Under the pieces are notes generated by a model. The model saw only the letters and a list, made by a program, of their open reading frames with translations, searched no databases and was not told the origin of the DNA. DNA of 64,000 nt from Saccharopolyspora endophytica (lineage in GTDB: Bacteria; Actinomycetota; Actinomycetes; Mycobacteriales; Pseudonocardiaceae): NCBI RefSeq assembly GCF_018070075.1, contig NZ_JAGPXE010000010.1, forward strand, positions 186,001 through 250,000, read 5' to 3'. Both the position numbers and the translations under genes were made by a program. This document shows positions 1 through 64,000 of the stretch, piece by piece. Within the stretch, counting starts at the first letter, position 1, and the number at the start of each line of letters is the position of its first letter.

Positions 1-1151
1 CCGAGCTCGGGGCCGGGCGTGCGCAGCGGCAGCGAGGTGCGGCCGATGACCGGCACGACCCCGGGGAAGCCGACGTCGACCGGCTCGTCGCCGCCGGTGT
101 CCACCCGCATGTCCTGGATCATGTCCCGCGCCCGGTACTGCTCGTCCTCGCAGATGTCGGCCGCGGTGTAGATCGGGCCCGCCGGCACGCCCGCCTCGTC
201 CAGGGCGGCCAGCACGTCGTCGCGGGAGCGGGCCGAGGTCCAGTCGCCGATGGCCCGGTCCAGCTCGTCGCGGCGCGCCCAGCGCCCGGCGTTGGTCGCC
301 AGGTCCGGGTCTTCGGCCAGGTCGGGACGTCCGATCGCCTGCATGTAGCGGCGGAAGATGGAATCGCCGTTGCCCGCGATGACCACGCTGCTGCCGTCAC
401 CGCACGGGTAGGCGTTGGTGGGCGCGATGCCCTCCATCCGGCCGCCGACGCGCTGCCGCCGCACCCCGTGGGCGAGGTGGTCGGGGACCAGCGACTCCAT
501 CATCGAGAAGACCGCCTCGTGCAGGGCGATGTCGACGACCCGGTCGGCCAGCGGCGTTCCGGTTCCGCGGCCCGACCTGCGCTCCAGCAGCGAGACGACG
601 ATCCCGAAGGCCGCGTGCAGCCCGGCGATGGAGTCCCCGATGGACACCCCGACCCGCGAGGGCGGCCGGTCGGCCTCGCCGACGAGCTCCCGCATGCCGC
701 CCATGGCCTCGGCGACCGCGGCGAACCCCGGTCGCTGCGAGTGCGGCCCGGTCTGGCCGAACCCGGAGATGCGGGCCAGCACCACGTCGGGGTTGGCGGC
801 TTCCAGCGCCTCCGGTCCCAGACCCCACTTCTCCAGCGTGCCGGGGCGGAAGTTCTCCAGGACCACGTCGCAGTGCCGGACCAGCTCCAGAACCGTCGCT
901 CTTCCCTCGTCGCTGCGCAGGTCCAGGACCACGGACTTCTTGTTCCGGTTGATGGTGTGGAAGAACATCGACGTGGAGCCGCCGTGCAGCCGCCAGCCGC
1001 GCAGCTCGTCGCCGGTGCCCGGCCGCTCGACCTTGATCACTTCGGCGCCGAAGTCGGCCAACATCCGGCCGGCCGTCGGCGCGGCGATGTAGTTGCCCAG
1101 TTCGAGGACGCGCACGCCCTCCAGCGGATACCGGGTGCTGTCGTTGCCCAT
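1..1151 (-). CDS. CaiB/BaiF family CoA-transferase (3' end outside window)
   Basis: About 383 residues are visible, against roughly 400 for the family, so only a short C-terminus is lost at the left edge. The N-terminus reads PLEGVRVLELGNYIAAPTAG, followed by GAEVIKVERPG and a VLENFRPGTLEKWGL segment, all typical of family III CoA-transferases. The probable nucleophile is the Asp of GDSIAG near residue 173. These enzymes move CoA between organic acids in the cytosol, often in carboxylic acid catabolism. The start ATG is preceded by a GAGGGAAG ribosome site. It lies 26 bases after the GntP permease gene on the same strand, so the two are probably co-transcribed and the permease may import the acid. 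The substrate cannot be read from the sequence. Confidence 0.9.
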   Translation of the reverse strand, partial: MGNDSTRYPLEGVRVLELGNYIAAPTAGRMLADFGAEVIKVERPGTGDELRGWRLHGGSTSMFFHTINRNKKSVVLDLRSDEGRATVLELVRHCDVVLENFRPGTLEKWGLGPEALEAANPDVVLARISGFGQTGPHSQRPGFAAVAEAMGGMRELVGEADRPPSRVGVSIGDSIAGLHAAFGIVVSLLERRSGRGTGTPLADRVVDIALHEAVFSMMESLVPDHLAHGVRRQRVGGRMEGIAPTNAYPCGDGSSVVIAGNGDSIFRRYMQAIGRPDLAEDPDLATNAGRWARRDELDRAIGDWTSARSRDDVLAALDEAGVPAGPIYTAADICEDEQYRARDMIQDMRVDTGGDEPVDVGFPGVVPVIGRTSLPLRTPGPEL

Positions 1152-1177
1152 TGCTTCCCTCTTCGCGAAAGGTGGTT

Positions 1178-2536
1178 CTACAGAACGAGGCTGAGCGCCA
1201 GGACGGGTCCCATGGCCACCACCGAGGCGACGGACACGCCGACCGAGCAGGTCTTGAGGGCGCCCCGGGTCGTCTGGCCGAGCAACGACTGCAGCAACCA
1301 GAAGGTGTTGCTGGTCAGGTGCACCATGAACAGCGAACCGGCTCCCGCGGCCAGCGCGATGAGCACCGGGTTGACGCCCAGGACGGGAGCCAGCGGAGCG
1401 AGCAGACCGGCGGCGGTGATCGCCGAGATGGTCACCGAGCCGACCGCCACGTGCAGGACCGCGGCCATCAGCCAGACCACGAGCAGCGGGGCGAAGGTGT
1501 TGGCGGAGAAGAACTTGCCCAGGATGTCGCCGAGACCGGCCTGGTCGATGACTCCGGCGAGGCAGCCGCCGACGCCGTTGAGCAGCAGGATCTGGCCGCT
1601 GTCCCGCAATCCGCGGCTCAGCGAGGCGTCCAGCGCGGACTGGCCCAGGTGGCGGTGGCCGACCAGGCAGGTGCCGACCAGGCCGAGCAGCAGGGCGACG
1701 ACCGGGTCCGACAGCAGCGCCAGCACGGGGTTGTGCAGGTCCACCGCGTCGGCGAGGGCACCGGCGGCGATGAGCAGCAGGGCGGCCAGCAGCGGGCCGA
1801 ACGCCAGCAGCAGCGGCGCCTGCTTTCCGGTCTCCGGCGCGACCATCGCTCCGGGTCCTTCGGTGCGGACCGGCTCGTCCGGGGTGGTGGCGGGCAGCTC
1901 GTCGAGCTCGGGCTTCCACCAGCCCCGGGTGAGCACGAAGGTCATCAGCGAGATCGAGATCGCCACGGTCGGGATGATCACGACCAGCCCGTAGAGCAGG
2001 TAGGTGCCCAGCGGCACGTGCAGCAGCCCGGCGAGCGCCAGCGCGCCGACCCCGGGAACGGTGAACACGATGCCGCACTCCAGCGAGATGGCCAGGGCGG
2101 TGGCCATCCTCGCGGTGCCGTAGCGGCCGAGCTTCGGGGCGATCGCCCTGGCCAGCGGCGCGGAGATGATCAGCAGCACGTCCAGGAAGATGGACTGCAG
2201 GAAGGTCGCGATGGTCAGTCCCATCGCGTGCGGCAACCGGTCGGGGCCGAAGCTGCGCAGCAGCAGCTCCACCAGCCGGTCGATGGCCCGCAGATCGCGC
2301 AGCACGGCGCCGATCAGCACGCCGAAGGCGACCAGCAGGCCGATCTCGGCCATGATGTCGCCGAACCCGGTGGTGATCGCGTCGACCGTCTTCTCCACGC
2401 CGAGTCCGGTGGAGAGCCCCAGGTAGCAGGCGCCCAGGACCAGCGCGATCACCGGGTTGAGCTTGAACCTGACGATGAGCAGCACGATGGCCGCCACCGC
2501 CACGCCCGTGTTGATCAGGATTGCCGTGTCTGACAT
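1178..2536 (-). CDS. GntP family (gluconate:H+ symporter type) permease
   Basis: A 452-residue protein of about 12-14 hydrophobic segments. It starts MSDTAILINTGVAVAAIVLL and carries the family-like block NPVIALVLGACYLGLSTGLG followed by FGDIMAEIGLLVAFGVLIGA. Length and pattern fit the GntP/DsdX group of proton symporters for gluconate and other small hydroxy acids. I chose the ATG at 2536, 10 codons inside the longest reading frame, because it has GGA-rich sequence upstream and begins at the membrane segment. It is followed by the CoA-transferase gene after 26 bases. A hydroxy or keto acid substrate is inferred from this neighbour; the exact ligand is unknown. Confidence 0.85.
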   Translation of the reverse strand: MSDTAILINTGVAVAAIVLLIVRFKLNPVIALVLGACYLGLSTGLGVEKTVDAITTGFGDIMAEIGLLVAFGVLIGAVLRDLRAIDRLVELLLRSFGPDRLPHAMGLTIATFLQSIFLDVLLIISAPLARAIAPKLGRYGTARMATALAISLECGIVFTVPGVGALALAGLLHVPLGTYLLYGLVVIIPTVAISISLMTFVLTRGWWKPELDELPATTPDEPVRTEGPGAMVAPETGKQAPLLLAFGPLLAALLLIAAGALADAVDLHNPVLALLSDPVVALLLGLVGTCLVGHRHLGQSALDASLSRGLRDSGQILLLNGVGGCLAGVIDQAGLGDILGKFFSANTFAPLLVVWLMAAVLHVAVGSVTISAITAAGLLAPLAPVLGVNPVLIALAAGAGSLFMVHLTSNTFWLLQSLLGQTTRGALKTCSVGVSVASVVAMGPVLALSLVL

Positions 2537-2661
2537 GTGGGTCCGTTCCGTCGTGCGCCGTTGCACTGCGCTGACGAGCAGCGGCTCACATTATGAACAT
2601 CAACCCACGATGAGAGTCAACGGTCGGGCGAGGACGGTGACGGCCTCGGTCTCGCGGTCGG

Positions 2662-2961
2662 CTACTCCTTCGACGGCGCCTGCAGCGGTCGCAGCCGCAG
2701 CCAGAGGATGAACAGCGCGCCGACGACCAGCATCGACAACCCGGTCCACAGGTTGATGTTGATGCCCTGCGCCTTGTCGAGCTCGGCGGCGTCGGGGGAG
2801 ATCCCGGCGGCGCTGATGAGCAGGCCGTAGACGAGGAACAGGCCGCCGATCACCGTTCGGACGTCGAAGAGCTGCGACGCCGTGCCTGACTTGCGCTCCA
2901 GGTCGTCGATCTCGGCTGCGTGGTGGGCGATCTCGGTTTCTTCGCGCGGTTTCTCGGCCAT
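2662..2961 (-). CDS. Small two-segment membrane protein next to the Na+/solute symporter
   Basis: A 99-residue protein with a charged N-terminus (MAEKPREETEIAHHAAEID), one hydrophobic stretch around residues 38-55 and a second around 70-92. It begins 9 bases after the symporter stop with an AGGAG site 7 bases before the ATG, so the two are translated from one message. Known sodium symporters of the acetate and pantothenate groups have small partner proteins (DUF485, DUF4212, DUF997); this one occupies the same position but I do not recognise one of those motifs. A role as symporter partner is inference from position only. Confidence 0.75.
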   Translation of the reverse strand: MAEKPREETEIAHHAAEIDDLERKSGTASQLFDVRTVIGGLFLVYGLLISAAGISPDAAELDKAQGININLWTGLSMLVVGALFILWLRLRPLQAPSKE

Positions 2962-2970
2962 CGCGGGCTC

Positions 2971-4635
2971 CTAGAGGGTGAACGGGATGTAGCAGAGGGC
3001 GGACAGGATCAGCGCGCTCCAGCCGAGAACGGCCGGCTTGCGGTACCACGCGTCGTCACCGGCGGCCACGACTCCCTTGTCCCGGGCGGAGGCCCGGCTG
3101 TAGACCAGCCCTTCGAGCTCGGCGGCGGGCTTCGGCTTGGTCGCCAGCGCGATCGGGACGCTGACCAGCAGGTCGACCGCGAAGGCGATCATCGATGCCG
3201 TCATGTTCGCGTCCTGGTCGGAGCCCATCTCCACGATGCCGGCCTGGTAGGAGAAGTAGAACGCGATCGGTGCCGCGGTTCCCAGCAGCAGGCCCCAGAA
3301 CCCGGCCTTGGCGGTCATCCGCTTCCAGAACAGGGCCAGGATGAACGTCGCGAACAGCGGGACGTTGAAGAACGCGAACAACGTCTGCATGTAGTTCATG
3401 ATGTTGCTGAACGACGCCGCCAGGAACGCCGTGCCCATGCCGATGACCACGCCGATCGCGGTGATCGCCCGGCCCACCTTCAGGTAGTGCCCGTCGGGCA
3501 TGTGCGGCTTGATGTAGGCGCGCCAGATGTCGGTGGTGAACACCGTGTTGAAGCTCGACACGTTGGCCGCCATGCCCGCCATGAACGAGGCCATCAGGCC
3601 CGTGACCGCGAGTCCGAGCACGCCGTTGGGCAGCAGGTCGCGCATCAGGATCGGGATCGCGTCGTTGTAGTCGTAACCACCGGTCTTGCCGATCGTCGGC
3701 TCGATGACCATCGCGATGATGCCCGGCAGCACCACGATCAGCGGGATGAAGATCTTCGGGAACGCCGCGATCAGCGGGGTCCTGCGCGCGGCCGAGAGGT
3801 TCTTGGCCGACAGGGATCGCTGCACCTCGGCGAAGTTCGTCGTCCAGTAGCCGAAGGAGATCGCGAAACCGAGGCCGAGGGTGATGGTCAGCCAGTTGGT
3901 GCCCAGCGGGTTGGTCTCGCCGAAACCCGTTCCGGCCCAGGTGGACAGGAACATCTCGCCCTGCTGCGAGGTGACCTTCTCGATCAGCCCGTCGATGCCG
4001 CCGACCCGGACCAGGCCGAGCACGGTCAGCGGGATCAGCGCGGCGACGATCACGAAGAACTGCAGCACCTCGTTGTAGATCGCCGAGGACAGCCCGCCGA
4101 TGACGATGTAGGCGAGCACGAAGATCCCGGCCAGCAGGATCGAGATCGGCAGCGGCCAGCCCAGCAGCGCCTTGAGCACGATCGCCAGCGCGTAGAGGTT
4201 CACCCCGGCGATCAGCACCGAGGCGACCGCGAAGATGACCGCGCTGAGCAGGTGTGACGAGCGGCTGAACCGCAGCAGCAGGAACTCGGGAACGCTGCGC
4301 ACCTTCGAGTTGTAGTAGAAGGGCATCATCACCAGGCCGAGGAACACCATGGCCGGGATCGCGCCGATCCAGTACCAGTGCACCGTGTAGGCGCCGTACT
4401 GCGCGCCGTTGGCGGCCATGCCCAGGATCTCGGTTGCTCCGAGGTTGGCCGAGACGAACGCCAAGCCCGTGACCCACGCTGGCAGCGCCCTGCCTGCCAG
4501 GAAGAAGTCAAGGCTGTTGCTGACGCTGCGGCGCGCGGCCAGCGCGATGCCGAGGACCACGGCGAAGTAGATGACCAGGATGAGCGTGTCCATCCAGTTC
4601 ATCGACAACCTGAGGTCGTCCGCTGCCAGTGCCAT
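2971..4635 (-). CDS. Sodium:solute symporter (SSS / SLC5 family)
   Basis: A 554-residue polytopic protein. It opens with MNWMDTLILVIYFAVVLGIA, followed by SLDFFLAGRALPAW, the usual start of SSS transporters, and ends with a hydrophobic tail. Core segments such as GLMASFMAGMAANVSSFNTV match the sodium-site region of the LeuT fold in this family. The start at 4635 has GGAG 9 bases upstream; a reading frame extends further 5' but without a ribosome site. Its leader contains a 28/32 palindrome (4659-4690), a likely operator. Substrate cannot be assigned: the family covers sugars, acetate, proline and others. The neighbouring CoA-transferase and GntP genes suggest an organic acid or sugar acid. 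Confidence 0.88.
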   Translation of the reverse strand: MALAADDLRLSMNWMDTLILVIYFAVVLGIALAARRSVSNSLDFFLAGRALPAWVTGLAFVSANLGATEILGMAANGAQYGAYTVHWYWIGAIPAMVFLGLVMMPFYYNSKVRSVPEFLLLRFSRSSHLLSAVIFAVASVLIAGVNLYALAIVLKALLGWPLPISILLAGIFVLAYIVIGGLSSAIYNEVLQFFVIVAALIPLTVLGLVRVGGIDGLIEKVTSQQGEMFLSTWAGTGFGETNPLGTNWLTITLGLGFAISFGYWTTNFAEVQRSLSAKNLSAARRTPLIAAFPKIFIPLIVVLPGIIAMVIEPTIGKTGGYDYNDAIPILMRDLLPNGVLGLAVTGLMASFMAGMAANVSSFNTVFTTDIWRAYIKPHMPDGHYLKVGRAITAIGVVIGMGTAFLAASFSNIMNYMQTLFAFFNVPLFATFILALFWKRMTAKAGFWGLLLGTAAPIAFYFSYQAGIVEMGSDQDANMTASMIAFAVDLLVSVPIALATKPKPAAELEGLVYSRASARDKGVVAAGDDAWYRKPAVLGWSALILSALCYIPFTL

Positions 4636-4817
4636 GGTTCCCATCTCCGTCGTTGTCGCGAACGATGTTCGACCAGTCGGACATCGTTCGGGACGGTACG
4701 GGAGTGGTGAACGTCCGGTCAATCATCCGTTCGCAGTGCGGTTTGATGGTCCGATCGGACGTGAAGCCTTGTGGCGCCGAAACTTTCACAAGATCCACAG
4801 TGGAACCGATGCGGGCG
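4636..4817 (-). promoter_or_regulatory. Symporter promoter region with a 32-bp near-palindrome
   Basis: This 182-base gap separates the LysR gene from the symporter gene. CGAACGATGT at 4659-4668 is repeated inverted as ACATCGTTCG at 4681-4690, and counting the 12 bases between them 28 of 32 positions are symmetrical. A second inverted pair, CTTGTG / CACAAG, lies near 4768-4792. The large palindrome is 24 bases upstream of the symporter start, a typical repressor position. It does not look like a classical T-N11-A LysR box, so the cognate protein may be encoded elsewhere. Confidence 0.6.
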
Positions 4818-5696
4818 TCACGCCTCGGTGGCGGCGGCCAGGAAGTCTTCGCGCGCAGGCGAATTGGTGTGCTGCGGCCACAGCGCGTGCAGCGGCACGA
4901 ATGTGGGCGGGAGCAGGTCGAGCACCCGGACGGTGCCGCCCGCGGCCGGTCCCGCGGCCGCGGTGACCAGCGCGAGATCGCCGGTGCCCTGCACCGCGGT
5001 GACCGGAGGCGTGCCCTGGATGGGATTGCGCCGGATGTCCGGTTCGAAACCGGCCTGGCGGCAGCACTCGATCAGCAGGTCGGTGTAGCCGGAACGTCCC
5101 GGCAGGCCCCACACCACGATCGTCTCGTCGGCGAGCTCCCAGAGCTCGACCGAATCGCGCCGCGCGAGCCGGTGATCGGCGGCCACCGCCACCCGGAGCC
5201 GGTGCTGCGCCAGCGTGGTGGCGACCAGCCCGCGGTCGGGCGTCATGCCGCGGCACAGCCCGAGGTCGAGCTCCCCGGCCACCAGCCCGTCGGTGAGCTC
5301 GCCCGGGTAGCGCTGGTTGACCTGCGTGGACAGCTCGGGCTGCACGTCGTGCACCCGGTGCAGCAGCGCGGTCACCTCGTCCCCGGTGACCGCGGGGGTG
5401 TGGCCGATCCGCAGCACGTCGGCCTCGCCGCGCCCGATCCGCCGGGCGCGCAGCAGCGCCGACCGGGCGGCGCCGTGCAGCAGCCTCGCGTCGGCGATCA
5501 GCGCCTCACCGGCGGGCAGGACGGTCAGCTTCGCACCGGCGCGGTCGAGCAGCTCCACGCCCACTTCGCGCTCCAGCGCGCGGATCGAGGTGGACAGCGC
5601 TTGCTGGGACAGGTGCAGGCGTCGTGCCGCCCGCGTGAAGCCGCCCTCTTCCGCGACCGCGATGAGGTGACCGAGCTTGTTCAGGTCGAGCGTCAT
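4818..5696 (-). CDS. LysR-family transcriptional regulator
   Basis: A 292-residue protein with an N-terminal winged helix-turn-helix (LGHLIAVAEEGGFTRAARRL, then HLSQQALSTSIRALEREVG) and a substrate-binding domain from about residue 90 onward that contains the usual GELDLGLCRG type segment. LysR proteins act as ligand-responsive tetramers on promoters. It is on the same strand as the symporter group and ends 182 bases before it, so it may govern those genes, but it is not divergent from them as is most common. The ligand is unknown. Confidence 0.9.
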   Translation of the reverse strand: MTLDLNKLGHLIAVAEEGGFTRAARRLHLSQQALSTSIRALEREVGVELLDRAGAKLTVLPAGEALIADARLLHGAARSALLRARRIGRGEADVLRIGHTPAVTGDEVTALLHRVHDVQPELSTQVNQRYPGELTDGLVAGELDLGLCRGMTPDRGLVATTLAQHRLRVAVAADHRLARRDSVELWELADETIVVWGLPGRSGYTDLLIECCRQAGFEPDIRRNPIQGTPPVTAVQGTGDLALVTAAAGPAAGGTVRVLDLLPPTFVPLHALWPQHTNSPAREDFLAAATEA

Positions 5697-5787
5697 CGGG
5701 ATCGGACCGCCGAGCGAATCGGGTTGCAGCGCACGTGCCGACCGTATCCCCAGGTCGACGACGTGCGCAGGCCGTTGCCCCGATGAG

Positions 5788-5820
5788 CCGGCGTGGACGC
5801 CCCCTCCGCGTCCACGCCGG
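5788..5820 (-). terminator. Hairpin 3' of the SDR gene
   Basis: A perfect 13-bp stem (CCGGCGTGGACGC with its complement, loop of 7) begins 17 bases after the SDR stop. There is no clear T-run on the minus strand; such U-less hairpins are common 3' of actinomycete genes. It would separate the SDR unit from the LysR gene. Confidence 0.55.
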
Positions 5821-5837
5821 CTCCCGCTCGCCCTCGG

Positions 5838-6593
5838 TCAGCGAGTGGTGTAGCCGCCGTTGGGGAACAGCGTCTGCCCGGTGAACCACCAGCCCTCGGT
5901 GGCCAGGTGCCGGATGATCGGGACGATGTCCTCGATCTTGGTCAGCTGACCGCCCAGCGCCTGGGACTTGTGGAACTCGACGCGCTCCGGCGTCTCCTGC
6001 GGGTAGAAGAACGGGGTGTCCATCGGGCCCGGCGCGACCACGTTCACCGAGATCCCGCGATCGGCGAACTCCTTGGCGGCGGCCCGGGTGAAGTGCTCCA
6101 GCGGAGCCTTGCCGCCGGCGTAGGTGGAGTAGCCGTCGGTGAAGGCCGCCAGCAGCGACGTTCCCAGGCTGATGATCTTGCCGCCGTCGTTGAGGCGCCG
6201 TCCGGCCTCCTGGATGAAGAAGTAGCCGGCCTTCGCGTTGACCGCGAACATCCGGTCGAACTCCTCCTCCGAGGTCTCCAGGATCGGCTTCCGCAGCACC
6301 ATCCCCGTCGTGTTCACCGCGATGTCGAGACCGCCGAAGGTGTCCACCGCCGTGTCGAAGAGCCGCCGCACGTCGGCGACCGCGGTCAGGTCGGCCTGCA
6401 CCGCGACGGCCTGGCTGCCGGCTTCCTGCACCGCGCGCACGGTCTTCTCGGCGTCGGGCGCCGAGGACTCGCTGTGGTAGTGCACGACGATCTTCGCGCC
6501 GTCCTCCGCGAGCGTCCGCGACAGCAGGCCGCCGAGGTTCTTCGCGCCTCCGCCGACCAGCACGACCGCGTCCCGCACACCGTTCGAAACCAT
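5838..6593 (-). CDS. Short-chain dehydrogenase/reductase
   Basis: A 251-residue Rossmann protein. The cofactor loop reads VLVGGGAKNLGG (residues about 11-22), a variant of TGxxxGxG. The NAG position is occupied by NTTGM, the catalytic serine lies in SLGTSL, and the YxxxK pair is YAGGK. The late motif NVVAPGPMDTPFF is typical of classical SDRs. An unusually strong GGAGG precedes the ATG. The altered glycine loop and NTT in place of NAG suggest an unusual subgroup but not loss of function. Substrate unknown; the gene stands alone between a 230-base upstream gap and a hairpin. Confidence 0.88.
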   Translation of the reverse strand: MVSNGVRDAVVLVGGGAKNLGGLLSRTLAEDGAKIVVHYHSESSAPDAEKTVRAVQEAGSQAVAVQADLTAVADVRRLFDTAVDTFGGLDIAVNTTGMVLRKPILETSEEEFDRMFAVNAKAGYFFIQEAGRRLNDGGKIISLGTSLLAAFTDGYSTYAGGKAPLEHFTRAAAKEFADRGISVNVVAPGPMDTPFFYPQETPERVEFHKSQALGGQLTKIEDIVPIIRHLATEGWWFTGQTLFPNGGYTTR

Positions 6594-6821
6594 CGTCCCT
6601 CCTCGTCATCGACTCCCGATCCCGACGCTAGGAGCGGGTCGGCCGGAGGGGAAACACGAACAACTGGTGAGCCCACAAAGGACTTGGGTAGTCGCAGGTC
6701 ATCGTCGTAGGCGGAGCCCGTCGGACCGTTTTTCGATCACCGTCGGCGAAACCTCCCTGAGGCCGCGGAAGATCCCCTACACTTCGCCGCGACATGCGCG
6801 CGCCGTTGCTGGGAGGGCCAC

Positions 6822-7268
6822 GTGGCGACCTGGGAAGACCTGAGCACGTTCATCCGCACGGAGTACCGGCCGGCTCCGGAGGACGATGACGACGAGGAGC
6901 TGGAGGAAGAACCCGAGTACCGGATCATCGAGTCCAGCGAGGAGGAGATCCGGATCCTCGTCGAGTACGAGGACGACCGCAGCCAGATCGTCATCGTCGC
7001 CCGCGAGCGGCTCGACGATTCCGAGGACTGGGTCCAGGTGGTCTCGGTGATCGGCCGAGCCGACCAGGTCGACCTGCACAAGCTCCTCGACGAGCTGGGC
7101 CAGACCTCGGTGGTGTGCGGCGCGGTGGTCATCGGCGAGCACGTCGTGCTCCGGCACGCCGTCCCGCTGCTCAACCTCGACATCAACGAGTTCGTCGACC
7201 CGCTGAACTTCGTCGCCGAGACGGCCGACCACCTCGAGGAGATGTTCTTCCCCGAAGACGACTACTGA
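6822..7268 (+). CDS. Acidic cytosolic protein of unknown function (possible YbjN-like fold)
   Basis: A 148-residue protein starting at GTG with GGGAGGG a few bases upstream. It is very acidic: residues 18-40 are almost entirely Asp and Glu (EDDDDEELEEEP), and the C-terminus is EEMFFPEDDY. The middle alternates beta-like hydrophobic stretches (IRILVEYEDDRSQIVIVARE, then VQVVSVIG) and helices, a layout like the YbjN / type III chaperone-like fold found widely in actinomycetes. That assignment is a structural guess. No signal peptide or membrane segment. Convergent with the MFS gene across a shared hairpin. Confidence 0.78.
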   Translation: MATWEDLSTFIRTEYRPAPEDDDDEELEEEPEYRIIESSEEEIRILVEYEDDRSQIVIVARERLDDSEDWVQVVSVIGRADQVDLHKLLDELGQTSVVCGAVVIGEHVVLRHAVPLLNLDINEFVDPLNFVAETADHLEEMFFPEDDY

Positions 7269-7275
7269 TCCGGTC

Positions 7276-7312
7276 CGCCGGTGGCGCCGCGGGCGAAGCG
7301 GCGCCACCGGCG
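7276..7312. terminator. Bidirectional hairpin between convergent genes
   Basis: A perfect 15-bp GC stem (7276-7290 with 7298-7312, loop of 7) occupies nearly all of the 48 bases between the acidic protein stop and the MFS exporter stop. Its position suits termination from both sides. No T-run. Confidence 0.65.
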
Positions 7313-7316
7313 CGGA

Positions 7317-8504
7317 TCAGCCGACCGGGGTCGGAATCGCGGTGTCCGAGCGCCTTTCCGGCTTGGTCGCCGCTGCGGTGGCCATCAGGACGACGCTGAC
7401 GGCGGCCAGCGCGGCGCCGACCCACAGCGGTGAGGTGAAGCCGAGCCCGGCCGCGATGGTCAGGCCGCCGAGCCACGCGCCGAGCGCGTTGCCCACGTTG
7501 AACGCCGCGATGTTGATGGCCGAGGCCATCGTCGGCGCGTCGCCTCCGTAGGTCATCACCCGGGTCTGCAGCGGCGGCACGGTGCCGAAGCCGAAGCCGC
7601 CCATCAGCAGGATCGCCACGACGGTGATCACCTTGAACCCGGCGAGGAGCCCGAAGGCCGCCATCACGACGGTCAGGCCGATCAGCAGCACCAGCATCGT
7701 CGCGTCGAGGTTGCGGTCGGCCATCCGCGCGCCGAACAGGTTGCCCGCGAACAGGCCCACGCCGAACACGAGCATCAGCCACGGCACGGTGCCCGCCGCG
7801 AAGCCGGAGACCTCGGTGACCAGCGGCGCGATGTAGGTGAAGGCGCCGAACATGCCGCCGAAGGCCAGGATCGTGATCGCCACGGTCCACCACACCTGCG
7901 GGTGTCGCAGCGCGGTGAGCTCGGCCCGCAGCCGCGTCGGGGCCACGTCGGCGTCGACCTTCGCGCCCGGCACCAGCAGCTGGATGCCGACCAGCGCGAC
8001 CAGTCCGATCGCGGTGATCGCCCAGAAGGTCGAGCGCCACCCCAGCGCCTGCCCCAGGAACGTGCCCAGCGGGACGCCCAGGACGTTCGCGGTGGTCAGG
8101 CCGGTGAACATGATGGCGACAGCGCCGGCCTTGCGGTTCGGCGGGACCAGCGCGGCGGCGACCACCGAGCCGATGCCGAAGAAGGTGCCGTGGGTCAGCG
8201 CGGCGAGGATCCGGCCGGCCAGCATCAGCTCGTAGACCGGGGCGACGGCCGAGAGCAGGTTGCCCGCGATGAACAGGAACATCAGCGAGACCAGGACCTT
8301 CTTGCGCGGAAGGCTGGTGACGGCGGCGGTCAGGAAGATCGCCCCGACCGCCACGGCCAGCGCGTACCCGGAGATCAGGTAGCCGGCGACCGGGATGCTG
8401 ACGTCGAAGTCGCCTGCCACCTCCGGGAGCAGGCCCATGATGACGAACTCGGTCAGGCCGATGCCGAACCCGCCGAGTGCGAGGGCCACGAGTGCAACGG
8501 GCAT
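7317..8504 (-). CDS. MFS transporter, DHA1 (Bcr/AraJ-like) drug or sugar efflux family
   Basis: A 395-residue protein with about 12 membrane segments. The N-terminus MPVALVALALGGFGIGLTEF followed by VIMGLLPEVAGDF is characteristic of the AraJ/NepI-like DHA1 group, and the A-loop region reads ARILAALTHGTFFG. Start 8504 is preceded by GGAG at 13 bases. It is divergent from a MarR repressor gene across 144 bases that hold repeated sites, the classical arrangement of a repressor-controlled exporter. Exported compound unknown; proton antiport is inferred from the family. Confidence 0.88.
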   Translation of the reverse strand: MPVALVALALGGFGIGLTEFVIMGLLPEVAGDFDVSIPVAGYLISGYALAVAVGAIFLTAAVTSLPRKKVLVSLMFLFIAGNLLSAVAPVYELMLAGRILAALTHGTFFGIGSVVAAALVPPNRKAGAVAIMFTGLTTANVLGVPLGTFLGQALGWRSTFWAITAIGLVALVGIQLLVPGAKVDADVAPTRLRAELTALRHPQVWWTVAITILAFGGMFGAFTYIAPLVTEVSGFAAGTVPWLMLVFGVGLFAGNLFGARMADRNLDATMLVLLIGLTVVMAAFGLLAGFKVITVVAILLMGGFGFGTVPPLQTRVMTYGGDAPTMASAINIAAFNVGNALGAWLGGLTIAAGLGFTSPLWVGAALAAVSVVLMATAAATKPERRSDTAIPTPVG

Positions 8505-8648
8505 CCCCGTACGCTCCTTAAGTGCATGTGTGGGTAGATAGCGTGCGCAGGTAGTTGCATGCGCGTCATAAATAGTTGCACGCGCGCTATATCGGCGCAA
8601 ACGGCTACAGTGGGGACGAGGCGGACGTCACCGGCAGGGAGGTGTGCA
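8505..8648. promoter_or_regulatory. Divergent exporter/MarR promoter region with repeated operator-like sites
   Basis: Two near-identical 18-base sites, TAGTTGCATGCGCGTCAT (8552-8569) and TAGTTGCACGCGCGCTAT (8573-8590), are offset by 21 bases, two helical turns. A partial inverted copy begins ATAGCGTGCGCA at 8538. The region is AT-richer than its surroundings, as expected for overlapping promoters. These are the best candidates for MarR binding sites controlling both directions. Confidence 0.65.
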
Positions 8649-9101
8649 GTGGGGATCGCCGACGACGCGGTGGAGATCCGGGCGCGCGGCTGGCGCACGC
8701 TCGCAGCCCTGCACGGCAGGATCGAGACCGCGCTGGAGAAGGCGCTGCAGGCCGACCACGGCCTGTCGGTGGTCGAGTACACCGTGCTCGACGCGCTGAG
8801 CAGGCAGGACGGCTGGCACATGCGGATGCAGCAGCTCGGCCGCGCCACGGCTCTCAGCGGCAGCGCCACGACGCGCCTGGTCAGCAGACTCGAAGACCGG
8901 ATGCTGCTGACCCGGGTGCTGTGCCGCGACGACCGCCGCGGCATCTACACCGAGCTCACCGACGACGGTCGCGCGCTGCTGGACAAGGCCAGGCCCACCC
9001 ACGACGAGATCCTGGAGAGGGCGCTCGCGGAGGCCGAGCAGGTCCCCGAGCTCGCTCCGCTGGTCGAGGCGTTGCACCGGCTACCGCAGCGCGGCGAGTA
9101 G
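8649..9101 (+). CDS. MarR-family transcriptional regulator
   Basis: A 150-residue protein. GTG at 8649 is preceded by GGGAGG at a good distance, so the 30 extra in-frame codons upstream are taken as non-coding. The winged helix spans about residues 40-95, with MRMQQLGRATALSGSATTRL, VSRLEDRMLLTR as recognition and dimer-facing helices, then the wing DDRRGIYTELTDDGRALL, the hallmark of MarR proteins. It should repress the divergent MFS exporter until a ligand binds. Its stop codon is immediately followed by the ATG of the phosphatase-like gene, so the two are one operon. Confidence 0.92.
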   Translation: MGIADDAVEIRARGWRTLAALHGRIETALEKALQADHGLSVVEYTVLDALSRQDGWHMRMQQLGRATALSGSATTRLVSRLEDRMLLTRVLCRDDRRGIYTELTDDGRALLDKARPTHDEILERALAEAEQVPELAPLVEALHRLPQRGE

Positions 9102-9833
9102 ATGCCCGCGACGGCGGCGACCATCGCGGCCCCGGGCCACCGCAACGAGGATCACTTCGCGATCGGTCCCGACTGGGCGTTCGTCCTCGACGGCGCCACC
9201 GCTCCGGCCGGCGTCGACAGCGGCTGCGTGCACGACGTCGTCTGGCTCGTCCGGCGTCTCGGCGGGGCGCTCGCCGAACTGCTCACGACCAGCGATGACG
9301 CGCTCACCGACGTCCTGGCCGAGGCGATCGACCGCGTCCGCCGGGCCCACGCCGACACCTGCGACCTCACCAACCCGAACAGCCCGTCCTCGACGGTGAC
9401 GCTGCTGAGGCTCCGCGACCAGGCGGAACACCTGGTCCTGGCCGACAGCCCGCTGGTCCTCGACGTCGACGGCGAGGTCCGCCCGATCGTCGACGGGCGC
9501 ATCGACCGCCTCCCCAGCTACACCCGCGAAGCGGTGGCCGACCTCCGCAACTCCCGGGACGGGTTCTGGGTCGCCTCAACGGTTCCCGAAGCCGCCCACC
9601 ACGCCGTCACCGGCACGACACCCCCGTTCCGCAGGGCGGCGCTGCTCACCGACGGGGCCTCCCGCCACGTCGACCACTTCGCCCTCACCGACTGGCCCGG
9701 CCTCCTCGACCTCCTCGACGCAGAAGGCCCGGCCAGCCTCCTCGCCGAGGTCCGCCAAGCCGAAACCGACGGCACTCCACCGAGAAGAGCCAAGCACCAC
9801 GACGACGCCACAGTCATCCACTGGACGCCCTGA
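9102..9833 (+). CDS. Compact PP2C-like serine/threonine phosphatase domain protein
   Basis: A 243-residue protein beginning directly after the MarR stop. PP2C landmarks are present in order: HRNEDH with metal-binding E16 and D17, FVLDGAT with D30-G31, LLTDGAS in the middle, and KHHDDATVIHW at the C-terminus (D234, D235). The usual DGHGG is replaced by DGATAP. The set of metal ligands looks complete, so it may be active, though it is close to the minimum length. No membrane or sensor domain. Coupling to a MarR gene is unusual; whether it acts on the regulator or something else is unknown. Confidence 0.75.
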   Translation: MPATAATIAAPGHRNEDHFAIGPDWAFVLDGATAPAGVDSGCVHDVVWLVRRLGGALAELLTTSDDALTDVLAEAIDRVRRAHADTCDLTNPNSPSSTVTLLRLRDQAEHLVLADSPLVLDVDGEVRPIVDGRIDRLPSYTREAVADLRNSRDGFWVASTVPEAAHHAVTGTTPPFRRAALLTDGASRHVDHFALTDWPGLLDLLDAEGPASLLAEVRQAETDGTPPRRAKHHDDATVIHWTP

Positions 9834-9872
9834 CCCACCCGGTCATCCCGGCGGGGGAGGGGTGTCGGTGCG

Positions 9873-10739
9873 TCAGAGGAGGGCGGTGAGGGCGATGGCG
9901 TCGTGCGGAGCGTGGGCCTTGATGTCGTTGTCGAAATAGGCGTAGACGTCGCGAGTTTCGGCCGCCGGGGCCGGGTCGGCGATGGTGTGGTGGGTGGTGG
10001 GTGAGTCGCCCCGGCGCCAGGCGTCGATCAACCGCGCCCAGCGGGCGAGGTCGTCGTCGCCGTAGCCGCTGGCGTAGAGCTCCTCGGCGCCGTGGAATCG
10101 CAGGTAGACGAAGTCGCTCGTGACGTCTTCCAGATGCGGCCAGCTCCCGGCCGCATCGGCCACCACCAGGGCGATGTCGTGCTCCCGCAGCAGTGCGACG
10201 GACTCGGCGGTGGCGAAGCTGGAGTGCCGGACTTCCAGGGCGTGGCGCATCGGCCGGTCCGCGTCGGTCTCGGTGAGCGCCCGGCCGTCCAACCGCTCGT
10301 CGTGCCGCGCGGCGAGGTCGGCCGCCTGCGCGGTGCTGCGCGGAAGCAGCGAGAAGAACTCCACCAACCGCTCCTGCTCGAAGCGCAGCGACGGGGGCAG
10401 CTGCCACAGCATCGGGCCGAGCTTGCCGCCCAGCGCCAGCACGCCGGAGGCCAGGAAGTTCGCCAACGCCGTCTCGACACCGCGCAGCCGCTTCATGTGG
10501 GTGATGTATCGGCTGCCCTTCACCGAGAACACGAAGTCGTCAGGAGTCTGCTCGGCCCACCGCCGGTAGCTCTCGGGCCGCTGCAACGAGTAGAACGACC
10601 CGTTGAGCTCCACGCTGCTCATCCGCGCGGCCAGGAACCCCAGCTCGTCGGCACGCCGCAACCCCTCCGGGTAGAACGGCCCCCGCCAAGGCCCGTACAC
10701 CCACCCGGAAGTCCCGACCCGAACCCGACCACCCACCAC
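9873..10739 (-). CDS. DUF72 domain protein (YecE-like)
   Basis: A 288-residue protein with the DUF72 signature: VRVGTSGWVYGPWRGPFYPE near the N-terminus, the SSVELNGSFYSLQRPESYRRW block, then FVFSVKGSRYITHMKRLR and LGPMLWQLPPS. Family members adopt a TIM-barrel-like fold; their biochemical role is not established. A single gene, convergent with the phosphatase-like gene 40 bases away. Start is one of two adjacent GTG codons. Its upstream region carries the two-unit 24-bp-period palindrome array at 10859-10898. Confidence 0.9.
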   Translation of the reverse strand: MVGGRVRVGTSGWVYGPWRGPFYPEGLRRADELGFLAARMSSVELNGSFYSLQRPESYRRWAEQTPDDFVFSVKGSRYITHMKRLRGVETALANFLASGVLALGGKLGPMLWQLPPSLRFEQERLVEFFSLLPRSTAQAADLAARHDERLDGRALTETDADRPMRHALEVRHSSFATAESVALLREHDIALVVADAAGSWPHLEDVTSDFVYLRFHGAEELYASGYGDDDLARWARLIDAWRRGDSPTTHHTIADPAPAAETRDVYAYFDNDIKAHAPHDAIALTALL

Positions 10740-10858
10740 CCCACGCTAACCCGCACCCGGACCCGAAGCCGGATTTCCGCAGCGAGTCAACATCCTTCGA
10801 CCAAGCCGACCCCCAGAGCGATCCCGAACACCCGGACCTCCCGGTCACCACCAACCCG

Positions 10859-10898
10859 GATTACGGCCGTATTCGGGTACCGGATTACCGGCGTAATC
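10859..10898. repeat. Family B repeat: two 16-bp palindromes with 24-bp period
   Basis: GATTACGGCCGTATTC (10859-10874) and GATTACCGGCGTAATC (10883-10898) are separated by 8 bases, so they start exactly 24 bases apart. The same 16-mer type and the same period recur five times at 45725-45836. The array lies in the 261-base space between the DUF72 start and the 3' end of the hydroxylase operon, about 120 bases upstream of the DUF72 start. Confidence 0.85.
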
Positions 10899-10954
10899 CG
10901 GTCATCCGTGGGCGAGGTGAGGCGGTGTGGGCGCACATGTTGTGCGCAGACGCC

Positions 10955-10990
10955 GAAGGGCGCCTCCGGTGGGTTTCGGAGGCGCCCTTC
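10955..10990 (-). terminator. Strong hairpin 3' of the molybdenum hydroxylase operon
   Basis: A perfect 14-bp stem (GAAGGGCGCCTCCG at 10955-10968 with its complement at 10977-10990, loop of 8) begins 10 bases after the last stop of the operon. No T-run. Immediately beyond it, GCGCACA / TGTGCGC forms a second 7-bp hairpin at 10931-10947. Confidence 0.7.
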
Positions 10991-11000
10991 GGGGTGGTGG

Positions 11001-11822
11001 TCAGCCTGCTCGGGTGTCTGCGGCTTCGAGGGCTCTTCGGACGAGGACCTTGGCCAGGTGGCGGCGGTAGTCCGCGCTGGCCGTGGGCTGGTCCGGGGGA
11101 GAGGTGTTCTCGGCCGCGCGTTCCGCTGCTTCGGCGGGGTTGGCGCCCGAGGCCAGTGCTTCCTCGACGCCTGCCGCGCGCATCGGGGTGGGGCCCATGT
11201 TGACCAGGGCGACGCGGGGGCCCGCGACGGCCACGCCGACGACCGCCCAGTCGATGGCGCGCTTGGTGAACTTCTGGAAGTCCCAGCCCTGCGCGGAGTT
11301 CTTCTCGATCCGGATCTCCACCAGCAGCTCGTCCTCGCCGAGCGAGGTCTCGAAGAAGTCGGTGAAGAAGTCCGTGATCGCGATCTCGCGGGTGCCCGAC
11401 GGGCCCTGGGCGACCAGGACCGCGTCCAGCGCGAGCGCGACTGCAGGCAGGTCCGAGGCCGGGTCGCCGTGGACCAGCGAACCGCCGATGGTGCCGCGGT
11501 GGCGGACCTGCGGGTCGCCGATGGTGCCCGCGGCGTGGGCCAGCAGCGGGGTCTCGCGCTTGAGCAGGTCCGAGTGCTCGATGTCGTGGTGCCTGGTCAG
11601 GGCACCGATGCGGATCTGCGAACCCTCCTCGCGGATGTAGGACAGGTCGCGCAGGCCGCCGACGTCGATGACGACCTCCGGCACCGCCAGCCGCAGCTTC
11701 ATCAGCGGCAGCAGCGAATGCCCGCCGGCCAGCAGCTTCGCGTCGTCGCCGTGCTCGGCGAGCAGGTTCAGCGCCTCGTCGACCGTGGTGGCGCGCTTGT
11801 AGGTGAAGGCGGCAGGAATCAT
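11001..11822 (-). CDS. Molybdenum hydroxylase, FAD-binding medium subunit (CoxM-like)
   Basis: A 273-residue protein starting [20 protein letters not shown], with the two FAD-binding motifs of this family, [14 protein letters not shown] (near residue 32) and [16 protein letters not shown] (near residue 110). It passes electrons between the iron-sulfur subunit and its acceptor. The ATG overlaps the stop of the small-subunit gene by four bases, so translation is coupled. Last gene of the operon before a strong hairpin. Family length is about 285 residues, so it is complete. Confidence 0.92.
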
Positions 11823-12292
11823 TCCGCGGCCCCCTGCTTCTCCTTGGCCGCGTCGAGCACGGCTTGAACGATGTTGTGGTAACCGGTGCAGCGGCAGAGG
11901 TTGCCCTCCAGACCGGACCGGACCTCGGCCTCGGTCGGGTCCGGGTTCTCCTCGACCAGCGACACCGAGGCCATCACCATGCCGGGCGTGCAGTAACCGC
12001 ACTGCAGGCCGTGGTGGGTCTGGAACGCGCGCTGCATCGGGTGCAGCTGCTCGCCGTCCGACAGGCCCTCGATGGTGGTGACCTCACTGCCCTCGGCCTG
12101 CGCGGCGAGCACGGTGCAGGACTTGACCGACTCGCCGTCGAGCAGCACCGTGCACGCGCCGCAGGACGTGGTGTCGCAGCCGACGTTGGTGCCGGTCAGC
12201 TCGCAGTCGTCGCGCAGGTACTGGACGAGCAGGGTGCGGTCCTCGACCTCGTGGCTCCGCTGCTCGCCGTTGACGTTGATCGAAACTTGCAC
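11819..12292 (-). CDS. Molybdenum hydroxylase, [2Fe-2S] small subunit (CoxS-like)
   Basis: A 157-residue protein with two iron-sulfur clusters. The plant-ferredoxin-type cluster uses the cysteines of [16 protein letters not shown] plus the following SC, and the second uses [11 protein letters not shown] and [12 protein letters not shown] chose the GTG at 12292 because TTGAGGAGTTCCTTC upstream supplies GAGGAG at 7 bases; the slightly longer frame would begin inside this site. Overlaps the medium-subunit start by four bases. Confidence 0.93.
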
Positions 12293-12348
12293 GAAGGAAC
12301 TCCTCAACGCTTCTCAGGTGCACTACCTGAACAAGATCAGCGGGTTGT

Positions 12349-14607
12349 CTATGCCTGGTTGATGGACTGCCACACCCGTTCGGGCGTGGTCGGCATGTCG
12401 ATGTGCCGAACACCCAGGTGGGACAAGGCGTCCACCACCGCGTTCTGCACCGCGGGGGTGGCGCCGATGGTCCCGGCCTCGCCGATCCCCTTGGCGCCCA
12501 GCGGGTTCAGCGTGGTGGGCGTTTCCATCGTCAGCAGCTCGAAGCTCGGCAGCTCGGCGGCGGTGATGATCGCGTAGTCGGCGAAGCTGGCGTTCTGCGG
12601 GTTTCCGTCGGAGTCGTAGGAGACCTCCTCCAGCAGCGCCTGCGCCGCGCCCTGCGCGATGCCGCCGTGCCGCTGGCCCTCGGTGAGGATCGGATTGACG
12701 ATCACGCCGGCGTCGTCGACCGTGATGTGCCGCAGGTAGTCGACCTTGCCGGTCTCCACGTCGACCTCGACCACCGCGAGGTGGCTGCCGAACGGGAACG
12801 TCGGCCGGTCCTCCACGAAGTGCACGTCGGCGGCCAGGCCGTCCTCGGCCTTCTGCGCCAGTTCGGCCCACGACACCGTGACGTTGGGGGCGCCGCGCAC
12901 CTGCCACGTGCCGTCGGTGAGCTCGATGTCGGCCTCGTCGCTCTCGATCATCTCGGCGGCCAGCTTGCGGGCCTTGTCCTTGACGTCGACGGCGGCGCGG
13001 TGCACCGCGGTGCCGCCCAGCTGCAGCGATCGCGAGCCCATCGTCCCGACGCCCTTGGGGATCAGGTCGGTGTCGCCGTGCACGACCTCGATCTTGTCCA
13101 GGTCGATGCCCAGCTGCTCGGACACCAGCATCGCGAACGTCGTCCAGTGGCCCTGGCCGTGCGCCGAACTGCCGGTGAGCACCAGAGCGCTGCCGTCCGG
13201 GCGGATCTCGACGTGCCCGGTCTCGCCCTCGGTGTTGTTCGGCGCGGTGATCTCCACGTAGCTGGCCAGGCCGATGCCCAGCTGCTTGGTGGCGCCGTCC
13301 GCGCGCCGCTTGGCCTGCTCCTCGCGCAGCGAGGCGTAGTCGGCGGCGTCCAGGACCGAGTCGAGGCCCTTGATGTACTCGCCGGAGTCGTAGAGCATCC
13401 CGCCCGGCGTCTGGTACGGGAACTGCTCCGGCTTCACCAGGTTCGCGCGTCGCACGTCGGCCGGGTCGGCACCGATCTCGGCGGCGAACAGGTCGATCGC
13501 GCGCTCGATCGCGGCGGTGGCCTCCGGGCGTCCGGCACCGCGGTAGGCGCCGATCGGCGTGGTGTTGGTGACGACCGTCTGCGCCCGCGACTCGACCTTG
13601 GGGATGTCGTAGACGCCGCTGGCCATCATCTGCGTGAAAACCGGCAGGAACGCGCCCATCCGCGGGTAGGCGCCCACGTCCTGCACGATCTCCAGCCGGT
13701 AGGCCTGGACCGTTCCGTCGCGCCGGCCGCCGATGGTGACCACGTGCCGCTGCGCGCGGCCGTGGGTCATCGCCACCAGGTTCTCGCTGCGGGTCTCCAC
13801 CCACTTGACCGGCTTGCCGACCTGCTTGGACACCAGCGACAGCAGCGCGGCCTCCTGCTCGGAGCCGATCTTGGCACCGAAACCGCCACCGACGTCGGGC
13901 GTGATCACCCGCAGCTTCTCCTGCGGCAGGCCGAGGTTGGCCATCAGCTCGTCGCGGCAGGACTGCGCGTTCTGGTTGGACAGCCAGAAGGTGACCTTCT
14001 CGCCCTCCCACGCGCAGGCCGCCGAACGGCCTTCCAGCGAGGCCGCGGCGACGCGCTGGTTGAGGATCTGCTTGCTGACGACGACCTCGCAGTCGGCGAA
14101 CAGCGAGTCGTCGAGTTCACCGGCGGTGCCGATGACGTTGGTGCCCGCTTCCGGGAACACCAGCTTCTCGTCGGCCAGCGCCTCGTCGAGGTCGATCAAC
14201 GCGTCGAGCGGGTCGTAGTCGATCGAGACCATTTCGGCCGCGTCCTGGGCCTGGCCCAGGGTTTCGGCGACGACCGCCACGACCGGCTCGCCGACGTAGC
14301 GGACCACGCCCTTGGCCAGGTGGGGTCGGTCCATGCCGGGCGGGGTGGGGCCGGAGAGGCTGCCGCCCGAGGGGTACGGCGGGAGGTCGACGTCGTCGGC
14401 CGTGAAGACCCCGTGCACGCCGGGAGCCGACTTGGCTTCCTCGACGTCCACTTCGGTGATGGTGGCGTTCGCCAGCGGGCTGCGGACGAAGAGGACGTGC
14501 AGTGCGCCCTGCAGGGCGGGTTCACGCAGGTCGTCCACGTAGGTGCCGCCGACTGTGAGAAGGCGTGGGTCTTCGACACGTTGGACCCGGGTGCCGAGAA
14601 TGCTCAA
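12349..14607 (-). CDS. Molybdenum hydroxylase, molybdopterin-binding large subunit (form II, CoxL-like)
   Basis: A 752-residue protein of the xanthine oxidase family. Recognisable parts are GTRVQRVEDPRLLTVGGTYV at the start, TPDVGGGFGAK in the substrate-channel region, and GAKGIGEAGTIGATPAVQNAV at the C-terminus with the catalytic Glu. The active-site loop reads GAYRGAGRPEA. True (form I) CO dehydrogenases have AYxCSFR with the copper-binding Cys; AYRGAGR marks form II, whose members oxidise aldehydes, purines or other carbon compounds. CO oxidation is therefore unlikely. The start is TTG with GAGG 8-11 bases upstream. First gene of a large-small-medium operon; no maturation genes (CoxD, MobA-like) are nearby. 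Confidence 0.9.
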   Translation of the reverse strand: MSILGTRVQRVEDPRLLTVGGTYVDDLREPALQGALHVLFVRSPLANATITEVDVEEAKSAPGVHGVFTADDVDLPPYPSGGSLSGPTPPGMDRPHLAKGVVRYVGEPVVAVVAETLGQAQDAAEMVSIDYDPLDALIDLDEALADEKLVFPEAGTNVIGTAGELDDSLFADCEVVVSKQILNQRVAAASLEGRSAACAWEGEKVTFWLSNQNAQSCRDELMANLGLPQEKLRVITPDVGGGFGAKIGSEQEAALLSLVSKQVGKPVKWVETRSENLVAMTHGRAQRHVVTIGGRRDGTVQAYRLEIVQDVGAYPRMGAFLPVFTQMMASGVYDIPKVESRAQTVVTNTTPIGAYRGAGRPEATAAIERAIDLFAAEIGADPADVRRANLVKPEQFPYQTPGGMLYDSGEYIKGLDSVLDAADYASLREEQAKRRADGATKQLGIGLASYVEITAPNNTEGETGHVEIRPDGSALVLTGSSAHGQGHWTTFAMLVSEQLGIDLDKIEVVHGDTDLIPKGVGTMGSRSLQLGGTAVHRAAVDVKDKARKLAAEMIESDEADIELTDGTWQVRGAPNVTVSWAELAQKAEDGLAADVHFVEDRPTFPFGSHLAVVEVDVETGKVDYLRHITVDDAGVIVNPILTEGQRHGGIAQGAAQALLEEVSYDSDGNPQNASFADYAIITAAELPSFELLTMETPTTLNPLGAKGIGEAGTIGATPAVQNAVVDALSHLGVRHIDMPTTPERVWQSINQA

Positions 14608-14841
14608 AGCTGCCTCGCAGTCAACAGGATCAGATCACAATAGTTCGGGAACCGACCGAGAGTCTTGTGCTCCGGACTGGGAGCCACAAGACTTGACGCT
14701 TGAAGAAGTCGGCGTGTCGTGGATTCTGCGGGGTGGAAGGTTCACCCAAAGATTCCACCGTTCGGGTGAACCGGCACTCTGACAACGTTGAATGTCACAG
14801 TACGGCCTGACATTGTCGAAGGTTTAGTGTTCGATCACGGC
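14608..14841. promoter_or_regulatory. Divergent promoter region of hydroxylase operon and membrane protein, with two inverted repeats
   Basis: AGTCTTGTG at 14661-14669 pairs with CACAAGACT at 14685-14693; with the adjoining CTCC/GGAG it gives a 13-bp stem around a 6-base loop, interrupted by one extra C. A second perfect 9-bp inverted repeat, GGTTCACCC (14739-14747) and GGGTGAACC (14764-14772), follows. Either could be an operator; the first lies in the expected leader of the large-subunit mRNA. Confidence 0.55.
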
Positions 14842-16653
14842 ATGACCTCGTTCATCCAGCAGCTGTCGGGCCCTGCCCCGACGGACGGCGCGAACCTGGT
14901 CCAGATCCTCATCGCCGCGGGAAGTGCCGGGCTGCTGGCCGCACTGCTGATCGTGCTGGGATACGGCCACCGCACCGGGAAGATCACGGTGCTCGCCCGC
15001 CTCGCCGAACGATCCGAGCACTCCTGGCTGTTCCGAGGACTACCCGGCTGGGCCGCGCTCCCGCTGCGGTTGGCGCTGACCTCGCTGCTGGTGACGCTGC
15101 TCGGCCTCTACTGGGACATCGCGCTGCGCATCACGCAGGGCCGCGGATCCGGACCGCTGTCCAACATCGCGCACTACCCGATCCTGTTCGGGATCTTCGG
15201 TCTCTGCGTCGCCGGCACGCTCGCGATGGTGCTGCCCGTCGGCGAGCACCCGGGCCGCGCCGCCCTGCGCATCACCAAGTGCTGGGAAGCGCCCACCAGC
15301 GGACTCCTGCTGGGTCTCGCCGGTTTCTTCTCGCTGCTGGGATTCCCGCTCGACGCCGTGTGGCAGCGGCTCTTCGGCCAGGACGTCACGCTGTGGGGGC
15401 CCGCGCGGCTGATGGTCATCGGCGGCGTCTCGCTGTCGCTGGTGGCCATGACGCTGCTGGAGCGCGAGGGCAGGTTCGTGCGCACCGGCCGCGCCGAGAC
15501 GATGCGCGCCCTCTACGTCCGACGCGGCCTGCTCTGCGGGGCGCTGCTGGTCGGGCTGTCGGTCTTCCAGGCGGAGTGGGACTTCGGCGTCCCGCAGTTC
15601 CGGATGGTCTTCCAGCCGCTGCTGATCGCTGTCTCCGCCGGGTGCGCGCTGGTCGCCGCGCGGCTGTGGGTCGGGCCCGGCGGCGCGATGCTCGCGGTCG
15701 CGCTGTTCGTGCTCACCCGCGGCGGCATCACCCTGCTCGTCGGGCCGGTGCTCGAAGGACCGGTCGCGGCGATCCCGATGTACGTGGTCGAGGCGCTGTG
15801 CGTGGAGCTGGCCGCGATCGCCCTGGCCCGGCGACCGCTGGCGCTGGGCGTGTTCTCCGGACTCCTGATCGGAACCATCGGCTACACCAGCGAATACCTG
15901 TGGACCGCCGCGGCCTACCGGCTGCCGTGGTCGCCGGACATGCTGCCGGAAGGCGTGCTGATGTCGCTGACCGGCGGCGTCTGCGGCGGCCTGCTCGGCG
16001 CGCTGCTGGTGCGGGCGCTGCGCGGTGAGCTGCCGCCCGCGCGCACGCGCAACGCCCTGTTCGGACTGGCGGTCACCGGGATCGCGGTCGCCGTCGTCAA
16101 CGGGCTGGTCGGCACCTCGCCGGACGGCGTGCGCGCCAGCGTGGCCGTCGACGAGCGCACGAAGCAGGCCGTGGTGCGCATCGAGCCCGCCCCGATCGCC
16201 AAGCACCCGACCTGGCTGACCATCACCGGCTGGCACGGCGGTTCGCTGCACGTCGACCGGCTCACCGAGGTGGAGCCCGGTCTCTTCCGCACCAACCAGG
16301 CGATGCCGCTGGAGGGGCCGTGGAAGACGATCATCCGGCTGCACTCCGGCCGCGCGATCCTCGCGATGCCCGTGTACCTGCCCGCCGACCACGCGCGGAA
16401 CAAGCCCGGCGTCCCGGCGCCGTCGCACTTCACCCGCGACGCGCTGCCGGAGTACCAGCTGCTGCGCCGCGAAGCGGCTCCCAGCGTCCCGGACTGGCTC
16501 TGGCCCGCCGCTTCGGCGGTGGTGGCGGGCCTCTCGCTGGCCTACGTCCTGGCCCTGGGCTGGGGCGGTCAGCGCATCGGCCGGGCCATCTCGGGCCCGC
16601 CGTGCGCCGAACGAACTCGGGCCGCGTCGGGCCTCGCGAGCGAATCGCCGTAG
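14842..16653 (+). CDS. Large polytopic membrane protein of unknown function
   Basis: About 603 residues with roughly 10-12 hydrophobic segments in the first 430 residues, a soluble beta-rich region at about 440-560 (WLTITGWHGGSLHVDRLTEV and following), and one last membrane segment near 565-590. I do not recognise the family. The start is uncertain: ATG 14842 is chosen because it precedes the first membrane segment, but no good ribosome site is visible and GTG 14827 and TTG 14788 are in frame. Divergent from the molybdenum hydroxylase operon, from which shared control can be suspected but not shown. Confidence 0.75.
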   Translation: MTSFIQQLSGPAPTDGANLVQILIAAGSAGLLAALLIVLGYGHRTGKITVLARLAERSEHSWLFRGLPGWAALPLRLALTSLLVTLLGLYWDIALRITQGRGSGPLSNIAHYPILFGIFGLCVAGTLAMVLPVGEHPGRAALRITKCWEAPTSGLLLGLAGFFSLLGFPLDAVWQRLFGQDVTLWGPARLMVIGGVSLSLVAMTLLEREGRFVRTGRAETMRALYVRRGLLCGALLVGLSVFQAEWDFGVPQFRMVFQPLLIAVSAGCALVAARLWVGPGGAMLAVALFVLTRGGITLLVGPVLEGPVAAIPMYVVEALCVELAAIALARRPLALGVFSGLLIGTIGYTSEYLWTAAAYRLPWSPDMLPEGVLMSLTGGVCGGLLGALLVRALRGELPPARTRNALFGLAVTGIAVAVVNGLVGTSPDGVRASVAVDERTKQAVVRIEPAPIAKHPTWLTITGWHGGSLHVDRLTEVEPGLFRTNQAMPLEGPWKTIIRLHSGRAILAMPVYLPADHARNKPGVPAPSHFTRDALPEYQLLRREAAPSVPDWLWPAASAVVAGLSLAYVLALGWGGQRIGRAISGPPCAERTRAASGLASESP

Positions 16654-16768
16654 TGGCCCGTTCGGGGTACGGGCCGGGTGATCGTCTGATGTGGTACTTG
16701 TCACATTTGGCCGTGGCGGGCAGAGTCTAGGCGGAGGTACCACCACCTAGGCGCGAGAGGTGTTCGCG

Positions 16769-17059
16769 ATGGCCCCGACGACGACCGAACTGGCCGAGTT
16801 CCAGCGGGTGCTGGCGCAGCTGCGGAGCAGCGCAGGAGCGCTGCGGCAGCGCTACGGCGACGCCGCGGTGGTGCGCCGGATCCACAACGACATCGAGCGG
16901 CTCGACATCGACGCCGGCGAGCTGTCCGCCGTGGTCCCCACCCCGCGGACCGGCGACGACGCCCGCGACGACGTGGTGATCGTTCCGGACACCCCCTACG
17001 ACCCGTCGCTGTGGCAGGACGCCGACGACGAAGGACTCGGAGGCCAGTTCCGGCACTGA
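16769..17059 (+). CDS. Small conserved protein at the head of the Sdh1 operon (Rv0250c-like)
   Basis: A 96-residue soluble protein rich in charged residues, with a helical first half (TELAEFQRVLAQLRSSAGAL, then RQRYGDAAVVRRIHNDIERL) and an acidic C-terminus. The ATG at 16769 has GAGAGG about 9 bases upstream; a GTG at 16760 overlaps that site and was rejected. In mycobacteria a hypothetical protein of about the same length (Rv0250c) precedes the Rv0249c-Rv0247c succinate dehydrogenase genes; position and size match here, so homology is likely but was not tested by alignment. Function unknown. Confidence 0.75.
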   Translation: MAPTTTELAEFQRVLAQLRSSAGALRQRYGDAAVVRRIHNDIERLDIDAGELSAVVPTPRTGDDARDDVVIVPDTPYDPSLWQDADDEGLGGQFRH

Positions 17060-17199
17060 TCGCCGAGCAAGGCGAGTCGCGCATCCCCAGGGGGCGAAGT
17101 TGCGCCCTTTGGGGGACTACCTGGCGCGGTGCGACCTGATCCACAATGAGCGGCCTCATGCTGAGCACGTCGGACGACTCCTGACAACGAGGTCGACGA

Positions 17200-18000
17200 A
17201 TGTCCGCACTCGCTAGCTCCACAGGCCGGGCCCGCATCTCCGCGCGCACGCTGCGCACGGACCGCTGGTGGCTCCCACCGCTGATGACCTTCCTCGGCCT
17301 GATGGCCTTCGTGGTCTACGGCCTGGTCCGCACGTTCATGAACCAGTGGTACTGGGTACCGGAGCACAACTACCTGGCGCCGTTCTTCTCGCCGTGCCTG
17401 TCCGCGGCGTGCGTGCCGGGGTCGAGCCACTTCGGCCAACCGTTCCCGGACCTGGGATGGCTGATTCCGCCGCCGATCTTCGTGCTGCCGTTCGTGCTCG
17501 GGTTCCGGCTGACCTGCTACTACTACCGCAAGGCGTACTACCGGGCGTTCTGGGCGTCGCCGCCGGCCTGCGCGGTCGGCGAGCCGCACGGCCGCTACAC
17601 CGGCGAGACCCGGTTCCCGCTGATCATGCAGAACGTGCACCGGTACTTCTTCTACGCGGCGATGCTGGTCGCGGCGGTGCTCACCTACGACACCGTGATC
17701 GCCTTCAAGGGCACCGACGGCGGTGTCGGGGTCGGGCTGGGCACGCTGCTGATGGTGGTCAACGTGGTGCTGCTGTGGTCCTACACGTTGTCCTGCCACT
17801 CCTGCCGCCACCTCATCGGCGGACGCCTCAACCACTTCTCCAAGCACCCGGTGCGCTACTGGCTCTGGACCAAGATCACCTGGCTCAACGGCAAGCACAT
17901 GCTGCTGGCCTGGTGCTCGCTGGCCTCGGTCGCCCTGGTCGACCTGTACGTGATGCTGGTGGCGGCCGGAACCATCACTGATCCGAGACTGTTCAACTGA
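17200..18000 (+). CDS. Succinate dehydrogenase (Sdh1 type) membrane anchor subunit
   Basis: A 266-residue membrane protein with five to six hydrophobic segments. His residues that could bind heme or quinone lie in SHFGQPFPDL, IMQNVHRYFFYA, SCHSCRHLIGG and LNGKHMLLAW, with conserved Cys in SPCLSAAC. Together with the next two genes it forms a three-gene complex like Rv0249c-Rv0247c, where one large anchor replaces separate SdhC and SdhD. It would deliver electrons from succinate to menaquinone in the cell membrane. Starts at ATG 17200 after a 140-base gap; followed by a family A repeat and then sdhA. Confidence 0.85.
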   Translation: MSALASSTGRARISARTLRTDRWWLPPLMTFLGLMAFVVYGLVRTFMNQWYWVPEHNYLAPFFSPCLSAACVPGSSHFGQPFPDLGWLIPPPIFVLPFVLGFRLTCYYYRKAYYRAFWASPPACAVGEPHGRYTGETRFPLIMQNVHRYFFYAAMLVAAVLTYDTVIAFKGTDGGVGVGLGTLLMVVNVVLLWSYTLSCHSCRHLIGGRLNHFSKHPVRYWLWTKITWLNGKHMLLAWCSLASVALVDLYVMLVAAGTITDPRLFN

Positions 18001-18022
18001 GGTTGTCGGGGTGATCTGCGTT

Positions 18023-18186
18023 GCGGTGCAGGTGGGGGAACCTGAGCGCGTCCCTGGCTGCGGGATCTCCTCCTCATGAATGCCGATTCACAGCGTCGGA
18101 GCCGTCCTCGCCAGGAACGCGCTCAGAACCCCCGGCGGTGCGGGTGGCGAGGGTGGTCGGCGAAAGAGAGAGCGGCTCCGCCGCTT
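18023..18186 (+). repeat. Family A structured repeat, copy 1 (between sdh anchor and sdhA)
   Basis: Direct repeats GCGGTGCAGGTGGGG (18023) and GCGGTGCGGGTGGCG (18135) enclose a hairpin. Its outer stem is CTGAGCGCGTCCCTGGC (18042-18058) with GCCAGGAACGCGCTCAG (18110-18126): 16 of 17 positions pair, with one C.A mispair. The apical hairpin is TGAAT/ATTCA at 18077-18090. A 6-bp GC hairpin follows at 18171-18185. This copy is the most diverged in its loop. It starts 22 bases after a stop codon and ends about 12 bases before the sdhA ribosome site, inside the operon. Confidence 0.85.
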
Positions 18187-18211
18187 CCCAACGAATGCTG
18201 AAGGACTGAAT

Positions 18212-20131
18212 GTGGAGATCGAACGGCACGAGTACGACGTGGTCGTGATCGGCGCCGGTGGCGCGGGTCTGCGCGCGGCGATCGAGACGCGTTCGGCGGG
18301 GCTGCGGACCGCCGTGGTGTGCAAGTCCCTGTTCGGCAAGGCGCACACGGTGATGGCCGAGGGCGGCATCGCCGCCTCGATGGGCAACGTCAACTCCCGC
18401 GACGACTGGCAGGTGCACTTCCGCGACACCATGCGCGGCGGGAAGTTCCTGAACAACTGGCGGATGGCCGAGCTGCACGCGCGCGAGGCACCGCAGCGGG
18501 TGTGGGAGCTGGAGACCTACGGGGCGCTGTTCGACCGGACCCCGGACGGCCGGATCAGCCAGCGCAACTTCGGCGGCCACGAGTACCCGAGGCTCGCGCA
18601 CGTCGGCGACCGGACCGGCCTGGAGCTGATCCGCACGCTGCAGCAGAAGATCGTCTCGTTGCAGCAGGAGGACCACGCGGAGTTCGGCGACTACGAAGCG
18701 CGCATCAAGGTCTTCCAGGAGTGCACGGTCACCGAGCTGCTCAAGGATTCCTCGGGTGCGGGTGGCCCGCAGGGCGCAGGCGCTGTGTCCGGGGCGTTCG
18801 GCTACTGGCGGGAGTCCGGGCGCTACGTGCTCTTCGACGCGCCCGCGGTCATCCTCGCCACCGGCGGCATCGGCAAGTCGTTCAAGGTCACCTCGAACTC
18901 CTGGGAGTACACCGGCGACGGGCACGCGCTGGCCCTGCGCGCCGGGGCGTCGCTGATCAACATGGAGTTCGTGCAGTTCCACCCGACCGGCATGGTGTGG
19001 CCGCCGAGCGTGAAGGGCATCCTGGTCACCGAATCAGTGCGCGGTGACGGCGGTGTGCTGCGCAACTCCGAGGGCCGCCGGTTCATGTTCGACTACATCC
19101 CCGAGGTGTTCAAGGACAACTACGCCGACAGCGAGGCCGAGGCGGACCGCTGGTACGACGACCCGGACAACAACCGCAGACCGCCCGAGCTGCTGCCGCG
19201 CGACGAGGTCGCGCGCGCCATCAACAACGAGGTCAAGGAAGGCCGGGGTTCCGAGCACGGCGGCGTCTTCCTCGACGTGGCAACGCGTTTGCCCGCCGAG
19301 ACCATCACCAAGCGACTGCCGTCGATGCACCACCAGTTCAAGGAACTGGCCGATGTGGACATCACCGCCGAGTCCATGGAGGTCGGACCGACCTGCCACT
19401 ACGTGATGGGCGGGGTCGAGGTCGAGCCCGACACCGCGGCCTCCCGGGTGCCCGGCCTGTTCGCCGCGGGTGAGGTCGCCGGTGGCATGCACGGCTCGAA
19501 CCGGTTGGGCGGCAACTCGTTGTCGGACCTGCTGGTCTTCGGCCGCCGCGCGGGAGCGGGCGCCGCCGGGTACGTGCAGGGGCTCTCGGCACGACCGTCG
19601 ATCAGGCCGTCCGATGTGGACGCTGCGGCGGTGCGCGCCGCCGATCCGTTCAACCCCGTCGACGGGCGGAGCGAGAACCCCTACGCGCTGCACTCGGAGT
19701 TGCAGCAGGCGATGAACGACCTCGTCGGCATCATCCGGCGGGGCGAGGAGATGCGCGAAGCGCTGGACCGGCTGCGCGAGCTCGTGGGACGGGCCGAACA
19801 CCTCGAAGTGGAGGGCAACCGGCAGTTCAACCCCGGCTGGCACCTGGCCATCGACCTGCGCAACATGCTGCTGGTCAGCGAATGCGTCGCCCGCGCCGCC
19901 CTGCTGCGCACCGAGAGCCGGGGCGGCCACACCCGCGACGACCACCCGACGATGGAAGCCCGGTGGCGCCGGAAGCTGCTGGTCTGCCGGCAGTCGGAGA
20001 ACGGCGTCGAGGTCACCGAGCAGCAGCAGGTGCCGATGCGGCCGGACCTCCTGGAGCTGTTCAAGCCGGAGGAACTGCGCAAGTACTACGCCGAGGACGA
20101 ACTCTCGGACGTCCACGCGAAGGAGCTGTGA
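18212..20131 (+). CDS. sdhA: Succinate dehydrogenase flavoprotein subunit (Sdh1 type)
   Basis: A 639-residue flavoprotein. The FAD motif VVVIGAGGAGLRAA is at the N-terminus, the FAD-attaching His is in GKAHTVMAEGGIAASMG, the substrate-site FHPTGMVWP and the late GGNSLSDLLVFGRRAG are all present, so it should be active. GTG 18212 is chosen for GAAGGA 6-7 bases upstream; the frame stays open through the upstream repeat element but that is not coding. Overlaps sdhB by one base. Oxidises succinate to fumarate on the cytosolic face. Confidence 0.95.
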   Translation: MEIERHEYDVVVIGAGGAGLRAAIETRSAGLRTAVVCKSLFGKAHTVMAEGGIAASMGNVNSRDDWQVHFRDTMRGGKFLNNWRMAELHAREAPQRVWELETYGALFDRTPDGRISQRNFGGHEYPRLAHVGDRTGLELIRTLQQKIVSLQQEDHAEFGDYEARIKVFQECTVTELLKDSSGAGGPQGAGAVSGAFGYWRESGRYVLFDAPAVILATGGIGKSFKVTSNSWEYTGDGHALALRAGASLINMEFVQFHPTGMVWPPSVKGILVTESVRGDGGVLRNSEGRRFMFDYIPEVFKDNYADSEAEADRWYDDPDNNRRPPELLPRDEVARAINNEVKEGRGSEHGGVFLDVATRLPAETITKRLPSMHHQFKELADVDITAESMEVGPTCHYVMGGVEVEPDTAASRVPGLFAAGEVAGGMHGSNRLGGNSLSDLLVFGRRAGAGAAGYVQGLSARPSIRPSDVDAAAVRAADPFNPVDGRSENPYALHSELQQAMNDLVGIIRRGEEMREALDRLRELVGRAEHLEVEGNRQFNPGWHLAIDLRNMLLVSECVARAALLRTESRGGHTRDDHPTMEARWRRKLLVCRQSENGVEVTEQQQVPMRPDLLELFKPEELRKYYAEDELSDVHAKEL

Positions 20132-20874
20132 TGGGGTACCAGGCGCACTTCCGGGTGTGGCGCGGCGCCGACGACGGCGAGCTGCAGGACTACACCGTCG
20201 AGGTCAACGAGGGCGAGGTCGTCCTCGACATCGTCCACCGCCTGCAGGCGACCCAGGCGCCGGACATGGCGGTCCGCTGGAACTGCAAGGCGGGCAAGTG
20301 CGGCTCGTGCTCGGCGGAGATCAACGGGCGGCCGCGGCTGCTGTGCATGACCCGGATGTCCACCTTCACCGAGGCCGAGACCATCACGATCACCCCGTTG
20401 CGCACCTTCCCGCTGGTCAAGGACCTGGTGACGGACGTGTCCTACAACTACACCAAGGCCCGCGAGGTCCCGGCGTTCACGCCGCCCGCCGACCTCGAAC
20501 CCGGCGAGTACCGGATGCAGCAGGTCGACGTGCAGCGCTCGCAGGAGTTCCGCAAGTGCATCGAGTGCTTCCTCTGCCAGGACACCTGCCACGTCATCCG
20601 CGACCACGAGGAGAACAAGGAGTCCTTCTCCGGTCCCCGCTTCCTGATGCGCGTCGCCGAACTGGAGATGCACCCGCTCGACGAGGCCCGGGATCGTTCC
20701 GAGCAGGCCAGGGGAGACCACGGTCTCGGGATGTGCAACATCACCAAGTGCTGCTCCGAGGTGTGCCCGGAGAACATCCACATCACCGACAACGCCCTCA
20801 TCCCGCTCAAGGAGCGGGTCGCCGACCACCGCTACGACCCGATCCTGAGGTTCTTCCGCAAGAAGAAGGAGTGA
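20131..20874 (+). CDS. sdhB: Succinate dehydrogenase iron-sulfur subunit (Sdh1 type)
   Basis: A 247-residue protein with ligands for three clusters: WNCKAGKCGSCSAEI plus LLC for [2Fe-2S], and CIECFLCQDTC with CNITKCCSEVCP for the [4Fe-4S] and [3Fe-4S] centres. The ATG shares a base with the sdhA stop. It links the flavoprotein to the membrane anchor. A 12-bp terminator hairpin follows after 13 bases. Confidence 0.95.
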   Translation: MGYQAHFRVWRGADDGELQDYTVEVNEGEVVLDIVHRLQATQAPDMAVRWNCKAGKCGSCSAEINGRPRLLCMTRMSTFTEAETITITPLRTFPLVKDLVTDVSYNYTKAREVPAFTPPADLEPGEYRMQQVDVQRSQEFRKCIECFLCQDTCHVIRDHEENKESFSGPRFLMRVAELEMHPLDEARDRSEQARGDHGLGMCNITKCCSEVCPENIHITDNALIPLKERVADHRYDPILRFFRKKKE

Positions 20875-20887
20875 TCTTCGACTCCGA

Positions 20888-20919
20888 AACGGCCCACCGG
20901 TGAACATCGGTGGGCCGTT
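20888..20919 (+). terminator. Sdh operon terminator hairpin
   Basis: A perfect 12-bp stem, AACGGCCCACCG (20888-20899) with CGGTGGGCCGTT (20908-20919), loop of 8, begins 13 bases after the sdhB stop. The following bases (CTCGGTTTCGG) are only weakly T-rich. Confidence 0.8.
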
Positions 20920-21629
20920 CTCGGTTTCGGCGGGAGTCGCTGCGCCGGAGGGATCCGGCCGTGTAGGTTGAGCCGGCGGGCGCTGTCCGGGTTCGCGCTG
21001 TGCTGGTGGTTCACCCGGGGATTCCCCGTTATTCACGGTACTCATCGTCGTGTTCACGTGCGGTTACGCGGAATTCACGAATATCGGCGCGCTGGCAAAG
21101 CTGTGAAATTTCGAGCCGATCACGCGGGTATCTCGTCCTGCTTCTGGAGAATCGCAGTTCGCGGCGGTTTCATCGGTCGGTTCGCGTCCATTGTGGAGAG
21201 CTCTTGAGGCTATGGCGTCTTCTTGCCATGGCTGTCGTTCGACGGGCCTCGCCGGTTACGTTCCATTGCGAACGGAGTCGATTCAGATGGACATCAACCG
21301 ACCAGTCGCGGGGACCGCGTCGAGGTCGGCCGGACAGCGGATGGGACCCGTACCCCGACGAGGGCCCAGCATTCCGCCGAATGGCCTCCCACCTCGCGAA
21401 TCCCCGCCCTGTCGCCGGCTCGGTGGCAGGGGCCGGCGGCCGGACGTCGCGAAACCCCGAGGCGGCGTCCGGCCGCCACCGGCCGATGCAGACCCCCAGA
21501 AGATTTCGGTCAGCGCCGACCGCTGGAAATGACAATTCCCAACGGTTTCCAGGTATTCGGGAGATCCGTTGCGGATTAACCGAGTTCCTAGTGGTTCTGG
21601 CGCTGGCTGCCAGAGGAAGTGCGGCGGAC
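20920..21629 (+). promoter_or_regulatory. 710-base region without a convincing gene; long leader of the VanZ-like gene
   Basis: Third-position GC bias disappears here and base composition is lower and uneven, with AT-richer stretches near 21060-21130 and 21520-21600. Several short open frames overlap in different phases with no ribosome site or recognisable product. A strong 12-bp hairpin, GGCGGCCGGACG (21435-21446) with its complement at 21466-21477, lies about 150 bases before the next gene. The region may hold a promoter and long leader, a decayed gene or a small RNA; nothing decides between these. Confidence 0.4.
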
Positions 21630-22415
21630 GTGCAGCAGATTCTCGTGGCATTCGACGGATTCGTTCCGGTGGTGACGACACTGCTCTTGATCGCGGTCGC
21701 CGTCGGATTCGGATCAGGATTGCTTCGCGGCTATTCAACCGAGCCGTTCGTGATGCGGCAGCCGTTGATCGACGGCGCCCTCGCCTACTCGGCGCTGGTC
21801 GTGGGGTACCTGGTCTTCACGCCTCAGGTGCCGACCCTGGAGCCCTTCCGGCCCGACATCGGCAACGACGTCTCGGAGGCGCTGGCCGCCGCGCCCGGCG
21901 ACTCGCAGCCGTGGATCCAGCTGGCAGGCAACCTCGTGCTGCTGCTGCCGCTGAGCGTGCTGGTGCCGCAACGGGTTCCGTGGTTCGACAACCTGGCCAA
22001 GATCGCGCTCGGCGGCCTGCTGTGCTCGTCCTCGATCGAGGCGATCCAGTTCGTCGCGATCAGCGGCCGCGTGTGCTCCACCGATGACATCGTCTGCAAC
22101 ACCGTCGGTGCCGTGCTCGGCGGCATGCTCGTGCGGCTGCCGTACTGGATCAGCCCCACGAGCCGACCGCAGCACCGGCCCACCGGCGACGCCGATCCGA
22201 CGGTCTGGCTGCTCATCGCCCGCATAGAGCACGAGCGGCAGTGCCGCCAGGCGGCAGCCCAGAGCCGTCAGAGCCTCCCGCGCCGACGTCCGGTCCTGCC
22301 GCAGCAGCCGGTGCTCACCAAGCGCCCGGCGCTCGCGGGCCAGGACGCCTTCCACCAACCGCCGCGCCTGGCAGGCCCGCCGCAGCAGCAGCGCCCGCTG
22401 CAACGCATCCGCTGA
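21630..22415 (+). CDS. VanZ-like membrane protein
   Basis: About 261 residues. Four to five membrane segments, with VanZ-family features: YLVFTPQVPTLEPFRPDIGN, the LAGNLVLLLPLSVLVPQRVP block, and SSSIEAIQFVAISGRVCSTD followed by DIVCNTVGAVLGGML. The last 80 residues are a Gln/Arg/Pro-rich soluble tail (QSLPRRRPVLPQQPVLTKRP), which is not part of the family core. GTG 21630 is chosen for AGAGGAAG about 10 bases upstream; a longer version cannot be excluded. VanZ itself raises teicoplanin resistance by an unknown route, but most homologues are uncharacterised. Confidence 0.8.
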   Translation: MQQILVAFDGFVPVVTTLLLIAVAVGFGSGLLRGYSTEPFVMRQPLIDGALAYSALVVGYLVFTPQVPTLEPFRPDIGNDVSEALAAAPGDSQPWIQLAGNLVLLLPLSVLVPQRVPWFDNLAKIALGGLLCSSSIEAIQFVAISGRVCSTDDIVCNTVGAVLGGMLVRLPYWISPTSRPQHRPTGDADPTVWLLIARIEHERQCRQAAAQSRQSLPRRRPVLPQQPVLTKRPALAGQDAFHQPPRLAGPPQQQRPLQRIR

Positions 22416-22417
22416 CC

Positions 22418-22458
22418 CCGGTGGTCGGGACTTCTCCCGTCGCACTCCCGACCACCGG
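22418..22458 (+). terminator. Hairpin directly after the VanZ-like gene
   Basis: A perfect 13-bp stem, CCGGTGGTCGGGA (22418-22430) with TCCCGACCACCGG (22446-22458), starts two bases after the stop codon. No T-run follows until the family A repeat. Confidence 0.65.
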
Positions 22459-22479
22459 CCCAGCGGTCGCGCGGGCAGT

Positions 22480-22660
22480 GGTCGTTTTGCTCAGCGGTGC
22501 GGGTAGCGGAACCTGACACGCCTTCTGGACTCCGTGCGCCACTCCTGATGTATGTCCAATACACGGCGTCGCGGCGTACTCGCCAGAAGACGTGTCAGAA
22601 CCCGCGGCGGTGCAGGTTGCGAGGGTGGTTCCCACGCCTCGCGGCTGCGCCGCTTGCGCA
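22480..22660 (+). repeat. Family A structured repeat, copy 2 (after VanZ-like gene)
   Basis: The clearest copy. Direct repeats GCGGTGCGGGTAGCG (22494-22508) and GCGGTGCAGGTTGCG (22607-22621). Outer stem CTGACACGCCTTCTGG (22513-22528) with CCAGAAGACGTGTCAG (22583-22598): 15 of 16 pair, with a C.A mispair. Second stem GTGCGCC (22534) with GGCGTAC (22573). Apical hairpin TGTAT-GTCCA-ATACA (22549-22563). Trailing hairpin GCGGC-TGC-GCCGC (22641-22653). The bases before it (GTCGTTTTGCTCA) are also shared with other copies. Confidence 0.9.
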
Positions 22661-22680
22661 CGATCACTCCACGCAAACCA

Positions 22681-23553
22681 CTAGGCGTTGAGCTTCTGGT
22701 TCCGCTCGCTCATGTAGCGGCCGAGGTCTCGGACTTCCTGCTCCAGCTGGGGGATCAGCTTGATCAGCTGGCGTCGCATGAAGAGCTCCACCAGCGCCGA
22801 GCCGGGCAGGTTGCGCAGCCAGTGCATGAGCATGACGCCGCGCGGGACGTAGACGCGGCGCTTGCGGCGCTCGACGGCGTTGGCGAAGGCTCGCGCGCAC
22901 GCGTCCGGGGTGGTGATCGCGCGCATCGGCCACGGCAGGCGCTTGCGCATCTCGGTGAAGGTCTTGAGGTCACCGGCGACCTCGCGCACCAGGTCGGTGT
23001 CGATCCACGACGGGTGCGCCGAGCCCACCGACACGCCCAGGTGCAGCACCTCCATGCGCAGCGCCGACGCGAACGCCTCGGACGCGGCCTTGCTCGCGGT
23101 GTAGGCGGTCATGCCGCCGATCGGGGCGAACGCCGACAGGGAGGACACCACCAGCAGGTAGCCCTTGCTCGCGGCCAGCTCCGGCATCACCGCGCGGGCG
23201 GTGTGGAACACGCCGTTGACGTTGACGTCCATGGTCTTGAGGAAGCCGCGCGGGTCGCTCTCCCGGATGCTGCCCAGCGGCGCGATGCCCGCGTTGGCGA
23301 TGGCGGCGTCGATGCGGCCGAACTTCGCGGTGGCGGCGTCGACGGCGGCCTGCAGCGCGTCGGGGTCGGTGACGTCCGCCTCGGCCCAGAAGTGGCCTTC
23401 GCCGAGCTCGGTGGTGACCTCGGCCAGTTCTTCGGGCTCCAGGCCGACCAGGGCGAGCTTGGCGCCGCGCTTGGCGAGCTCGCGCGCGGTCTCGGCGCCG
23501 ATACCCCTGGCGCCTCCCGTGATCAGGACGACCTTGCCGGACACGTTCGGCAT
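22681..23553 (-). CDS. Short-chain dehydrogenase/reductase with a C-terminal extension
   Basis: A 290-residue SDR with intact motifs: LITGGARGIGAETA, IANAGIAPLG, the serine in VVSSLSAFAPIGG and YTASK. The last 60 residues (RRKRRVYVPRGVMLMHWLRN followed by LPGSALVELFMRRQL) are hydrophobic and basic, as in mycobacterial lipid-linked SDRs that associate with the membrane. Substrate unknown; fatty or steroid-like alcohols are plausible by family. The upstream region has three repeated sites (23582-23624), suggesting repression by a TetR-type protein not encoded here. Converges on the VanZ/family A element. Confidence 0.88.
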   Translation of the reverse strand: MPNVSGKVVLITGGARGIGAETARELAKRGAKLALVGLEPEELAEVTTELGEGHFWAEADVTDPDALQAAVDAATAKFGRIDAAIANAGIAPLGSIRESDPRGFLKTMDVNVNGVFHTARAVMPELAASKGYLLVVSSLSAFAPIGGMTAYTASKAASEAFASALRMEVLHLGVSVGSAHPSWIDTDLVREVAGDLKTFTEMRKRLPWPMRAITTPDACARAFANAVERRKRRVYVPRGVMLMHWLRNLPGSALVELFMRRQLIKLIPQLEQEVRDLGRYMSERNQKLNA

Positions 23554-23581
23554 CTGCTCTCCCTCGAGTCAGCCCGCTTAT

Positions 23582-23624
23582 CTACTCCGCAGTAGCTTAC
23601 TTGCGGTAGCTTACTCCCGGTAGG
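23582..23624. promoter_or_regulatory. Three adjoining operator-like repeats upstream of the SDR gene
   Basis: Three consecutive sites, CTACTCCGCAGTAGC, TTACTTGCGGTAGC and TTACTCCCGGTAGG, run from 23582 to 23624 without gaps. Each is an imperfect TNACT-N3-RGTAG dyad. They sit 29-71 bases upstream of the SDR start. The spacing resembles TetR-family operators that bind several dimers side by side. Confidence 0.6.
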
Positions 23625-23648
23625 TTGCGGCGGGAAGACCCGAAGAAA

Positions 23649-23678
23649 AAGGCACCCGCGACGCATCGCGGGTGCCTT
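23649..23678 (-). terminator. Intrinsic terminator of the DUF4142 lipoprotein gene
   Basis: A perfect 13-bp stem, AAGGCACCCGCGA (23649-23661) with TCGCGGGTGCCTT (23666-23678), loop CGCA. On the minus strand it is followed by TTTTTCTTCG, a proper U-tract, 20 bases after the lipoprotein stop. Confidence 0.88.
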
Positions 23679-23698
23679 CTCGGGAACGAGGCGGAGGC

Positions 23699-24232
23699 TC
23701 AGGCCAGCGCGTTGAGCTTCGCGGTGATCTCCTGCTGCTCGGTCGCGAGCTCCGTGGCGAGCTCGGAGAGCGCGGGGTCGCTCTGAGCCGACTTGGCCAG
23801 CGTCGCGGACTCGTTGACCAGGGTCAGCACCTTCTGCTTCCACTGCGCGTCGAAGGCCGGACCGCTCAGGGCCGACAGCGAGGCGTCGGCCGAGGCGGTC
23901 TGCCCGGCGCCGCCCGCGTGCTGACCGAGCTCGGTGATCTGCTCGGCCGCCGACTTCTGGAGCTCCGCCGCGACCTCCTTGGCCTGCGGGCTGGACGCCT
24001 TGGTGACGCCCAGCTCGGCCAGCGCCAGCACCTGCTGGCGGTTGCTCAGCAGCTGAGCGGCCGGGCCGCTCGCGCCGTGCTCACCGGTCGAGGCCTGGCC
24101 GGCCATCTTCGGTGCGTCGGCGGGCGGGGTGCCCGGGGCCGGCGGCTGGTCGCTGTCGTACTCGGCCGGTGTGCAGCCCGCGAGTGCGATACCGCCGACC
24201 AGCACAGCGCCGATGATCGTGCTCTTCCGCAC
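23699..24232 (-). CDS. DUF4142 domain lipoprotein
   Basis: A 177-residue exported protein. MRKSTIIGAVLVGGIALAGC is a lipoprotein signal with lipobox LAGC (Cys20). A Pro/Ala-rich linker (residues 28-50) is followed by a helical DUF4142 domain (RQQVLALAELGVTKASSPQA, then AELQKSAAEQITELG). Anchored outside the membrane; role unknown, though relatives are often stress-induced. Monocistronic, with its own U-tract terminator. Divergent from ctaD. Confidence 0.85.
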   Translation of the reverse strand: MRKSTIIGAVLVGGIALAGCTPAEYDSDQPPAPGTPPADAPKMAGQASTGEHGASGPAAQLLSNRQQVLALAELGVTKASSPQAKEVAAELQKSAAEQITELGQHAGGAGQTASADASLSALSGPAFDAQWKQKVLTLVNESATLAKSAQSDPALSELATELATEQQEITAKLNALA

Positions 24233-24599
24233 GTGCTTCCCCTCCAGGATCTGGTGGACGTCGTCCCAGGGCTGCCCTGTGCGAACGCAGGCGGGCTGCC
24301 GGACCTGTTGCCCCGTAGGTTATCTGTCCGCCTCCTGGGCGGTTCGCCCGACGTCTTCCTGGTCGCCGTGTGTCTGATGGATCTCACCGCGGGTGACGAT
24401 CGAGGGCGCGATGAATAGGGTGGCTACGGCCCGGCCGAACTCCGGCCGGACCCCGGGACTAGTATCCGCAGTCGGCGGCATTGCGACCGGCTCCCCGGCA
24501 GGGCTCCTGCCGGGCGTCGCATGCGGTCACCGACCCAACCCGGGTCGGGGCGGATCCGTCCGGGTCCGAGAAGGCTTCAAAGGGAGTGCAGGAGGCACC
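24233..24599. promoter_or_regulatory. 367-base divergent space between DUF4142 gene and ctaD
   Basis: No gene is seen. A tight hairpin, CCCGGCAGG (24494-24502) with CCTGCCGGG (24506-24514), loop GCT, lies about 90 bases before ctaD in its probable leader. Reading frames here are open in phase with ctaD but carry no start with a ribosome site. Promoters for both genes should lie here; no -10/-35 pair is clear. Confidence 0.45.
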
Positions 24600-26390
24600 G
24601 TGACGGCCGTCGCGCCACAGCCGATCGCCACGCGCCCCTATCCGGTGCGCAAAACGGTTAAGGGGTCGTTCCTGGCGCGGATGTTCCGCACCACGGACCA
24701 CAAGCAGATCGGCATCCTCTACCTGGTCACCTCGATCGCGTTCTTCATGGCCGGCGGCCTCATGGCGATGCTGATCCGCGGCGAGCTGGCCGTTCCGGGA
24801 CTTCAGTTCCTGTCGCAGGAGCAGTACAACCAGCTGTTCACCATGCACGGCACGATCATGCTGCTGCTGTACGCGACCCCGATCCTGTTCGGCTTCGCGA
24901 ACTACATCCTTCCGCTGCAGATCGGTTCGCCGGACGTCGCGTTCCCGCGGCTGAACGCGTTCGGTTACTGGCTCTACCTGTTCGGCGGCCTCATGGTCGT
25001 CAGCGGCTTCCTGCTGCCGGGTGGTGCGGCCGACTTCGGTTGGTTCGCCTACACCCCGCTGTCGGACGCGCTGCACTCGCCGGGACACGGCGCCGACATG
25101 TGGATCGCCGGTCTGGCCGTCTCCGGTCTGGGCACGATCCTCGGTGCGGTCAACATGCTGACCACCGTGGTCTGCCTGCGCGCGCCGGGCATGACGATGT
25201 TCCGGATGCCGATCTTCACCTGGAACATCATGGTCACCAGCGTGCTGATCCTGATGGCGTTCCCGATCCTGACCGCCGCGCTGTTCGGCCTCATGGCCGA
25301 CCGCCACCTGGGCGCCCACGTCTTCGACCCGGCCAACGGCGGCGTCATCCTGTGGCAGCACCTGTTCTGGTTCTTCGGCCACCCCGAGGTCTACATCGTC
25401 GCGCTGCCGTTCTTCGGCATCGTCTCGGAGATCTTCCCGGTGTTCAGCCGCAAGCCGCTGTTCGGCTACTCGGGCCTGGTCTACGCGACCCTGGGCATCG
25501 CCGCGCTGTCGATCGTCGTGTGGGCGCACCACATGTACGCCACCGGCGCCGTGCTGCTGCCGTTCTTCGCGTTCACCACGTTCCTGATCGCGATCCCGAC
25601 CGGTGTGAAGTTCTTCAACTGGATCGGCACCATGTGGAAGGGGCAGCTGACCTTCGAGACGCCGATGATCTTCAGCGTCGGCTTCCTGGTCACCTTCCTC
25701 TTCGGTGGTCTCACCGGCGTCCTGCTGGCCATGCCGCCGATCGACTTCCACGTGTCGGACACCTACTTCGTGGTCGCGCACTTCCACTACGTGCTCTACG
25801 GCACGATCGTGTTCGCCACCTTCGCTGGCATCTACTTCTGGTTCCCGAAGATGACGGGCCGGATGATGGACGAGCGACTCGGCAAGCTGCACTTCTGGTT
25901 GACCTTCATCGGCTTCCACGGCACGTTCCTGGTCCAGCACTGGCTGGGCAACGAGGGCATGCCGCGCCGGTACGCCGACTACCTGGAGTCCGACGGCTTC
26001 ACCGCGCTGAACACCGTCTCCACCATCGGCGCGTTCATCCTGGGCGCCTCGATGCTCCCGTTCATCTACAACGTCTTCAAGAGCTACCGGTACGGCGAGG
26101 TCGCCGAGGTCGACGACCCGTGGGGCTACGGCAACTCGCTGGAGTGGGCGACCTCCTGCCCGCCGCCGCGGCACAACTTCAAGGAGCTGCCGCGGATCCG
26201 CTCCGAGCGTCCGGCGTTCGAGCTGCACTACCCGCACATCTCCGAGCGGATGCGGCTCGAGGCTCACCTGTCCCTCACCGGCAAGACCTTGGCGCACAAG
26301 CACGAGGAAGGCTCTGGCGGTACCGCCACCCTGACTCAGCCGCCCAAGACCAAGGACGACTCGGACCGGGACGACACCACCGAGAAGTGA
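24600..26390 (+). CDS. ctaD: Cytochrome c oxidase subunit I
   Basis: A 596-residue protein with 12 membrane segments. Key residues are visible: HGTIM with the low-spin heme His, [20 protein letters not shown] with the CuB His and cross-linked Tyr, WAHHMYATG with the two other CuB His, and [10 protein letters not shown] with the two heme His. GTG 24600 has AGGAGG just upstream and gives the usual actinomycete length. It is the catalytic core of the aa3-type terminal oxidase of the bcc-aa3 supercomplex. Other ctaC/E/F and qcr genes are not in this window, as in mycobacteria where ctaD sits beside serB2; that neighbourhood is kept here. Confidence 0.97.
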
Positions 26391-26446
26391 TTTCGTCGAT
26401 AGCCCCGAACGGCACGGTTGTGCCAGGGTGGGGCTAGCTCGACGGC

Positions 26447-26491
26447 GAGCCCCGGCGGGCCAAGTGCCTGCCGGGGCTCGTTGCGTTTTTT
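26447..26491 (+). terminator. ctaD intrinsic terminator
   Basis: A perfect 10-bp stem, GAGCCCCGGC (26447-26456) with GCCGGGGCTC (26470-26479), then GTTGCGTTTTTT. It is 56 bases after the ctaD stop and 27 bases before the family A copy, which therefore lies beyond the expected transcript end. Confidence 0.88.
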
Positions 26492-26510
26492 GGTGTTGTT
26501 CGGGGGAGGT

Positions 26511-26673
26511 TTGCTTGGCGGTGCGGGTAGCGGAACCTCAGACGTCCTCCGGGTCCGGGCGCCACTCCTGATGTATGCCAATACACGGCGTCGCGGCGTC
26601 CTCCCCGGAGAACGTCTGAGAACCCGCGGCGGTGCGGGCTGAGTCCCACACCTGAAGCAGCGGCCGACGCCGC
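26511..26673 (+). repeat. Family A structured repeat, copy 3 (between ctaD and serB)
   Basis: Direct repeats GCGGTGCGGGTAGCG (26518) and GCGGTGCGGGCTGAG (26629), 111 bases apart. Outer stem CTCAGACGTCCTCCGGG (26537-26553) with CCCGGAGAACGTCTGAG (26604-26620): 16 of 17 pair, with the same C.A mispair. Second stem GGGCGCC with GGCGTCC. Trailing hairpin GCGGC-CGAC-GCCGC (26660-26673). Stem sequence differs almost entirely from copy 2 while the loop core is nearly identical. Confidence 0.88.
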
Positions 26674-26710
26674 CTCCCAGTACGACACCACGTCCACCTT
26701 TCTCGGTTAG

Positions 26711-27955
<1,245 letters not shown>

Positions 27956-27973
27956 TTCCGGAACACCTGCGGC

Positions 27974-28777
27974 GTGGCGGGAGTTGAGCAGATCGTGTTG
28001 CCCCTATCCGTGCTCGACCCGCTCCTCTCCCGCTACGCCCAGTGGCTCGCGCTGCCGGGCGAAGCCACCGCCGACACCTCGGACGAGGATCCCGACGACG
28101 TCGTGCTGATGCCGATGGTGCTGCGCATCGAACGCCGCGAACCTCCGGCCCGCACGGCGCTGCTGGAGGCCGCCGCCGCTGCCGCGCTCGCCGTCTGCCT
28201 CGACGAGCGCTGCGCTCCCGAGGGGGAGTGGCACGAGGCGATGCACGGCTGGATCTCCGGTCGCATCCGCAAGGTCACCCGCCGCGCCCGGGGCGCGCAC
28301 TGGGAGGCGGTGCAGGCGCTGCCCGGCATCACCGTCGAGGTCGACGGGGCCGAGGTCCGCGCCCTGCTGCCGATGCGGGTCGCGGACATGCCCAAGGAGC
28401 TCAGCCGCCTGCAGATCTCGGGCAGCGAGCTCGAACCCGACGAGCCCGGCCCGATCCGGTCCGGCGTCCCGGTCCTGTGGCTCAACCCCGACGTCCCCAT
28501 GAGCGCGGGAAAATCCGCAGCTCAGGTCGGTCACGCCACGATGATCCTGGCGGCTCAGCTGCACGGCGAGGGCCTCGACGCGGACCTGGAGCGCTGGGCG
28601 GCCGACGGCTACCCCTGCGCCGTCCGCCAGGCGTCCCCCGAGACCTGGGCCGACCTGCACCCGGGAGACGACCCCGAGACGGCCTGGCGCAAATCCCGAG
28701 TCGCCATGGTCAGAGACGCGGGCTTCACCGAAGTCGACCCCGGCACGGTCACCGTCCTCGCCCAGTGGCCGGTGTGA
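27974..28777 (+). CDS. Long protein with C-terminal Pth2-type peptidyl-tRNA hydrolase domain
   Basis: A 267-residue protein. From about residue 160 on it has the Pth2 core: VLWLNPDVPMSAGKSAAQVG followed by HATM, matching the GKxAAQxxHA motif that holds the catalytic residues of archaeal and eukaryotic Pth2. Pth2 enzymes are usually near 120 residues; here the first 160 residues are an added Ala/Arg-rich helical domain with no motif I recognise. Peptidyl-tRNA hydrolase activity is predicted from the motif only. Probably transcribed with serB. Confidence 0.78.
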   Translation: MAGVEQIVLPLSVLDPLLSRYAQWLALPGEATADTSDEDPDDVVLMPMVLRIERREPPARTALLEAAAAAALAVCLDERCAPEGEWHEAMHGWISGRIRKVTRRARGAHWEAVQALPGITVEVDGAEVRALLPMRVADMPKELSRLQISGSELEPDEPGPIRSGVPVLWLNPDVPMSAGKSAAQVGHATMILAAQLHGEGLDADLERWAADGYPCAVRQASPETWADLHPGDDPETAWRKSRVAMVRDAGFTEVDPGTVTVLAQWPV

Positions 28778-28893
28778 CCGGGTGCAGCCCCTGTCGAACT
28801 TCCTCCTGGTCAGCGGAGCATCGATCTCCTCGGTCGACAAGACCGCTTCTGAGCGGATCACGCTCGCGAGGTAAACCCGTTCGGGTGAGGGAT

Positions 28894-28953
28894 TCGAATT
28901 TCGCGCGAAATTCGAGCGGCGAAGTTCGGGCTCGAATTTCGCGCGAAATTCGA
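28894..28953. repeat. Family C repeat: two identical 22-bp palindromes, 38 bp apart
   Basis: A perfect 22-base palindrome with half-site TCGAATTTCGC occurs at 28894-28915 and again, identical, at 28932-28953. The 16 bases between are GCGGCGAAGTTCGGGC. It lies between the convergent 3' ends of the Pth2-type gene and ecfT and could terminate both. The same arrangement is found at 49138-49197. Confidence 0.88.
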
Positions 28954-28979
28954 ATCCCGGCTCGGGGCGGGAGGGGCGG

Positions 28980-29585
28980 TCAGTCGTCGCCGAGGCCTCG
29001 GGCTGCTAGGGCTTCGCCGAGGTCGTCGGCGTGGCGGAGGGTTCTGACGAGGAAGGGGATGGCGAAGGCCGGGAGGGAGCGGTCGGCGCCCCTCGCCCGC
29101 TGGGCTTCGCGGACCTGGGTGGCGATTGTGGACAGGGCTGCGATGGCTTGGACCGTCAGGCCCACCAGGAGCCCGACACGTTCCGGGCGCACGCCGAACC
29201 GGGCGAACGGGCCCAGCGCTCGTTCCACCGAGGTGACCAGGTCGTCGACCCTGGTGACCAGGGTGAACAGGTTCGCCGCGGCGAGAGTGGCCAGCAGCCG
29301 GAGGCTGATCGTCTCGGCGCGGGCGAGGTCGAGCATCCACCACTGGAGGGCGAAGACGATCGCGACCAGCGGGATCAGGAACCGGCCGATCTGCCAGACC
29401 CGGCGCAGCGGGATCCGCCCGACCGCGTAGCCGCCGACCGCCGCCAGCACGCACACCACCAGCGGCACCGGGGCGCTCAGGACGAACGTGACGATCGCGA
29501 AGACCAGCAGCGCCAGCAGCTTCCAGCCCGCGCCGAAGCGGTGGAGCGGGCTGGTCCCCGGCTCGTAGAGGCCCAGCGGGTTCAC
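28980..29585 (-). CDS. ECF transporter transmembrane subunit (EcfT / BioN type)
   Basis: A 201-residue membrane protein with about five segments. It starts NPLGLYEPGTSPLHRFGAGW, typical of EcfT, and has the coupling-helix Ala-Arg-Gly signatures ARGADRSLP and ALAARGLGDD near the C-terminus that contact the ATPases. GTG 29585 overlaps the stop of the ATPase gene. Energises uptake with EcfA and a substrate-binding S component, here BioY at the other end of the operon. Confidence 0.9.
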   Translation of the reverse strand: MNPLGLYEPGTSPLHRFGAGWKLLALLVFAIVTFVLSAPVPLVVCVLAAVGGYAVGRIPLRRVWQIGRFLIPLVAIVFALQWWMLDLARAETISLRLLATLAAANLFTLVTRVDDLVTSVERALGPFARFGVRPERVGLLVGLTVQAIAALSTIATQVREAQRARGADRSLPAFAIPFLVRTLRHADDLGEALAARGLGDD

Positions 29586-30256
29586 CCGATCAGCTCCCGG
29601 TAGAAGCCGACGGCCTTCTCCGGGACGTCGTCGGCGACGACCCGCCCCCCGTCCAGGACGATGACGCGGTCGAAACCGGCGAGCAGGTCGAGGTCGTGGG
29701 TGACCAGCACGACCTGCTGCTCCAGCCCGGACAGCACCTCGGCGAAGTGCCGCTTGTTGCGCAGGTCCAGCAGGGTCGTGGGCTCGTCGCAGACCAGGAC
29801 GTCGGGTTCCAGCACCAGCATCGAGCACAGCGCGAGCAGCTGCTTCTGCCCGCCGGAGAGCTGGTGCGCGGGGTGCTCGGCGTAGCCCTCCAGCCCGTGC
29901 CGGGCCAGCATCTCGACCGCGCGCTGCTGCCGCTCCGCCTTGGACAGGCCCTGCTTGCGCAGCGAGAACGCGACGTCCTCACCGGCGGTCGGCATGACGA
30001 TCTGGCTGTCGGGGTGGGTGAAGACGAACCCGACGCGGCGCCGGACCTCGCGGCCGTTGCGGGCCACGTCGAGACCGTCGACGAGCACCCGGCCCCGGCT
30101 CGGGCGCACCAGGCCGTTGACCATCCGGGCGAGCGTGGACTTGCCGGAACCGTTGGCGCCGACGAACGCCACCCGCCGCTCGGGCAGCCGCAGGTCCACG
30201 CCGTCCAGCACCGCGCGCCCGTCGTAGCTGTGCCCGACGCCTTCGAACTCGATCAA
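29582..30256 (-). CDS. ECF transporter ATP-binding subunit (EcfA / BioM type)
   Basis: A 224-residue ABC ATPase: Walker A GANGSGKST (residues 33-41), Q-loop in FVFTHPDSQIVMPT, signature LSGGQKQLLALCSMLV, Walker B VLVCDEPTTLLDL and the switch His in VLVTHDLDLL. TTG 30256 is chosen because it overlaps the thiolase stop and has GGGAG 8 bases upstream; a GTG 15 bases earlier lacks such a site. Only one ATPase gene is present, as in biotin-type BioMNY systems. Confidence 0.92.
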   Translation of the reverse strand: MIEFEGVGHSYDGRAVLDGVDLRLPERRVAFVGANGSGKSTLARMVNGLVRPSRGRVLVDGLDVARNGREVRRRVGFVFTHPDSQIVMPTAGEDVAFSLRKQGLSKAERQQRAVEMLARHGLEGYAEHPAHQLSGGQKQLLALCSMLVLEPDVLVCDEPTTLLDLRNKRHFAEVLSGLEQQVVLVTHDLDLLAGFDRVIVLDGGRVVADDVPEKAVGFYRELIG

Positions 30257-31362
30257 CCCACTCGCTCCCACATCGTCGCCACGCCCAGCCCGCCTCCGGA
30301 GGACAGCGCGGCCATGCCGATCCGCGGCCCGTCCTGCCGGACCATCCGGCTGAACAACCGGACCACGAGCACTGCGCCCGACGCGCCCCACGGGTGCCCG
30401 AGCGCGATCGCGCCGCCGTCCGGTCCGGCCAGCTCGTCGTCGAGGCCGGCCGCGTCCAGGCACGCCAGGGCCTGACCGGCGAACGCCTCGTTGAACTCGA
30501 CGACCTCCGGGGTGCGCCGCTCGCACAGCGCGCGCATCGCGGGCACCGCGCCCAGCCCGAGCCGGTTCGGGTCCACGCCCGAGGTCCGCCAGCCGACCAG
30601 CCGCAGCCCCGGCACCCCCAGTTTCGCGCGCTGCTCCTCGCTGGTGACCAGCACCGCCGCGGCACCGTCGCTGATGCCGCAGGAGTTCGCGGCCGTCGCC
30701 GTCCCGTCGGGGGTGAAGGCCGGGCGGAACCGGGCCAGGCGCTCCGGGGTGAAGCCCCGGCGGGGGCGTTCGTCGCCGGTCGCCGAGCCGATCGGCACCA
30801 GCTCGGCGTCGAAGCGACCGGCGTCCTGGGCCGCGACTGCGCGCGCGTGGCTGCGGGCGGCGAAGGCGTCCTGTCGCTCCCGGCCGATGCCGGCTTCGGC
30901 GGCGACCAGGTCGGCGGCCGGTCCCATGTCGGGATCGCCGATGTCGGCGGGGGCGAACGGGGCGCGCTGGTAGAAGCGCGGCGGCTCCGTCGCGTTCCTC
31001 GGGCGCCACGCCCGCCACGGTGCCGTCGACGGGCTCTCGACGCCTCCTGCCAGGAAGAACTCGTCGCCGGAGACCATCGAGGCGGCGGTGGTGATGGCCG
31101 AGAGCCCGCTGGCGCACTGGCGGTCGATCGTCATGCCCGGGGTCGTCTCGCCGAGCCCGGCGCGCAGCGCGGCCACCCGGGCGGGATTGCCACCGGGCCC
31201 GAGGACGTTGCCCAGCAGCACGTCGTCGACGCGCTCGATCCCGGCGTCGTCGATGACCGCGCGCAGCACCGGGGCCGCGAGCCGGTCGGCCTCGACGTTG
31301 CGGAGGAGACCGCCCGATTCGCCGATGGGGGAGCGGCGGGCCGCGATGATCACCGGGTTCAC
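30253..31362 (-). CDS. Thiolase-family enzyme with Ser at the C-terminal Cys position
   Basis: A 369-residue thiolase fold protein, slightly short of the usual 390. The acyl-accepting Cys is C83 in DRQCASGLSAI, and the FNEAFAGQ and ALGHPWGASGA (catalytic His) motifs are intact. The C-terminal motif, normally CxGGGxG with the second catalytic Cys, reads SSGGGLG (S354). Claisen chemistry may be reduced or changed. GTG 31362 overlaps the ligase stop, and its own stop overlaps ecfA. Its place inside a BioY-type transporter operon suggests a part in handling an imported or precursor acyl compound. Confidence 0.88.
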   Translation of the reverse strand: MNPVIIAARRSPIGESGGLLRNVEADRLAAPVLRAVIDDAGIERVDDVLLGNVLGPGGNPARVAALRAGLGETTPGMTIDRQCASGLSAITTAASMVSGDEFFLAGGVESPSTAPWRAWRPRNATEPPRFYQRAPFAPADIGDPDMGPAADLVAAEAGIGRERQDAFAARSHARAVAAQDAGRFDAELVPIGSATGDERPRRGFTPERLARFRPAFTPDGTATAANSCGISDGAAAVLVTSEEQRAKLGVPGLRLVGWRTSGVDPNRLGLGAVPAMRALCERRTPEVVEFNEAFAGQALACLDAAGLDDELAGPDGGAIALGHPWGASGAVLVVRLFSRMVRQDGPRIGMAALSSGGGLGVATMWERVG

Positions 31363-32633
31363 AGCTGCTCCCCGCTGCTGAGCCGCTCGGCGATCACCGC
31401 GCGGGCGGGCTTGCCGGAGGCCGTGCGCGGGAGCGCGCGGGCGGTCAGCCAGCGGCGCGGGCGCTCGGCGGGGTGCAGCTTCCTCCGGGCGTGGGCGCGC
31501 AGGTCGGGCAGCCGCGCGTCGCCCTCGACGACCGCGGTGATCAGCGATCCGAAGCGCGGATGCGGGGTGGCGGCGACGACCACGTCCAGCACGCCGTCGA
31601 CCTCCCGGAGGACCGACTCCACGGCCTCGACCGCGACCAACCGGGCACCGGTGTCGATCACCGCGCCCGCGCGCCCCAGGACCTCCAGCGAGCCGTCGGG
31701 ATGCTGAACGGCCTGGTCACCGGTCCAGTCGGTGGAGGCGGGGACGAGCTCGCCGCGTTTCAGGTAGCCCTCGAAGGCGAGGTCGGAGCGGACCAGCAGG
31801 CGCCCGTCGAGGACCCCGACGTCGACCACCGGCATCAGGCGCTCGTCGTGGCGGACCGCGATCAGCGACTGCTCGGCCGAACCGTAGTACTCGACCAGCC
31901 GGCAGCCCGGAAGCGCCTTCGCCAGGCGCTCCGCCAACGAGGGATCGAGCTTCGCGCCACCGCACACCACCACCCGCAGCGCGCACCGCGACCGCAGCAG
32001 CGGATCGTGCTCCAGCACGGCCAGCAGCGCCGAGAGCTGGGCCGGGACCAGGTGGACGACGGTCGCGTCGCGGGTGGCCTCGGCGGCCGCCGACGCCGAC
32101 CAGCGGCCCAGCAGGCGCAGGTCGGCGCCGCCGCTGAGGGCGTGCAGGGCGCCGAACAGGAACAGCGACGAGCACAGCGGCCCGGGGATCAGCACCCGGT
32201 CGGACGGCTCCAGCGGCAGTCCGAGGGCGGGGAAGCTGCGCAGCCACGAACCCCGGGACCGGGCCAGCACCTTCGGGCGGCCCGTGGTCCCCGAGGACGT
32301 GGGCAGGTAGAACCACGTCGACTCGTCGCCCACCGGCACCTCGGTGCCCAGGTCCTCGCCGAGCGGCGCGTCGGCGTCGAGGAACACGTCCGGGCGAGCG
32401 TCGTCCAGCACCGCGTCGAGGTCCGGCCAGTCCGGGTCGACCAGCAGCGACGCGCATCCGGCCAGGTCAGCGCCCAGGAAGTGGATCAGCCGGGCCGTCT
32501 CGTCCGAGCCGGAGATCGCCACCCGCGAGCCCGGCGGAAGCCGTCGCGCGACCCGGTGCGCGGCCTCGGCCAGCTCCGGGCCGGTCAGGTCACCGACTCG
32601 CGAGGTGGGTTCGCGCCCGAGGATCGGCAGCAC
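31359..32633 (-). CDS. Adenylate-forming acyl-CoA ligase-like enzyme
   Basis: A 424-residue protein, shorter than standard acyl-CoA synthetases (500 or more), with the core motifs: LPTSSGTTGRPKV (A3), VEYYGSAEQ (A5), STDWTGDQA (A7), GRAGAVIDTGARLVAVEAVE (A8) and LPRTASGKPAR with the late lysine (A10). The N-terminal part is truncated compared with the family. It should activate a carboxylate as acyl-AMP and probably pass it to CoA. GTG 32633 has GAGGG upstream and follows the BioY stop at once. Together with the thiolase it could process a dicarboxylate such as pimelate, but this is speculation from context. Confidence 0.85.
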   Translation of the reverse strand: MLPILGREPTSRVGDLTGPELAEAAHRVARRLPPGSRVAISGSDETARLIHFLGADLAGCASLLVDPDWPDLDAVLDDARPDVFLDADAPLGEDLGTEVPVGDESTWFYLPTSSGTTGRPKVLARSRGSWLRSFPALGLPLEPSDRVLIPGPLCSSLFLFGALHALSGGADLRLLGRWSASAAAEATRDATVVHLVPAQLSALLAVLEHDPLLRSRCALRVVVCGGAKLDPSLAERLAKALPGCRLVEYYGSAEQSLIAVRHDERLMPVVDVGVLDGRLLVRSDLAFEGYLKRGELVPASTDWTGDQAVQHPDGSLEVLGRAGAVIDTGARLVAVEAVESVLREVDGVLDVVVAATPHPRFGSLITAVVEGDARLPDLRAHARRKLHPAERPRRWLTARALPRTASGKPARAVIAERLSSGEQL

Positions 32634-32634
32634 G

Positions 32635-33213
32635 TCAGCCCTCGGCCGGCTGCCGCGCCGCACCCGTCAGCGCCTGCGGGACCGCCCGGTGGACGGCCAC
32701 CGCCACCAGTGACACGGCCACCAGCTTCACCGCGTCGCCGGGCAGGAACACCAGCGACTGCACCGCCGCCGACGGCAGATCACCGATCATCAGGCCCCAG
32801 TAGGGGATGCCGATCAGGTAGTCGGCGGCCACGCCCGCGAGGTTCGCCAGCAGCAGCACCGGGAGCCCCGGCTTCGCCGCGCGCTGCACGATCAGGCCCA
32901 CGACCAGCGCGGACAGGATCCAGCCCAGCAGGAAACCGCCGCTCGGGCCCAGGAACGGGGCGATGCCGCCGCGCCCACCGGACAGCAGCGGCAGGCCGAT
33001 CGCGGTCAGCGCCACGAACAGCAGCACCGACGCGGTGCCGCGCCGGGCGCCGAGGATGCTGCCCGCCAGCAGCGGTCCGGCGTTCTGCAGGACGACCGGC
33101 ACCGCGGCACCGGCGAGGTAGAAGCCGGGGAAGATCCCGAGCACGGCGATGAAGGCGGCGAACACCACGGTGCGCGCGAGGTTCGCGGCCGGCGAGGACG
33201 GGCGTTCGGACAC
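32635..33213 (-). CDS. bioY: BioY family vitamin-binding S component (biotin uptake)
   Basis: A 192-residue membrane protein with six segments. The family pattern is seen in AGAAVPVVLQNAGPLLAGSI, the GARRGTASVLLFVALTAIGL stretch and GLPLLSGGRGGIAPFLGPSG followed by GFLLGW. BioY binds biotin at high affinity and works with EcfA and EcfT encoded downstream. First gene of a five-gene operon whose members all overlap or abut. No BioQ- or BirA-like box was evident in the 92 bases upstream. Confidence 0.92.
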   Translation of the reverse strand: MSERPSSPAANLARTVVFAAFIAVLGIFPGFYLAGAAVPVVLQNAGPLLAGSILGARRGTASVLLFVALTAIGLPLLSGGRGGIAPFLGPSGGFLLGWILSALVVGLIVQRAAKPGLPVLLLANLAGVAADYLIGIPYWGLMIGDLPSAAVQSLVFLPGDAVKLVAVSLVAVAVHRAVPQALTGAARQPAEG

Positions 33214-33305
33214 GGCAGCGCTCCCAGGGGTCGAGGGGGACCGGATGAAAGTACCCGCAGTCGAGCGCGCGCAGGGAGCGACTGTGGGCAGTTTTACCCG
33301 CTCGG

Positions 33306-35453
33306 TCAGCCCGAGGTGAGGCGCTTGAGCGCGCCCCGGACCACGTCGGGGTCGTGGGTGGTCCAGAACGGCGGGAGCGACGCCCGGAGGAAACCGCCGT
33401 AGCGGGCGGTGGCCAGGCGAGGGTCCAGGACCGCGATGACGCCCCGGTCGTTCGGCGAGCGCAGCAGCCGGCCGGCGCCCTGGGCCAGCAGCAGCGCCGC
33501 GTGCGTCCCGGCGACGGTGAGGAACCCGTTGCCGCCGTGCTCGGAGATCCGCTGCTGGCGGGCCGAGGCCAGCGGGTCGTCGGGCCGGGGGAACGGGATG
33601 CGGTCCATGATCACCAGTTGCAGCGAGTCACCCGGCACGTCCACGCCCTGCCACAGCGACAGGGTCCCGAACAGCGAGGTCTCCGGGGCCTCGGCGAAGC
33701 GCTTGACCAGCAGCGCCGTGGTGTCGTCGCCCTGGCAGAGCACCGGCGTGGACAGCCGCTTGCGCAGCTCCTCGCCCGCCTGCTCGGCGGCGCGGCGGGA
33801 CGAGAACAGGCCCAGCGTGCGACCGCCCGCGGCCTGCACGAGCTCGGTGATCTCGTCGAGGACCTGCGGCGGGAGCCCGTCGCGACCCGGCGGGGGCAGG
33901 TGGCGGGCGATGTAGAGGATGCCGCTGCGCTGGTGCTCGAACGGCGAACCGACGTCCATCCCGGTCCACTTCAGCGTGCCGCCGTCCGAGGGCGCCTCCT
34001 TCGCGGTGGCCATCCCGGCCGCGGACTCGACCTGCTGCTGCGGCGGCAGGCCCCACTGGCGGGCCAGCGTGTCGAACGAACCGCCCAGCGACAGCGTCGC
34101 CGAGGTCAGCACCGTCGTGCGCTGGCCGAACAGCCGGTCGCGCAGCAGGCCGCCGACGCCGATCGGCGCCACCCGCACCGCCTTGGGCCGGTTCGGCTCG
34201 TGGGAGACCCACACGACGTCGTGCTGCTGCGCCTCGTCGAAGGCCTCCAGCAACCGGACCGCCGTGTCGTGCACGTCCTCGGTGAGCGCGTGCGCGAGCT
34301 TGCGGGCGGTGCTGCCCTCGACGTCCTCCTTGCGCTCCGGGCCCAGCGCCGAGATGCACGCCCACGCGGAATCGCGGACCACGGTGACCGCGCGGCCGAG
34401 GGCTTCGGGAAGCTCCTCCAACCGGCCCTGCGCGGAGTCTTCGAGGACCAGTTCCAGTCCTTCGGCGGCCTCGTCGAGGCGGTCGGCGGTCTCCTCGTCG
34501 ATGGCCCGGCCGCAGCGGCGTGCGGCCAGCTTCACCGCGCTCGCGGTGAGCTCGCCGGTGGCGGCGGAGGTGACCCGGTCCACCAGGTCGTGGGCCTCGT
34601 CGACCAGCACCACGTCGTGCTCGGGCAGCACCGGGCGGTCGTCGAGGGCGTCGATGGCCAGCAGCGCGTGGTTGGTGACCACGATGTCCGCGCGTCCGGC
34701 CGTGGCGCGGGCGCGCTCGGCGAAGCAGTCGGTGCCGACCGGGCAGCGGTGCACGCCCAGGCATTCCTTCGCGGTGACCGACAGCTGCCGCCACGCCTGA
34801 TCGGTCACGCCCGGCACCAGCTCGTCGCGGTCACCGGTCTCGGTCTCGGTCGCCCACTCCTGCACCCGCTGCACCTGGCGTTCCAGCGCGGAGGCGGCGA
34901 AGGCGTCGAACAGCGCGTCCTCGTCCGGCTCCGACGGCGCGTTGCCGTGGATGCGGTTCAGGCACAGGTAGTTGCGACGTCCCTTGAGGATCGCGAACGT
35001 CGGCTTGCGGCCCAGGGTTTCGGCCAGCGCGTCCGACAGCCGAGGCAGGTCGCGGTCGACCAGCTGGCGCTGCAGCGCGATCGTCGCGGTCGACACGACC
35101 ACGGTCGTGCCGTCGGCCACCGCGTGCCGGATCGCCGGGACCAGGTAGGCCAGCGACTTGCCGGTGCCGGTCCCCGCCTGCACGGCGAGGTGCTCACCGG
35201 TGGTGATGGTGTGCTCCACGGCCTCGGCCATCTGCGCCTGACCTTCGCGCGGCACGCCGCCGACGGCCGCCACGGCGACCTCCATCAGGGTCGCGAGGTC
35301 GGGGATGTCCTTCCGGGCTCTGCCCAGCGGCAGCTCTTCGGAGCCGGCCCGGTTCGCGCGCTCCAGGTCGGCGACGATCTCCGGTGGGAGCTCGTCGGCG
35401 TCATCGGACTCGAACGCGACCGGGTCGGACCATCGCGGGACAGAGGTGGGCAC
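33306..35453 (-). CDS. DinG-like iron-sulfur ATP-dependent helicase
   Basis: A 715-residue superfamily 2 helicase. Walker A is [14 protein letters not shown], Walker [13 protein letters not shown] (DEAH), and late motifs include [22 protein letters not shown] and QGAGRLLRS. Four cysteines that would hold the [4Fe-4S] cluster lie in [24 protein letters not shown]. Actinomycete DinG/YoaA homologues of this size unwind DNA 5' to 3' in repair. GTG start; alone between bioY and pncA, ending close to a 92-base gap. Confidence 0.92.
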
Positions 35454-35488
35454 CCGGGAAATCTACCGCCGACCCCCGACGCGACGAG

Positions 35489-36061
35489 TCAGGAGACCAC
35501 CACGGGGTCTCCCAGGAGGTTCGCGCCTGCTCCGCCGAGCTCGTCGAGGGCCTGCTCGACGGTCGCGCGCGACACGCCGGCGGTGAGCTGGAGGTGAACG
35601 GTGGTGCCCAGGCCCGCCTTCAGCGCGTCGAGCGCGGTGGCCCGGACGCAGTGGTCGGTGGCGATGCCGACGACGTCGACCTGGTGCACGTTCCGCTCCC
35701 GCAGCCAGGTCAGCAGGTCCAGGTCGGTGCGGTCCACGCCCTCGAAACCCGAGTAGCCGTCGCTGTACTGGCCCTTGGAGAACACCGCGGTCACCGGGCT
35801 GACGTCCAGTTCCGGGTGGAACGCGGCGCCCGCCGTGCCCGCCACGCAGTGCCTCGGCCAGGAGCGCACGAAGTCGGGGTCGTCGCTGAAGTGGGTTCCC
35901 GGGTCGACGTGGTAGTCGCGGGTGGCCACGACGTGCTCGTGCTCGGAGTCGGCCAGGAACTCCGAGATCGCGGCCGCGACCCCGGCGCCCCCGGCGACGG
36001 CGAGCGCTCCGCCCTCGCAGAAGTCGTTCTGCACGTCCACGATGATCAAAGCCCTGCTCAT
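35489..36061 (-). CDS. pncA: Nicotinamidase
   Basis: A 190-residue isochorismatase-fold hydrolase. The catalytic triad is D9 (IIVDVQNDF), K96 ([16 protein letters not shown]) and C138 ([15 protein letters not shown]); metal ligands D49, H51 and H57 are in [11 protein letters not shown]. It converts nicotinamide to nicotinate, which the neighbouring pncB product uses, so the two genes form an NAD salvage unit. 45 bases separate them. Confidence 0.96.
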
Positions 36062-36106
36062 CGCGCCTCACCTCCTGCGGATTCGATGCCCGATTCTTTC
36101 GTAATG

Positions 36107-37399
36107 TCAGGCCCCGAGGAAGGTCGTGGGGATGGCGGGTTCGCCGTTGGACAGCTTCAGGCCCTCCCACGGCAAGGTCACCAGGGCGCGGCGCAGCCGT
36201 TCGCGGTCCTGCTCCAGCGTCGGCAGGTCGTCGGCGAGCTTGCCGTCGCGGATCAGCGGGATCTGCAGGTGGCGGTCGTGCGATCCGAGCGCCGGCTCGG
36301 CCTCGACACCGTAGACGACCTCCTCGACTGCGGTGCCGGTCTCCTTGTAGCGGCGGATCGCGGCCTTGCGGCCACCGCGCGACTCCTTGTGCGAGCTGCG
36401 CTTGGCCACCGGCCGGCCGTCGACCTCCACCAGCTTGTAGACCATCTCGGCCGTGGGCGCCCCCGAGCCGGTGACCAGCGACGTTCCGACGCCGTAGCCG
36501 TCCACGGGCTCGGCGCGCAGCGAGGCGATGGCGTACTCGTCGAGGTCGCCGGAGACCACGACCCGGGTGTTGGTGGCGCCGAGGCGGTCGAGCTGCTCGC
36601 GGGCCTGGCGGGCCAGCACGCCCACGTCACCGGAGTCGATGCGCACCGCGCCCAGGCCGGTCCCGGCGGTCTGCACGGCCAGGTCGATGCCCCGGCTGAT
36701 GTCGTAGGTGTCGACCAGCAGCGTGGTGCCGGTGCCCAGCGCGGCGATCTGCGACTCGAACGCCGACTGCTCCGAGTCGTGCAGCAGCGTGAAGGCGTGC
36801 GCGGCCGTGCCCGTGGTGGGGATGCCGTAGCGGCGCCCGGCCTCCAGGTTGGAGGTGGCGGTGAACCCGGCCAGGTAGGCGATGCGCGCCGCCGAGACCG
36901 CGGATTCCTCGTGCGTGCGGCGCGAGCCCATCTCGATGATCCGCCGCCCGTTGGCGGCCGAGACCATGCGCGCGGCAGCGGCGGCGATGGCGCTGTCGTG
37001 GTTGAGGATCGACAGCACCACGGTTTCCAGCACGACGGCCTCGGCGAAGGTGCCGCGCACCGTCAGCAGCGGCGAGCCGGGGAAGAACAGCTCGCCCTCC
37101 GGGTAGCCGTCGATCTGCCCGCTGAACCGGTAGTCGCGCAGCCACTCCAAGGTGAGGTCGTCGACCACGCCGTGCTCGGCGAGCTGGGCGATCTCGGCTT
37201 CGCCGAACCGGAAGTTCTGCACCGCGTCCAGCACCCGGCCGATGCCCCCGGTCACGCCGTAGCGGCGCCCGTTGGGCAGCCGCCGGGTGAACACCTCGAA
37301 CGTGCACTCGCGGTGCGCGGTCCCGTCACGCAGAGCGCTGGCCAACATCGTCAACTCGTAGTGGTCGGTCAGCAGCGCGGTGCTAGAGCTCATGAGCAT
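36107..37399 (-). CDS. pncB: Nicotinate phosphoribosyltransferase
   Basis: A 430-residue enzyme. The N-terminus [20 protein letters not shown] and [15 protein letters not shown], the [12 protein letters not shown] region, [13 protein letters not shown] and [12 protein letters not shown] match PncB. It makes nicotinate mononucleotide from nicotinate and PRPP. Two ATGs, 37399 and 37393, are both possible and neither has a clear ribosome site. Divergent from clpS, as in mycobacteria where pncB1, clpS and a DUF2017 gene are neighbours. Confidence 0.95.
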
Positions 37400-37507
37400 G
37401 AGATTACGTGGTGCCTGTGGGGGATCGGTGCGGTGAACCCCGAAGGCTCGTCACGATTTGTTCGTGCGGTGGGCACGGTGGTGAGGGGGTCGTGCGACGA
37501 TGGGGGC

Positions 37508-37801
37508 ATGACCTCGCCCGCTGAAATCGAGCGCGCGCAACTCGAGCAGGACGCCGAAGGCACGACGGACAAGCCGTGGGTGACCGTGGTCTGGAACGAC
37601 CCGGTCAACCTCATGTCCTATGTGACCTACGTGCTCCAGAAGATCTTCGGGTACTCCCGGGATCACGCTACGAAGTTGATGCTGGACGTGCACCACAAGG
37701 GCAAGGCGGTGGTTTCCTCGGGTTCCAAGGAGAAGGTCGAGGGCGATGTGGCGAAGCTGCATTCCGCCGGCTTGTGGGCGACGATGCAGAAGGATTCGTG
37801 A
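37508..37801 (+). CDS. clpS: ATP-dependent Clp protease adaptor ClpS
   Basis: A 97-residue adaptor: [20 protein letters not shown] followed by [12 protein letters not shown] contains the N-degron pocket residues (N-D, M, and the two His). It delivers N-end rule substrates to ClpAP/ClpC. The ATG at 37508 is within an otherwise long open frame; it gives the normal family length. Its stop is immediately followed by the GTG of the DUF2017 gene. Confidence 0.96.
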
Positions 37802-38365
37802 GTGGACGGCTGGACCCGCAAGAACGGTCACGTGCAGGCCGAGCTCTCCCAGCAGGAGGCGGCCGTCATCCGCGGCCTGGTCGGGCAGATCAAGGACATG
37901 CTCACCGCCCGCGCCGACGAGGCCCCCAAGGATGAGCTCGCCGAGCTGACCGGCATCCGCACCGGACCGTCCACGCCCCCGGAGGACCGGGTGGTCGCGC
38001 GGTTGCTGCCGGACTTCTACCGGCGCGACCCGGTCACCGGGGACACCGACGAGGAGGAGACCGACGCCGCCGGCGCGATGCGTTCGCTGCACGAACCGGC
38101 GTTGCTGGAGGCCAAGACCGGCGCGGCCCAGCTCGTCCTGGAGACCTGCCCGCCGATGGGCGGCAAGGTCAAGCTCACCAGCGAGCAGGCCGACAACTGG
38201 CTGACCGCCCTCAACGACGTCCGGCTGGCGCTGGGCACGGCGCTGGACGTCGAGGACGACATGCCCGACGAGCTCCCCGAGGACGACCTCCGCCGCGAGC
38301 ACCTCGGCGTCTACCAGTGGCTCACCTGGGTCCAGGACTCCCTCGTGGGGGCCATGCTCGGCTGA
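37802..38365 (+). CDS. DUF2017 domain protein
   Basis: A 187-residue acidic soluble protein that directly follows clpS, the conserved actinomycete arrangement for DUF2017. Motifs include RLLPDFYRRDPVTGD and EDDLRREHLGVYQWLTWVQD. No catalytic residues or known role; co-translation with ClpS suggests involvement in the Clp pathway, which is inference. Confidence 0.9.
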   Translation: MDGWTRKNGHVQAELSQQEAAVIRGLVGQIKDMLTARADEAPKDELAELTGIRTGPSTPPEDRVVARLLPDFYRRDPVTGDTDEEETDAAGAMRSLHEPALLEAKTGAAQLVLETCPPMGGKVKLTSEQADNWLTALNDVRLALGTALDVEDDMPDELPEDDLRREHLGVYQWLTWVQDSLVGAMLG

Positions 38366-38392
38366 GGCCGCGAGCTTTCGACGCGAACCGTT

Positions 38393-39286
38393 CTAGCCGT
38401 GGAGGTCGCGGTAGGTCGTCGTGGCGCCGGGGTGGAGGGGGACCTCGCCGGTGCCGATGAGGTTGCGGACGTCCAGGAACTGGGTCCCGACGGTCTCGCG
38501 CGGCACCAGGAACGGAGCCCGGCGCACCAGCACCCGGACCACCGCCGCCGCGAGGTCATCGGGCAGGTTCGGGGTGCAGGCGAGGATGTTCGGGACGCCG
38601 ATGGTGGCCGTCCCCGAGGTGTTCCGGTACGCGCCCGGGGGCACCTGGAGCTGGTCGCAGACGGGGGTGCAGCGGGCGGCCGCCGCGTTCAGCGGGAGCA
38701 GGCGGATCCCGATCCGGTCGTCGAGGGTCTTCAGCAGCGGGGTCGGAAGTCCGCCCGACCACAGGAAAGCCTCGATGCGGCCCTGCTCCAGCGACCGAAC
38801 CGCCTCCAGCAGCGGGAGCATCTCGGTGCGCAGGTCGGGCCGGTCGGCGAACAGGCGCGCACCCATCAGAGCGGTGCCGGACCGCGGAGCGCCGATGGAC
38901 ACCGAACGCAGCTCGGAGAGGTCGCGGACCGGGGAGTCGGCGGGCACCACGAGCTGCGTGTAGTTCTCGTAGACCCGGCCCACGGCCTGCAGCGGGACGC
39001 GCGGCCCGAGCTCTCCGGCGAGGGCGGAGTGCGCGGCGTCGGCCAGCACCATGCCCAGGTCGGCGCGGCCGTCGCGGAGCATCTCCAGGTTGTCCACGCT
39101 GCCCTGGCTGGGCAGCACCACCGGGTGCACGTCGGGTTCCGCCGCGGCGATCTCGGCGCCGAGCAGCGTGCCGAAAGCCGTGTAGAAACCGCCGGGTTCG
39201 CCCGAGGCGATGCGCAGCTCGCGCACCGGCTCGGCGCGTCCGCACGCGGCCAGCAGGCCCAGTCCGAGGAACGCGCGCCGTCGCAT
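38393..39286 (-). CDS. TAXI-type substrate-binding lipoprotein
   Basis: A 297-residue exported protein. MRRRAFLGLGLLAACGRAEP gives a lipoprotein signal with lipobox LAAC (Cys15). The binding domain has TAXI-family features: LRIASGEPGGFYTAFGTLLG, SQGSVDNLEMLRDGRADLGM, and VSIGAPRSGTALMGARL. Such proteins usually feed TRAP transporters, but none is present. The ATG shares a base with the stop of the sensor kinase gene, so it is made with the two-component system and may be the ligand-sensing partner of the kinase. Confidence 0.88.
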   Translation of the reverse strand: MRRRAFLGLGLLAACGRAEPVRELRIASGEPGGFYTAFGTLLGAEIAAAEPDVHPVVLPSQGSVDNLEMLRDGRADLGMVLADAAHSALAGELGPRVPLQAVGRVYENYTQLVVPADSPVRDLSELRSVSIGAPRSGTALMGARLFADRPDLRTEMLPLLEAVRSLEQGRIEAFLWSGGLPTPLLKTLDDRIGIRLLPLNAAAARCTPVCDQLQVPPGAYRNTSGTATIGVPNILACTPNLPDDLAAAVVRVLVRRAPFLVPRETVGTQFLDVRNLIGTGEVPLHPGATTTYRDLHG

Positions 39287-40632
39287 CACCGCACCTCCGG
39301 CAGGTCGAGGTGCACGGTCAGGCCGTGCGGTCGCGTGCGCGCGATGCGCATCTCGCCGCCGTGCGCGGCGAGCAGCTGCCCGGCGATGGCCAGCCCGAGC
39401 CCGCTGCCGCGGCTGCCCCGGTGATGATCGGCCCGCCAGAATCGTTGCGCCGCAAGCGAGATCTCGTCCTCGGTCAACCCGGGCCCGGTGTCGGCCACGG
39501 TGAGCGTTCGCCCGTCCCAGCTCACCTCGACCGAGGCGCCGGGCGCGTACTTCACCGCGTTGTCCAGCAGGACGTCCAGCACCTGCGCCAGGTCCTCGGT
39601 GGACAGAGCCACCCGCGCTGGTGCCGCCTCGGGTGCGGTCAGCGAGATCCCGGCGTCCTCGGCCGCGGAACGCCACGCCTGCACGCGATCGGCGATCGCC
39701 GCCGCCACGTCCCCCGGCTCACCGGACGCCGGTGCGCGGTCGGCGTTGGCCAGCGCCAGCAGCCGGTCCAGCAGCGCTTCCAGCCGGTCGACCTCGCCGA
39801 CCGTGGAGCGGTAGGTCCGCTCGCCGTCGGGGGTGATGCGCCGCTCCAGCGCGTCGACCCGCAGCCGCAGCGCGGCCATCGGGTTGCGCAGCTGGTGCGA
39901 GGCGTCGGCGACCAGGCGTCGCTGCCGCTCGTCGGCCTCGGCCACCGCCTCCGACATGCGGTTGAACGACGCGGCCAGTTCCCGCAGCTCAGGCGGGCCG
40001 GCATCGACCGGGACGCGGGAACGCCGGGACCCCGCGCTGATCGCCCGGACCCCGGCGCCCAGGTCGGCCAGCGGCCGCAGCACCCAGCGGGCCAGCACCA
40101 GCGCGAGCAGCCCGCACACCACCAGCGCCGACAGCGCGCCCGATGCGATCAGCGCCCAGTGCGCGGCGATGTCGGCGGTGGCCCGCCGCACGGAGGCCTC
40201 CAGCACGACCGCACCGGTCACCCGCGTCCCGTCGCCGACCGGGCGGTAGCGGACCAGCTGCTCCCGCGACCACGGGCGCAGCCACTGCACCGCCCCCGCC
40301 GGCTCGTTGCGCAGCGCCTTGTCGATCGGCCCGGCCACGTCGGCGGCGCGCACCCCGCCGGTCTCCACCACAGGAGCGCGGGCGGCGTCGACGACGACCA
40401 GGGGTTCGCCGTAGAGGTCGGTGTAGCGGCGGGCCTCGGCGCGCAGCACCGCGGCGTCACCGGTGCCGAAGGCGTGATCGGCCAGCCCGGCGAAGCGATC
40501 GAGGTCGGCGTTGCGGGCCAGCACCAGCTGCTGGGTGCGCTCGGCGGCGGTGGCGCGCAGCAGCGGAGCCGCGAACCCGGCCACCGCCAGCACCGAGAAC
40601 GTCAGCAGCACCAGCAGCAGCCGCTTACGCAT
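39286..40632 (-). CDS. Sensor histidine kinase (HisKA type) with HAMP domain
   Basis: A 448-residue kinase. Membrane segments at about 5-25 and 165-190 bracket an extracytoplasmic sensor region (with YTDLYGEPLVVVDAARAP), followed by HAMP, then the phospho-acceptor His245 in DASHQLRNPMAAL. The ATP-binding part has LLDNAVKYAPGASVEV (N box), ADTGPGL (G1) and GSGLGLAIA (G2). Overlaps the regulator gene by 8 bases and the TAXI lipoprotein gene by one, forming a tight three-gene unit. Confidence 0.93.
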   Translation of the reverse strand: MRKRLLLVLLTFSVLAVAGFAAPLLRATAAERTQQLVLARNADLDRFAGLADHAFGTGDAAVLRAEARRYTDLYGEPLVVVDAARAPVVETGGVRAADVAGPIDKALRNEPAGAVQWLRPWSREQLVRYRPVGDGTRVTGAVVLEASVRRATADIAAHWALIASGALSALVVCGLLALVLARWVLRPLADLGAGVRAISAGSRRSRVPVDAGPPELRELAASFNRMSEAVAEADERQRRLVADASHQLRNPMAALRLRVDALERRITPDGERTYRSTVGEVDRLEALLDRLLALANADRAPASGEPGDVAAAIADRVQAWRSAAEDAGISLTAPEAAPARVALSTEDLAQVLDVLLDNAVKYAPGASVEVSWDGRTLTVADTGPGLTEDEISLAAQRFWRADHHRGSRGSGLGLAIAGQLLAAHGGEMRIARTRPHGLTVHLDLPEVR

Positions 40633-41287
40633 CGTCGCCCAGCCGGTAGCCGAATCCGCGGATGGTCACCAGCAGTTCCGGGCGGTCGAGCTTGGCGCGC
40701 AGCTGCGCGATGTGCACGTCCAGCGACCGCGACACCGCCAGGTAGGCGTCGCCCCACACCTCGTCCATCAGCCGCTGCCTGCTCACCGCCGTGCCGGCTT
40801 CGGAGGCCAGGATCGCCAGGACGTCGAACTCCTTCGGGGTGAGCTCGACCTCGCGGTCGGCGACCTGCACGCGCCGGGTCCGCAGGTCGATCCGCACGTC
40901 GGCGACCTCGACCTGATCGGAGCCGGGGGAGGGGCGCCTGCCGCGCCGGACGACGGCCTCGATGCGGGCCAGCAGCTCGGCCATCCGAACGGGTTTGACC
41001 AGGTAGTCGTCGGCGCCGGAGCGCAGGCCGCGCACGACCATCCGCTCTTCGCCGCGTGCGGTGAGCACCACGACCGGCACGGGGCCGATGCGCCGGAGCT
41101 TGCGCAGCACCTCCAGGCCGTCGGCGTCGGGCAGGCCGAGGTCGAGCAGCACCAGGTCGTGGTCCCGGTGCCGCAGCAGGGCGTCCGAACCGCGGCTGAC
41201 GCGCGTCGTCCGGTGCCCGTGGGAGTCGAGGACGTCGACGAGCGCGTCAGCCACGCCGTCGTCGTCCTCGACGAGCAGAACCCGCAC
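40625..41287 (-). CDS. OmpR-family response regulator
   Basis: A 220-residue regulator. The receiver begins VRVLLVEDDDGVADALVDVL, phospho-acceptor D49 lies in VLLDLGLPDADG and the switch Lys in YLVKPVRMAELL. A winged-helix DNA-binding domain follows (ELTPKEFDVLAILASEAG, then DVHIAQLRAKLDRP and IRGFGYRL). GTG 41287 has GGAGG 8 bases upstream and removes a short unlikely extension. Starts 41 bases after the permease stop, so it may be in the same transcript. Confidence 0.94.
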   Translation of the reverse strand: MRVLLVEDDDGVADALVDVLDSHGHRTTRVSRGSDALLRHRDHDLVLLDLGLPDADGLEVLRKLRRIGPVPVVVLTARGEERMVVRGLRSGADDYLVKPVRMAELLARIEAVVRRGRRPSPGSDQVEVADVRIDLRTRRVQVADREVELTPKEFDVLAILASEAGTAVSRQRLMDEVWGDAYLAVSRSLDVHIAQLRAKLDRPELLVTIRGFGYRLGDDA

Positions 41288-41328
41288 CGGCCACACCTCC
41301 GAGGGCAGAGTATGGCCGGTGCCGGTCA

Positions 41329-42627
41329 TCAGCTCCCCATCCGGGAATCCTTCGACGTCTCCCGCATCCGCAGGTAGACCAGCAGCGAGATCAGCACGCA
41401 GCCGGAGACGTAGTAGAAGAACACGCTCTCCATGCCCGCCTGCTTGAGCCACAGCGCCACGTACTCCGACGTGCCGCCGAAGATCGCCACGGTCAGCGCG
41501 TAGGGCAGACCGACGCCGAGGGCGCGGATGTTGGTCGGGAACAGCTCGGCCTTCACGATCGCGTTGATCGAGGTGTAGCCGGTGACGATGATCAGACCGC
41601 CCATCATCAGCAGGAACGCCGCGAACGGGTTCTGCGTGCCGCCGAGCACCGTCATCAGCGGAACGGTCAGCAGGGTGCCGCTGATGCCGAAGAACATCAG
41701 CAGCTTGCGGCGCCCGATCCGGTCCGACAGCGCACCCGCCAGCGGCTGCAGGACGCCGAAGGCCAGCAGGGCGAAGAAGTTGATCCACGCGGCCGTGGGC
41801 TTGTCGATGCCGCCCGTGTTGACCATGTACTTCTGCAGGTAGGTGGTGTAGGTGTAGAACGCCACCGTGCCGCCGAGGGTCAGGCCGACCACCAGCAGGC
41901 ACTCCCTCGGGTACTGCAGCAGCGCCTTGACCGTGCCCTGCTCGGCACCGGACTCCGACGAGCTCTTGTAGCTCTCGGTCTCGTCCATGCCGCGCCGCAG
42001 CCACAGCACCACCAGCGCGCCGATGGCGCCGATGACGAACGGGATCCGCCAGCCCCAGGCGTCCATCTGCTCCTCGGCGAGGACCTGCTGGAGGATGATC
42101 TGCACGCCCAGCGCGACCAGCTGACCGGACACCAGCGTCACGTACTGGAAGCTGGAGTAGAAACCGCGCTTGCCCTCGGTGGCGACCTCCGACAGGTAGG
42201 TCGCGGAGGTCGCGTACTCGCCGCCGACCGAGAGTCCCTGCAGCAGGCGGGCGGCCACCAGCAGGAGCGGCGCGGCGAGGCCGATCGAGTCGTAGCCCGG
42301 CGTCAGCGCGATGATCAGCGAGCCGAACGCCATCAGCGTCACCGACAGGGTCAGCGCCGCGCGCCTGCCGAAGCGGTCGGCGTAGCGGCCCAGCATCCAG
42401 CCGCCCAGCGGGCGCATCAGGAACCCGACGGCGAACACGGCTGCGGTGTTGAGCAGCTGCGCGGTCGAGTCACCCTTCGGGAAGAACGTCGCGGCGAAGT
42501 AGACGCTGAACGCCGTGTAGGCGTACCAGTCGTACCACTCGATGAGGTTTCCGATGGAACCTCGCACGACGTTGCCGATCACTCGGCGTTCGGAGCGCAC
42601 CGCCACGTCGCGGTTTGCAGTCGTCAT
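41329..42627 (-). CDS. MFS metabolite:H+ symporter (MHS / KgtP-like family)
   Basis: A 432-residue transporter with 12 membrane segments. The MHS signature is clear: IGNLIEWYDWYAYTAFSVYF, the RPLGGWMLGRYADRFGRRAA loop and RLLQGLSVGGEYATSATYLS. Family members import carboxylates such as alpha-ketoglutarate or citrate, betaines and proline. It lies upstream of the two-component system and TAXI lipoprotein on the same strand, which suggests that its substrate is what the system senses. Confidence 0.9.
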   Translation of the reverse strand: MTTANRDVAVRSERRVIGNVVRGSIGNLIEWYDWYAYTAFSVYFAATFFPKGDSTAQLLNTAAVFAVGFLMRPLGGWMLGRYADRFGRRAALTLSVTLMAFGSLIIALTPGYDSIGLAAPLLLVAARLLQGLSVGGEYATSATYLSEVATEGKRGFYSSFQYVTLVSGQLVALGVQIILQQVLAEEQMDAWGWRIPFVIGAIGALVVLWLRRGMDETESYKSSSESGAEQGTVKALLQYPRECLLVVGLTLGGTVAFYTYTTYLQKYMVNTGGIDKPTAAWINFFALLAFGVLQPLAGALSDRIGRRKLLMFFGISGTLLTVPLMTVLGGTQNPFAAFLLMMGGLIIVTGYTSINAIVKAELFPTNIRALGVGLPYALTVAIFGGTSEYVALWLKQAGMESVFFYYVSGCVLISLLVYLRMRETSKDSRMGS

Positions 42628-42741
42628 CTCAGCCTCCAGGTCTTGCGAGCTGAGAAGTGACGATGAACAGGTGGCGACGGCAGGACAACGGTCGGCGGGT
42701 TTCCTTTACATCGGGCTAACGTGATCGACAGGAGGTGCGCG

Positions 42742-43773
42742 ATGCCGTTGCAGCCTGGTGAACTGGACGCGCTGGTCGACGTGGAGGGTCTGCTGGTGGG
42801 CCACGACCAGCGGCTCGACGAGCGCTGGGCGACCGGTGCGACCGCCGTGATCGCCCCCGGCGGCGCGACCGCGGCCGTCGACGTGCGCGGGGGAGGGCCG
42901 GGCACCCGCGAGACCGACGTGCTCGAACCCAGCCACCTCGTGCAGCGGGTGAACGGCGTGATGCTCGCGGGCGGCAGCGCCTACGGGCTCGCCGCCGCCG
43001 ACGGCGCGATGCGCTGGCTCGGCGAGCGCGGCCACGGCGTCCCGGTCGGCGGACCCGGCCAGGTCGTGCCGGTGGTGCCCGCCGCGGTGATCTTCGACGT
43101 GCCGATGAACGACTGGGGCAACCGGCCCGACGCCGACTTCGGCTACCGGGCCTGCGACAACGCCACCCGCACCGAGACCCGGCAGGGCAACGTCGGCGCC
43201 GGGACGGGGGCCGTGGTCGGGCCGGTCAAGGGCGGTGTGGGCACCGCCAGCGCCGTGCTGCCCGACGGCACCACCGTCGCCGCGCTGGTCGTGGTCAACG
43301 CCGCCGGATCGGCCATCGATCCCGACACCGGACTGCCCTGGACCGCCACGCCCGGGCTCCGCGCTCCCGATTCCCAGGAGGTGGAAGCCGCGCGGCCGCG
43401 TTACGAGGGGCGACCCGGCCGCAACGGACCCGTCGACCGGCCGCTCAACACCACCCTCGGCGTCGTGGCCACCGATCTGAAGCTGAGCAAGTCCGAGTGC
43501 AGTCGCCTGGCCGTGGCCGGTCACGACGCGCTGGCGCGCGCGGTCCGGCCCGCTCACCTGCTCGTCGACGGCGACACCGTGTTCGGCCTGGCCACGGGCA
43601 CCGGCCACACCCTCCCGGAGCCGGGGGAGCCCGGCTGGGCGGCACGATTGGACCAGGTCAGCGCAGTGGCGGCCGAGGTCGTCGAGCGCGCCATCGTGCG
43701 CGGGATGCTCGCGGCCGAGCCGGTCGGGGAGGTGACGTGCTACACGCGCCTCTATCCCTCCGCGCGGGAATGA
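42742..43773 (+). CDS. P1 family (DmpA / NylC-like) self-cleaving peptidase
   Basis: A 343-residue Ntn-type hydrolase. VNGVMLAGGSAYGLAAADGA is the family core, and PLNTTLGVVATD contains the expected self-cleavage point between N236 and T237, making T237 the nucleophile of the mature enzyme, as in nylon oligomer hydrolase NylC and its relatives. ATG 42742 has AGGAGG 7 bases upstream. No signal peptide, so it acts in the cytosol. Natural substrate unknown; aminopeptidase or amide hydrolase activity is inferred from the family. Confidence 0.88.
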   Translation: MPLQPGELDALVDVEGLLVGHDQRLDERWATGATAVIAPGGATAAVDVRGGGPGTRETDVLEPSHLVQRVNGVMLAGGSAYGLAAADGAMRWLGERGHGVPVGGPGQVVPVVPAAVIFDVPMNDWGNRPDADFGYRACDNATRTETRQGNVGAGTGAVVGPVKGGVGTASAVLPDGTTVAALVVVNAAGSAIDPDTGLPWTATPGLRAPDSQEVEAARPRYEGRPGRNGPVDRPLNTTLGVVATDLKLSKSECSRLAVAGHDALARAVRPAHLLVDGDTVFGLATGTGHTLPEPGEPGWAARLDQVSAVAAEVVERAIVRGMLAAEPVGEVTCYTRLYPSARE

Positions 43774-43866
43774 ATCATCGTGGAACGTCGTTTGCCGAAA
43801 CGACGAACCCGCACCGGTTCGCCCGCGGTTTCCAGATGCTGGGAGACCGGTGCCCCACCTACTAGG

Positions 43867-44331
43867 ATGGTTGCTGTGCTGGTGATCCGACGCGACCTCG
43901 TGGATGCGATGGTCGCGCATGCCCGACGGGACCACCCCGATGAGGCGTGCGGCGTGATTGCCGGACCGGAAGGGTCCGACCGTCCGGAACGCTTGATCGA
44001 AATGATCAACGCCGAGCGTTCGCCCACCTTCTACCGGTTCGACTCCGCCGAGCAGTTGAAGGTGTGGCGGGGCATGGACGCCGCCGATGAAGAGCCGGTG
44101 GTCATCTACCACTCGCACACCTCTACCGAGGCCTACCCGTCGCGCACCGACGTCTCCTACGCCTCGGAGCCCAACGCGCACTACGTGCTCGTGTCCACGC
44201 GGGACCCGCAGACCCATGAGCTGCGTTCCTACCGCATCCTCGATGGCCAGGTCACCGAGGAGCCGGTGGAGGTCGTGGAGTCGTACATGTTCGCCCACAC
44301 CGGTAGCGACGAGGTTCCCGACCGCGACTGA
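43867..44331 (+). CDS. mec: JAMM metallopeptidase, CysO-cysteine hydrolase (Mec type)
   Basis: A 154-residue M67 family protein. The zinc site reads IYHSHTSTEAYPSRTD (HxH...S..D) with the general-base Glu in HPDEACGVIAG. In Mycobacterium tuberculosis, Mec (Rv1334) releases cysteine from CysO-Cys; sequence and gene order (mec, cysO, cysM) correspond closely here. GTG 43876 is an alternative start. It is separated from cysO by 68 bases. Confidence 0.93.
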   Translation: MVAVLVIRRDLVDAMVAHARRDHPDEACGVIAGPEGSDRPERLIEMINAERSPTFYRFDSAEQLKVWRGMDAADEEPVVIYHSHTSTEAYPSRTDVSYASEPNAHYVLVSTRDPQTHELRSYRILDGQVTEEPVEVVESYMFAHTGSDEVPDRD

Positions 44332-44374
44332 TCCGCGGCTCGCCCGAAGACCGTTGTTCGCGTTCCCTATGTAG

Positions 44375-45643
<1,269 letters not shown>

Positions 45644-45656
45644 CCCCCCAAGCACG

Positions 45657-45689
45657 AGAACCCCGCCTCCCCCGAGGAGGCGGGGTTCT
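45657..45689 (+). terminator. cysM operon terminator hairpin
   Basis: A perfect 13-bp stem, AGAACCCCGCCTC (45657-45669) with GAGGCGGGGTTCT (45677-45689), loop of 7, begins 14 bases after the cysM stop. It marks the end of the mec-cysO-cysM unit. Confidence 0.82.
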
Positions 45690-45724
45690 CGCTGTTCAGG
45701 CCCGGGTGCGCACCGCTCGACCCG

Positions 45725-45836
45725 GAATACCGCAGTAATCAGAACCCGGATTACCGCCGTAATCGGGGACCTGAATACGGCCGTAATCCGGACCCTGAAT
45801 ACCGCCGTAATCGGGCACCTGATTACTGCCGTATTC
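45725..45836. repeat. Family B repeat: five 16-bp palindromes with exact 24-bp period
   Basis: Palindromic units start at 45725, 45749, 45773, 45797 and 45821, each 16 bases of the type GAWTACNGCNGTAWTC: GAATACCGCAGTAATC, GATTACCGCCGTAATC, GAATACGGCCGTAATC, GAATACCGCCGTAATC, GATTACTGCCGTATTC. The 8-base spacers are AGAACCCG, GGGGACCT, CGGACCCT and GGGCACCT. Lies between the cysM terminator and the 3' end of the SMP-30 gene. The same units with the same period occur at 10859-10898. Confidence 0.92.
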
Positions 45837-45844
45837 GCGTCACC

Positions 45845-45878
<34 letters not shown>

Positions 45879-45889
45879 GGTGGGGGTGG

Positions 45890-46732
45890 TCAGCCTGTGA
45901 AGGCGAAGGCTCGGAGGCCTTCCGTGGTGGTGCGGAGGGTGAGGACCGCGCCGTCCGTGGTGGTGGGGGACGGGAGGTCGTCGCGGGCCGTGGTGATGTA
46001 GAGGTCCTGGAGGTCCTGGCCGCCGAAGCAGAGGTTGGTGGGGCGCTGAGCCGGTAGCGGGATCGTCTCCGCGAGCTCGCCGCTGGGGGCGTAGCGGTGG
46101 AGCTCGCCCTTGTCGCGGACCGCCGTCCAGAGGGAGCCGTCGGTGGCCACCGCCAGGCCGGACGGCTGGCCGCCGACCTCGCAGAGGGTGCGCCGGTTGC
46201 CCATCAGGCCCGCGTTGACGTCGAAGTCGAGGACCTCGATGCGGCCGGTGCCCGCGTCGGCGATGTAGAAGCGGGAGTCGTCAGGGCTGGTGGCCAGCCC
46301 GAACCCGGCCCTGAGGTCCTTGATGATCACGCCCGCCGAGCCGTCCGGGTTCACCCGCGCCAGCCAGCCGTCGCCGGACTCGTCCTCGCGCATCGTCGTG
46401 GCCCACAGCCGACCCTTGCGGTCGATCATCGTGGCGCCGGCCCGCACGCCCTCGCGGGCCCAGTAGACCAGCCAGGTGCGCTGCTCGCCGTGGGCGTCGA
46501 ACAGCGCGATGCCCTCCTGCAGGTGCAGCACCAGGCCGCCTCGGCTGCGGGGCTTCGCGCCTCCGGTCTGCTGCTGCAACGTCATCGTCGCGTTCGCGTG
46601 ACCCGGGCGGTAGCGGTGCACCTCGCCCGCCCGCGGATCCGTCCACAGCAGGGTCTCGGTGCCTACGTCCCAGGTCGGCGCCTGTCCGGAACGCGCCGTC
46701 GCCTGAACTGCGATGTCGACCTGGGCGTGCAC
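45890..46732 (-). CDS. SMP-30/gluconolactonase-like protein lacking the metal ligands
   Basis: A 280-residue six-bladed propeller of the SMP-30 family, recognised by GQAPTWD, GFGLATSPDDSRFYIADAGT, QPSGLAVATDGSLWTAVRDK and CFGGQDLQDLYITTAR. Compared with the known SMP-30 calcium site (Glu in GESPVW, Asn in PNGL, Asp in PDGM) these positions are Gln, Phe and Ser. Lactonase activity is therefore doubtful. The gene runs against the surrounding cys/rhomboid block and splits a cluster that is contiguous in mycobacteria, so it looks inserted. GTG start. Confidence 0.85.
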   Translation of the reverse strand: MHAQVDIAVQATARSGQAPTWDVGTETLLWTDPRAGEVHRYRPGHANATMTLQQQTGGAKPRSRGGLVLHLQEGIALFDAHGEQRTWLVYWAREGVRAGATMIDRKGRLWATTMREDESGDGWLARVNPDGSAGVIIKDLRAGFGLATSPDDSRFYIADAGTGRIEVLDFDVNAGLMGNRRTLCEVGGQPSGLAVATDGSLWTAVRDKGELHRYAPSGELAETIPLPAQRPTNLCFGGQDLQDLYITTARDDLPSPTTTDGAVLTLRTTTEGLRAFAFTG

Positions 46733-46910
46733 ACTTCACCTTTCGACCACCGGACGCAACGGGGTCGAACCCTACCGCGAAGATCATCCGATGGGGCCGG
46801 ATGGCCGAAACCCCGGTGATCCGAAACGCACTCGATGCTCAATCGCGGCGCGGTCGGAATCAGGGTCGATCCCGATCCCGGGGGTCATTCCTGACGCTAG
46901 GCTCGAAGGT

Positions 46911-47552
46911 GTGACACGCCCGATGGAACGCCCACGTCCGCGAGTGCTGCCCGCGAATCCGCTGCGGGCCGCGTTCGGCATGCTCGTCTGCATCGCGGTG
47001 CTGTTCGGCATCGAGTTCTACGACGCGGCGACCCCGGCGCCCAACCTGGCGGAGGACCTCGACGCCAACGGCGTCCTCCCGCGCACCGTCGACGGTCTCG
47101 ACGGCATCCTCTGGGCGCCGCTGCTGCACTTCGGCTGGCAGCACCTGATCAGCAACTCGCTGCCGCTGTTCGTGCTCGGCTGGCTGCTGCTCGCGGGCGG
47201 GATCCGCCAGTTCATCGGCGTCACCGCCGTGGTGTGGATCGTCGCCGGCTTCGGGACGTGGCTGATCGGCGCTCCCGGCTACCACGTCGGGGCCTCCGGC
47301 GTGATCTTCGGCTGGATGGTGTTCCTGCTGCTGCGCGGGTTCGCCCAGCGCAGCATCGCCCAGATCCTGGTTGCGGTGGTGCTGTTCTTCTACTGGGGCG
47401 GCATGCTCTGGGGCGTGCTGCCCGGCCAGCCCGGCATCTCCTGGGAGGGCCACCTCTTCGGCGCGGTCGGTGGGGCGATGGCCACGTGGCTGGTGGCGCG
47501 CAGCACTAGGCGGCGGGTTTCGGGCGCCGAGCCTGGCACACTGGCCGGGTGA
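46911..47552 (+). CDS. Rhomboid family intramembrane serine protease
   Basis: About 213 residues with six to seven membrane segments. [13 protein letters not shown] holds the HxxxN oxyanion motif, [12 protein letters not shown] the catalytic Ser, and [14 protein letters not shown] the catalytic His. Corresponds to Rv1337, which lies between cysM and murI in mycobacteria. GTG 46911 overlaps a GAAGG stretch; ATG 46923 is possible. Overlaps the murI start by four bases. Confidence 0.9.
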
Positions 47553-48364
47553 CCAACGCTCCGATCGGGATCTTCGATTCCGGCGTAGGCGGGCTGACCG
47601 TGAGCCGAGCGATCATGGACCAGCTGCCCGGTGAGACCGTCCACTACGTCGGTGACACCGCCAACGCCCCTTACGGGCCGATGCCGCTGGCCGAGATCCG
47701 CTCCCGCACCTTGGCGATCACCGATGCGATGGTCGACGAGGGCGTGAAGATGCTGGTCATCGCCTGCAACACCGCCTCATCGGCCTGCTTGCGCGACGCC
47801 CGCGAGCGCTACTCCATCCCCGTGGTGGAGGTCGTGCTGCCCGCGGTCCGCAGGGCTGTGGCCACCACGCGCAACCGGCGCGTCGGCGTCATCGGCACCG
47901 ACGCCACCATCCGCTCCCGCGCCTATGACGACGCCTTCACCGCCGCACCGGACATCGAGCTGACCACGGCGGCCTGCCCGCGGTTCGCCGACTTCGTCGA
48001 GCGCGGCATCACCAGCGGCCGGCAGGTGCTGGGACTCGCGCAGAACTACCTCGACCCGCTGCAGCAGGCAGGCGTCGACACACTCGTGCTGGGGTGCACG
48101 CACTACCCGCTGCTGACCGGTGTCCTGCAACTCGCGATGGGCGAGCAGGTCACGCTGGTGTCCAGCGCGGAGGAGACCGCCAAGGACGTCGTCCGGGTGC
48201 TCACCGAGCAGGACCGGCTCGCCGAACCGGACAACCTGCCCGAGCACGAGTTCCGGGTCACCGGCGAACCCGAGCGCTTCGCCCGGTTGGCCCGCCGCTT
48301 TCTCGGTCCGGCTCCCTCGGCCGATGCCGTTCTGCCGCTTCGCGTGTCAGGCTCTGTCGCATGA
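47549..48364 (+). CDS. murI: Glutamate racemase
   Basis: A 271-residue enzyme. [16 protein letters not shown], the first catalytic Cys in [12 protein letters not shown] and the second in [12 protein letters not shown] are intact. It makes D-glutamate for peptidoglycan. GTG start overlapping the rhomboid stop; its own stop overlaps the next ATG (ATGA), so the run is translationally coupled. Confidence 0.96.
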
Positions 48365-49131
48365 AGCTGACGGTCCTCGGCTGCGCCGGGAGCATTCCCG
48401 GGCCAGACTCGCCCGCGTCCGGATACCTGCTGGAATCCGGTGACACCCGCATCGCGCTGGATCTGGGCAACGGCACGCTCGGCGCGATGCAGCGCTTCAT
48501 CGACCCGTTCGACCTCGACGCGCTGTTCTTCAGCCACCTGCACCCCGACCACTGCGCCGACTTCGGCGCGCTGACGGTGTACCGGCGCTATCGGCCCCAG
48601 CCGCCGTACGACGCGCGCGCCCGGCGGCTGCCGGTGTTCGGCCCGGACAACGCCCCGGACCGGCTCGCCGCGCTGTACGCGCCCACGGCCGCCGAGCTCG
48701 CCGAGACCGACCTGTCCGACGTCTTCGACTTCCGCCCGGTCGGCACCGAGCCGGTGACCGTCGGGCCGTTCACCATCCGCGCGGTCGAGGTCGCCCACCT
48801 GTGCCCGACCTGGGGATTCCGCGTCGAGGCCGAGGGTCGGGTGCTCGCCTACACCGGTGACACCGGGCCGTGCGGTCAGCTCGACGAGCTGGCCTCCGGT
48901 GCCCACGTGCTGCTCGCGGAGGCGTCCTGGGAGCACCACGAGGACGCGCCGATGAACGTCCATCTCTCCGGCCGCCAGGCCGCCGAGGTCGCCAAGACCG
49001 CGGCCGCCGAGCGCTTGCTGATCACCCACCTGGTGCCCTGGACCGACCACGGCGCCATCCACACCGAGGCCAGCGCCACCTTCGACGGCCCCACCCAGCT
49101 GGTCCAGGCGGGCGCCACCTACGAGGTCTGA
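48361..49131 (+). CDS. Metallo-beta-lactamase-fold phosphodiesterase (Rv1339-like)
   Basis: A 256-residue hydrolase with the metal motif [16 protein letters not shown] (HxHxDH), further ligands in [14 protein letters not shown] and [10 protein letters not shown], and the late His in [12 protein letters not shown]. The mycobacterial homologue at this locus, Rv1339, degrades cAMP. Same gene order (murI, this gene, rph, rdgB) supports the match. Followed by a family C repeat pair. Confidence 0.9.
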
Positions 49132-49137
49132 GGGAAT

Positions 49138-49197
49138 TCGAATTTCGCGCGAAATTCGAGTCCGAACTTTCGCGCTCGAATTTCGCGCGAAATTCGA
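49138..49197. repeat. Family C repeat: second pair of 22-bp palindromes, 38 bp apart
   Basis: The same perfect 22-base palindrome as at 28.9 kb occurs at 49138-49159 and 49176-49197, again 38 bases apart. The 16-base spacer GTCCGAACTTTCGCGC resembles the reverse complement of the spacer at 28916-28931, so the two composite elements are probably inverted copies of one another. Begins 7 bases after the phosphodiesterase stop. Confidence 0.88.
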
Positions 49198-49277
49198 ATG
49201 GGGGCTCGGTCGCCGGGGTGGGCCGGTGCGACCGGGGCCTTCGTCGGCCGGTCGGGGCCTGGGCTTAGGGTTGAGCT

Positions 49278-50033
49278 GTGGCTAGAGCGGATGGGCGTAG
49301 TGACGATCAGCTTCGCGATGTGAAGATCACGCGGGGATACCAGGACTGGCCTGCGGGTTCGGTGCTGGTGGAGTTCGGCCGTACCCGGGTGCTGTGCGCG
49401 GCCAGCGTGCAGGAGGGCGTTCCGCGCTGGCGGACCGGATCCGGGCTGGGCTGGGTCACCGCCGAGTACGCGATGCTGCCCTCGGCGACCAACACGCGCG
49501 GCTCCCGCGAGTCGGTGAAGGGCCGCATCGGCGGCCGCACCCACGAGATCTCCCGGCTGATCGGCCGGTCCCTGCGCGCCTGCATCGACATGGCGGCGCT
49601 GGGCGAGAACACCATCACCCTGGACTGCGACGTCATCCAGGCCGACGGCGGAACCCGCACCGCCGCGATCACCGGCGCCTACGTGGCGCTGGCCGACGCG
49701 GTGACGTGGCTGGGCGCCGCCGGTCGGCTGTCCGACCCGAAGCCGCTGTCCTGCGCGATCCAGGCGGTCAGCGTGGGCGTCGTCGACGGCCGCGTGCGCC
49801 TGGACCTGCCCTACGAGGAGGACTCGCGCGCCGAGGTCGACATGAACGTGGTCGCCACCGACCACGGCACCCTGGTCGAGGTGCAGGGCACCGGCGAGGG
49901 CGCCACCTACACGCGGTCCACCATGGACAAGATGCTCGACTTCGCGCTGGCCGGATGCGGTGAGCTCGCTCGCTTGCAGGAAGCCGCGCTCGCCGAGCCG
50001 TACCCGGGTGAGCTGCCCGGGAGCGCGGCATGA
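49278..50033 (+). CDS. rph: Ribonuclease PH
   Basis: A 251-residue phosphorolytic exoribonuclease: [17 protein letters not shown], the [19 protein letters not shown] motif that binds RNA and phosphate, and [20 protein letters not shown]. Trims 3' ends of tRNA precursors. GTG start 80 bases after the palindrome pair; overlaps rdgB by four bases. Confidence 0.96.
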
Positions 50034-50635
50034 GCCGGTTGCTGCTGGCCACCCGCAACCAGAAGAAGCTGGTGGAGCTGCGCCGCATCCTCGAAGCCGA
50101 GGGCGTCACGGGCCTGGAAGTCGTGGGACTGGCCGATGTGCCGGAGTTCCCGGAAGCGCCGGAGACAGGTGCCACCTTCGAGGACAACGCCCTCGCCAAG
50201 GCCGCCGACGCCGCTCGGGCCACGGGGCTGCCCGCCGTCGCCGACGACTCGGGCCTGGAGATCGACGCGCTCAACGGGATGCCGGGCGTGCTCTCGGCCC
50301 GCTGGTCCGGTGCGCACGGCGATGACCAGGCGAATCTCGACCTCGTGCTCGGTCAGATCAAGGACGTGCCGGACGAGCGGCGCGGTGGGGCGTTCGTCTC
50401 CGCCGCCGCGCTCGTGCTGCCCGACGGCGGCGAGACCGTGGTGCGCGGTGAGTGGCGCGGCACGATCATCCGGGAATCCCGGGGCGACAACGGCTTCGGC
50501 TACGACCCGATCTTCGTGCCCGAGGGCGAGACCCGCACCAGCGCGGAGCTGTCCCCGGAGGAGAAGGACGCCGACTCGCACCGCGGCCGGGCCCTGCGCC
50601 TGCTGCTGCCGTCGCTGCGCGAACTCGCCACTTGA
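50030..50635 (+). CDS. rdgB: XTP/dITP pyrophosphatase (non-canonical NTP hydrolase)
   Basis: A 201-residue HAM1-type enzyme: [18 protein letters not shown] at the start, [20 protein letters not shown] in the active site, then [13 protein letters not shown]. Removes ITP and XTP from the nucleotide pool. ATG overlaps the rph stop. End of the conserved cluster. Confidence 0.96.
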
Positions 50636-50692
50636 CGTGATGTCGCTCGCCCCGGTGGGGGTCTGACCGGGATCGCCGGTTAACTTCGGTGC

Positions 50693-51451
50693 GTGTTCAC
50701 CGAGTGGTTTGAACTGGCCCTGCTCGTCGTCGTCGGATTCCTGTCCGGCGCGGTGAACGCGGTGGCCGGTGGCGGTTCCCTGCTGGTGTTCCCGGCGCTG
50801 CTGGCGACCGGGATGCCACCGCTGGTGGCCAACGTGACCAACTCGGTGGCGCAGGGGCCCGGTTTCGTGGGCGCGGCGGTCAGCCAGCGCGACGACCTCA
50901 CCGGCAGTCCGCGCAGGCTGTGGACCACGTCGATCGCGGCGTGCGTGGGTTCGGCTGTCGGCTGCGGGCTGCTGATGGTGCTGCCGGGCGAGGTCTTCGA
51001 CGCCGTGGTCCCGGCGCTGGTGGGGCTGTCGGCGGTGCTGATGGCCTTCCAGAACACCATCCGCAAGTGGCTCGGCTCACCGGCCGAGGGCGCCCCGGAC
51101 CGCACGGTGCTGCTCACCGTCGGGATCTTCCTCGCCTCGATCTACGGCGGGTACTTCGGCGGAGCGCGCAGCGTCATCCTGATCGCGATCCTCGTGCTGG
51201 CCGCGACCGACAGCATGCGCAGGCTCAACGCGCTCAAGAGCTGGTTGGGCATGATCGGCAGCGCCGCCACGCTGGTCGTCTACGCGCTCATCGCCCCGGT
51301 GGACTGGGTCGCGGTGGCGATGCTGGTGCCCACCACGGTCATCGGCGGCTACGCGGGCGGCAAGCTCGCCCAACGCCTCCCGTCGACCCTGCTCCGCTAC
51401 CTGGTGGTCGTCATCGCAGCAGGCGTCGCCATCTACATGGTCCTGGACTGA
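50693..51451 (+). CDS. TauE/SafE family permease
   Basis: A 252-residue protein with seven to eight membrane segments and the family-type repeat GFLSGAVNAVAGGGSLLVFP followed later by GIFLASIYGGYFGGARSVIL. The family exports sulfite, sulfoacetate or related anions; the substrate here is unknown. GTG start. The gene converges with bcp, and family A copy 4 lies between them. Confidence 0.88.
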   Translation: MFTEWFELALLVVVGFLSGAVNAVAGGGSLLVFPALLATGMPPLVANVTNSVAQGPGFVGAAVSQRDDLTGSPRRLWTTSIAACVGSAVGCGLLMVLPGEVFDAVVPALVGLSAVLMAFQNTIRKWLGSPAEGAPDRTVLLTVGIFLASIYGGYFGGARSVILIAILVLAATDSMRRLNALKSWLGMIGSAATLVVYALIAPVDWVAVAMLVPTTVIGGYAGGKLAQRLPSTLLRYLVVVIAAGVAIYMVLD

Positions 51452-51460
51452 CGTGACGGG

Positions 51461-51630
51461 CGGCGGCAGCCGCCGTTTCAAGTGCGGGACTCAACTCGCA
51501 CCGCCGCGGGTTCTCAGACGTCGTCTGGGGAGGACAGCCGAAGCGCCGTGTATTGGTCATACACAAGTCTCGGCTCCCGGAGCCAGACGGCGTCTGAGGT
51601 TCCGCTACCCGCACCGCTGAGCAAGGTGAT
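51461..51630 (-). repeat. Family A structured repeat, copy 4 (after bcp, minus strand)
   Basis: Read on the minus strand: direct repeats GCGGTGCGGGTAGCG (51617-51603) and GCGGTGCGAGTTGAG (51504-51490). Outer stem CTCAGACGCCGTCTGG (51598-51583) with CCAGACGACGTCTGAG (51528-51513), one C.A mispair. Here the second stem is AGCCGA with TCGGCT instead of GTGCGCC/GGCGYAC, so this stem also changed on both sides, while the apical hairpin GTGTAT/ATACAC is kept. Trailing 6-bp hairpin CGGCGG/CCGCCG at 51461-51475. Confidence 0.88.
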
Positions 51631-51647
51631 CGCTCTGCGGAAGAGGA

Positions 51648-52121
51648 TCAGGCGCCGATTTCCCTGCGGAGTCGGTCGACGTGGCCTGTGGCCTTGACGT
51701 TGTAGAGGGCCTTGGCGATCTTGCCGTCGGGGTCGACGACGAAGGTCGAGCGGATGACGCCCTGCACGACCTTGCCGTAGTTCTTCTTCTCGCCGAAGGC
51801 GCCCCACGCGGTCATGACGGCGCGGTCCTCGTCGGACAGCAGCGGGAACGTGAGTCCTTCCGCGTCGCGGAACTTCGCGAGCTTCGCCGGCGTGTCCGGG
51901 GAGATGCCCAGGACGTCGAAACCGGCCTCGTTGAGCTCGGCGAGGCTGTCGCGGAAGTCGCACGCCTCCTTGGTGCAGCCCGGGGTGCTCGCGGCGGGGT
52001 AGAAGTAGACGACGACCGAGCGGCCGCGGAAATCGCTCAGCGAGACGGTGTTGCCGTCGGCATCCGGCAGCGAGAACTCGGGCGCGGCGTCGCCGTCGGA
52101 GAGTCGGTTCTGTTCGCTCAT
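51648..52121 (-). CDS. bcp: Thioredoxin-dependent peroxiredoxin (Bcp type)
   Basis: A 157-residue peroxiredoxin. The peroxidatic Cys and the resolving Cys five residues later are both in STPGCTKEACDFRDSL, as in BCP/PrxQ. Reduces peroxides in the cytosol with thioredoxin. 31 bases after its stop a family A repeat begins on the same strand. Confidence 0.95.
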   Translation of the reverse strand: MSEQNRLSDGDAAPEFSLPDADGNTVSLSDFRGRSVVVYFYPAASTPGCTKEACDFRDSLAELNEAGFDVLGISPDTPAKLAKFRDAEGLTFPLLSDEDRAVMTAWGAFGEKKNYGKVVQGVIRSTFVVDPDGKIAKALYNVKATGHVDRLRREIGA

Positions 52122-52152
52122 GCCCGCGACGCTAGCCGATGGGCCGGACGGC

Positions 52153-52320
52153 TCATTCGGGCAGCGCCGCCCCGCCCGCGGCGGGCGTGAGCTGAGACAC
52201 CTGCTCGATGGCCGGTTGCGCCGGCTGCTGCTGGGCGACGAGGAATCCGCCGAGGATCAGTCCGGCGAGCGCCGAAGTGGTCACGGCAATGGCGCACCTT
52301 GTGTAGACGCGGACGGACAC
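52153..52320 (-). CDS. Small membrane-anchored or secreted protein of unknown function
   Basis: A 55-residue product if begun at GTG 52320, which has AAGGAA 8 bases upstream. It has a basic start (VSVRVYTRCAIAVTTSALAG), one hydrophobic segment (about residues 8-28) and a Pro/Gln/Ala-rich outer tail. Signal peptide or single anchor. It lies 31 bases upstream of bcp on the same strand. No family recognised. Confidence 0.6.
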   Translation of the reverse strand: MSVRVYTRCAIAVTTSALAGLILGGFLVAQQQPAQPAIEQVSQLTPAAGGAALPE

Positions 52321-52497
52321 CGTCGAAATTCCTTTCGCAGGGCGGGAAATCCGCATTCGGTGCGGACATGGTGGTGATCGCCGGTATCGCCGGGATCGTT
52401 ACCCGTGTCCCTCGATCGGGCTACCGGGTTGCGGGGGTGATGGGCCGCGCGTAGACGGGAGGGTGGCCCATTCGATCGTGGTTCACGGAGGAAGCGC

Positions 52498-54231
52498 ATG
52501 CCGACCGTCGCCGAACAGTTCATCGAAGTCCTCGTGCAGGCCGGTGTGAAGCGCATCTACGGGATCGTCGGAGACAGCCTCAACCCGGTGGTCGACGCCG
52601 TCCGCCGGACCGAGGGCATCGAGTGGGTGCACACCCGGCACGAGGAGGCGGCGGCGTTCGCCGCGGGCGCCGAAGCGCAGGTCACCGGCCGGCTCGCGGT
52701 GTGCGCGGGCAGCTGCGGTCCGGGCAACCTGCACCTGATCAACGGGCTCTACGACGCGCACCGCAGCGGAGCACCGGTGCTGGCGCTGGCCTCGCACATC
52801 CCGTCGGCGCAGATCGGCACCGGTTTCTTCCAGGAGACGCACCCGGAGGAGCTGTTCAACGAGTGCAGCCACTTCTGCGAGATGCTCTCCCAGCCCGAGC
52901 AGATGCCGAGGCTGCTGCGCTCGGCGATCCAGGCCGCGGTCGGTCGCCGCGGGGTGTCGGTACTGGTGCTGCCCGGTGACGTGGCCGAGGAGTCGGCGGC
53001 CAAGCCGACCGGCCACGGCGTGGTCGACTGCGATCCGCCGACGCTGCTGCCCTCGGCGGAGCAGGTCGCGGCGCTGGCGGAGAAGATCAACCGGGCCGAG
53101 CGGCCGATGATGTTCTGCGGAGCGGGTTCTCGCGGTGCGCACGCCGATGTGATGGAGCTCGCGGAGAAGATCAAGGCGCCGGTCGGGCACGCGCTGCGCG
53201 GCAAGGAGTGGATCCAGTACGACAACCCCTACGACGTCGGCATGAGCGGGCTGCTGGGCTACGGCGCCTGCCACGAGGCGATGCAGAAGGCCGATCTGGT
53301 CCTGCTGATGGGCACCGACTTCCCGTACGACAACTTCCTGCCGCAGGCCAACACGGTGCAGGTCGACATCGAGCCGACGCACCTGGGCCGGCGCACGGTG
53401 CTGGACCTGGCGGTGCACGGCGACGTCGCCGAGACGATCCGCGCGGTGCTGCCGAAGGTCAGCGCCAAGACCGACCGCTCCTACCTGGACCGGATGCTGC
53501 GCGAGCACGCCGGACAGCTGGAGAAGGTCGTCGACGCCTACACCCGCAACGTCGAGTCGCAGGTGCCCATCCACCCCGAGTACGTCGCCGACGTGCTCGA
53601 CGACCTGGCCGCCGACGACGCGGTGTTCACAGTGGACACCGGGATGTGCAACGTGTGGGCGGCCCGCTACATCACGCCCAACGGGCGCCGCCGGGTGCTC
53701 GGGTCGTTCGTGCACGGGTCGATGGCCAACGCGTTGCCGCAGGCCATCGGCGCGCAGTTGGCAGCACCGGACCGCCAGGTGGTGTCGATGTCCGGTGACG
53801 GCGGGCTGGCGATGCTGCTGGGCGACCTGCTGAGCCTGCGGACCCACCGGCTGCCGGTGAAGACCGTGGTGTTCAACAACTCGTCGCTGGGCATGGTCAA
53901 GCTGGAGATGCTGGTCGACGGGATGCCGGACTTCGGCACCGACCACGACAGCGTCGACTTCGCCGCGATCGCCCGCGCGGCCGGGATCAACTCGGTCCGG
54001 GTGGAGAAGCCCGGCGAGGTCCGCGACGCGCTCGCCGACGCGCTGTCGCGACCGGGCCCGGCGCTGGTGGACGTGGTGACCGACCCGAACGCGCTGTCGC
54101 TGCCGCCGCACATCACCGGCGAGCAGGTCAAGGGCTTCGCCCTCGCCGTCAGCCGCACGGTCCTCTCGGGAGGCGTCGGAAAAATGGTGCAACTAGCCCG
54201 AAGCAACCTCCGCAACGTGCCCAGGCCCTGA
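52498..54231 (+). CDS. ThDP-dependent pyruvate dehydrogenase/oxidase-like enzyme (PoxB family)
   Basis: A 577-residue enzyme. The N-terminal part holds the catalytic Glu in HTRHEEAAAFAAGAEAQVTG and AGSCGPGNLHLINGLYDAHR; the ThDP motif is MSGDGGLAMLLGDL, then VFNNSSLGMVKLEM. Overall it follows PoxB/acetolactate synthase-type organisation, with PoxB-like blocks throughout and an extended C-terminus that in E. coli PoxB binds membrane. It may convert pyruvate to acetate and CO2 with FAD; the quinone partner is not shown. ATG with GGAGG upstream. Followed after 25 bases by a family A repeat. Confidence 0.88.
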   Translation: MPTVAEQFIEVLVQAGVKRIYGIVGDSLNPVVDAVRRTEGIEWVHTRHEEAAAFAAGAEAQVTGRLAVCAGSCGPGNLHLINGLYDAHRSGAPVLALASHIPSAQIGTGFFQETHPEELFNECSHFCEMLSQPEQMPRLLRSAIQAAVGRRGVSVLVLPGDVAEESAAKPTGHGVVDCDPPTLLPSAEQVAALAEKINRAERPMMFCGAGSRGAHADVMELAEKIKAPVGHALRGKEWIQYDNPYDVGMSGLLGYGACHEAMQKADLVLLMGTDFPYDNFLPQANTVQVDIEPTHLGRRTVLDLAVHGDVAETIRAVLPKVSAKTDRSYLDRMLREHAGQLEKVVDAYTRNVESQVPIHPEYVADVLDDLAADDAVFTVDTGMCNVWAARYITPNGRRRVLGSFVHGSMANALPQAIGAQLAAPDRQVVSMSGDGGLAMLLGDLLSLRTHRLPVKTVVFNNSSLGMVKLEMLVDGMPDFGTDHDSVDFAAIARAAGINSVRVEKPGEVRDALADALSRPGPALVDVVTDPNALSLPPHITGEQVKGFALAVSRTVLSGGVGKMVQLARSNLRNVPRP

Positions 54232-54242
54232 GTGTTGTCTGT

Positions 54243-54436
54243 GGTCGTTGTGCTTGGCGGTGCGGGTGGCGGAACCTGAGACGCCGCCTGGACTCCGTGC
54301 GCCACTCCTGATGTATGTCCAATGCACGGCGTCGCGGCGTACTCGCCAGACGACGGCTCAGAAACCCCCGGCAGGGGACGGTACGGCGGTGCCGGTTGCG
54401 AGGGTTGCTTTCACGCCTCGCGGCTGCGCCGCTTGC
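54243..54436 (+). repeat. Family A structured repeat, copy 5 (after PoxB-like gene)
   Basis: Direct repeats GCGGTGCGGGTGGCG (54257) and GCGGTGCCGGTTGCG (54386); this copy has about 16 extra bases before the second repeat. Outer stem CTGAGACGCCGCCTGG (54276-54291) with CCAGACGACGGCTCAG (54346-54361): 13 of 16 pair. Loop core nearly identical to copies 2 and 6. Trailing hairpin GCGGC-TGC-GCCGC (54420-54432) is identical to copy 2. Confidence 0.86.
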
Positions 54437-54453
54437 GATCCCCGGGCTGCCGG

Positions 54454-54639
54454 TCAGTCGCGGTTGCGGCGGGGTGTGAGGCGGCCCGCTCTGAGCCAGA
54501 GCAGCAGGCCCATTCCGAAGAACACGGCCCAGACCAGCACGGACACGACCATCAGCAGGTACACGTGGAATGTCACCCCCCATGACGTGGCGGTCCGGCC
54601 CACCCCTCGGACCGCCCCGACAAACAACCCGCCCAACAA
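54454..54639 (-). CDS. Possible small membrane protein
   Basis: Up to 61 residues with one hydrophobic segment (VYLLMVVSVLVWAVFFGMGL) and a basic tail (RAGRLTPRRNRD). Codon usage over the last 40 codons is as GC-biased as in real genes here, but the start is unclear: the TTG at 54639 has no ribosome site, and GTG 54576 is preceded by G-rich sequence that is too close. Divergent from the XRE regulator. May be real, not proven. Confidence 0.45.
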   Translation of the reverse strand: MLGGLFVGAVRGVGRTATSWGVTFHVYLLMVVSVLVWAVFFGMGLLLWLRAGRLTPRRNRD

Positions 54640-54710
54640 GCATCCCGGGAAGATGTCGTACGGGTGATCGGGATGTGACTCGTTGTGGTGGGCCGGGCAG
54701 GATGGGGGCC

Positions 54711-55559
54711 ATGACAGTCAGTCCCACGGTTCGCCGCCGCAGGCTGGCCGCCGAATTGCGCAGACTGCGCGCGCATTCGGAGGTCACCCAGCAGCAGGCG
54801 GCCATCCACCTCGGTTGCACGCAGGCGAAGATCGGCCGCTTCGAGACCGCGAAGAGATCCCCGTCGGTCGGCGACGTGTCCGCGTTGCTGGACTTCTACG
54901 GGGTGGACAACGCCGAGCGGGAGCAGTTGATCAACCTGGCCCGCGACGCCCGCAAGCGCGGCTGGTGGCATTCCTACAGCGACGTGCTGCCCGAGTGGTA
55001 CGAGACCTACGTGGGTCTTGAGGCGGAGGCGTCCAGCATTCACACCTACGAGTCCGAAGCGATCCCCGGATTGCTGCAGACGCGTGAATACGCCTACGCC
55101 ATCACCAAATCCACGCTGATCCGCGCGCACGACGCGGAGATCGGCCGGCGCGTGGACCTGCGCATCCAGCGCCAGGAGCGGGTCACCGGCGACGACCCGC
55201 TGGAGCTGTGGGCGGTGGTCGGCGAGGCCGCGCTGCGCCGTCCCGTCGGCGGTGATGGCGTGCTGCGCAGGCAGCTGGAGCACATCCTCAAGCTGGGTCA
55301 GCTGCCGAACGTGACGTTGCAGGTGATGCCGCTGGACGCCGGAGCGCATCCGGCGCAGGCGGGTCCGTTCGTGATCCTGCGCTACTCCAACCACATTGAC
55401 CCGGACGTGGTGTATCTGGAGACCCATGTGGGTGGGCTGTACCTGGAGCGCGAGATCGAGCTGACGAACTACGCCACGATGATGGACCATTTGAGAGCGC
55501 ATGCGGTAGACCCGGAAGGTTCGGTCGATTTCATCCAACAACGCATAGGAGAGCTTTAG
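54711..55559 (+). CDS. XRE-family regulator with DUF5753 domain
   Basis: A 282-residue protein. The helix-turn-helix is at about residues 15-70 (LRAHSEVTQQQAAIHLGCTQ, AKIGRFETAKRSP), followed by a DUF5753 domain (SEAIPGLLQTREYAYAITKS, TLQVMPLDAGAHPAQAGPFV, DVVYLETHVGGLYLE). Actinomycetes carry many such genes, almost always followed by a DUF397 gene, as here. They often control development or antibiotic production. Start 54711 has AGGATGGGGG upstream. The partner starts directly after its stop. Confidence 0.93.
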   Translation: MTVSPTVRRRRLAAELRRLRAHSEVTQQQAAIHLGCTQAKIGRFETAKRSPSVGDVSALLDFYGVDNAEREQLINLARDARKRGWWHSYSDVLPEWYETYVGLEAEASSIHTYESEAIPGLLQTREYAYAITKSTLIRAHDAEIGRRVDLRIQRQERVTGDDPLELWAVVGEAALRRPVGGDGVLRRQLEHILKLGQLPNVTLQVMPLDAGAHPAQAGPFVILRYSNHIDPDVVYLETHVGGLYLEREIELTNYATMMDHLRAHAVDPEGSVDFIQQRIGEL

Positions 55560-55754
55560 ATGGCGGAAATATCCGGCTGGCGCACCAGTTCCCGCTCGCA
55601 GGGGCAGGGCCAGTGCGTCGAGGTCGGCTTCGGGTCCGATCACGTGGGTGTGCGGGACACCAAGAACCGGGGGGCGGGGCGCATCGAGTTCGCCTCGCAG
55701 TTGTGGCAGGAGTTCGTCGGCGGCCTCAAGAGCGGCCGGTTCGACCTGGACTGA
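55560..55754 (+). CDS. DUF397 protein, partner of the XRE regulator
   Basis: A 64-residue protein with the DUF397 pattern WRTSSRSQGQGQCVEVGF and VGVRDTKNRGAG, ending with FVGGLKSGRFD. The ATG abuts the stop of the regulator gene. DUF397 proteins are thought to act with their XRE neighbour in a toxin-antitoxin-like or regulatory pair; the mechanism is not known. Confidence 0.93.
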   Translation: MAEISGWRTSSRSQGQGQCVEVGFGSDHVGVRDTKNRGAGRIEFASQLWQEFVGGLKSGRFDLD

Positions 55755-55806
55755 ACCAGAGGGGAGCGCGCTGATTCGGGGGGCGCTCCCCGCCAGCAAT
55801 CGGAAA

Positions 55807-57288
55807 CTATTCCACCGCAACGCGTTCCAGGAACGGCGCGAGCAGGCCAGGGACGGCTTCGTCGGCCATCGCCAGGCCGTCGCCGGTGCGGACGTCGTAG
55901 ATCCGGTAGAGGCTCGACCCGGCCGCCGTGGTCGCGCCGACGGTCATCAGGTCCGAGCGGCGCTGGAACACCGTGCGGGAGATCCGCCAGCCGATGATGT
56001 TCTCGCGTTGCAGCGCGACCGTGCGGCGAAGCGCGCTTCCGTTGCGCGCCACCAGATATCGATCGTCCATCGCGTGCCCGAGGGCGCGGTGGGCGTCGAC
56101 GGCGAAGCCCAGGCCCGCCACCAGCGCGAGCACCACGAGGGCGACGGCGAAGGTGGCCGGGATCCAGCCCGGCACCGCCGGGACCGCCACCACGACGGCG
56201 ACCGCCAGGGCGCACAGCAGCGCCCAGCCGATCCGGCGCCGCAGCGCGGCCCTCGGGTGCGGGGTGAGGGCGATGTCGAAGGGCTGATCGCGCAGCACCG
56301 CCGCCGCGACCCGCCGGGCCTCGCCGCGGGGAGCGGGCGGCAGCAGGACCTTGCTGTCCGGCTGCTTGTTGTCCTGCTTCTGCTCCTGCAGACCGGTCGC
56401 GACCGCCGCCAGCTTGGCGCCGCCGGCCAGCCGCAGCGGCAGCGGTTCGCACAGCTCGACGCCGCGCAGCCTGCGCTCCTCCAGCGACAGCGACCGAGTG
56501 GTGAGCAGGCCGCGCTTGACGCGCAGTGTGCCCGGTTCGCGGGAGAGCCGGAAGCCCCACCACATCTCCAGCGACAGCAGGAACGCCCCGATCACCCCGA
56601 CGACCAGCGCGATCGCGGCCACCACGAGCACGAACGCCACGATCCCCAGCGAGGTGACGGCGCTGCCGAGCGCGTCGAAGACGCCCCACTTGCGCAGCAG
56701 CTGGTCGAAGGAGCCGACCGCCGATCCGATCGCGCCCCAGACCACCAGCATCAACGACACGGTCAGCGCCGAGTAGCCGAGCCACTTCGGTTCGAGCCGC
56801 GACAGCACGCCCTCGTCCGGCGACTCCTCCACAGTGGACCCGCCGAGGGTCATGTCGCGGCGCAGCGCCTCGGCCGCCGAGCGCCTGATCGACTGCAGCC
56901 GGATGGTGGCCTCGGTGCCCTGCGCGCCGGTGCTGATCTTCACCGTGGTCAGGGCGAACAGCCGTTCGTGCGGCGCCGCGGTCAGGTCCACGGTGCGGAT
57001 GCGATCGCGCGCGAGGGACCGGTGGTTGCGGAACAGGCCGCCGAGCTGCTGCTCGAAGCGCTCCTCGGTGATCCGGTACCGGTAGAACACCCACTGGTAG
57101 GTGGCGGCGCCCGCGACGAGGAGCGCGGTCCCCAGACCGATCAGGAACGTGATGAGCACCGGCGTGGTCCCGGCACCCGCGATGACCATGACCAGCAGCG
57201 TGGCCAGCGCGGGCGCGGCCACGACCGCTCCCGCCGCCGGGATCGACTTCGCGTCCAGCCGGTGCCACTGCCCGTCGACGGCGCTCAC
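55807..57288 (-). CDS. Membrane protein with bacterial PH domains (YdbT-like)
   Basis: A 493-residue protein with three pairs of membrane segments separated by bacterial PH (DUF304) domains: residues about 60-140 (YRYRITEERFEQQLGGLFRN, RDRIRTVDLTAAPHERLFAL), about 250-330, and about 390-490 (YLVARNGSALRRTVALQREN, IIGWRISRTVFQRRSDL). GTG 57288 overlaps the stop of the shorter PH gene. The pair matches Bacillus YdbS-YdbT, which is involved in sensitivity to antimicrobial peptides; the actinomycete role is untested. Confidence 0.88.
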   Translation of the reverse strand: MSAVDGQWHRLDAKSIPAAGAVVAAPALATLLVMVIAGAGTTPVLITFLIGLGTALLVAGAATYQWVFYRYRITEERFEQQLGGLFRNHRSLARDRIRTVDLTAAPHERLFALTTVKISTGAQGTEATIRLQSIRRSAAEALRRDMTLGGSTVEESPDEGVLSRLEPKWLGYSALTVSLMLVVWGAIGSAVGSFDQLLRKWGVFDALGSAVTSLGIVAFVLVVAAIALVVGVIGAFLLSLEMWWGFRLSREPGTLRVKRGLLTTRSLSLEERRLRGVELCEPLPLRLAGGAKLAAVATGLQEQKQDNKQPDSKVLLPPAPRGEARRVAAAVLRDQPFDIALTPHPRAALRRRIGWALLCALAVAVVVAVPAVPGWIPATFAVALVVLALVAGLGFAVDAHRALGHAMDDRYLVARNGSALRRTVALQRENIIGWRISRTVFQRRSDLMTVGATTAAGSSLYRIYDVRTGDGLAMADEAVPGLLAPFLERVAVE

Positions 57289-57782
57289 GTCGCGTCTCCC
57301 GGCGTCGCCTGGGTCGCGGTGGTGAGCTGCTCGACGACGGCGGCCGCCTGCTCGCGGTCCATGCCGTCGATGTTCAGCGGCCCGGCCGCCGACGCGGTGG
57401 TGACGGTGACGCTGGAGAGGTCGAACAGCTGCTGGAGCGGTCCGCGCACGGTGTCGACGGTCTGGATCCGCGACATCGGCGCGATCCGCCACTCCTGCCG
57501 CAGCCAGCCCGCCGAGGTGTAGACGGCGTCGTCGGTGATCTCCCACCGGTGCACCCGGTAGCGCCACTGCGGCATGACCGCCGTGTAGACCGCGCCGAGC
57601 ACGGCGATCAGCACCGCGGGCAGCAGCAGCCAGAAGCGGGCAGGTGCGATGAGGATCCCCAGCACCACGAGCACGATCACCGGCGGCAGCACCAGCGCCA
57701 GGGCCTGCGCCGTCCACCAGGCGATCGCCCGGCGTTCCACCCGGTTGCGCGGCGGGCGGAGCCGCAGTCCGTCTTCAGGCAT
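57285..57782 (-). CDS. Membrane protein with one bacterial PH domain (YdbS-like)
   Basis: A 165-residue protein with two membrane segments (about residues 20-65) and a PH domain (YRVHRWEITDDAVYTSAGWL, RQEWRIAPMSRIQTVDTVRG, PLQQLFDLSSVTVTTASAAG). Co-translated with the longer PH protein by a four-base overlap. Function by analogy with YdbS only. Confidence 0.9.
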   Translation of the reverse strand: MPEDGLRLRPPRNRVERRAIAWWTAQALALVLPPVIVLVVLGILIAPARFWLLLPAVLIAVLGAVYTAVMPQWRYRVHRWEITDDAVYTSAGWLRQEWRIAPMSRIQTVDTVRGPLQQLFDLSSVTVTTASAAGPLNIDGMDREQAAAVVEQLTTATQATPGDAT

Positions 57783-57846
57783 CGTCGAGGCCCCTTTCGT
57801 GGGCTGTTCCCCAGATTGTGTCGAATCGTTCGCGGACCCGTGCGGT

Positions 57847-59343
57847 TCAGAGGGATTTCAGCGCGGGCCAGATCGTCGACCAGGGCTGGGTCTTGCCGGT
57901 GGCGATCCAGCCCTTGAGGTTCTCGCCCGGGGTCGCGGGCCGGATGTCGGTGAAGTACGGCCGGAGCTCCTCGGCATCGCGTCCGTAGTAGACGATCGTG
58001 TCGATCTCGTCGGACGGTGCGTCGAAGTAGCCGTAGCCGCGGTGCGGGCTGAACACGTCGGGCAGCGGGTGGTGCTCGCCGCCGACCTCGAGCATCGCGG
58101 CGGAGATGTAGTTCTCGCCGATCACCGCCGTGCGGGTGCGCTGCTCGGCGGGCAGCGACAGGTAGGCGCGGGAGACGTCCTGGGCGATGGCGTCGCTGAC
58201 CCGGTCGCTGTCGATCTGGGTGAGCGCCGCCGAGAACTCCCGGTTGATCGAGTTGCCGGAGTAGATCAGCATCCCGGCCGCGACCAGCGAGAGCGCGTAG
58301 ACGGGCCAAGCCGCCCACCCCCAGCGGGGCGGCTTGGCCTCCCTGCGCCGCTGCAGGCCCACCGTCGCCGCCGCGATCGGCAGGCCGTACATCCCGATCA
58401 GGTAGTACGGCCGCCCGGCGGTGACGACGAAGAACACCCACAGCAGGATCATGGCGACCGCGAACATCCGGTACGGGCGCAGCCACGACCTGCTCAGCAG
58501 CAGCCACAGCCCGGCCAGCACCAGCGCGGTTCCGAGCACCCCGGCGTAGAGGACGAGCTGCACGGCGGTCCCGCCGCGACCGCCGGAGAGCATCGGGGAT
58601 TCCTGCGCGACGATCGACGACATCGCCAGCTGCGGCCACCCGTGCAGCGCCTGCCAGATCAGCGTCGGCGAACCGATCAGCAGCGCGATCCCCGCGCCCG
58701 CCCACAGCAGGGGCCGGGTCAGCACGGCTCGCGGGCCCACCGCCAGGGCGCTGACCAGCAGTGCCGCGCAGAGGAGTACGACCTGGAACTTCAGCTGCAG
58801 GTTGATGCCCAGCAGCACCCCGAACACCAGCAGCAGCCGGTCGTCGGCGACGCCCTGCGCGTGCTGCCGGAGCCAGCGCACCAGCGGCAGCAGCAGCGCC
58901 GTCCACAGCAGCGGCTCGAAGGTGTAGGGCGCCACCCAGTGCCCGATCAGGTTGCTCCACAGCCCGGTCGCGCCGGCGAACGCGGCGATGGCCTGAGCGC
59001 GGCGGTCCGCCCCCAGCTCGCGGGCCAGCAGCGCGATCAGCACCACCGCACCACCGGAGGCCAGCGCGGCGGGCAGCCGGAGCACGAACATCGAATCCAG
59101 CGCGATGACGTCCATCGCGGCGGCGATCATCGGCGTCAGCGGCGGCTGGTCGACGTAACCCCAGCTCGGGTGGTACTTCCCGGCCGCGAGCATGTAGACC
59201 TCGTCGATCCAGTAGTCCCCGAAGGCGCCCGCGATCGCGTGCGCCAGGGCGAGGACACCGGCGATGCCGAGCACCGGCCACGTCGCCGGCGGGTGCAGCG
59301 CTCGCGGTGTTCGACGCCGGGTGTCCGGTTCATCGATGAGCAT
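57847..59343 (-). CDS. GT39-like membrane glycosyltransferase
   Basis: About 498 residues with around 11 membrane segments. The first loop carries the acidic motif GDYWIDEVYMLAAGKYHPSW followed by GYVDQPPLTPMIAAAMD, typical of ArnT/PMT-type enzymes that use polyprenyl-phosphate sugars. The C-terminal outer domain (ENYISAAMLEVGGEHHPLPD, FSPHRGYGYFDAPSDE) is soluble. ATG 59343 has GGGGG 6-7 bases upstream. Acceptor unknown; it may modify a cell wall lipid or protein. Confidence 0.85.
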   Translation of the reverse strand: MLIDEPDTRRRTPRALHPPATWPVLGIAGVLALAHAIAGAFGDYWIDEVYMLAAGKYHPSWGYVDQPPLTPMIAAAMDVIALDSMFVLRLPAALASGGAVVLIALLARELGADRRAQAIAAFAGATGLWSNLIGHWVAPYTFEPLLWTALLLPLVRWLRQHAQGVADDRLLLVFGVLLGINLQLKFQVVLLCAALLVSALAVGPRAVLTRPLLWAGAGIALLIGSPTLIWQALHGWPQLAMSSIVAQESPMLSGGRGGTAVQLVLYAGVLGTALVLAGLWLLLSRSWLRPYRMFAVAMILLWVFFVVTAGRPYYLIGMYGLPIAAATVGLQRRREAKPPRWGWAAWPVYALSLVAAGMLIYSGNSINREFSAALTQIDSDRVSDAIAQDVSRAYLSLPAEQRTRTAVIGENYISAAMLEVGGEHHPLPDVFSPHRGYGYFDAPSDEIDTIVYYGRDAEELRPYFTDIRPATPGENLKGWIATGKTQPWSTIWPALKSL

Positions 59344-59536
59344 GAATTCCCCCAGGAATCTTCGGTGTCCCACCAGTCAACTCGGATCGCGCGCTGATCA
59401 ACACCGCGATTGGTCGAGTTCTGCGGCGACGAAGGTTGTGCCCGCTCGCGCCCGGTGCAACTTTCGTCTAGACCTGGGTGACCTGCGGTGGGGTCCGGCT
59501 TCGCAAGCGGGCTCGGCCGGCCCTAACGTGGGCCTG

Positions 59537-60799
59537 GTGAAACGACCGCTCTGGCGGCTTCTTTGGAACACCCCGCGAGAGGCCGTCTTCGACATCTGCC
59601 TGGTCATCGTGCTGTTCGCGTTCCCGCGAATGGTGGCGGGCTACTACCCGACCGACGCGTTGCCGGGCACCTACGACTGGATCGGCGGGCTGTGGTTCAG
59701 CCACGTCGCCAACGACCTGCTGTGCCTGGGGCTGCTCGCGCGCCGCCGCTTCCCGATGGTGCTGCTGTGGGTCGTCGCCGCGCTCTCGGTCGCGCAGGCG
59801 CTGCTGATCCAGTTCGGCCCCGGGCCGCTGTTGCAGATCAACGTGTCCACCGACCCCTGGGTCCCCGGCGTCACGCCGTGGGTGCTCTACGCGGTGATCG
59901 TCCACGGGCGGGGGCACCGCTACCTCGCCTGGGCGTTGATCGTCGTGGTGACCGCGATCAGCCTGCGGCTGGGCCACGCGCCCCACCCGGACGTGGTGAT
60001 CACCGGTGCGGCCTGGACGGTCTTCCCGATCGTGCTCGGGCTCTACGCCGCGGAGCGCGGCAGGCTCGCCGACGCGCTGCGGGAACGCGCCGAGCGCGCC
60101 GAGCACGAGCGCGAACTGCTCGCCGAGCAGGCCCGCGCCGACGAGCGCGCCCGGCTGGCGGTGGAGATGCACGACGTGGTCACCCACCGCGTCAACCTGA
60201 TGGTGCTGCAGGCGGGTGCGCTCGGCGTGGTCAGCGACGACCCGGCGGTGCACCGCGCGGCCGAGGACCTGCGCGCCAGCGGCGGGGAAGCGCTCGCCGA
60301 ACTGCGCGACCTGGTCGGCGTGCTCCGCCGCGGCGCCGACGAGCGCGGCGATGCCGGCGCCGACGCGCCCGACGCGGACACGCCCAGCGACGTGCCGGAC
60401 CTCCGCGAGCTCATCGGTCGGTCCGAGGCCGTGGGCATGTCCGTGCACTTCACGGCGGACGGCGATCCGGCGCCGGTCACCCCGGCCGTCGGCCGGACCG
60501 CCTACCGCGTGGTGCAGGAGGGGCTGACCAACGCCCACAAGCACGCGCCCGGCGCCGACGTGCACGTCCGCGTGCTCTACAGCGACGACCGGGTGCGCGT
60601 GAGCGTCCGCAACACCGCACCCACCGGCCCCGCGCCCGCACTCGCCGGCAGCGGAGGGGGAGTGGGGCTGCTCGGGTTGCAGCAGCGCGTCGAGCTCGTC
60701 GGCGGGACCTTCCGCTCCGGCGCCACCGACGGCGACGGGTTCGAGGTGGAGGCCATACTGCCCGGGTACGTGCCCACCGAGGAGACCGCCGATGCCTGA
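59537..60799 (+). CDS. Sensor histidine kinase (NarL-type, HisKA_3)
   Basis: A 420-residue kinase. Four to five membrane segments lie within residues 15-165, then a coiled linker (RERAERAEHERELLAEQARA), the phospho-acceptor His212 in LAVEMHDVVTHRVNLM and the ATPase part with YRVVQEGLTNAHKHAPGADV and GGGVGLLGLQQRVELVGG. Starts are GTG 59537 or 59528. An imperfect inverted repeat (CGAAGGTTG / CAACTTTCG, 59430-59466) lies upstream. Overlaps the regulator gene by 8 bases. The signal is unknown. Confidence 0.92.
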   Translation: MKRPLWRLLWNTPREAVFDICLVIVLFAFPRMVAGYYPTDALPGTYDWIGGLWFSHVANDLLCLGLLARRRFPMVLLWVVAALSVAQALLIQFGPGPLLQINVSTDPWVPGVTPWVLYAVIVHGRGHRYLAWALIVVVTAISLRLGHAPHPDVVITGAAWTVFPIVLGLYAAERGRLADALRERAERAEHERELLAEQARADERARLAVEMHDVVTHRVNLMVLQAGALGVVSDDPAVHRAAEDLRASGGEALAELRDLVGVLRRGADERGDAGADAPDADTPSDVPDLRELIGRSEAVGMSVHFTADGDPAPVTPAVGRTAYRVVQEGLTNAHKHAPGADVHVRVLYSDDRVRVSVRNTAPTGPAPALAGSGGGVGLLGLQQRVELVGGTFRSGATDGDGFEVEAILPGYVPTEETADA

Positions 60800-61451
60800 G
60801 ACGATCCGGGTGCTCGTCGTCGACGACGAACCGATGGTCTGCGCGCACCTGCGCACGATCCTCGGCTCGGCGCCCGACATCGAGGTGGTCGACGAGGCGC
60901 AGGACGGCGCCGCCGCCGTGGAAGCCGTCGTGCGGCACCGGCCGAACGTCGTGCTGATGGACCTGCGGATGCCCGGCGTCGACGGGCTCACCGCCACCGA
61001 GCGGATCTGCACCATGCCCGACGCACCCGCCGTGGTCGCGCTGACCACCTTCGACGCCGACAAGTACGTGCTGCGCGCGCTGCGAGCCGGGGCGGTCGGG
61101 TTCCTGGTGAAGTCCACGCCGCCGCAGGACCTCATCGGCCTGGTGCGGGTCGCCGCGGACGGGCACACGGTCCTCTCGGAGGAGGCCAAGCGGCGACTGC
61201 TGGCGGCCACCGGTGGGGAGCAGAGCGCCCGGGAACGCGCGGTCGGTCTGACCCGCGAGCTCACCGAGCGGGAGATCGAGGTGCTCACCTGCCTCGGCCG
61301 CGGCATGTCCAACGCGCAGATCGCCGCGCGGCTGCACCTCTCGGAGGCGACCGTGAAGAGCTACGTGTCGCGGATGCTGGTCAAGCTCGACTGCGAGAAC
61401 CGCTTGCAGGCCGGGCTGCTCGCCTACGACGCGGGCCTCGTGCCCCGCTGA
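60792..61451 (+). CDS. NarL/LuxR-family response regulator
   Basis: A 219-residue regulator. Receiver with VVDDEPMVCAHLRTIL, phospho-acceptor D57 in VVLMDLRMPGVDG and the switch Lys in GFLVKSTPPQDL. The C-terminal LuxR helix-turn-helix reads LTEREIEVLTCLGRGMSNAQ, IAARLHLSEATVKSYVSRML. Partner of the upstream kinase. Target genes are unknown; no transporter follows. Confidence 0.95.
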   Translation: MPETIRVLVVDDEPMVCAHLRTILGSAPDIEVVDEAQDGAAAVEAVVRHRPNVVLMDLRMPGVDGLTATERICTMPDAPAVVALTTFDADKYVLRALRAGAVGFLVKSTPPQDLIGLVRVAADGHTVLSEEAKRRLLAATGGEQSARERAVGLTRELTEREIEVLTCLGRGMSNAQIAARLHLSEATVKSYVSRMLVKLDCENRLQAGLLAYDAGLVPR

Positions 61452-61673
61452 CGCGCGGGACCTGCGTGATCGTTAGGCCATCCGGGTGGATTGGTCCAAC
61501 AGGTTTAACGATCAATCGAGTGAGCTCCACCGATTGGCTCTGGAATATTCCACCCAAGATCGGTACACCATAGGTGACGCGTTCCGAACGGTTGTCGGGG
61601 CCGGGAACGCGTCAGCGCCGTCGGTTCGGGGATCGATGGCGCACCGGTCGGAGGGGTCCGGCCGCAACGAGGG
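61452..61673 (+). other. 222-base region after the response regulator, no gene seen
   Basis: The third-position GC bias is absent and no start with a ribosome site is found, yet the stretch ends in an excellent U-tract terminator at 61674. It is therefore either an unusually long 3' untranslated region or a separate small RNA. AT-rich sequence suited to a promoter is present near 61490-61570 (GGTTTAACGATCAATCG, GGAATATTCC). Confidence 0.35.
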
Positions 61674-61716
61674 TGCCCTCGGCGCAATCGGGGTGCGCCG
61701 AGGGCATCTTTCTCTT
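61674..61716 (+). terminator. Intrinsic terminator upstream of family A copy 6
   Basis: A perfect 13-bp stem, TGCCCTCGGCGCA (61674-61686) with TGCGCCGAGGGCA (61694-61706), loop ATCGGGG, followed by TCTTTCTCTT. One of the best terminators in the window, but 222 bases from the nearest upstream stop codon. Confidence 0.9.
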
Positions 61717-61732
61717 GTGGTCCCCGGCTGTG

Positions 61733-61908
61733 GTCCTCTTGCTTCGCGGTGCGGGTGGCGGAACCTGAGCGGCTTCGTGGACTCCGTGCGCCGCTCCTGA
61801 TGTATGTCCAATGCACGGCGTCGCGGCGCACTCGCCACGAAGTCGCTGATGAACCCGCGGCGGTGCGAGTTGCTCAGGTGGGGTGAAGAGAAAGCACCTT
61901 CGGTGCTT
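61733..61908 (+). repeat. Family A structured repeat, copy 6
   Basis: Direct repeats GCGGTGCGGGTGGCG (61746) and GCGGTGCGAGTTGCT (61860). Outer stem CTGAGCGGCTTCGTGG (61765-61780) with CCACGAAGTCGCTGAT (61835-61850): 13 of 16 pair, with a G.T at the place where the other copies have C.A. Second stem GTGCGCC with GGCGCAC is perfect here. The trailing hairpin is AAGCACC-TTC-GGTGCTT (61892-61908), a different sequence from the GC hairpin of other copies but at the same place. Confidence 0.86.
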
Positions 61909-62138
61909 GCCCGACGTTGTTCCGTGCGTTGAGCAATTGTCGCCCGGTGGTTGATATTTTCATTTCCTTGGGCTTGTGACCTGCGGGTTAATGGGGAAAA
62001 GCGGCAAAATCCTTCTCTTTCGCGGTTGTTCTTCTGTTGGTTAGTGTTCGATCAAGATTGCTGCGGGGCGCCGGGTTGGGGAAGGCAGGCCCTCGGTTCG
62101 AGTTCTCGCGGCAAGACCTTCGGACAAGGAGATTCACG
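61909..62138 (+). promoter_or_regulatory. AT-rich promoter region of the trypsin gene
   Basis: About 230 bases, clearly lower in GC than the rest (for example TTGATATTTTCATTTCC near 61953). No gene is seen. The composition suggests a strong promoter or a wide regulator-binding region for the secreted protease. AAGGAG is 8 bases before the ATG at 62139. Confidence 0.5.
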
Positions 62139-62927
62139 ATGGTCGATGCCCCACGTCGCCTCGCTCGGATGGCCGGTGTTGCCGCGATCGCCGTCGCCGC
62201 GCTCACCTCGGCTTCGGTCGCCCAGGCGGCCCCGGCCGACGTCAACCCGTACATCGTCGGCGGGCAGGACGCCGAGATCGCGGACCACCCGTTCACCGTC
62301 GCGCTGACCACGCCCGACGGTCAGCAGTTCTGCGGTGGCTCGCTGGTGTCCCCGACCAAGGTCCTCACCGCCGCCCACTGCACCACCGGTCAGCAGCCCG
62401 CCGACATCAAGATCGTCAGCGGCCGCACCACCATGAGCACCACCGAGGGCACGGTTTCCGACGTCACCAACGTCTGGATCCACCCGGAGTACACCGACGC
62501 CACCAAGGGCTTCGACGTCTCCGTGCTGACCCTCGGCGCCCCGGTGCAGGAGCAGCCCATCGAGCTCGCCACCGCCGACGACGCGGCCTACGCCCCCGAC
62601 ACCCAGGCCACCATCCTGGGCTGGGGCAACACCTCCGAGGGCGGCCAGCAGGCCGACCACCTGCAGATGGCTCAGCTGCCGGTGACCTCGGACGACACCT
62701 GCTCCAAGGCGTACCCGGAGTACAGCAACCAGTCGATGGTCTGCGCCGGTGTGCCGGAAGGCGGGATCGACAGCTGCCAGGGTGACTCGGGCGGCCCGAT
62801 GGTCGCCGACGGTCGCCTGATCGGCGTCGTGTCCTGGGGCCAGGGTTGCGCGCAGCCCGGCTTCCCGGGCGTCTACGCCCGCGTCGGCGCCTACAACGAC
62901 GTGATCACCGAGCAGATCAACTCCTGA
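62139..62927 (+). CDS. Secreted trypsin-like serine protease (S1 family)
   Basis: A 262-residue preproprotein. The signal peptide ends near VAQAAPA, a short propeptide follows, and the mature enzyme begins IVGGQDAEIADHPF. The triad is His in LTAAHC, Asp in KGFDVSVLTL and Ser in GDSGGP; the Asp of IDSCQGDSGG six residues before the Ser gives trypsin (Arg/Lys) specificity. Close in layout to Streptomyces trypsins. Exported through Sec or Tat; regulated presumably with development or nutrient state, not visible here. Confidence 0.95.
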   Translation: MVDAPRRLARMAGVAAIAVAALTSASVAQAAPADVNPYIVGGQDAEIADHPFTVALTTPDGQQFCGGSLVSPTKVLTAAHCTTGQQPADIKIVSGRTTMSTTEGTVSDVTNVWIHPEYTDATKGFDVSVLTLGAPVQEQPIELATADDAAYAPDTQATILGWGNTSEGGQQADHLQMAQLPVTSDDTCSKAYPEYSNQSMVCAGVPEGGIDSCQGDSGGPMVADGRLIGVVSWGQGCAQPGFPGVYARVGAYNDVITEQINS

Positions 62928-62934
62928 CGAGCGA

Positions 62935-62972
62935 CCCGGCCGGGGATCGTCATCCCGCTGGCCCCGGCCGGG
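62935..62972 (+). terminator. Hairpin after the trypsin gene
   Basis: A perfect 11-bp stem, CCCGGCCGGGG (62935-62945) with CCCCGGCCGGG (62962-62972), starts 7 bases after the stop. No T-run. Confidence 0.7.
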
Positions 62973-63009
62973 CCCGCTCCAGGAACTGTTCAGGGATCGC
63001 TCTGTGGAA

Positions 63010-63048
63010 GAAAGGCCGTGGACGCTCGCTCGCCGTCCGCGGCCTTTC
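63010..63048. terminator. Second hairpin between trypsin and ileS, with A- and T-runs
   Basis: GAAAGGCCGTGGAC (63010-63023) pairs with GTCCGCGGCCTTTC (63035-63048), with one mismatch. The A/T ends suit termination on both strands. It ends one base before the ileS stop codon, so it mainly serves ileS. Confidence 0.75.
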
Positions 63049-63049
63049 G

Positions 63050-64000
63050 CTATGCCGGGACCAGCGTCACCGAGATGCCCAGCTTGGCGTCGGTGTGCTC
63101 GTCGGCGTCGGCGCTCTCGACGACCTCGGTCGCCAGCACGGCCCCGGCGATCTCGTCCCGGTGCGCGCTGAGCGCCGCACCGATCTCCGCGGAGCCGTTC
63201 CAGCGCAACGAGATCCGGTCGGTGATCTCCCGGCCGTCCTGCTTGCGGCAGTTCTGCACGAACCGGATGATCTCCCGCGCCAACCCGGCCAGCCGCAGCT
63301 CCGGCGTGATCGCGGTGTCCAGCGCGATCGAGACCTCCCGCTGCTCCTCCGAGGGCCACCCGGTCCCGGCGACGTCGCCGGTGACGACCTCGCGGACGTT
63401 GATCTCCTCGGCCAGATCCGCCCGCAGCTCGGCGGGCAGGTCCGGGCTGATCACCGCCGTCGCCAGCGGCTGCCGCACCTTCAGCGCCTCGTCGCGGCGC
63501 AACGACCGGCCCGCCACCGCGAGCCTGCGCTCGACGTCGACCAGCGACAGCAGCTCCTCGTCGACCGGGCCGGGCTCGGGCCAGGCCGACAGGTGCACGG
63601 AATCGGGGACGTCCGGAGAACCCGGGCGGACGGTGCGCTGCCAGACCTCCTCGGTGAGGAACGGGATGAACGGGGCCAGCAGCCGGGTCAGCACGTCCAG
63701 GCATTCGTGCAGCGTGCGCAGGGCGTTGACCTCGCCGTCCCAGAACCTCGGGCGCGAACGGCGCACGTACCAGTTCGACAGGTCGTCGACGAACTCCGCC
63801 AGCACCCGGCCGGCCCCGGCGGTGTCGTAGTCCTCCAAGCGCGAATCCACCTGCCGCACGACCTGGTTCAGCCGCGCCAGCACCCACCGGTCCAGCACCG
63901 GCCGCTCGCCGGGCGGATCGGGTTCGGCCCACTCCGACAGCGCCGCGTAGCGGTTGAGGAACGACGCCGTGTTCCAGTAGGTCAGCAGCACCTTGCGGAC
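63050..64000 (-). CDS. ileS: Isoleucyl-tRNA synthetase, C-terminal part (5' end outside window)
   Basis: The last 316 residues are visible, in frame to the right edge. They cover the anticodon-binding helical domain (VRKVLLTYWNTASFLNRYAA, SNWYVRRSRPRFWDGEVNAL, LLAPFIPFLTEEVWQRTVRP) and the C-terminal junction domain (LKVRQPLATAVISP, GLAREIIRFVQNCRKQDGRE). The absence of a C-terminal zinc motif and this pattern point to the eukaryote-like (type 2) IleRS that many actinomycetes use. The catalytic domain lies outside. Confidence 0.93.
   Translation of the reverse strand, partial: VRKVLLTYWNTASFLNRYAALSEWAEPDPPGERPVLDRWVLARLNQVVRQVDSRLEDYDTAGAGRVLAEFVDDLSNWYVRRSRPRFWDGEVNALRTLHECLDVLTRLLAPFIPFLTEEVWQRTVRPGSPDVPDSVHLSAWPEPGPVDEELLSLVDVERRLAVAGRSLRRDEALKVRQPLATAVISPDLPAELRADLAEEINVREVVTGDVAGTGWPSEEQREVSIALDTAITPELRLAGLAREIIRFVQNCRKQDGREITDRISLRWNGSAEIGAALSAHRDEIAGAVLATEVVESADADEHTDAKLGISVTLVPA

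Follow-up and report, generated by a model that had tools for sequence, protein, structure and literature searches.

On the plus strand of the window, by which we mean the whole 64,000-nucleotide stretch of Saccharopolyspora endophytica contig NZ_JAGPXE010000010.1 (positions 186,001 to 250,000) that was analysed, a noncoding repeat occupies positions 22478..22658, limits that mark its conserved part, from the left block to the end of a 3' hairpin, as set by the left conservation profile of 121 copies and a type-a right module. Conservation in the left block climbs from about 16 nt before GCGGTGC (121 copies), and the left 15-nt direct repeat, GCGGTGCGGGTAGCG, lies at 22494..22508 (1.0-1.9 bits per position over the same 121 copies). 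The 5' arm of the main stem, H1 (22514..22528), whose base overlaps a CT[GC]A[GC] box, forms 15 bp with the 3' arm (22583..22597) and encloses an inner stem and an apical hairpin TGTAT..ATACA (together 22529..22582; 74.8% and 96.4% of cells are paired in helices 2 and 3). To the right lie the other 15-nt direct repeat, GCGGTGCAGGTTGCG (22607..22621), and a 3' GC hairpin, H2 (22641..22653), all on the plus strand, as is the core match spanning 22490-22628. The direct repeats, the 15-bp stem, the near-constant loop and the 3' GC hairpin described by an earlier, sequence-only reading are thus each present in the copy at 22494, and the length of the element is about 180-230 bp.

The same reading had placed six copies in the window, all of which were located there by core matches, and no genes were called inside any of the six cores. 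The copy at 18019..18156 (plus strand) has on one side a gene that ends at 18000 and on the other a succinate dehydrogenase/fumarate reductase-type flavoprotein gene; that at 26514..26644 (plus) separates a COX1-type oxidase gene from a SerB-like gene and lies directly past a terminator-like hairpin; that at 51489..51621 (minus) lies between convergent TauE-type and AhpC/TSA-type genes; and that at 61742..61881 (plus) occupies the gap after a response-regulator gene. The remaining copy (54253..54392, plus), which follows a TPP-enzyme gene, is a member of the family, as had been claimed for position 54257, but its right part holds additional bases, which corrects the earlier description. The window also contains a separate repeat family of the TTCGAATTTCGCGCGAAATTCGAA type, present as two long-palindrome stretches 84% alike (28889-28965 and 49133-49209, with arms of 29 and 31 nt that are 100% and 94% complementary), and ATTACGGCCGTAAT-like palindromes, in units at 24-nt spacing at 45719-45839 and once more at 10853-10901.

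Twelve copies from this genome (G000) were used to build a covariance model, which, searched against the whole of it with 150 candidates scored, matched at least 147 places at E <= 0.01, and 122 of the genome's copies were analysed together with their flanks. Model matches were present in 21 of the 22 genomes searched in the genus, this one included, with counts (lower bounds in each genome) of 64 to at least 148 in most, 27 in G014 and 3-5 in G008, G012 and G021; one genome, G015, gave no model match. Across the Pseudonocardiaceae, matches at E <= 0.001 occurred in 78 of 297 genomes, covering 15 of 46 sampled genera, in a search that scored no more than 11 candidates per genome. The covariance-model search offered as a check on the sequence-only reading thus recovers a dispersed family both in its own genome and in other Pseudonocardiaceae. 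A motif scan had, among the matches listed, twelve Saccharopolyspora species, two Amycolatopsis, Actinopolyspora biskrensis and Halopolyspora algeriensis; when nine of its loci were put to the model, seven matched and two Actinopolyspora loci failed at E <= 0.001. Distant copies follow the same plan, and most rows have GCTSCGGGATC and GCTGTCCTCGC where the inner parts join. A search of plasmids and phages gave no match to the element, and a literature search, with most subscription journals outside its reach, found no description of the repeat family.

The arms of H1 could be placed (at least 9 of 15 matches) in 115 of the 122 copies, the other seven being left out of the arm statistics. Over these 115 copies the Watson-Crick fraction of the arms averaged 0.892, compared with 0.630 when partners were shuffled between copies (highest of 200 shuffles, 0.665), and the opposite arm does therefore change with its partner, as the sequence-only reading had held. 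That the stems vary between copies was likewise borne out, but they are not unique to each copy: with 57 distinct 5' arms among the 115, the commonest occurring 14 times, the variation consists mostly of subfamily differences. For the family as a whole we aligned 44 copies (19 rows from the genus and 25 from other genera), these rows, and the 47 used for folding energies, being chosen by hand from the genome's own copies and from 61 hits that the model gave at 60 loci. Changes on both sides were found in 25 of the 29 pairs of the three helices, and 88.3% of cells were paired, a value that dropped to 30-46% in slid structures; the covariation score was 0.478 against 0.131 in shuffled alignments, and double-changed cells numbered 256 against 79.5. 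None of five covariation measures was reached by any of 500 shuffles, with controls (shuffling and sliding) that ignore relatedness and a structure written from the alignment itself. The proposed selection on structure accordingly stands in that pairing is kept despite sequence change, family-wide and above both controls, although the free evolution of stems copy by copy that it implied was not seen. What is conserved in H1 is the fold, not the letters. The outer flanks were also considered as a general copy-specific stem and rejected, the mean longest complement being 6.40 against 6.34 after shuffling.

Departures from perfect pairing in H1 have a fixed direction. The C.A mispair seen in the window is a family trait, since 93 of the 115 copies hold at least one 5'-arm C facing a 3'-arm A; such cells make up 112 of the 186 non-Watson-Crick cells in the stems of this genome (25 others are plus-strand G.T), and 107 of the 112 fall at stem positions 8-11. 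The C:A cell is also kept in 16 of the 25 rows from other genera, and family-wide 40 non-Watson-Crick pairs of the main stem would be read as G.T if the minus strand folded, against four if the plus strand did. Over 47 copies, the consensus folding energy was -72.1 kcal/mol for the minus strand vs -56.1 kcal/mol for the plus strand; single-copy energies showed no preference for the minus strand, which was the lower in 23 of the 47. A mismatch of fixed polarity that is a wobble on one strand suggests that the fold forms in one single strand; the working form would probably be such a strand, with the minus strand the likelier of the two. The other reading of this polarity is a conserved plus-strand C.A mismatch.

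The outer limits of a complete element are visible in S. rosea, where tandem copies expose inverted ends. These ends, GCCTGTCTTYGAAC, occur exactly 190 times in S. rosea, compared with no occurrence of the reversed control, and usual full copies have 227-229 bp between them; nested copies of the element are present as well. Among 27 end pairs (same strand only, with three rows sharing an end with another), the 5-bp flanks were identical in 11, differed by one mismatch in eight and by two or more in eight, CTCAG and CTGAG being the commonest repeats. Shuffling gave a mean of 5.6 identical flanks and reached 11 in one of 500 trials; since the target is nearly invariant, this test of duplication has only moderate strength. 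Short forms with the same ends, no H1 and 115-158 bp between the ends were also seen in S. rosea (L413-L418). An apparent inverted repeat in the S. rosea flanks was discarded as an artefact of scanning both strands with near-complementary patterns.

S. rosea also holds a candidate partner. Between ends TGCCTGTCTTTGATCTTGGG, similar to the element ends, lies a stretch that encodes a 277-aa IS5-family transposase, which scores 199.5 bits with the NCBIfam IS5 model (cut-off 110) and, in the 223-aa part that was compared, matches Pfam DDE_Tnp_1. By eye, all nine full copies of this insertion sequence (IS) carry the same CTSAG on both sides, and in eight of the nine the insertion point is the CTSAG box at the foot of H1, next to an element's GGAACC block; across from the block, the usual H1 arm was recognisable by eye in five of the eight, and the interior was variant in three. 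A related IS in G014 has, again by eye, CTAAG or CTCAG on both sides in three of four copies. Close relatives of the S. rosea transposase (E <= 1e-30) are present in seven of the 22 genomes of the genus and, at that threshold, absent from the other 15, which include the genome studied here and many with more than 100 copies of the element. When 1.5 Mb of loci were scanned for unpartnered boxes (25 solo left, 18 solo right), no longer, gene-bearing version was apparent by eye; it was the end motif of S. rosea alone that led to the insertion sequence. The element is short, noncoding and present in many copies, and in S. rosea it shares terminal inverted repeats with an autonomous element and has a matching target duplication. 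The sequence-only reading had held the repeat to match neither attC sites nor REP/IS200-type hairpins; the repeat does fit a known kind, the MITE-like non-autonomous transposon.

In the S. endophytica genome these ends have largely faded. The CTNAG/CTAG repeat together with inverted ends at 7 or more of 12 matches was found in three of 122 copies (shuffled mean 0.2), and the same repeat with inverted ends at 9 or more in one; the stretch of about 12 nt before the left block, where the inverted repeat lies in S. rosea, has almost no sequence in common between copies. The insertions in this genome look old at their ends, with a core that is still well conserved. Identity between G000 and its close relative G002 was 81-84% at the sides of the core, 68% in the end zone, 69% in the far flank and 91% upstream, in 26 of 56 pairs that passed a filter for conserved arms, which favours conserved elements and admits the replaced-hairpin site c071. 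The slower change of the core relative to its flanks could be due either to selection acting on the core or to copies converting one another.

According to our own gene calling, a gene 3' end faces 119 of the 122 copies. Ninety-seven copies follow a same-strand gene and 25 have no such gene upstream, 62 have a convergent gene on their right, 40 have both and three neither; between co-directional genes both orientations occur (56 sense, 22 antisense). The distance between the stop codon and the start of the model has a median of 24 nt over the 97, being 8-34 nt for 79 of them and 71-548 nt for 17. The target forms CTAAG, CTGAG and CTAG contain stop codons, which accounts for insertions at such codons, and the prediction that follows was upheld: a YTRAG/YTAG stop context was found at the left end of 30 of 66 copies, compared with 91 of 484 other genes (p = 5e-6), and at the right end of 16 of 40 (p = 0.0034 against the same 91 of 484). 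The S. rosea box is separated from GCGG by 27 nt, a spacing that predicts 24 nt between the TGA in CTGAG and the model start, which equals the median observed over the 97 copies. A replication-strand bias was considered and set aside: 65 of 98 S. rosea copies run with a fork whose origin was assumed, a tendency that gene direction may explain.

Orthologous sites reveal that copies have been gained, lost and exchanged. The sdh site (the copy at 18019..18156) could be placed in 10 of 20 relatives; there G000, G002, G005 and G020 carry the element and G016 has it in altered form, whereas G010, G021, G014, G006 and G019 have 11-13 nt without it, and G003 has 106 nt from which the full element is missing. 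Between ctaD and serB, full copies with differing stems occur in G000, G002, G010 and G013, and forms without H1 in G003 and G007. Between G000 and G002, for which 56 of the 122 sites were located with G002 sampled mainly where the model matches, some sites, c003 among them, hold a different copy in each genome, at c071 the hairpin has been swapped with both sides retained, and c110 is missing in G002, the G000 copy lying between a stop codon and a separate terminator-like hairpin. Pairing of the H1 arms at orthologous sites (45 of 54 sites with arms) was 91% in G000 and 73% in G002, a comparison that favours G000, on which the arms were defined; many copies are decayed in G002. At three loci in relatives (L129 and L133 at the S2 site, L132 at the S4 site) the element is missing and another palindrome, of the AGTTTTCATGAAAACT type, is present, and in G006 the copies at L155 and L156 are broken by a further palindromic insert of the ATTTCCATTGAAATCGGACC..TTCGATTTCAATGGAA type.

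We consider it probable that the repeat represents a non-autonomous, MITE-like family of the Pseudonocardiaceae, mobilised by IS5-type elements and having an unusually conserved folded core. IS5-family DDE transposases would act in trans on the outer ends, movement being deduced from the ends, target and partner present in S. rosea, and insertion at CTNAG/CTAG would duplicate the target, by a mechanism presumed to be the same in S. endophytica. Insertions would tend toward stop codons and, through the duplication, could leave a stop behind; a target that holds a stop codon and is duplicated would explain why copies sit where genes end. Between the ends would lie the core, with its two direct repeats around the long hairpin H1 and the second hairpin H2, and the central pair of H1 would be G.T in the minus-strand fold, the presumed working form, and C.A in the plus-strand fold. 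In S. rosea the CTSAG box at the foot of H1 does itself receive the insertion sequence and additional copies, and orthologous sites show that a site can afterwards take in a different copy or hairpin, be left without H1 or decay. If so, a large actinomycete repeat family is now tied to a candidate mobilising enzyme family, a stop-containing, duplicated target offers a simple reason for harmless insertions at stop codons, and the element is an unusually clean example of a mobile element with an interior conserved for its fold; with more than 100 copies in many genomes, it could widely shape transcript ends. The role of the core would lie in an RNA function or in help to mobility. A bolder version, which we put forward tentatively and hold to be possible but not likely, is that the core is an RNA or single-stranded-DNA machine in its own right, formed by the minus strand, that has ridden the ends of several different IS5-type elements through at least 15 genera and was kept at the level of single copies in S. 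endophytica after those ends wore away, with H1 acting as a decoy landing pad or a regulatory RNA; as a decoy, H1 with its CTSAG base would pull further insertions away from genes.

Several features of the element have counterparts in known systems. The direct repeat of E. coli IS5 is 4 bp long and follows the consensus C(A/T)A(G/A) (PMC11677980); the S. rosea partner, likewise an IS5-family DDE transposase, has a CTSAG target that resembles this consensus, but the repeat there is 5 bp, the element itself lacks a transposase gene and its ends vary between species. Strongly folding bacterial MITEs include RUP, NEMIS, bcr1, ERIC, YPAL, Nezha and EFAR, which, according to PMC3733652, are likewise 70-300 bp long, without coding capacity and often beside coding sequences; bcr1 reaches 130 copies (PMC6542083). 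Relative to these families, the present element differs in having a core found in 15 of 46 genera while the ends seen differ, a polar mid-stem wobble and a target that overlaps stop codons. The bcr1-bcr18 repeats of Bacillus cereus are dispersed and intergenic, some families having a conserved secondary structure, and 40-51% of copies in two strains lie within an mRNA (PMC3446304 and PMC6542083); they are likened to our element by description and not by sequence, the motif there being TTTAT (PMC6542083) and here CTNAG.

Other explanations must be weighed against a mobile, IS5-dependent origin. Were the repeat a fixed structured RNA of the host (a 3' UTR or antisense RNA), immobile and descended from old duplications that were kept for regulating or stabilising the adjoining mRNA, the strong covariation, the proximity of copies to stop codons and the slower change of the core sides relative to the flanks (81-84% vs 68-69% in the 26 of 56 filtered G000/G002 pairs) would all be expected; however, empty sites in relatives, nested copies, end and target signatures with a partner IS, the occurrence of both orientations (56 sense, 22 antisense) and the frequent decay of orthologues in G002 (Watson-Crick 0.73 vs 0.91, 45 pairs) make this unlikely. 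Pairing could also persist with no selection on the fold if template switching during hairpin-templated repair copied one arm from the other. A stem between direct repeats is a setting that favours slippage, and the joint change of the arms and the forms that have lost H1 (in G003 and G007 at ctaD-serB, and in S. rosea) would suit such a process. Yet it should produce perfect palindromes, and instead 93 of 115 copies, and 16 of 25 rows from other genera, keep a C:A of one polarity; moreover, the inner and apical helices covary as well and many arms in G002 decay uncorrected, so that we regard templated repair as very doubtful. It is quite improbable, too, that the element is a bidirectional transcription terminator that spread by ending transcripts between convergent genes: against the convergent gene on the right in 62 of 122 copies, the gene ends on both sides in 40 and the GC hairpin H2 must be set the lack, by eye, of a U-tract after H2 in the right modules examined, the separate terminator-like hairpins before or after some copies (at about 22418-22459, at c110 and at ctaD-serB) and the CTNAG target, which itself accounts for the position.

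The sequence-only reading had noted a layout recalling attC or REP/IS200-type hairpins, with a size and conserved loop that matched neither. The attC sites of integrons combine a variable stem with a conserved structure and a strand-specific fold; they form cassette arrays, however, whereas copies of the present element lie scattered, one by one, among ordinary genes, most of them kilobases from the next, and by context it is no cassette-array site. No part of the 64-kb window reached the Rfam gathering score, and a lax Rfam search of 22440-22700 gave a best match of E 0.85, with 16.8 bits where 49.8 are needed. REP sequences of the REP/RAYT systems resemble the element in being palindromic, extragenic and of high copy number, but, according to PMC3733652, they are 20-40 bp long, with a GTAG end and a Y1 transposase, in contrast to an element of about 180-230 bp with no Y1 link. 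If the element were a hairpin of the REP/IS200 type and a Y1 tyrosine transposase moved it, both the polar mismatch pointing to a single-strand fold and the position at gene ends would be explained, but this is extremely improbable given the IS5-like ends and target in S. rosea and the failure of Y1 transposases to track the element: Y1_Tnp matches were found in nine of the 22 genomes of the genus and were lacking in several with more than 100 element matches (among them G001, G003, G007 and G010). G006 had the most Y1 transposase matches of the 22 genomes, 19, the next highest number being five.
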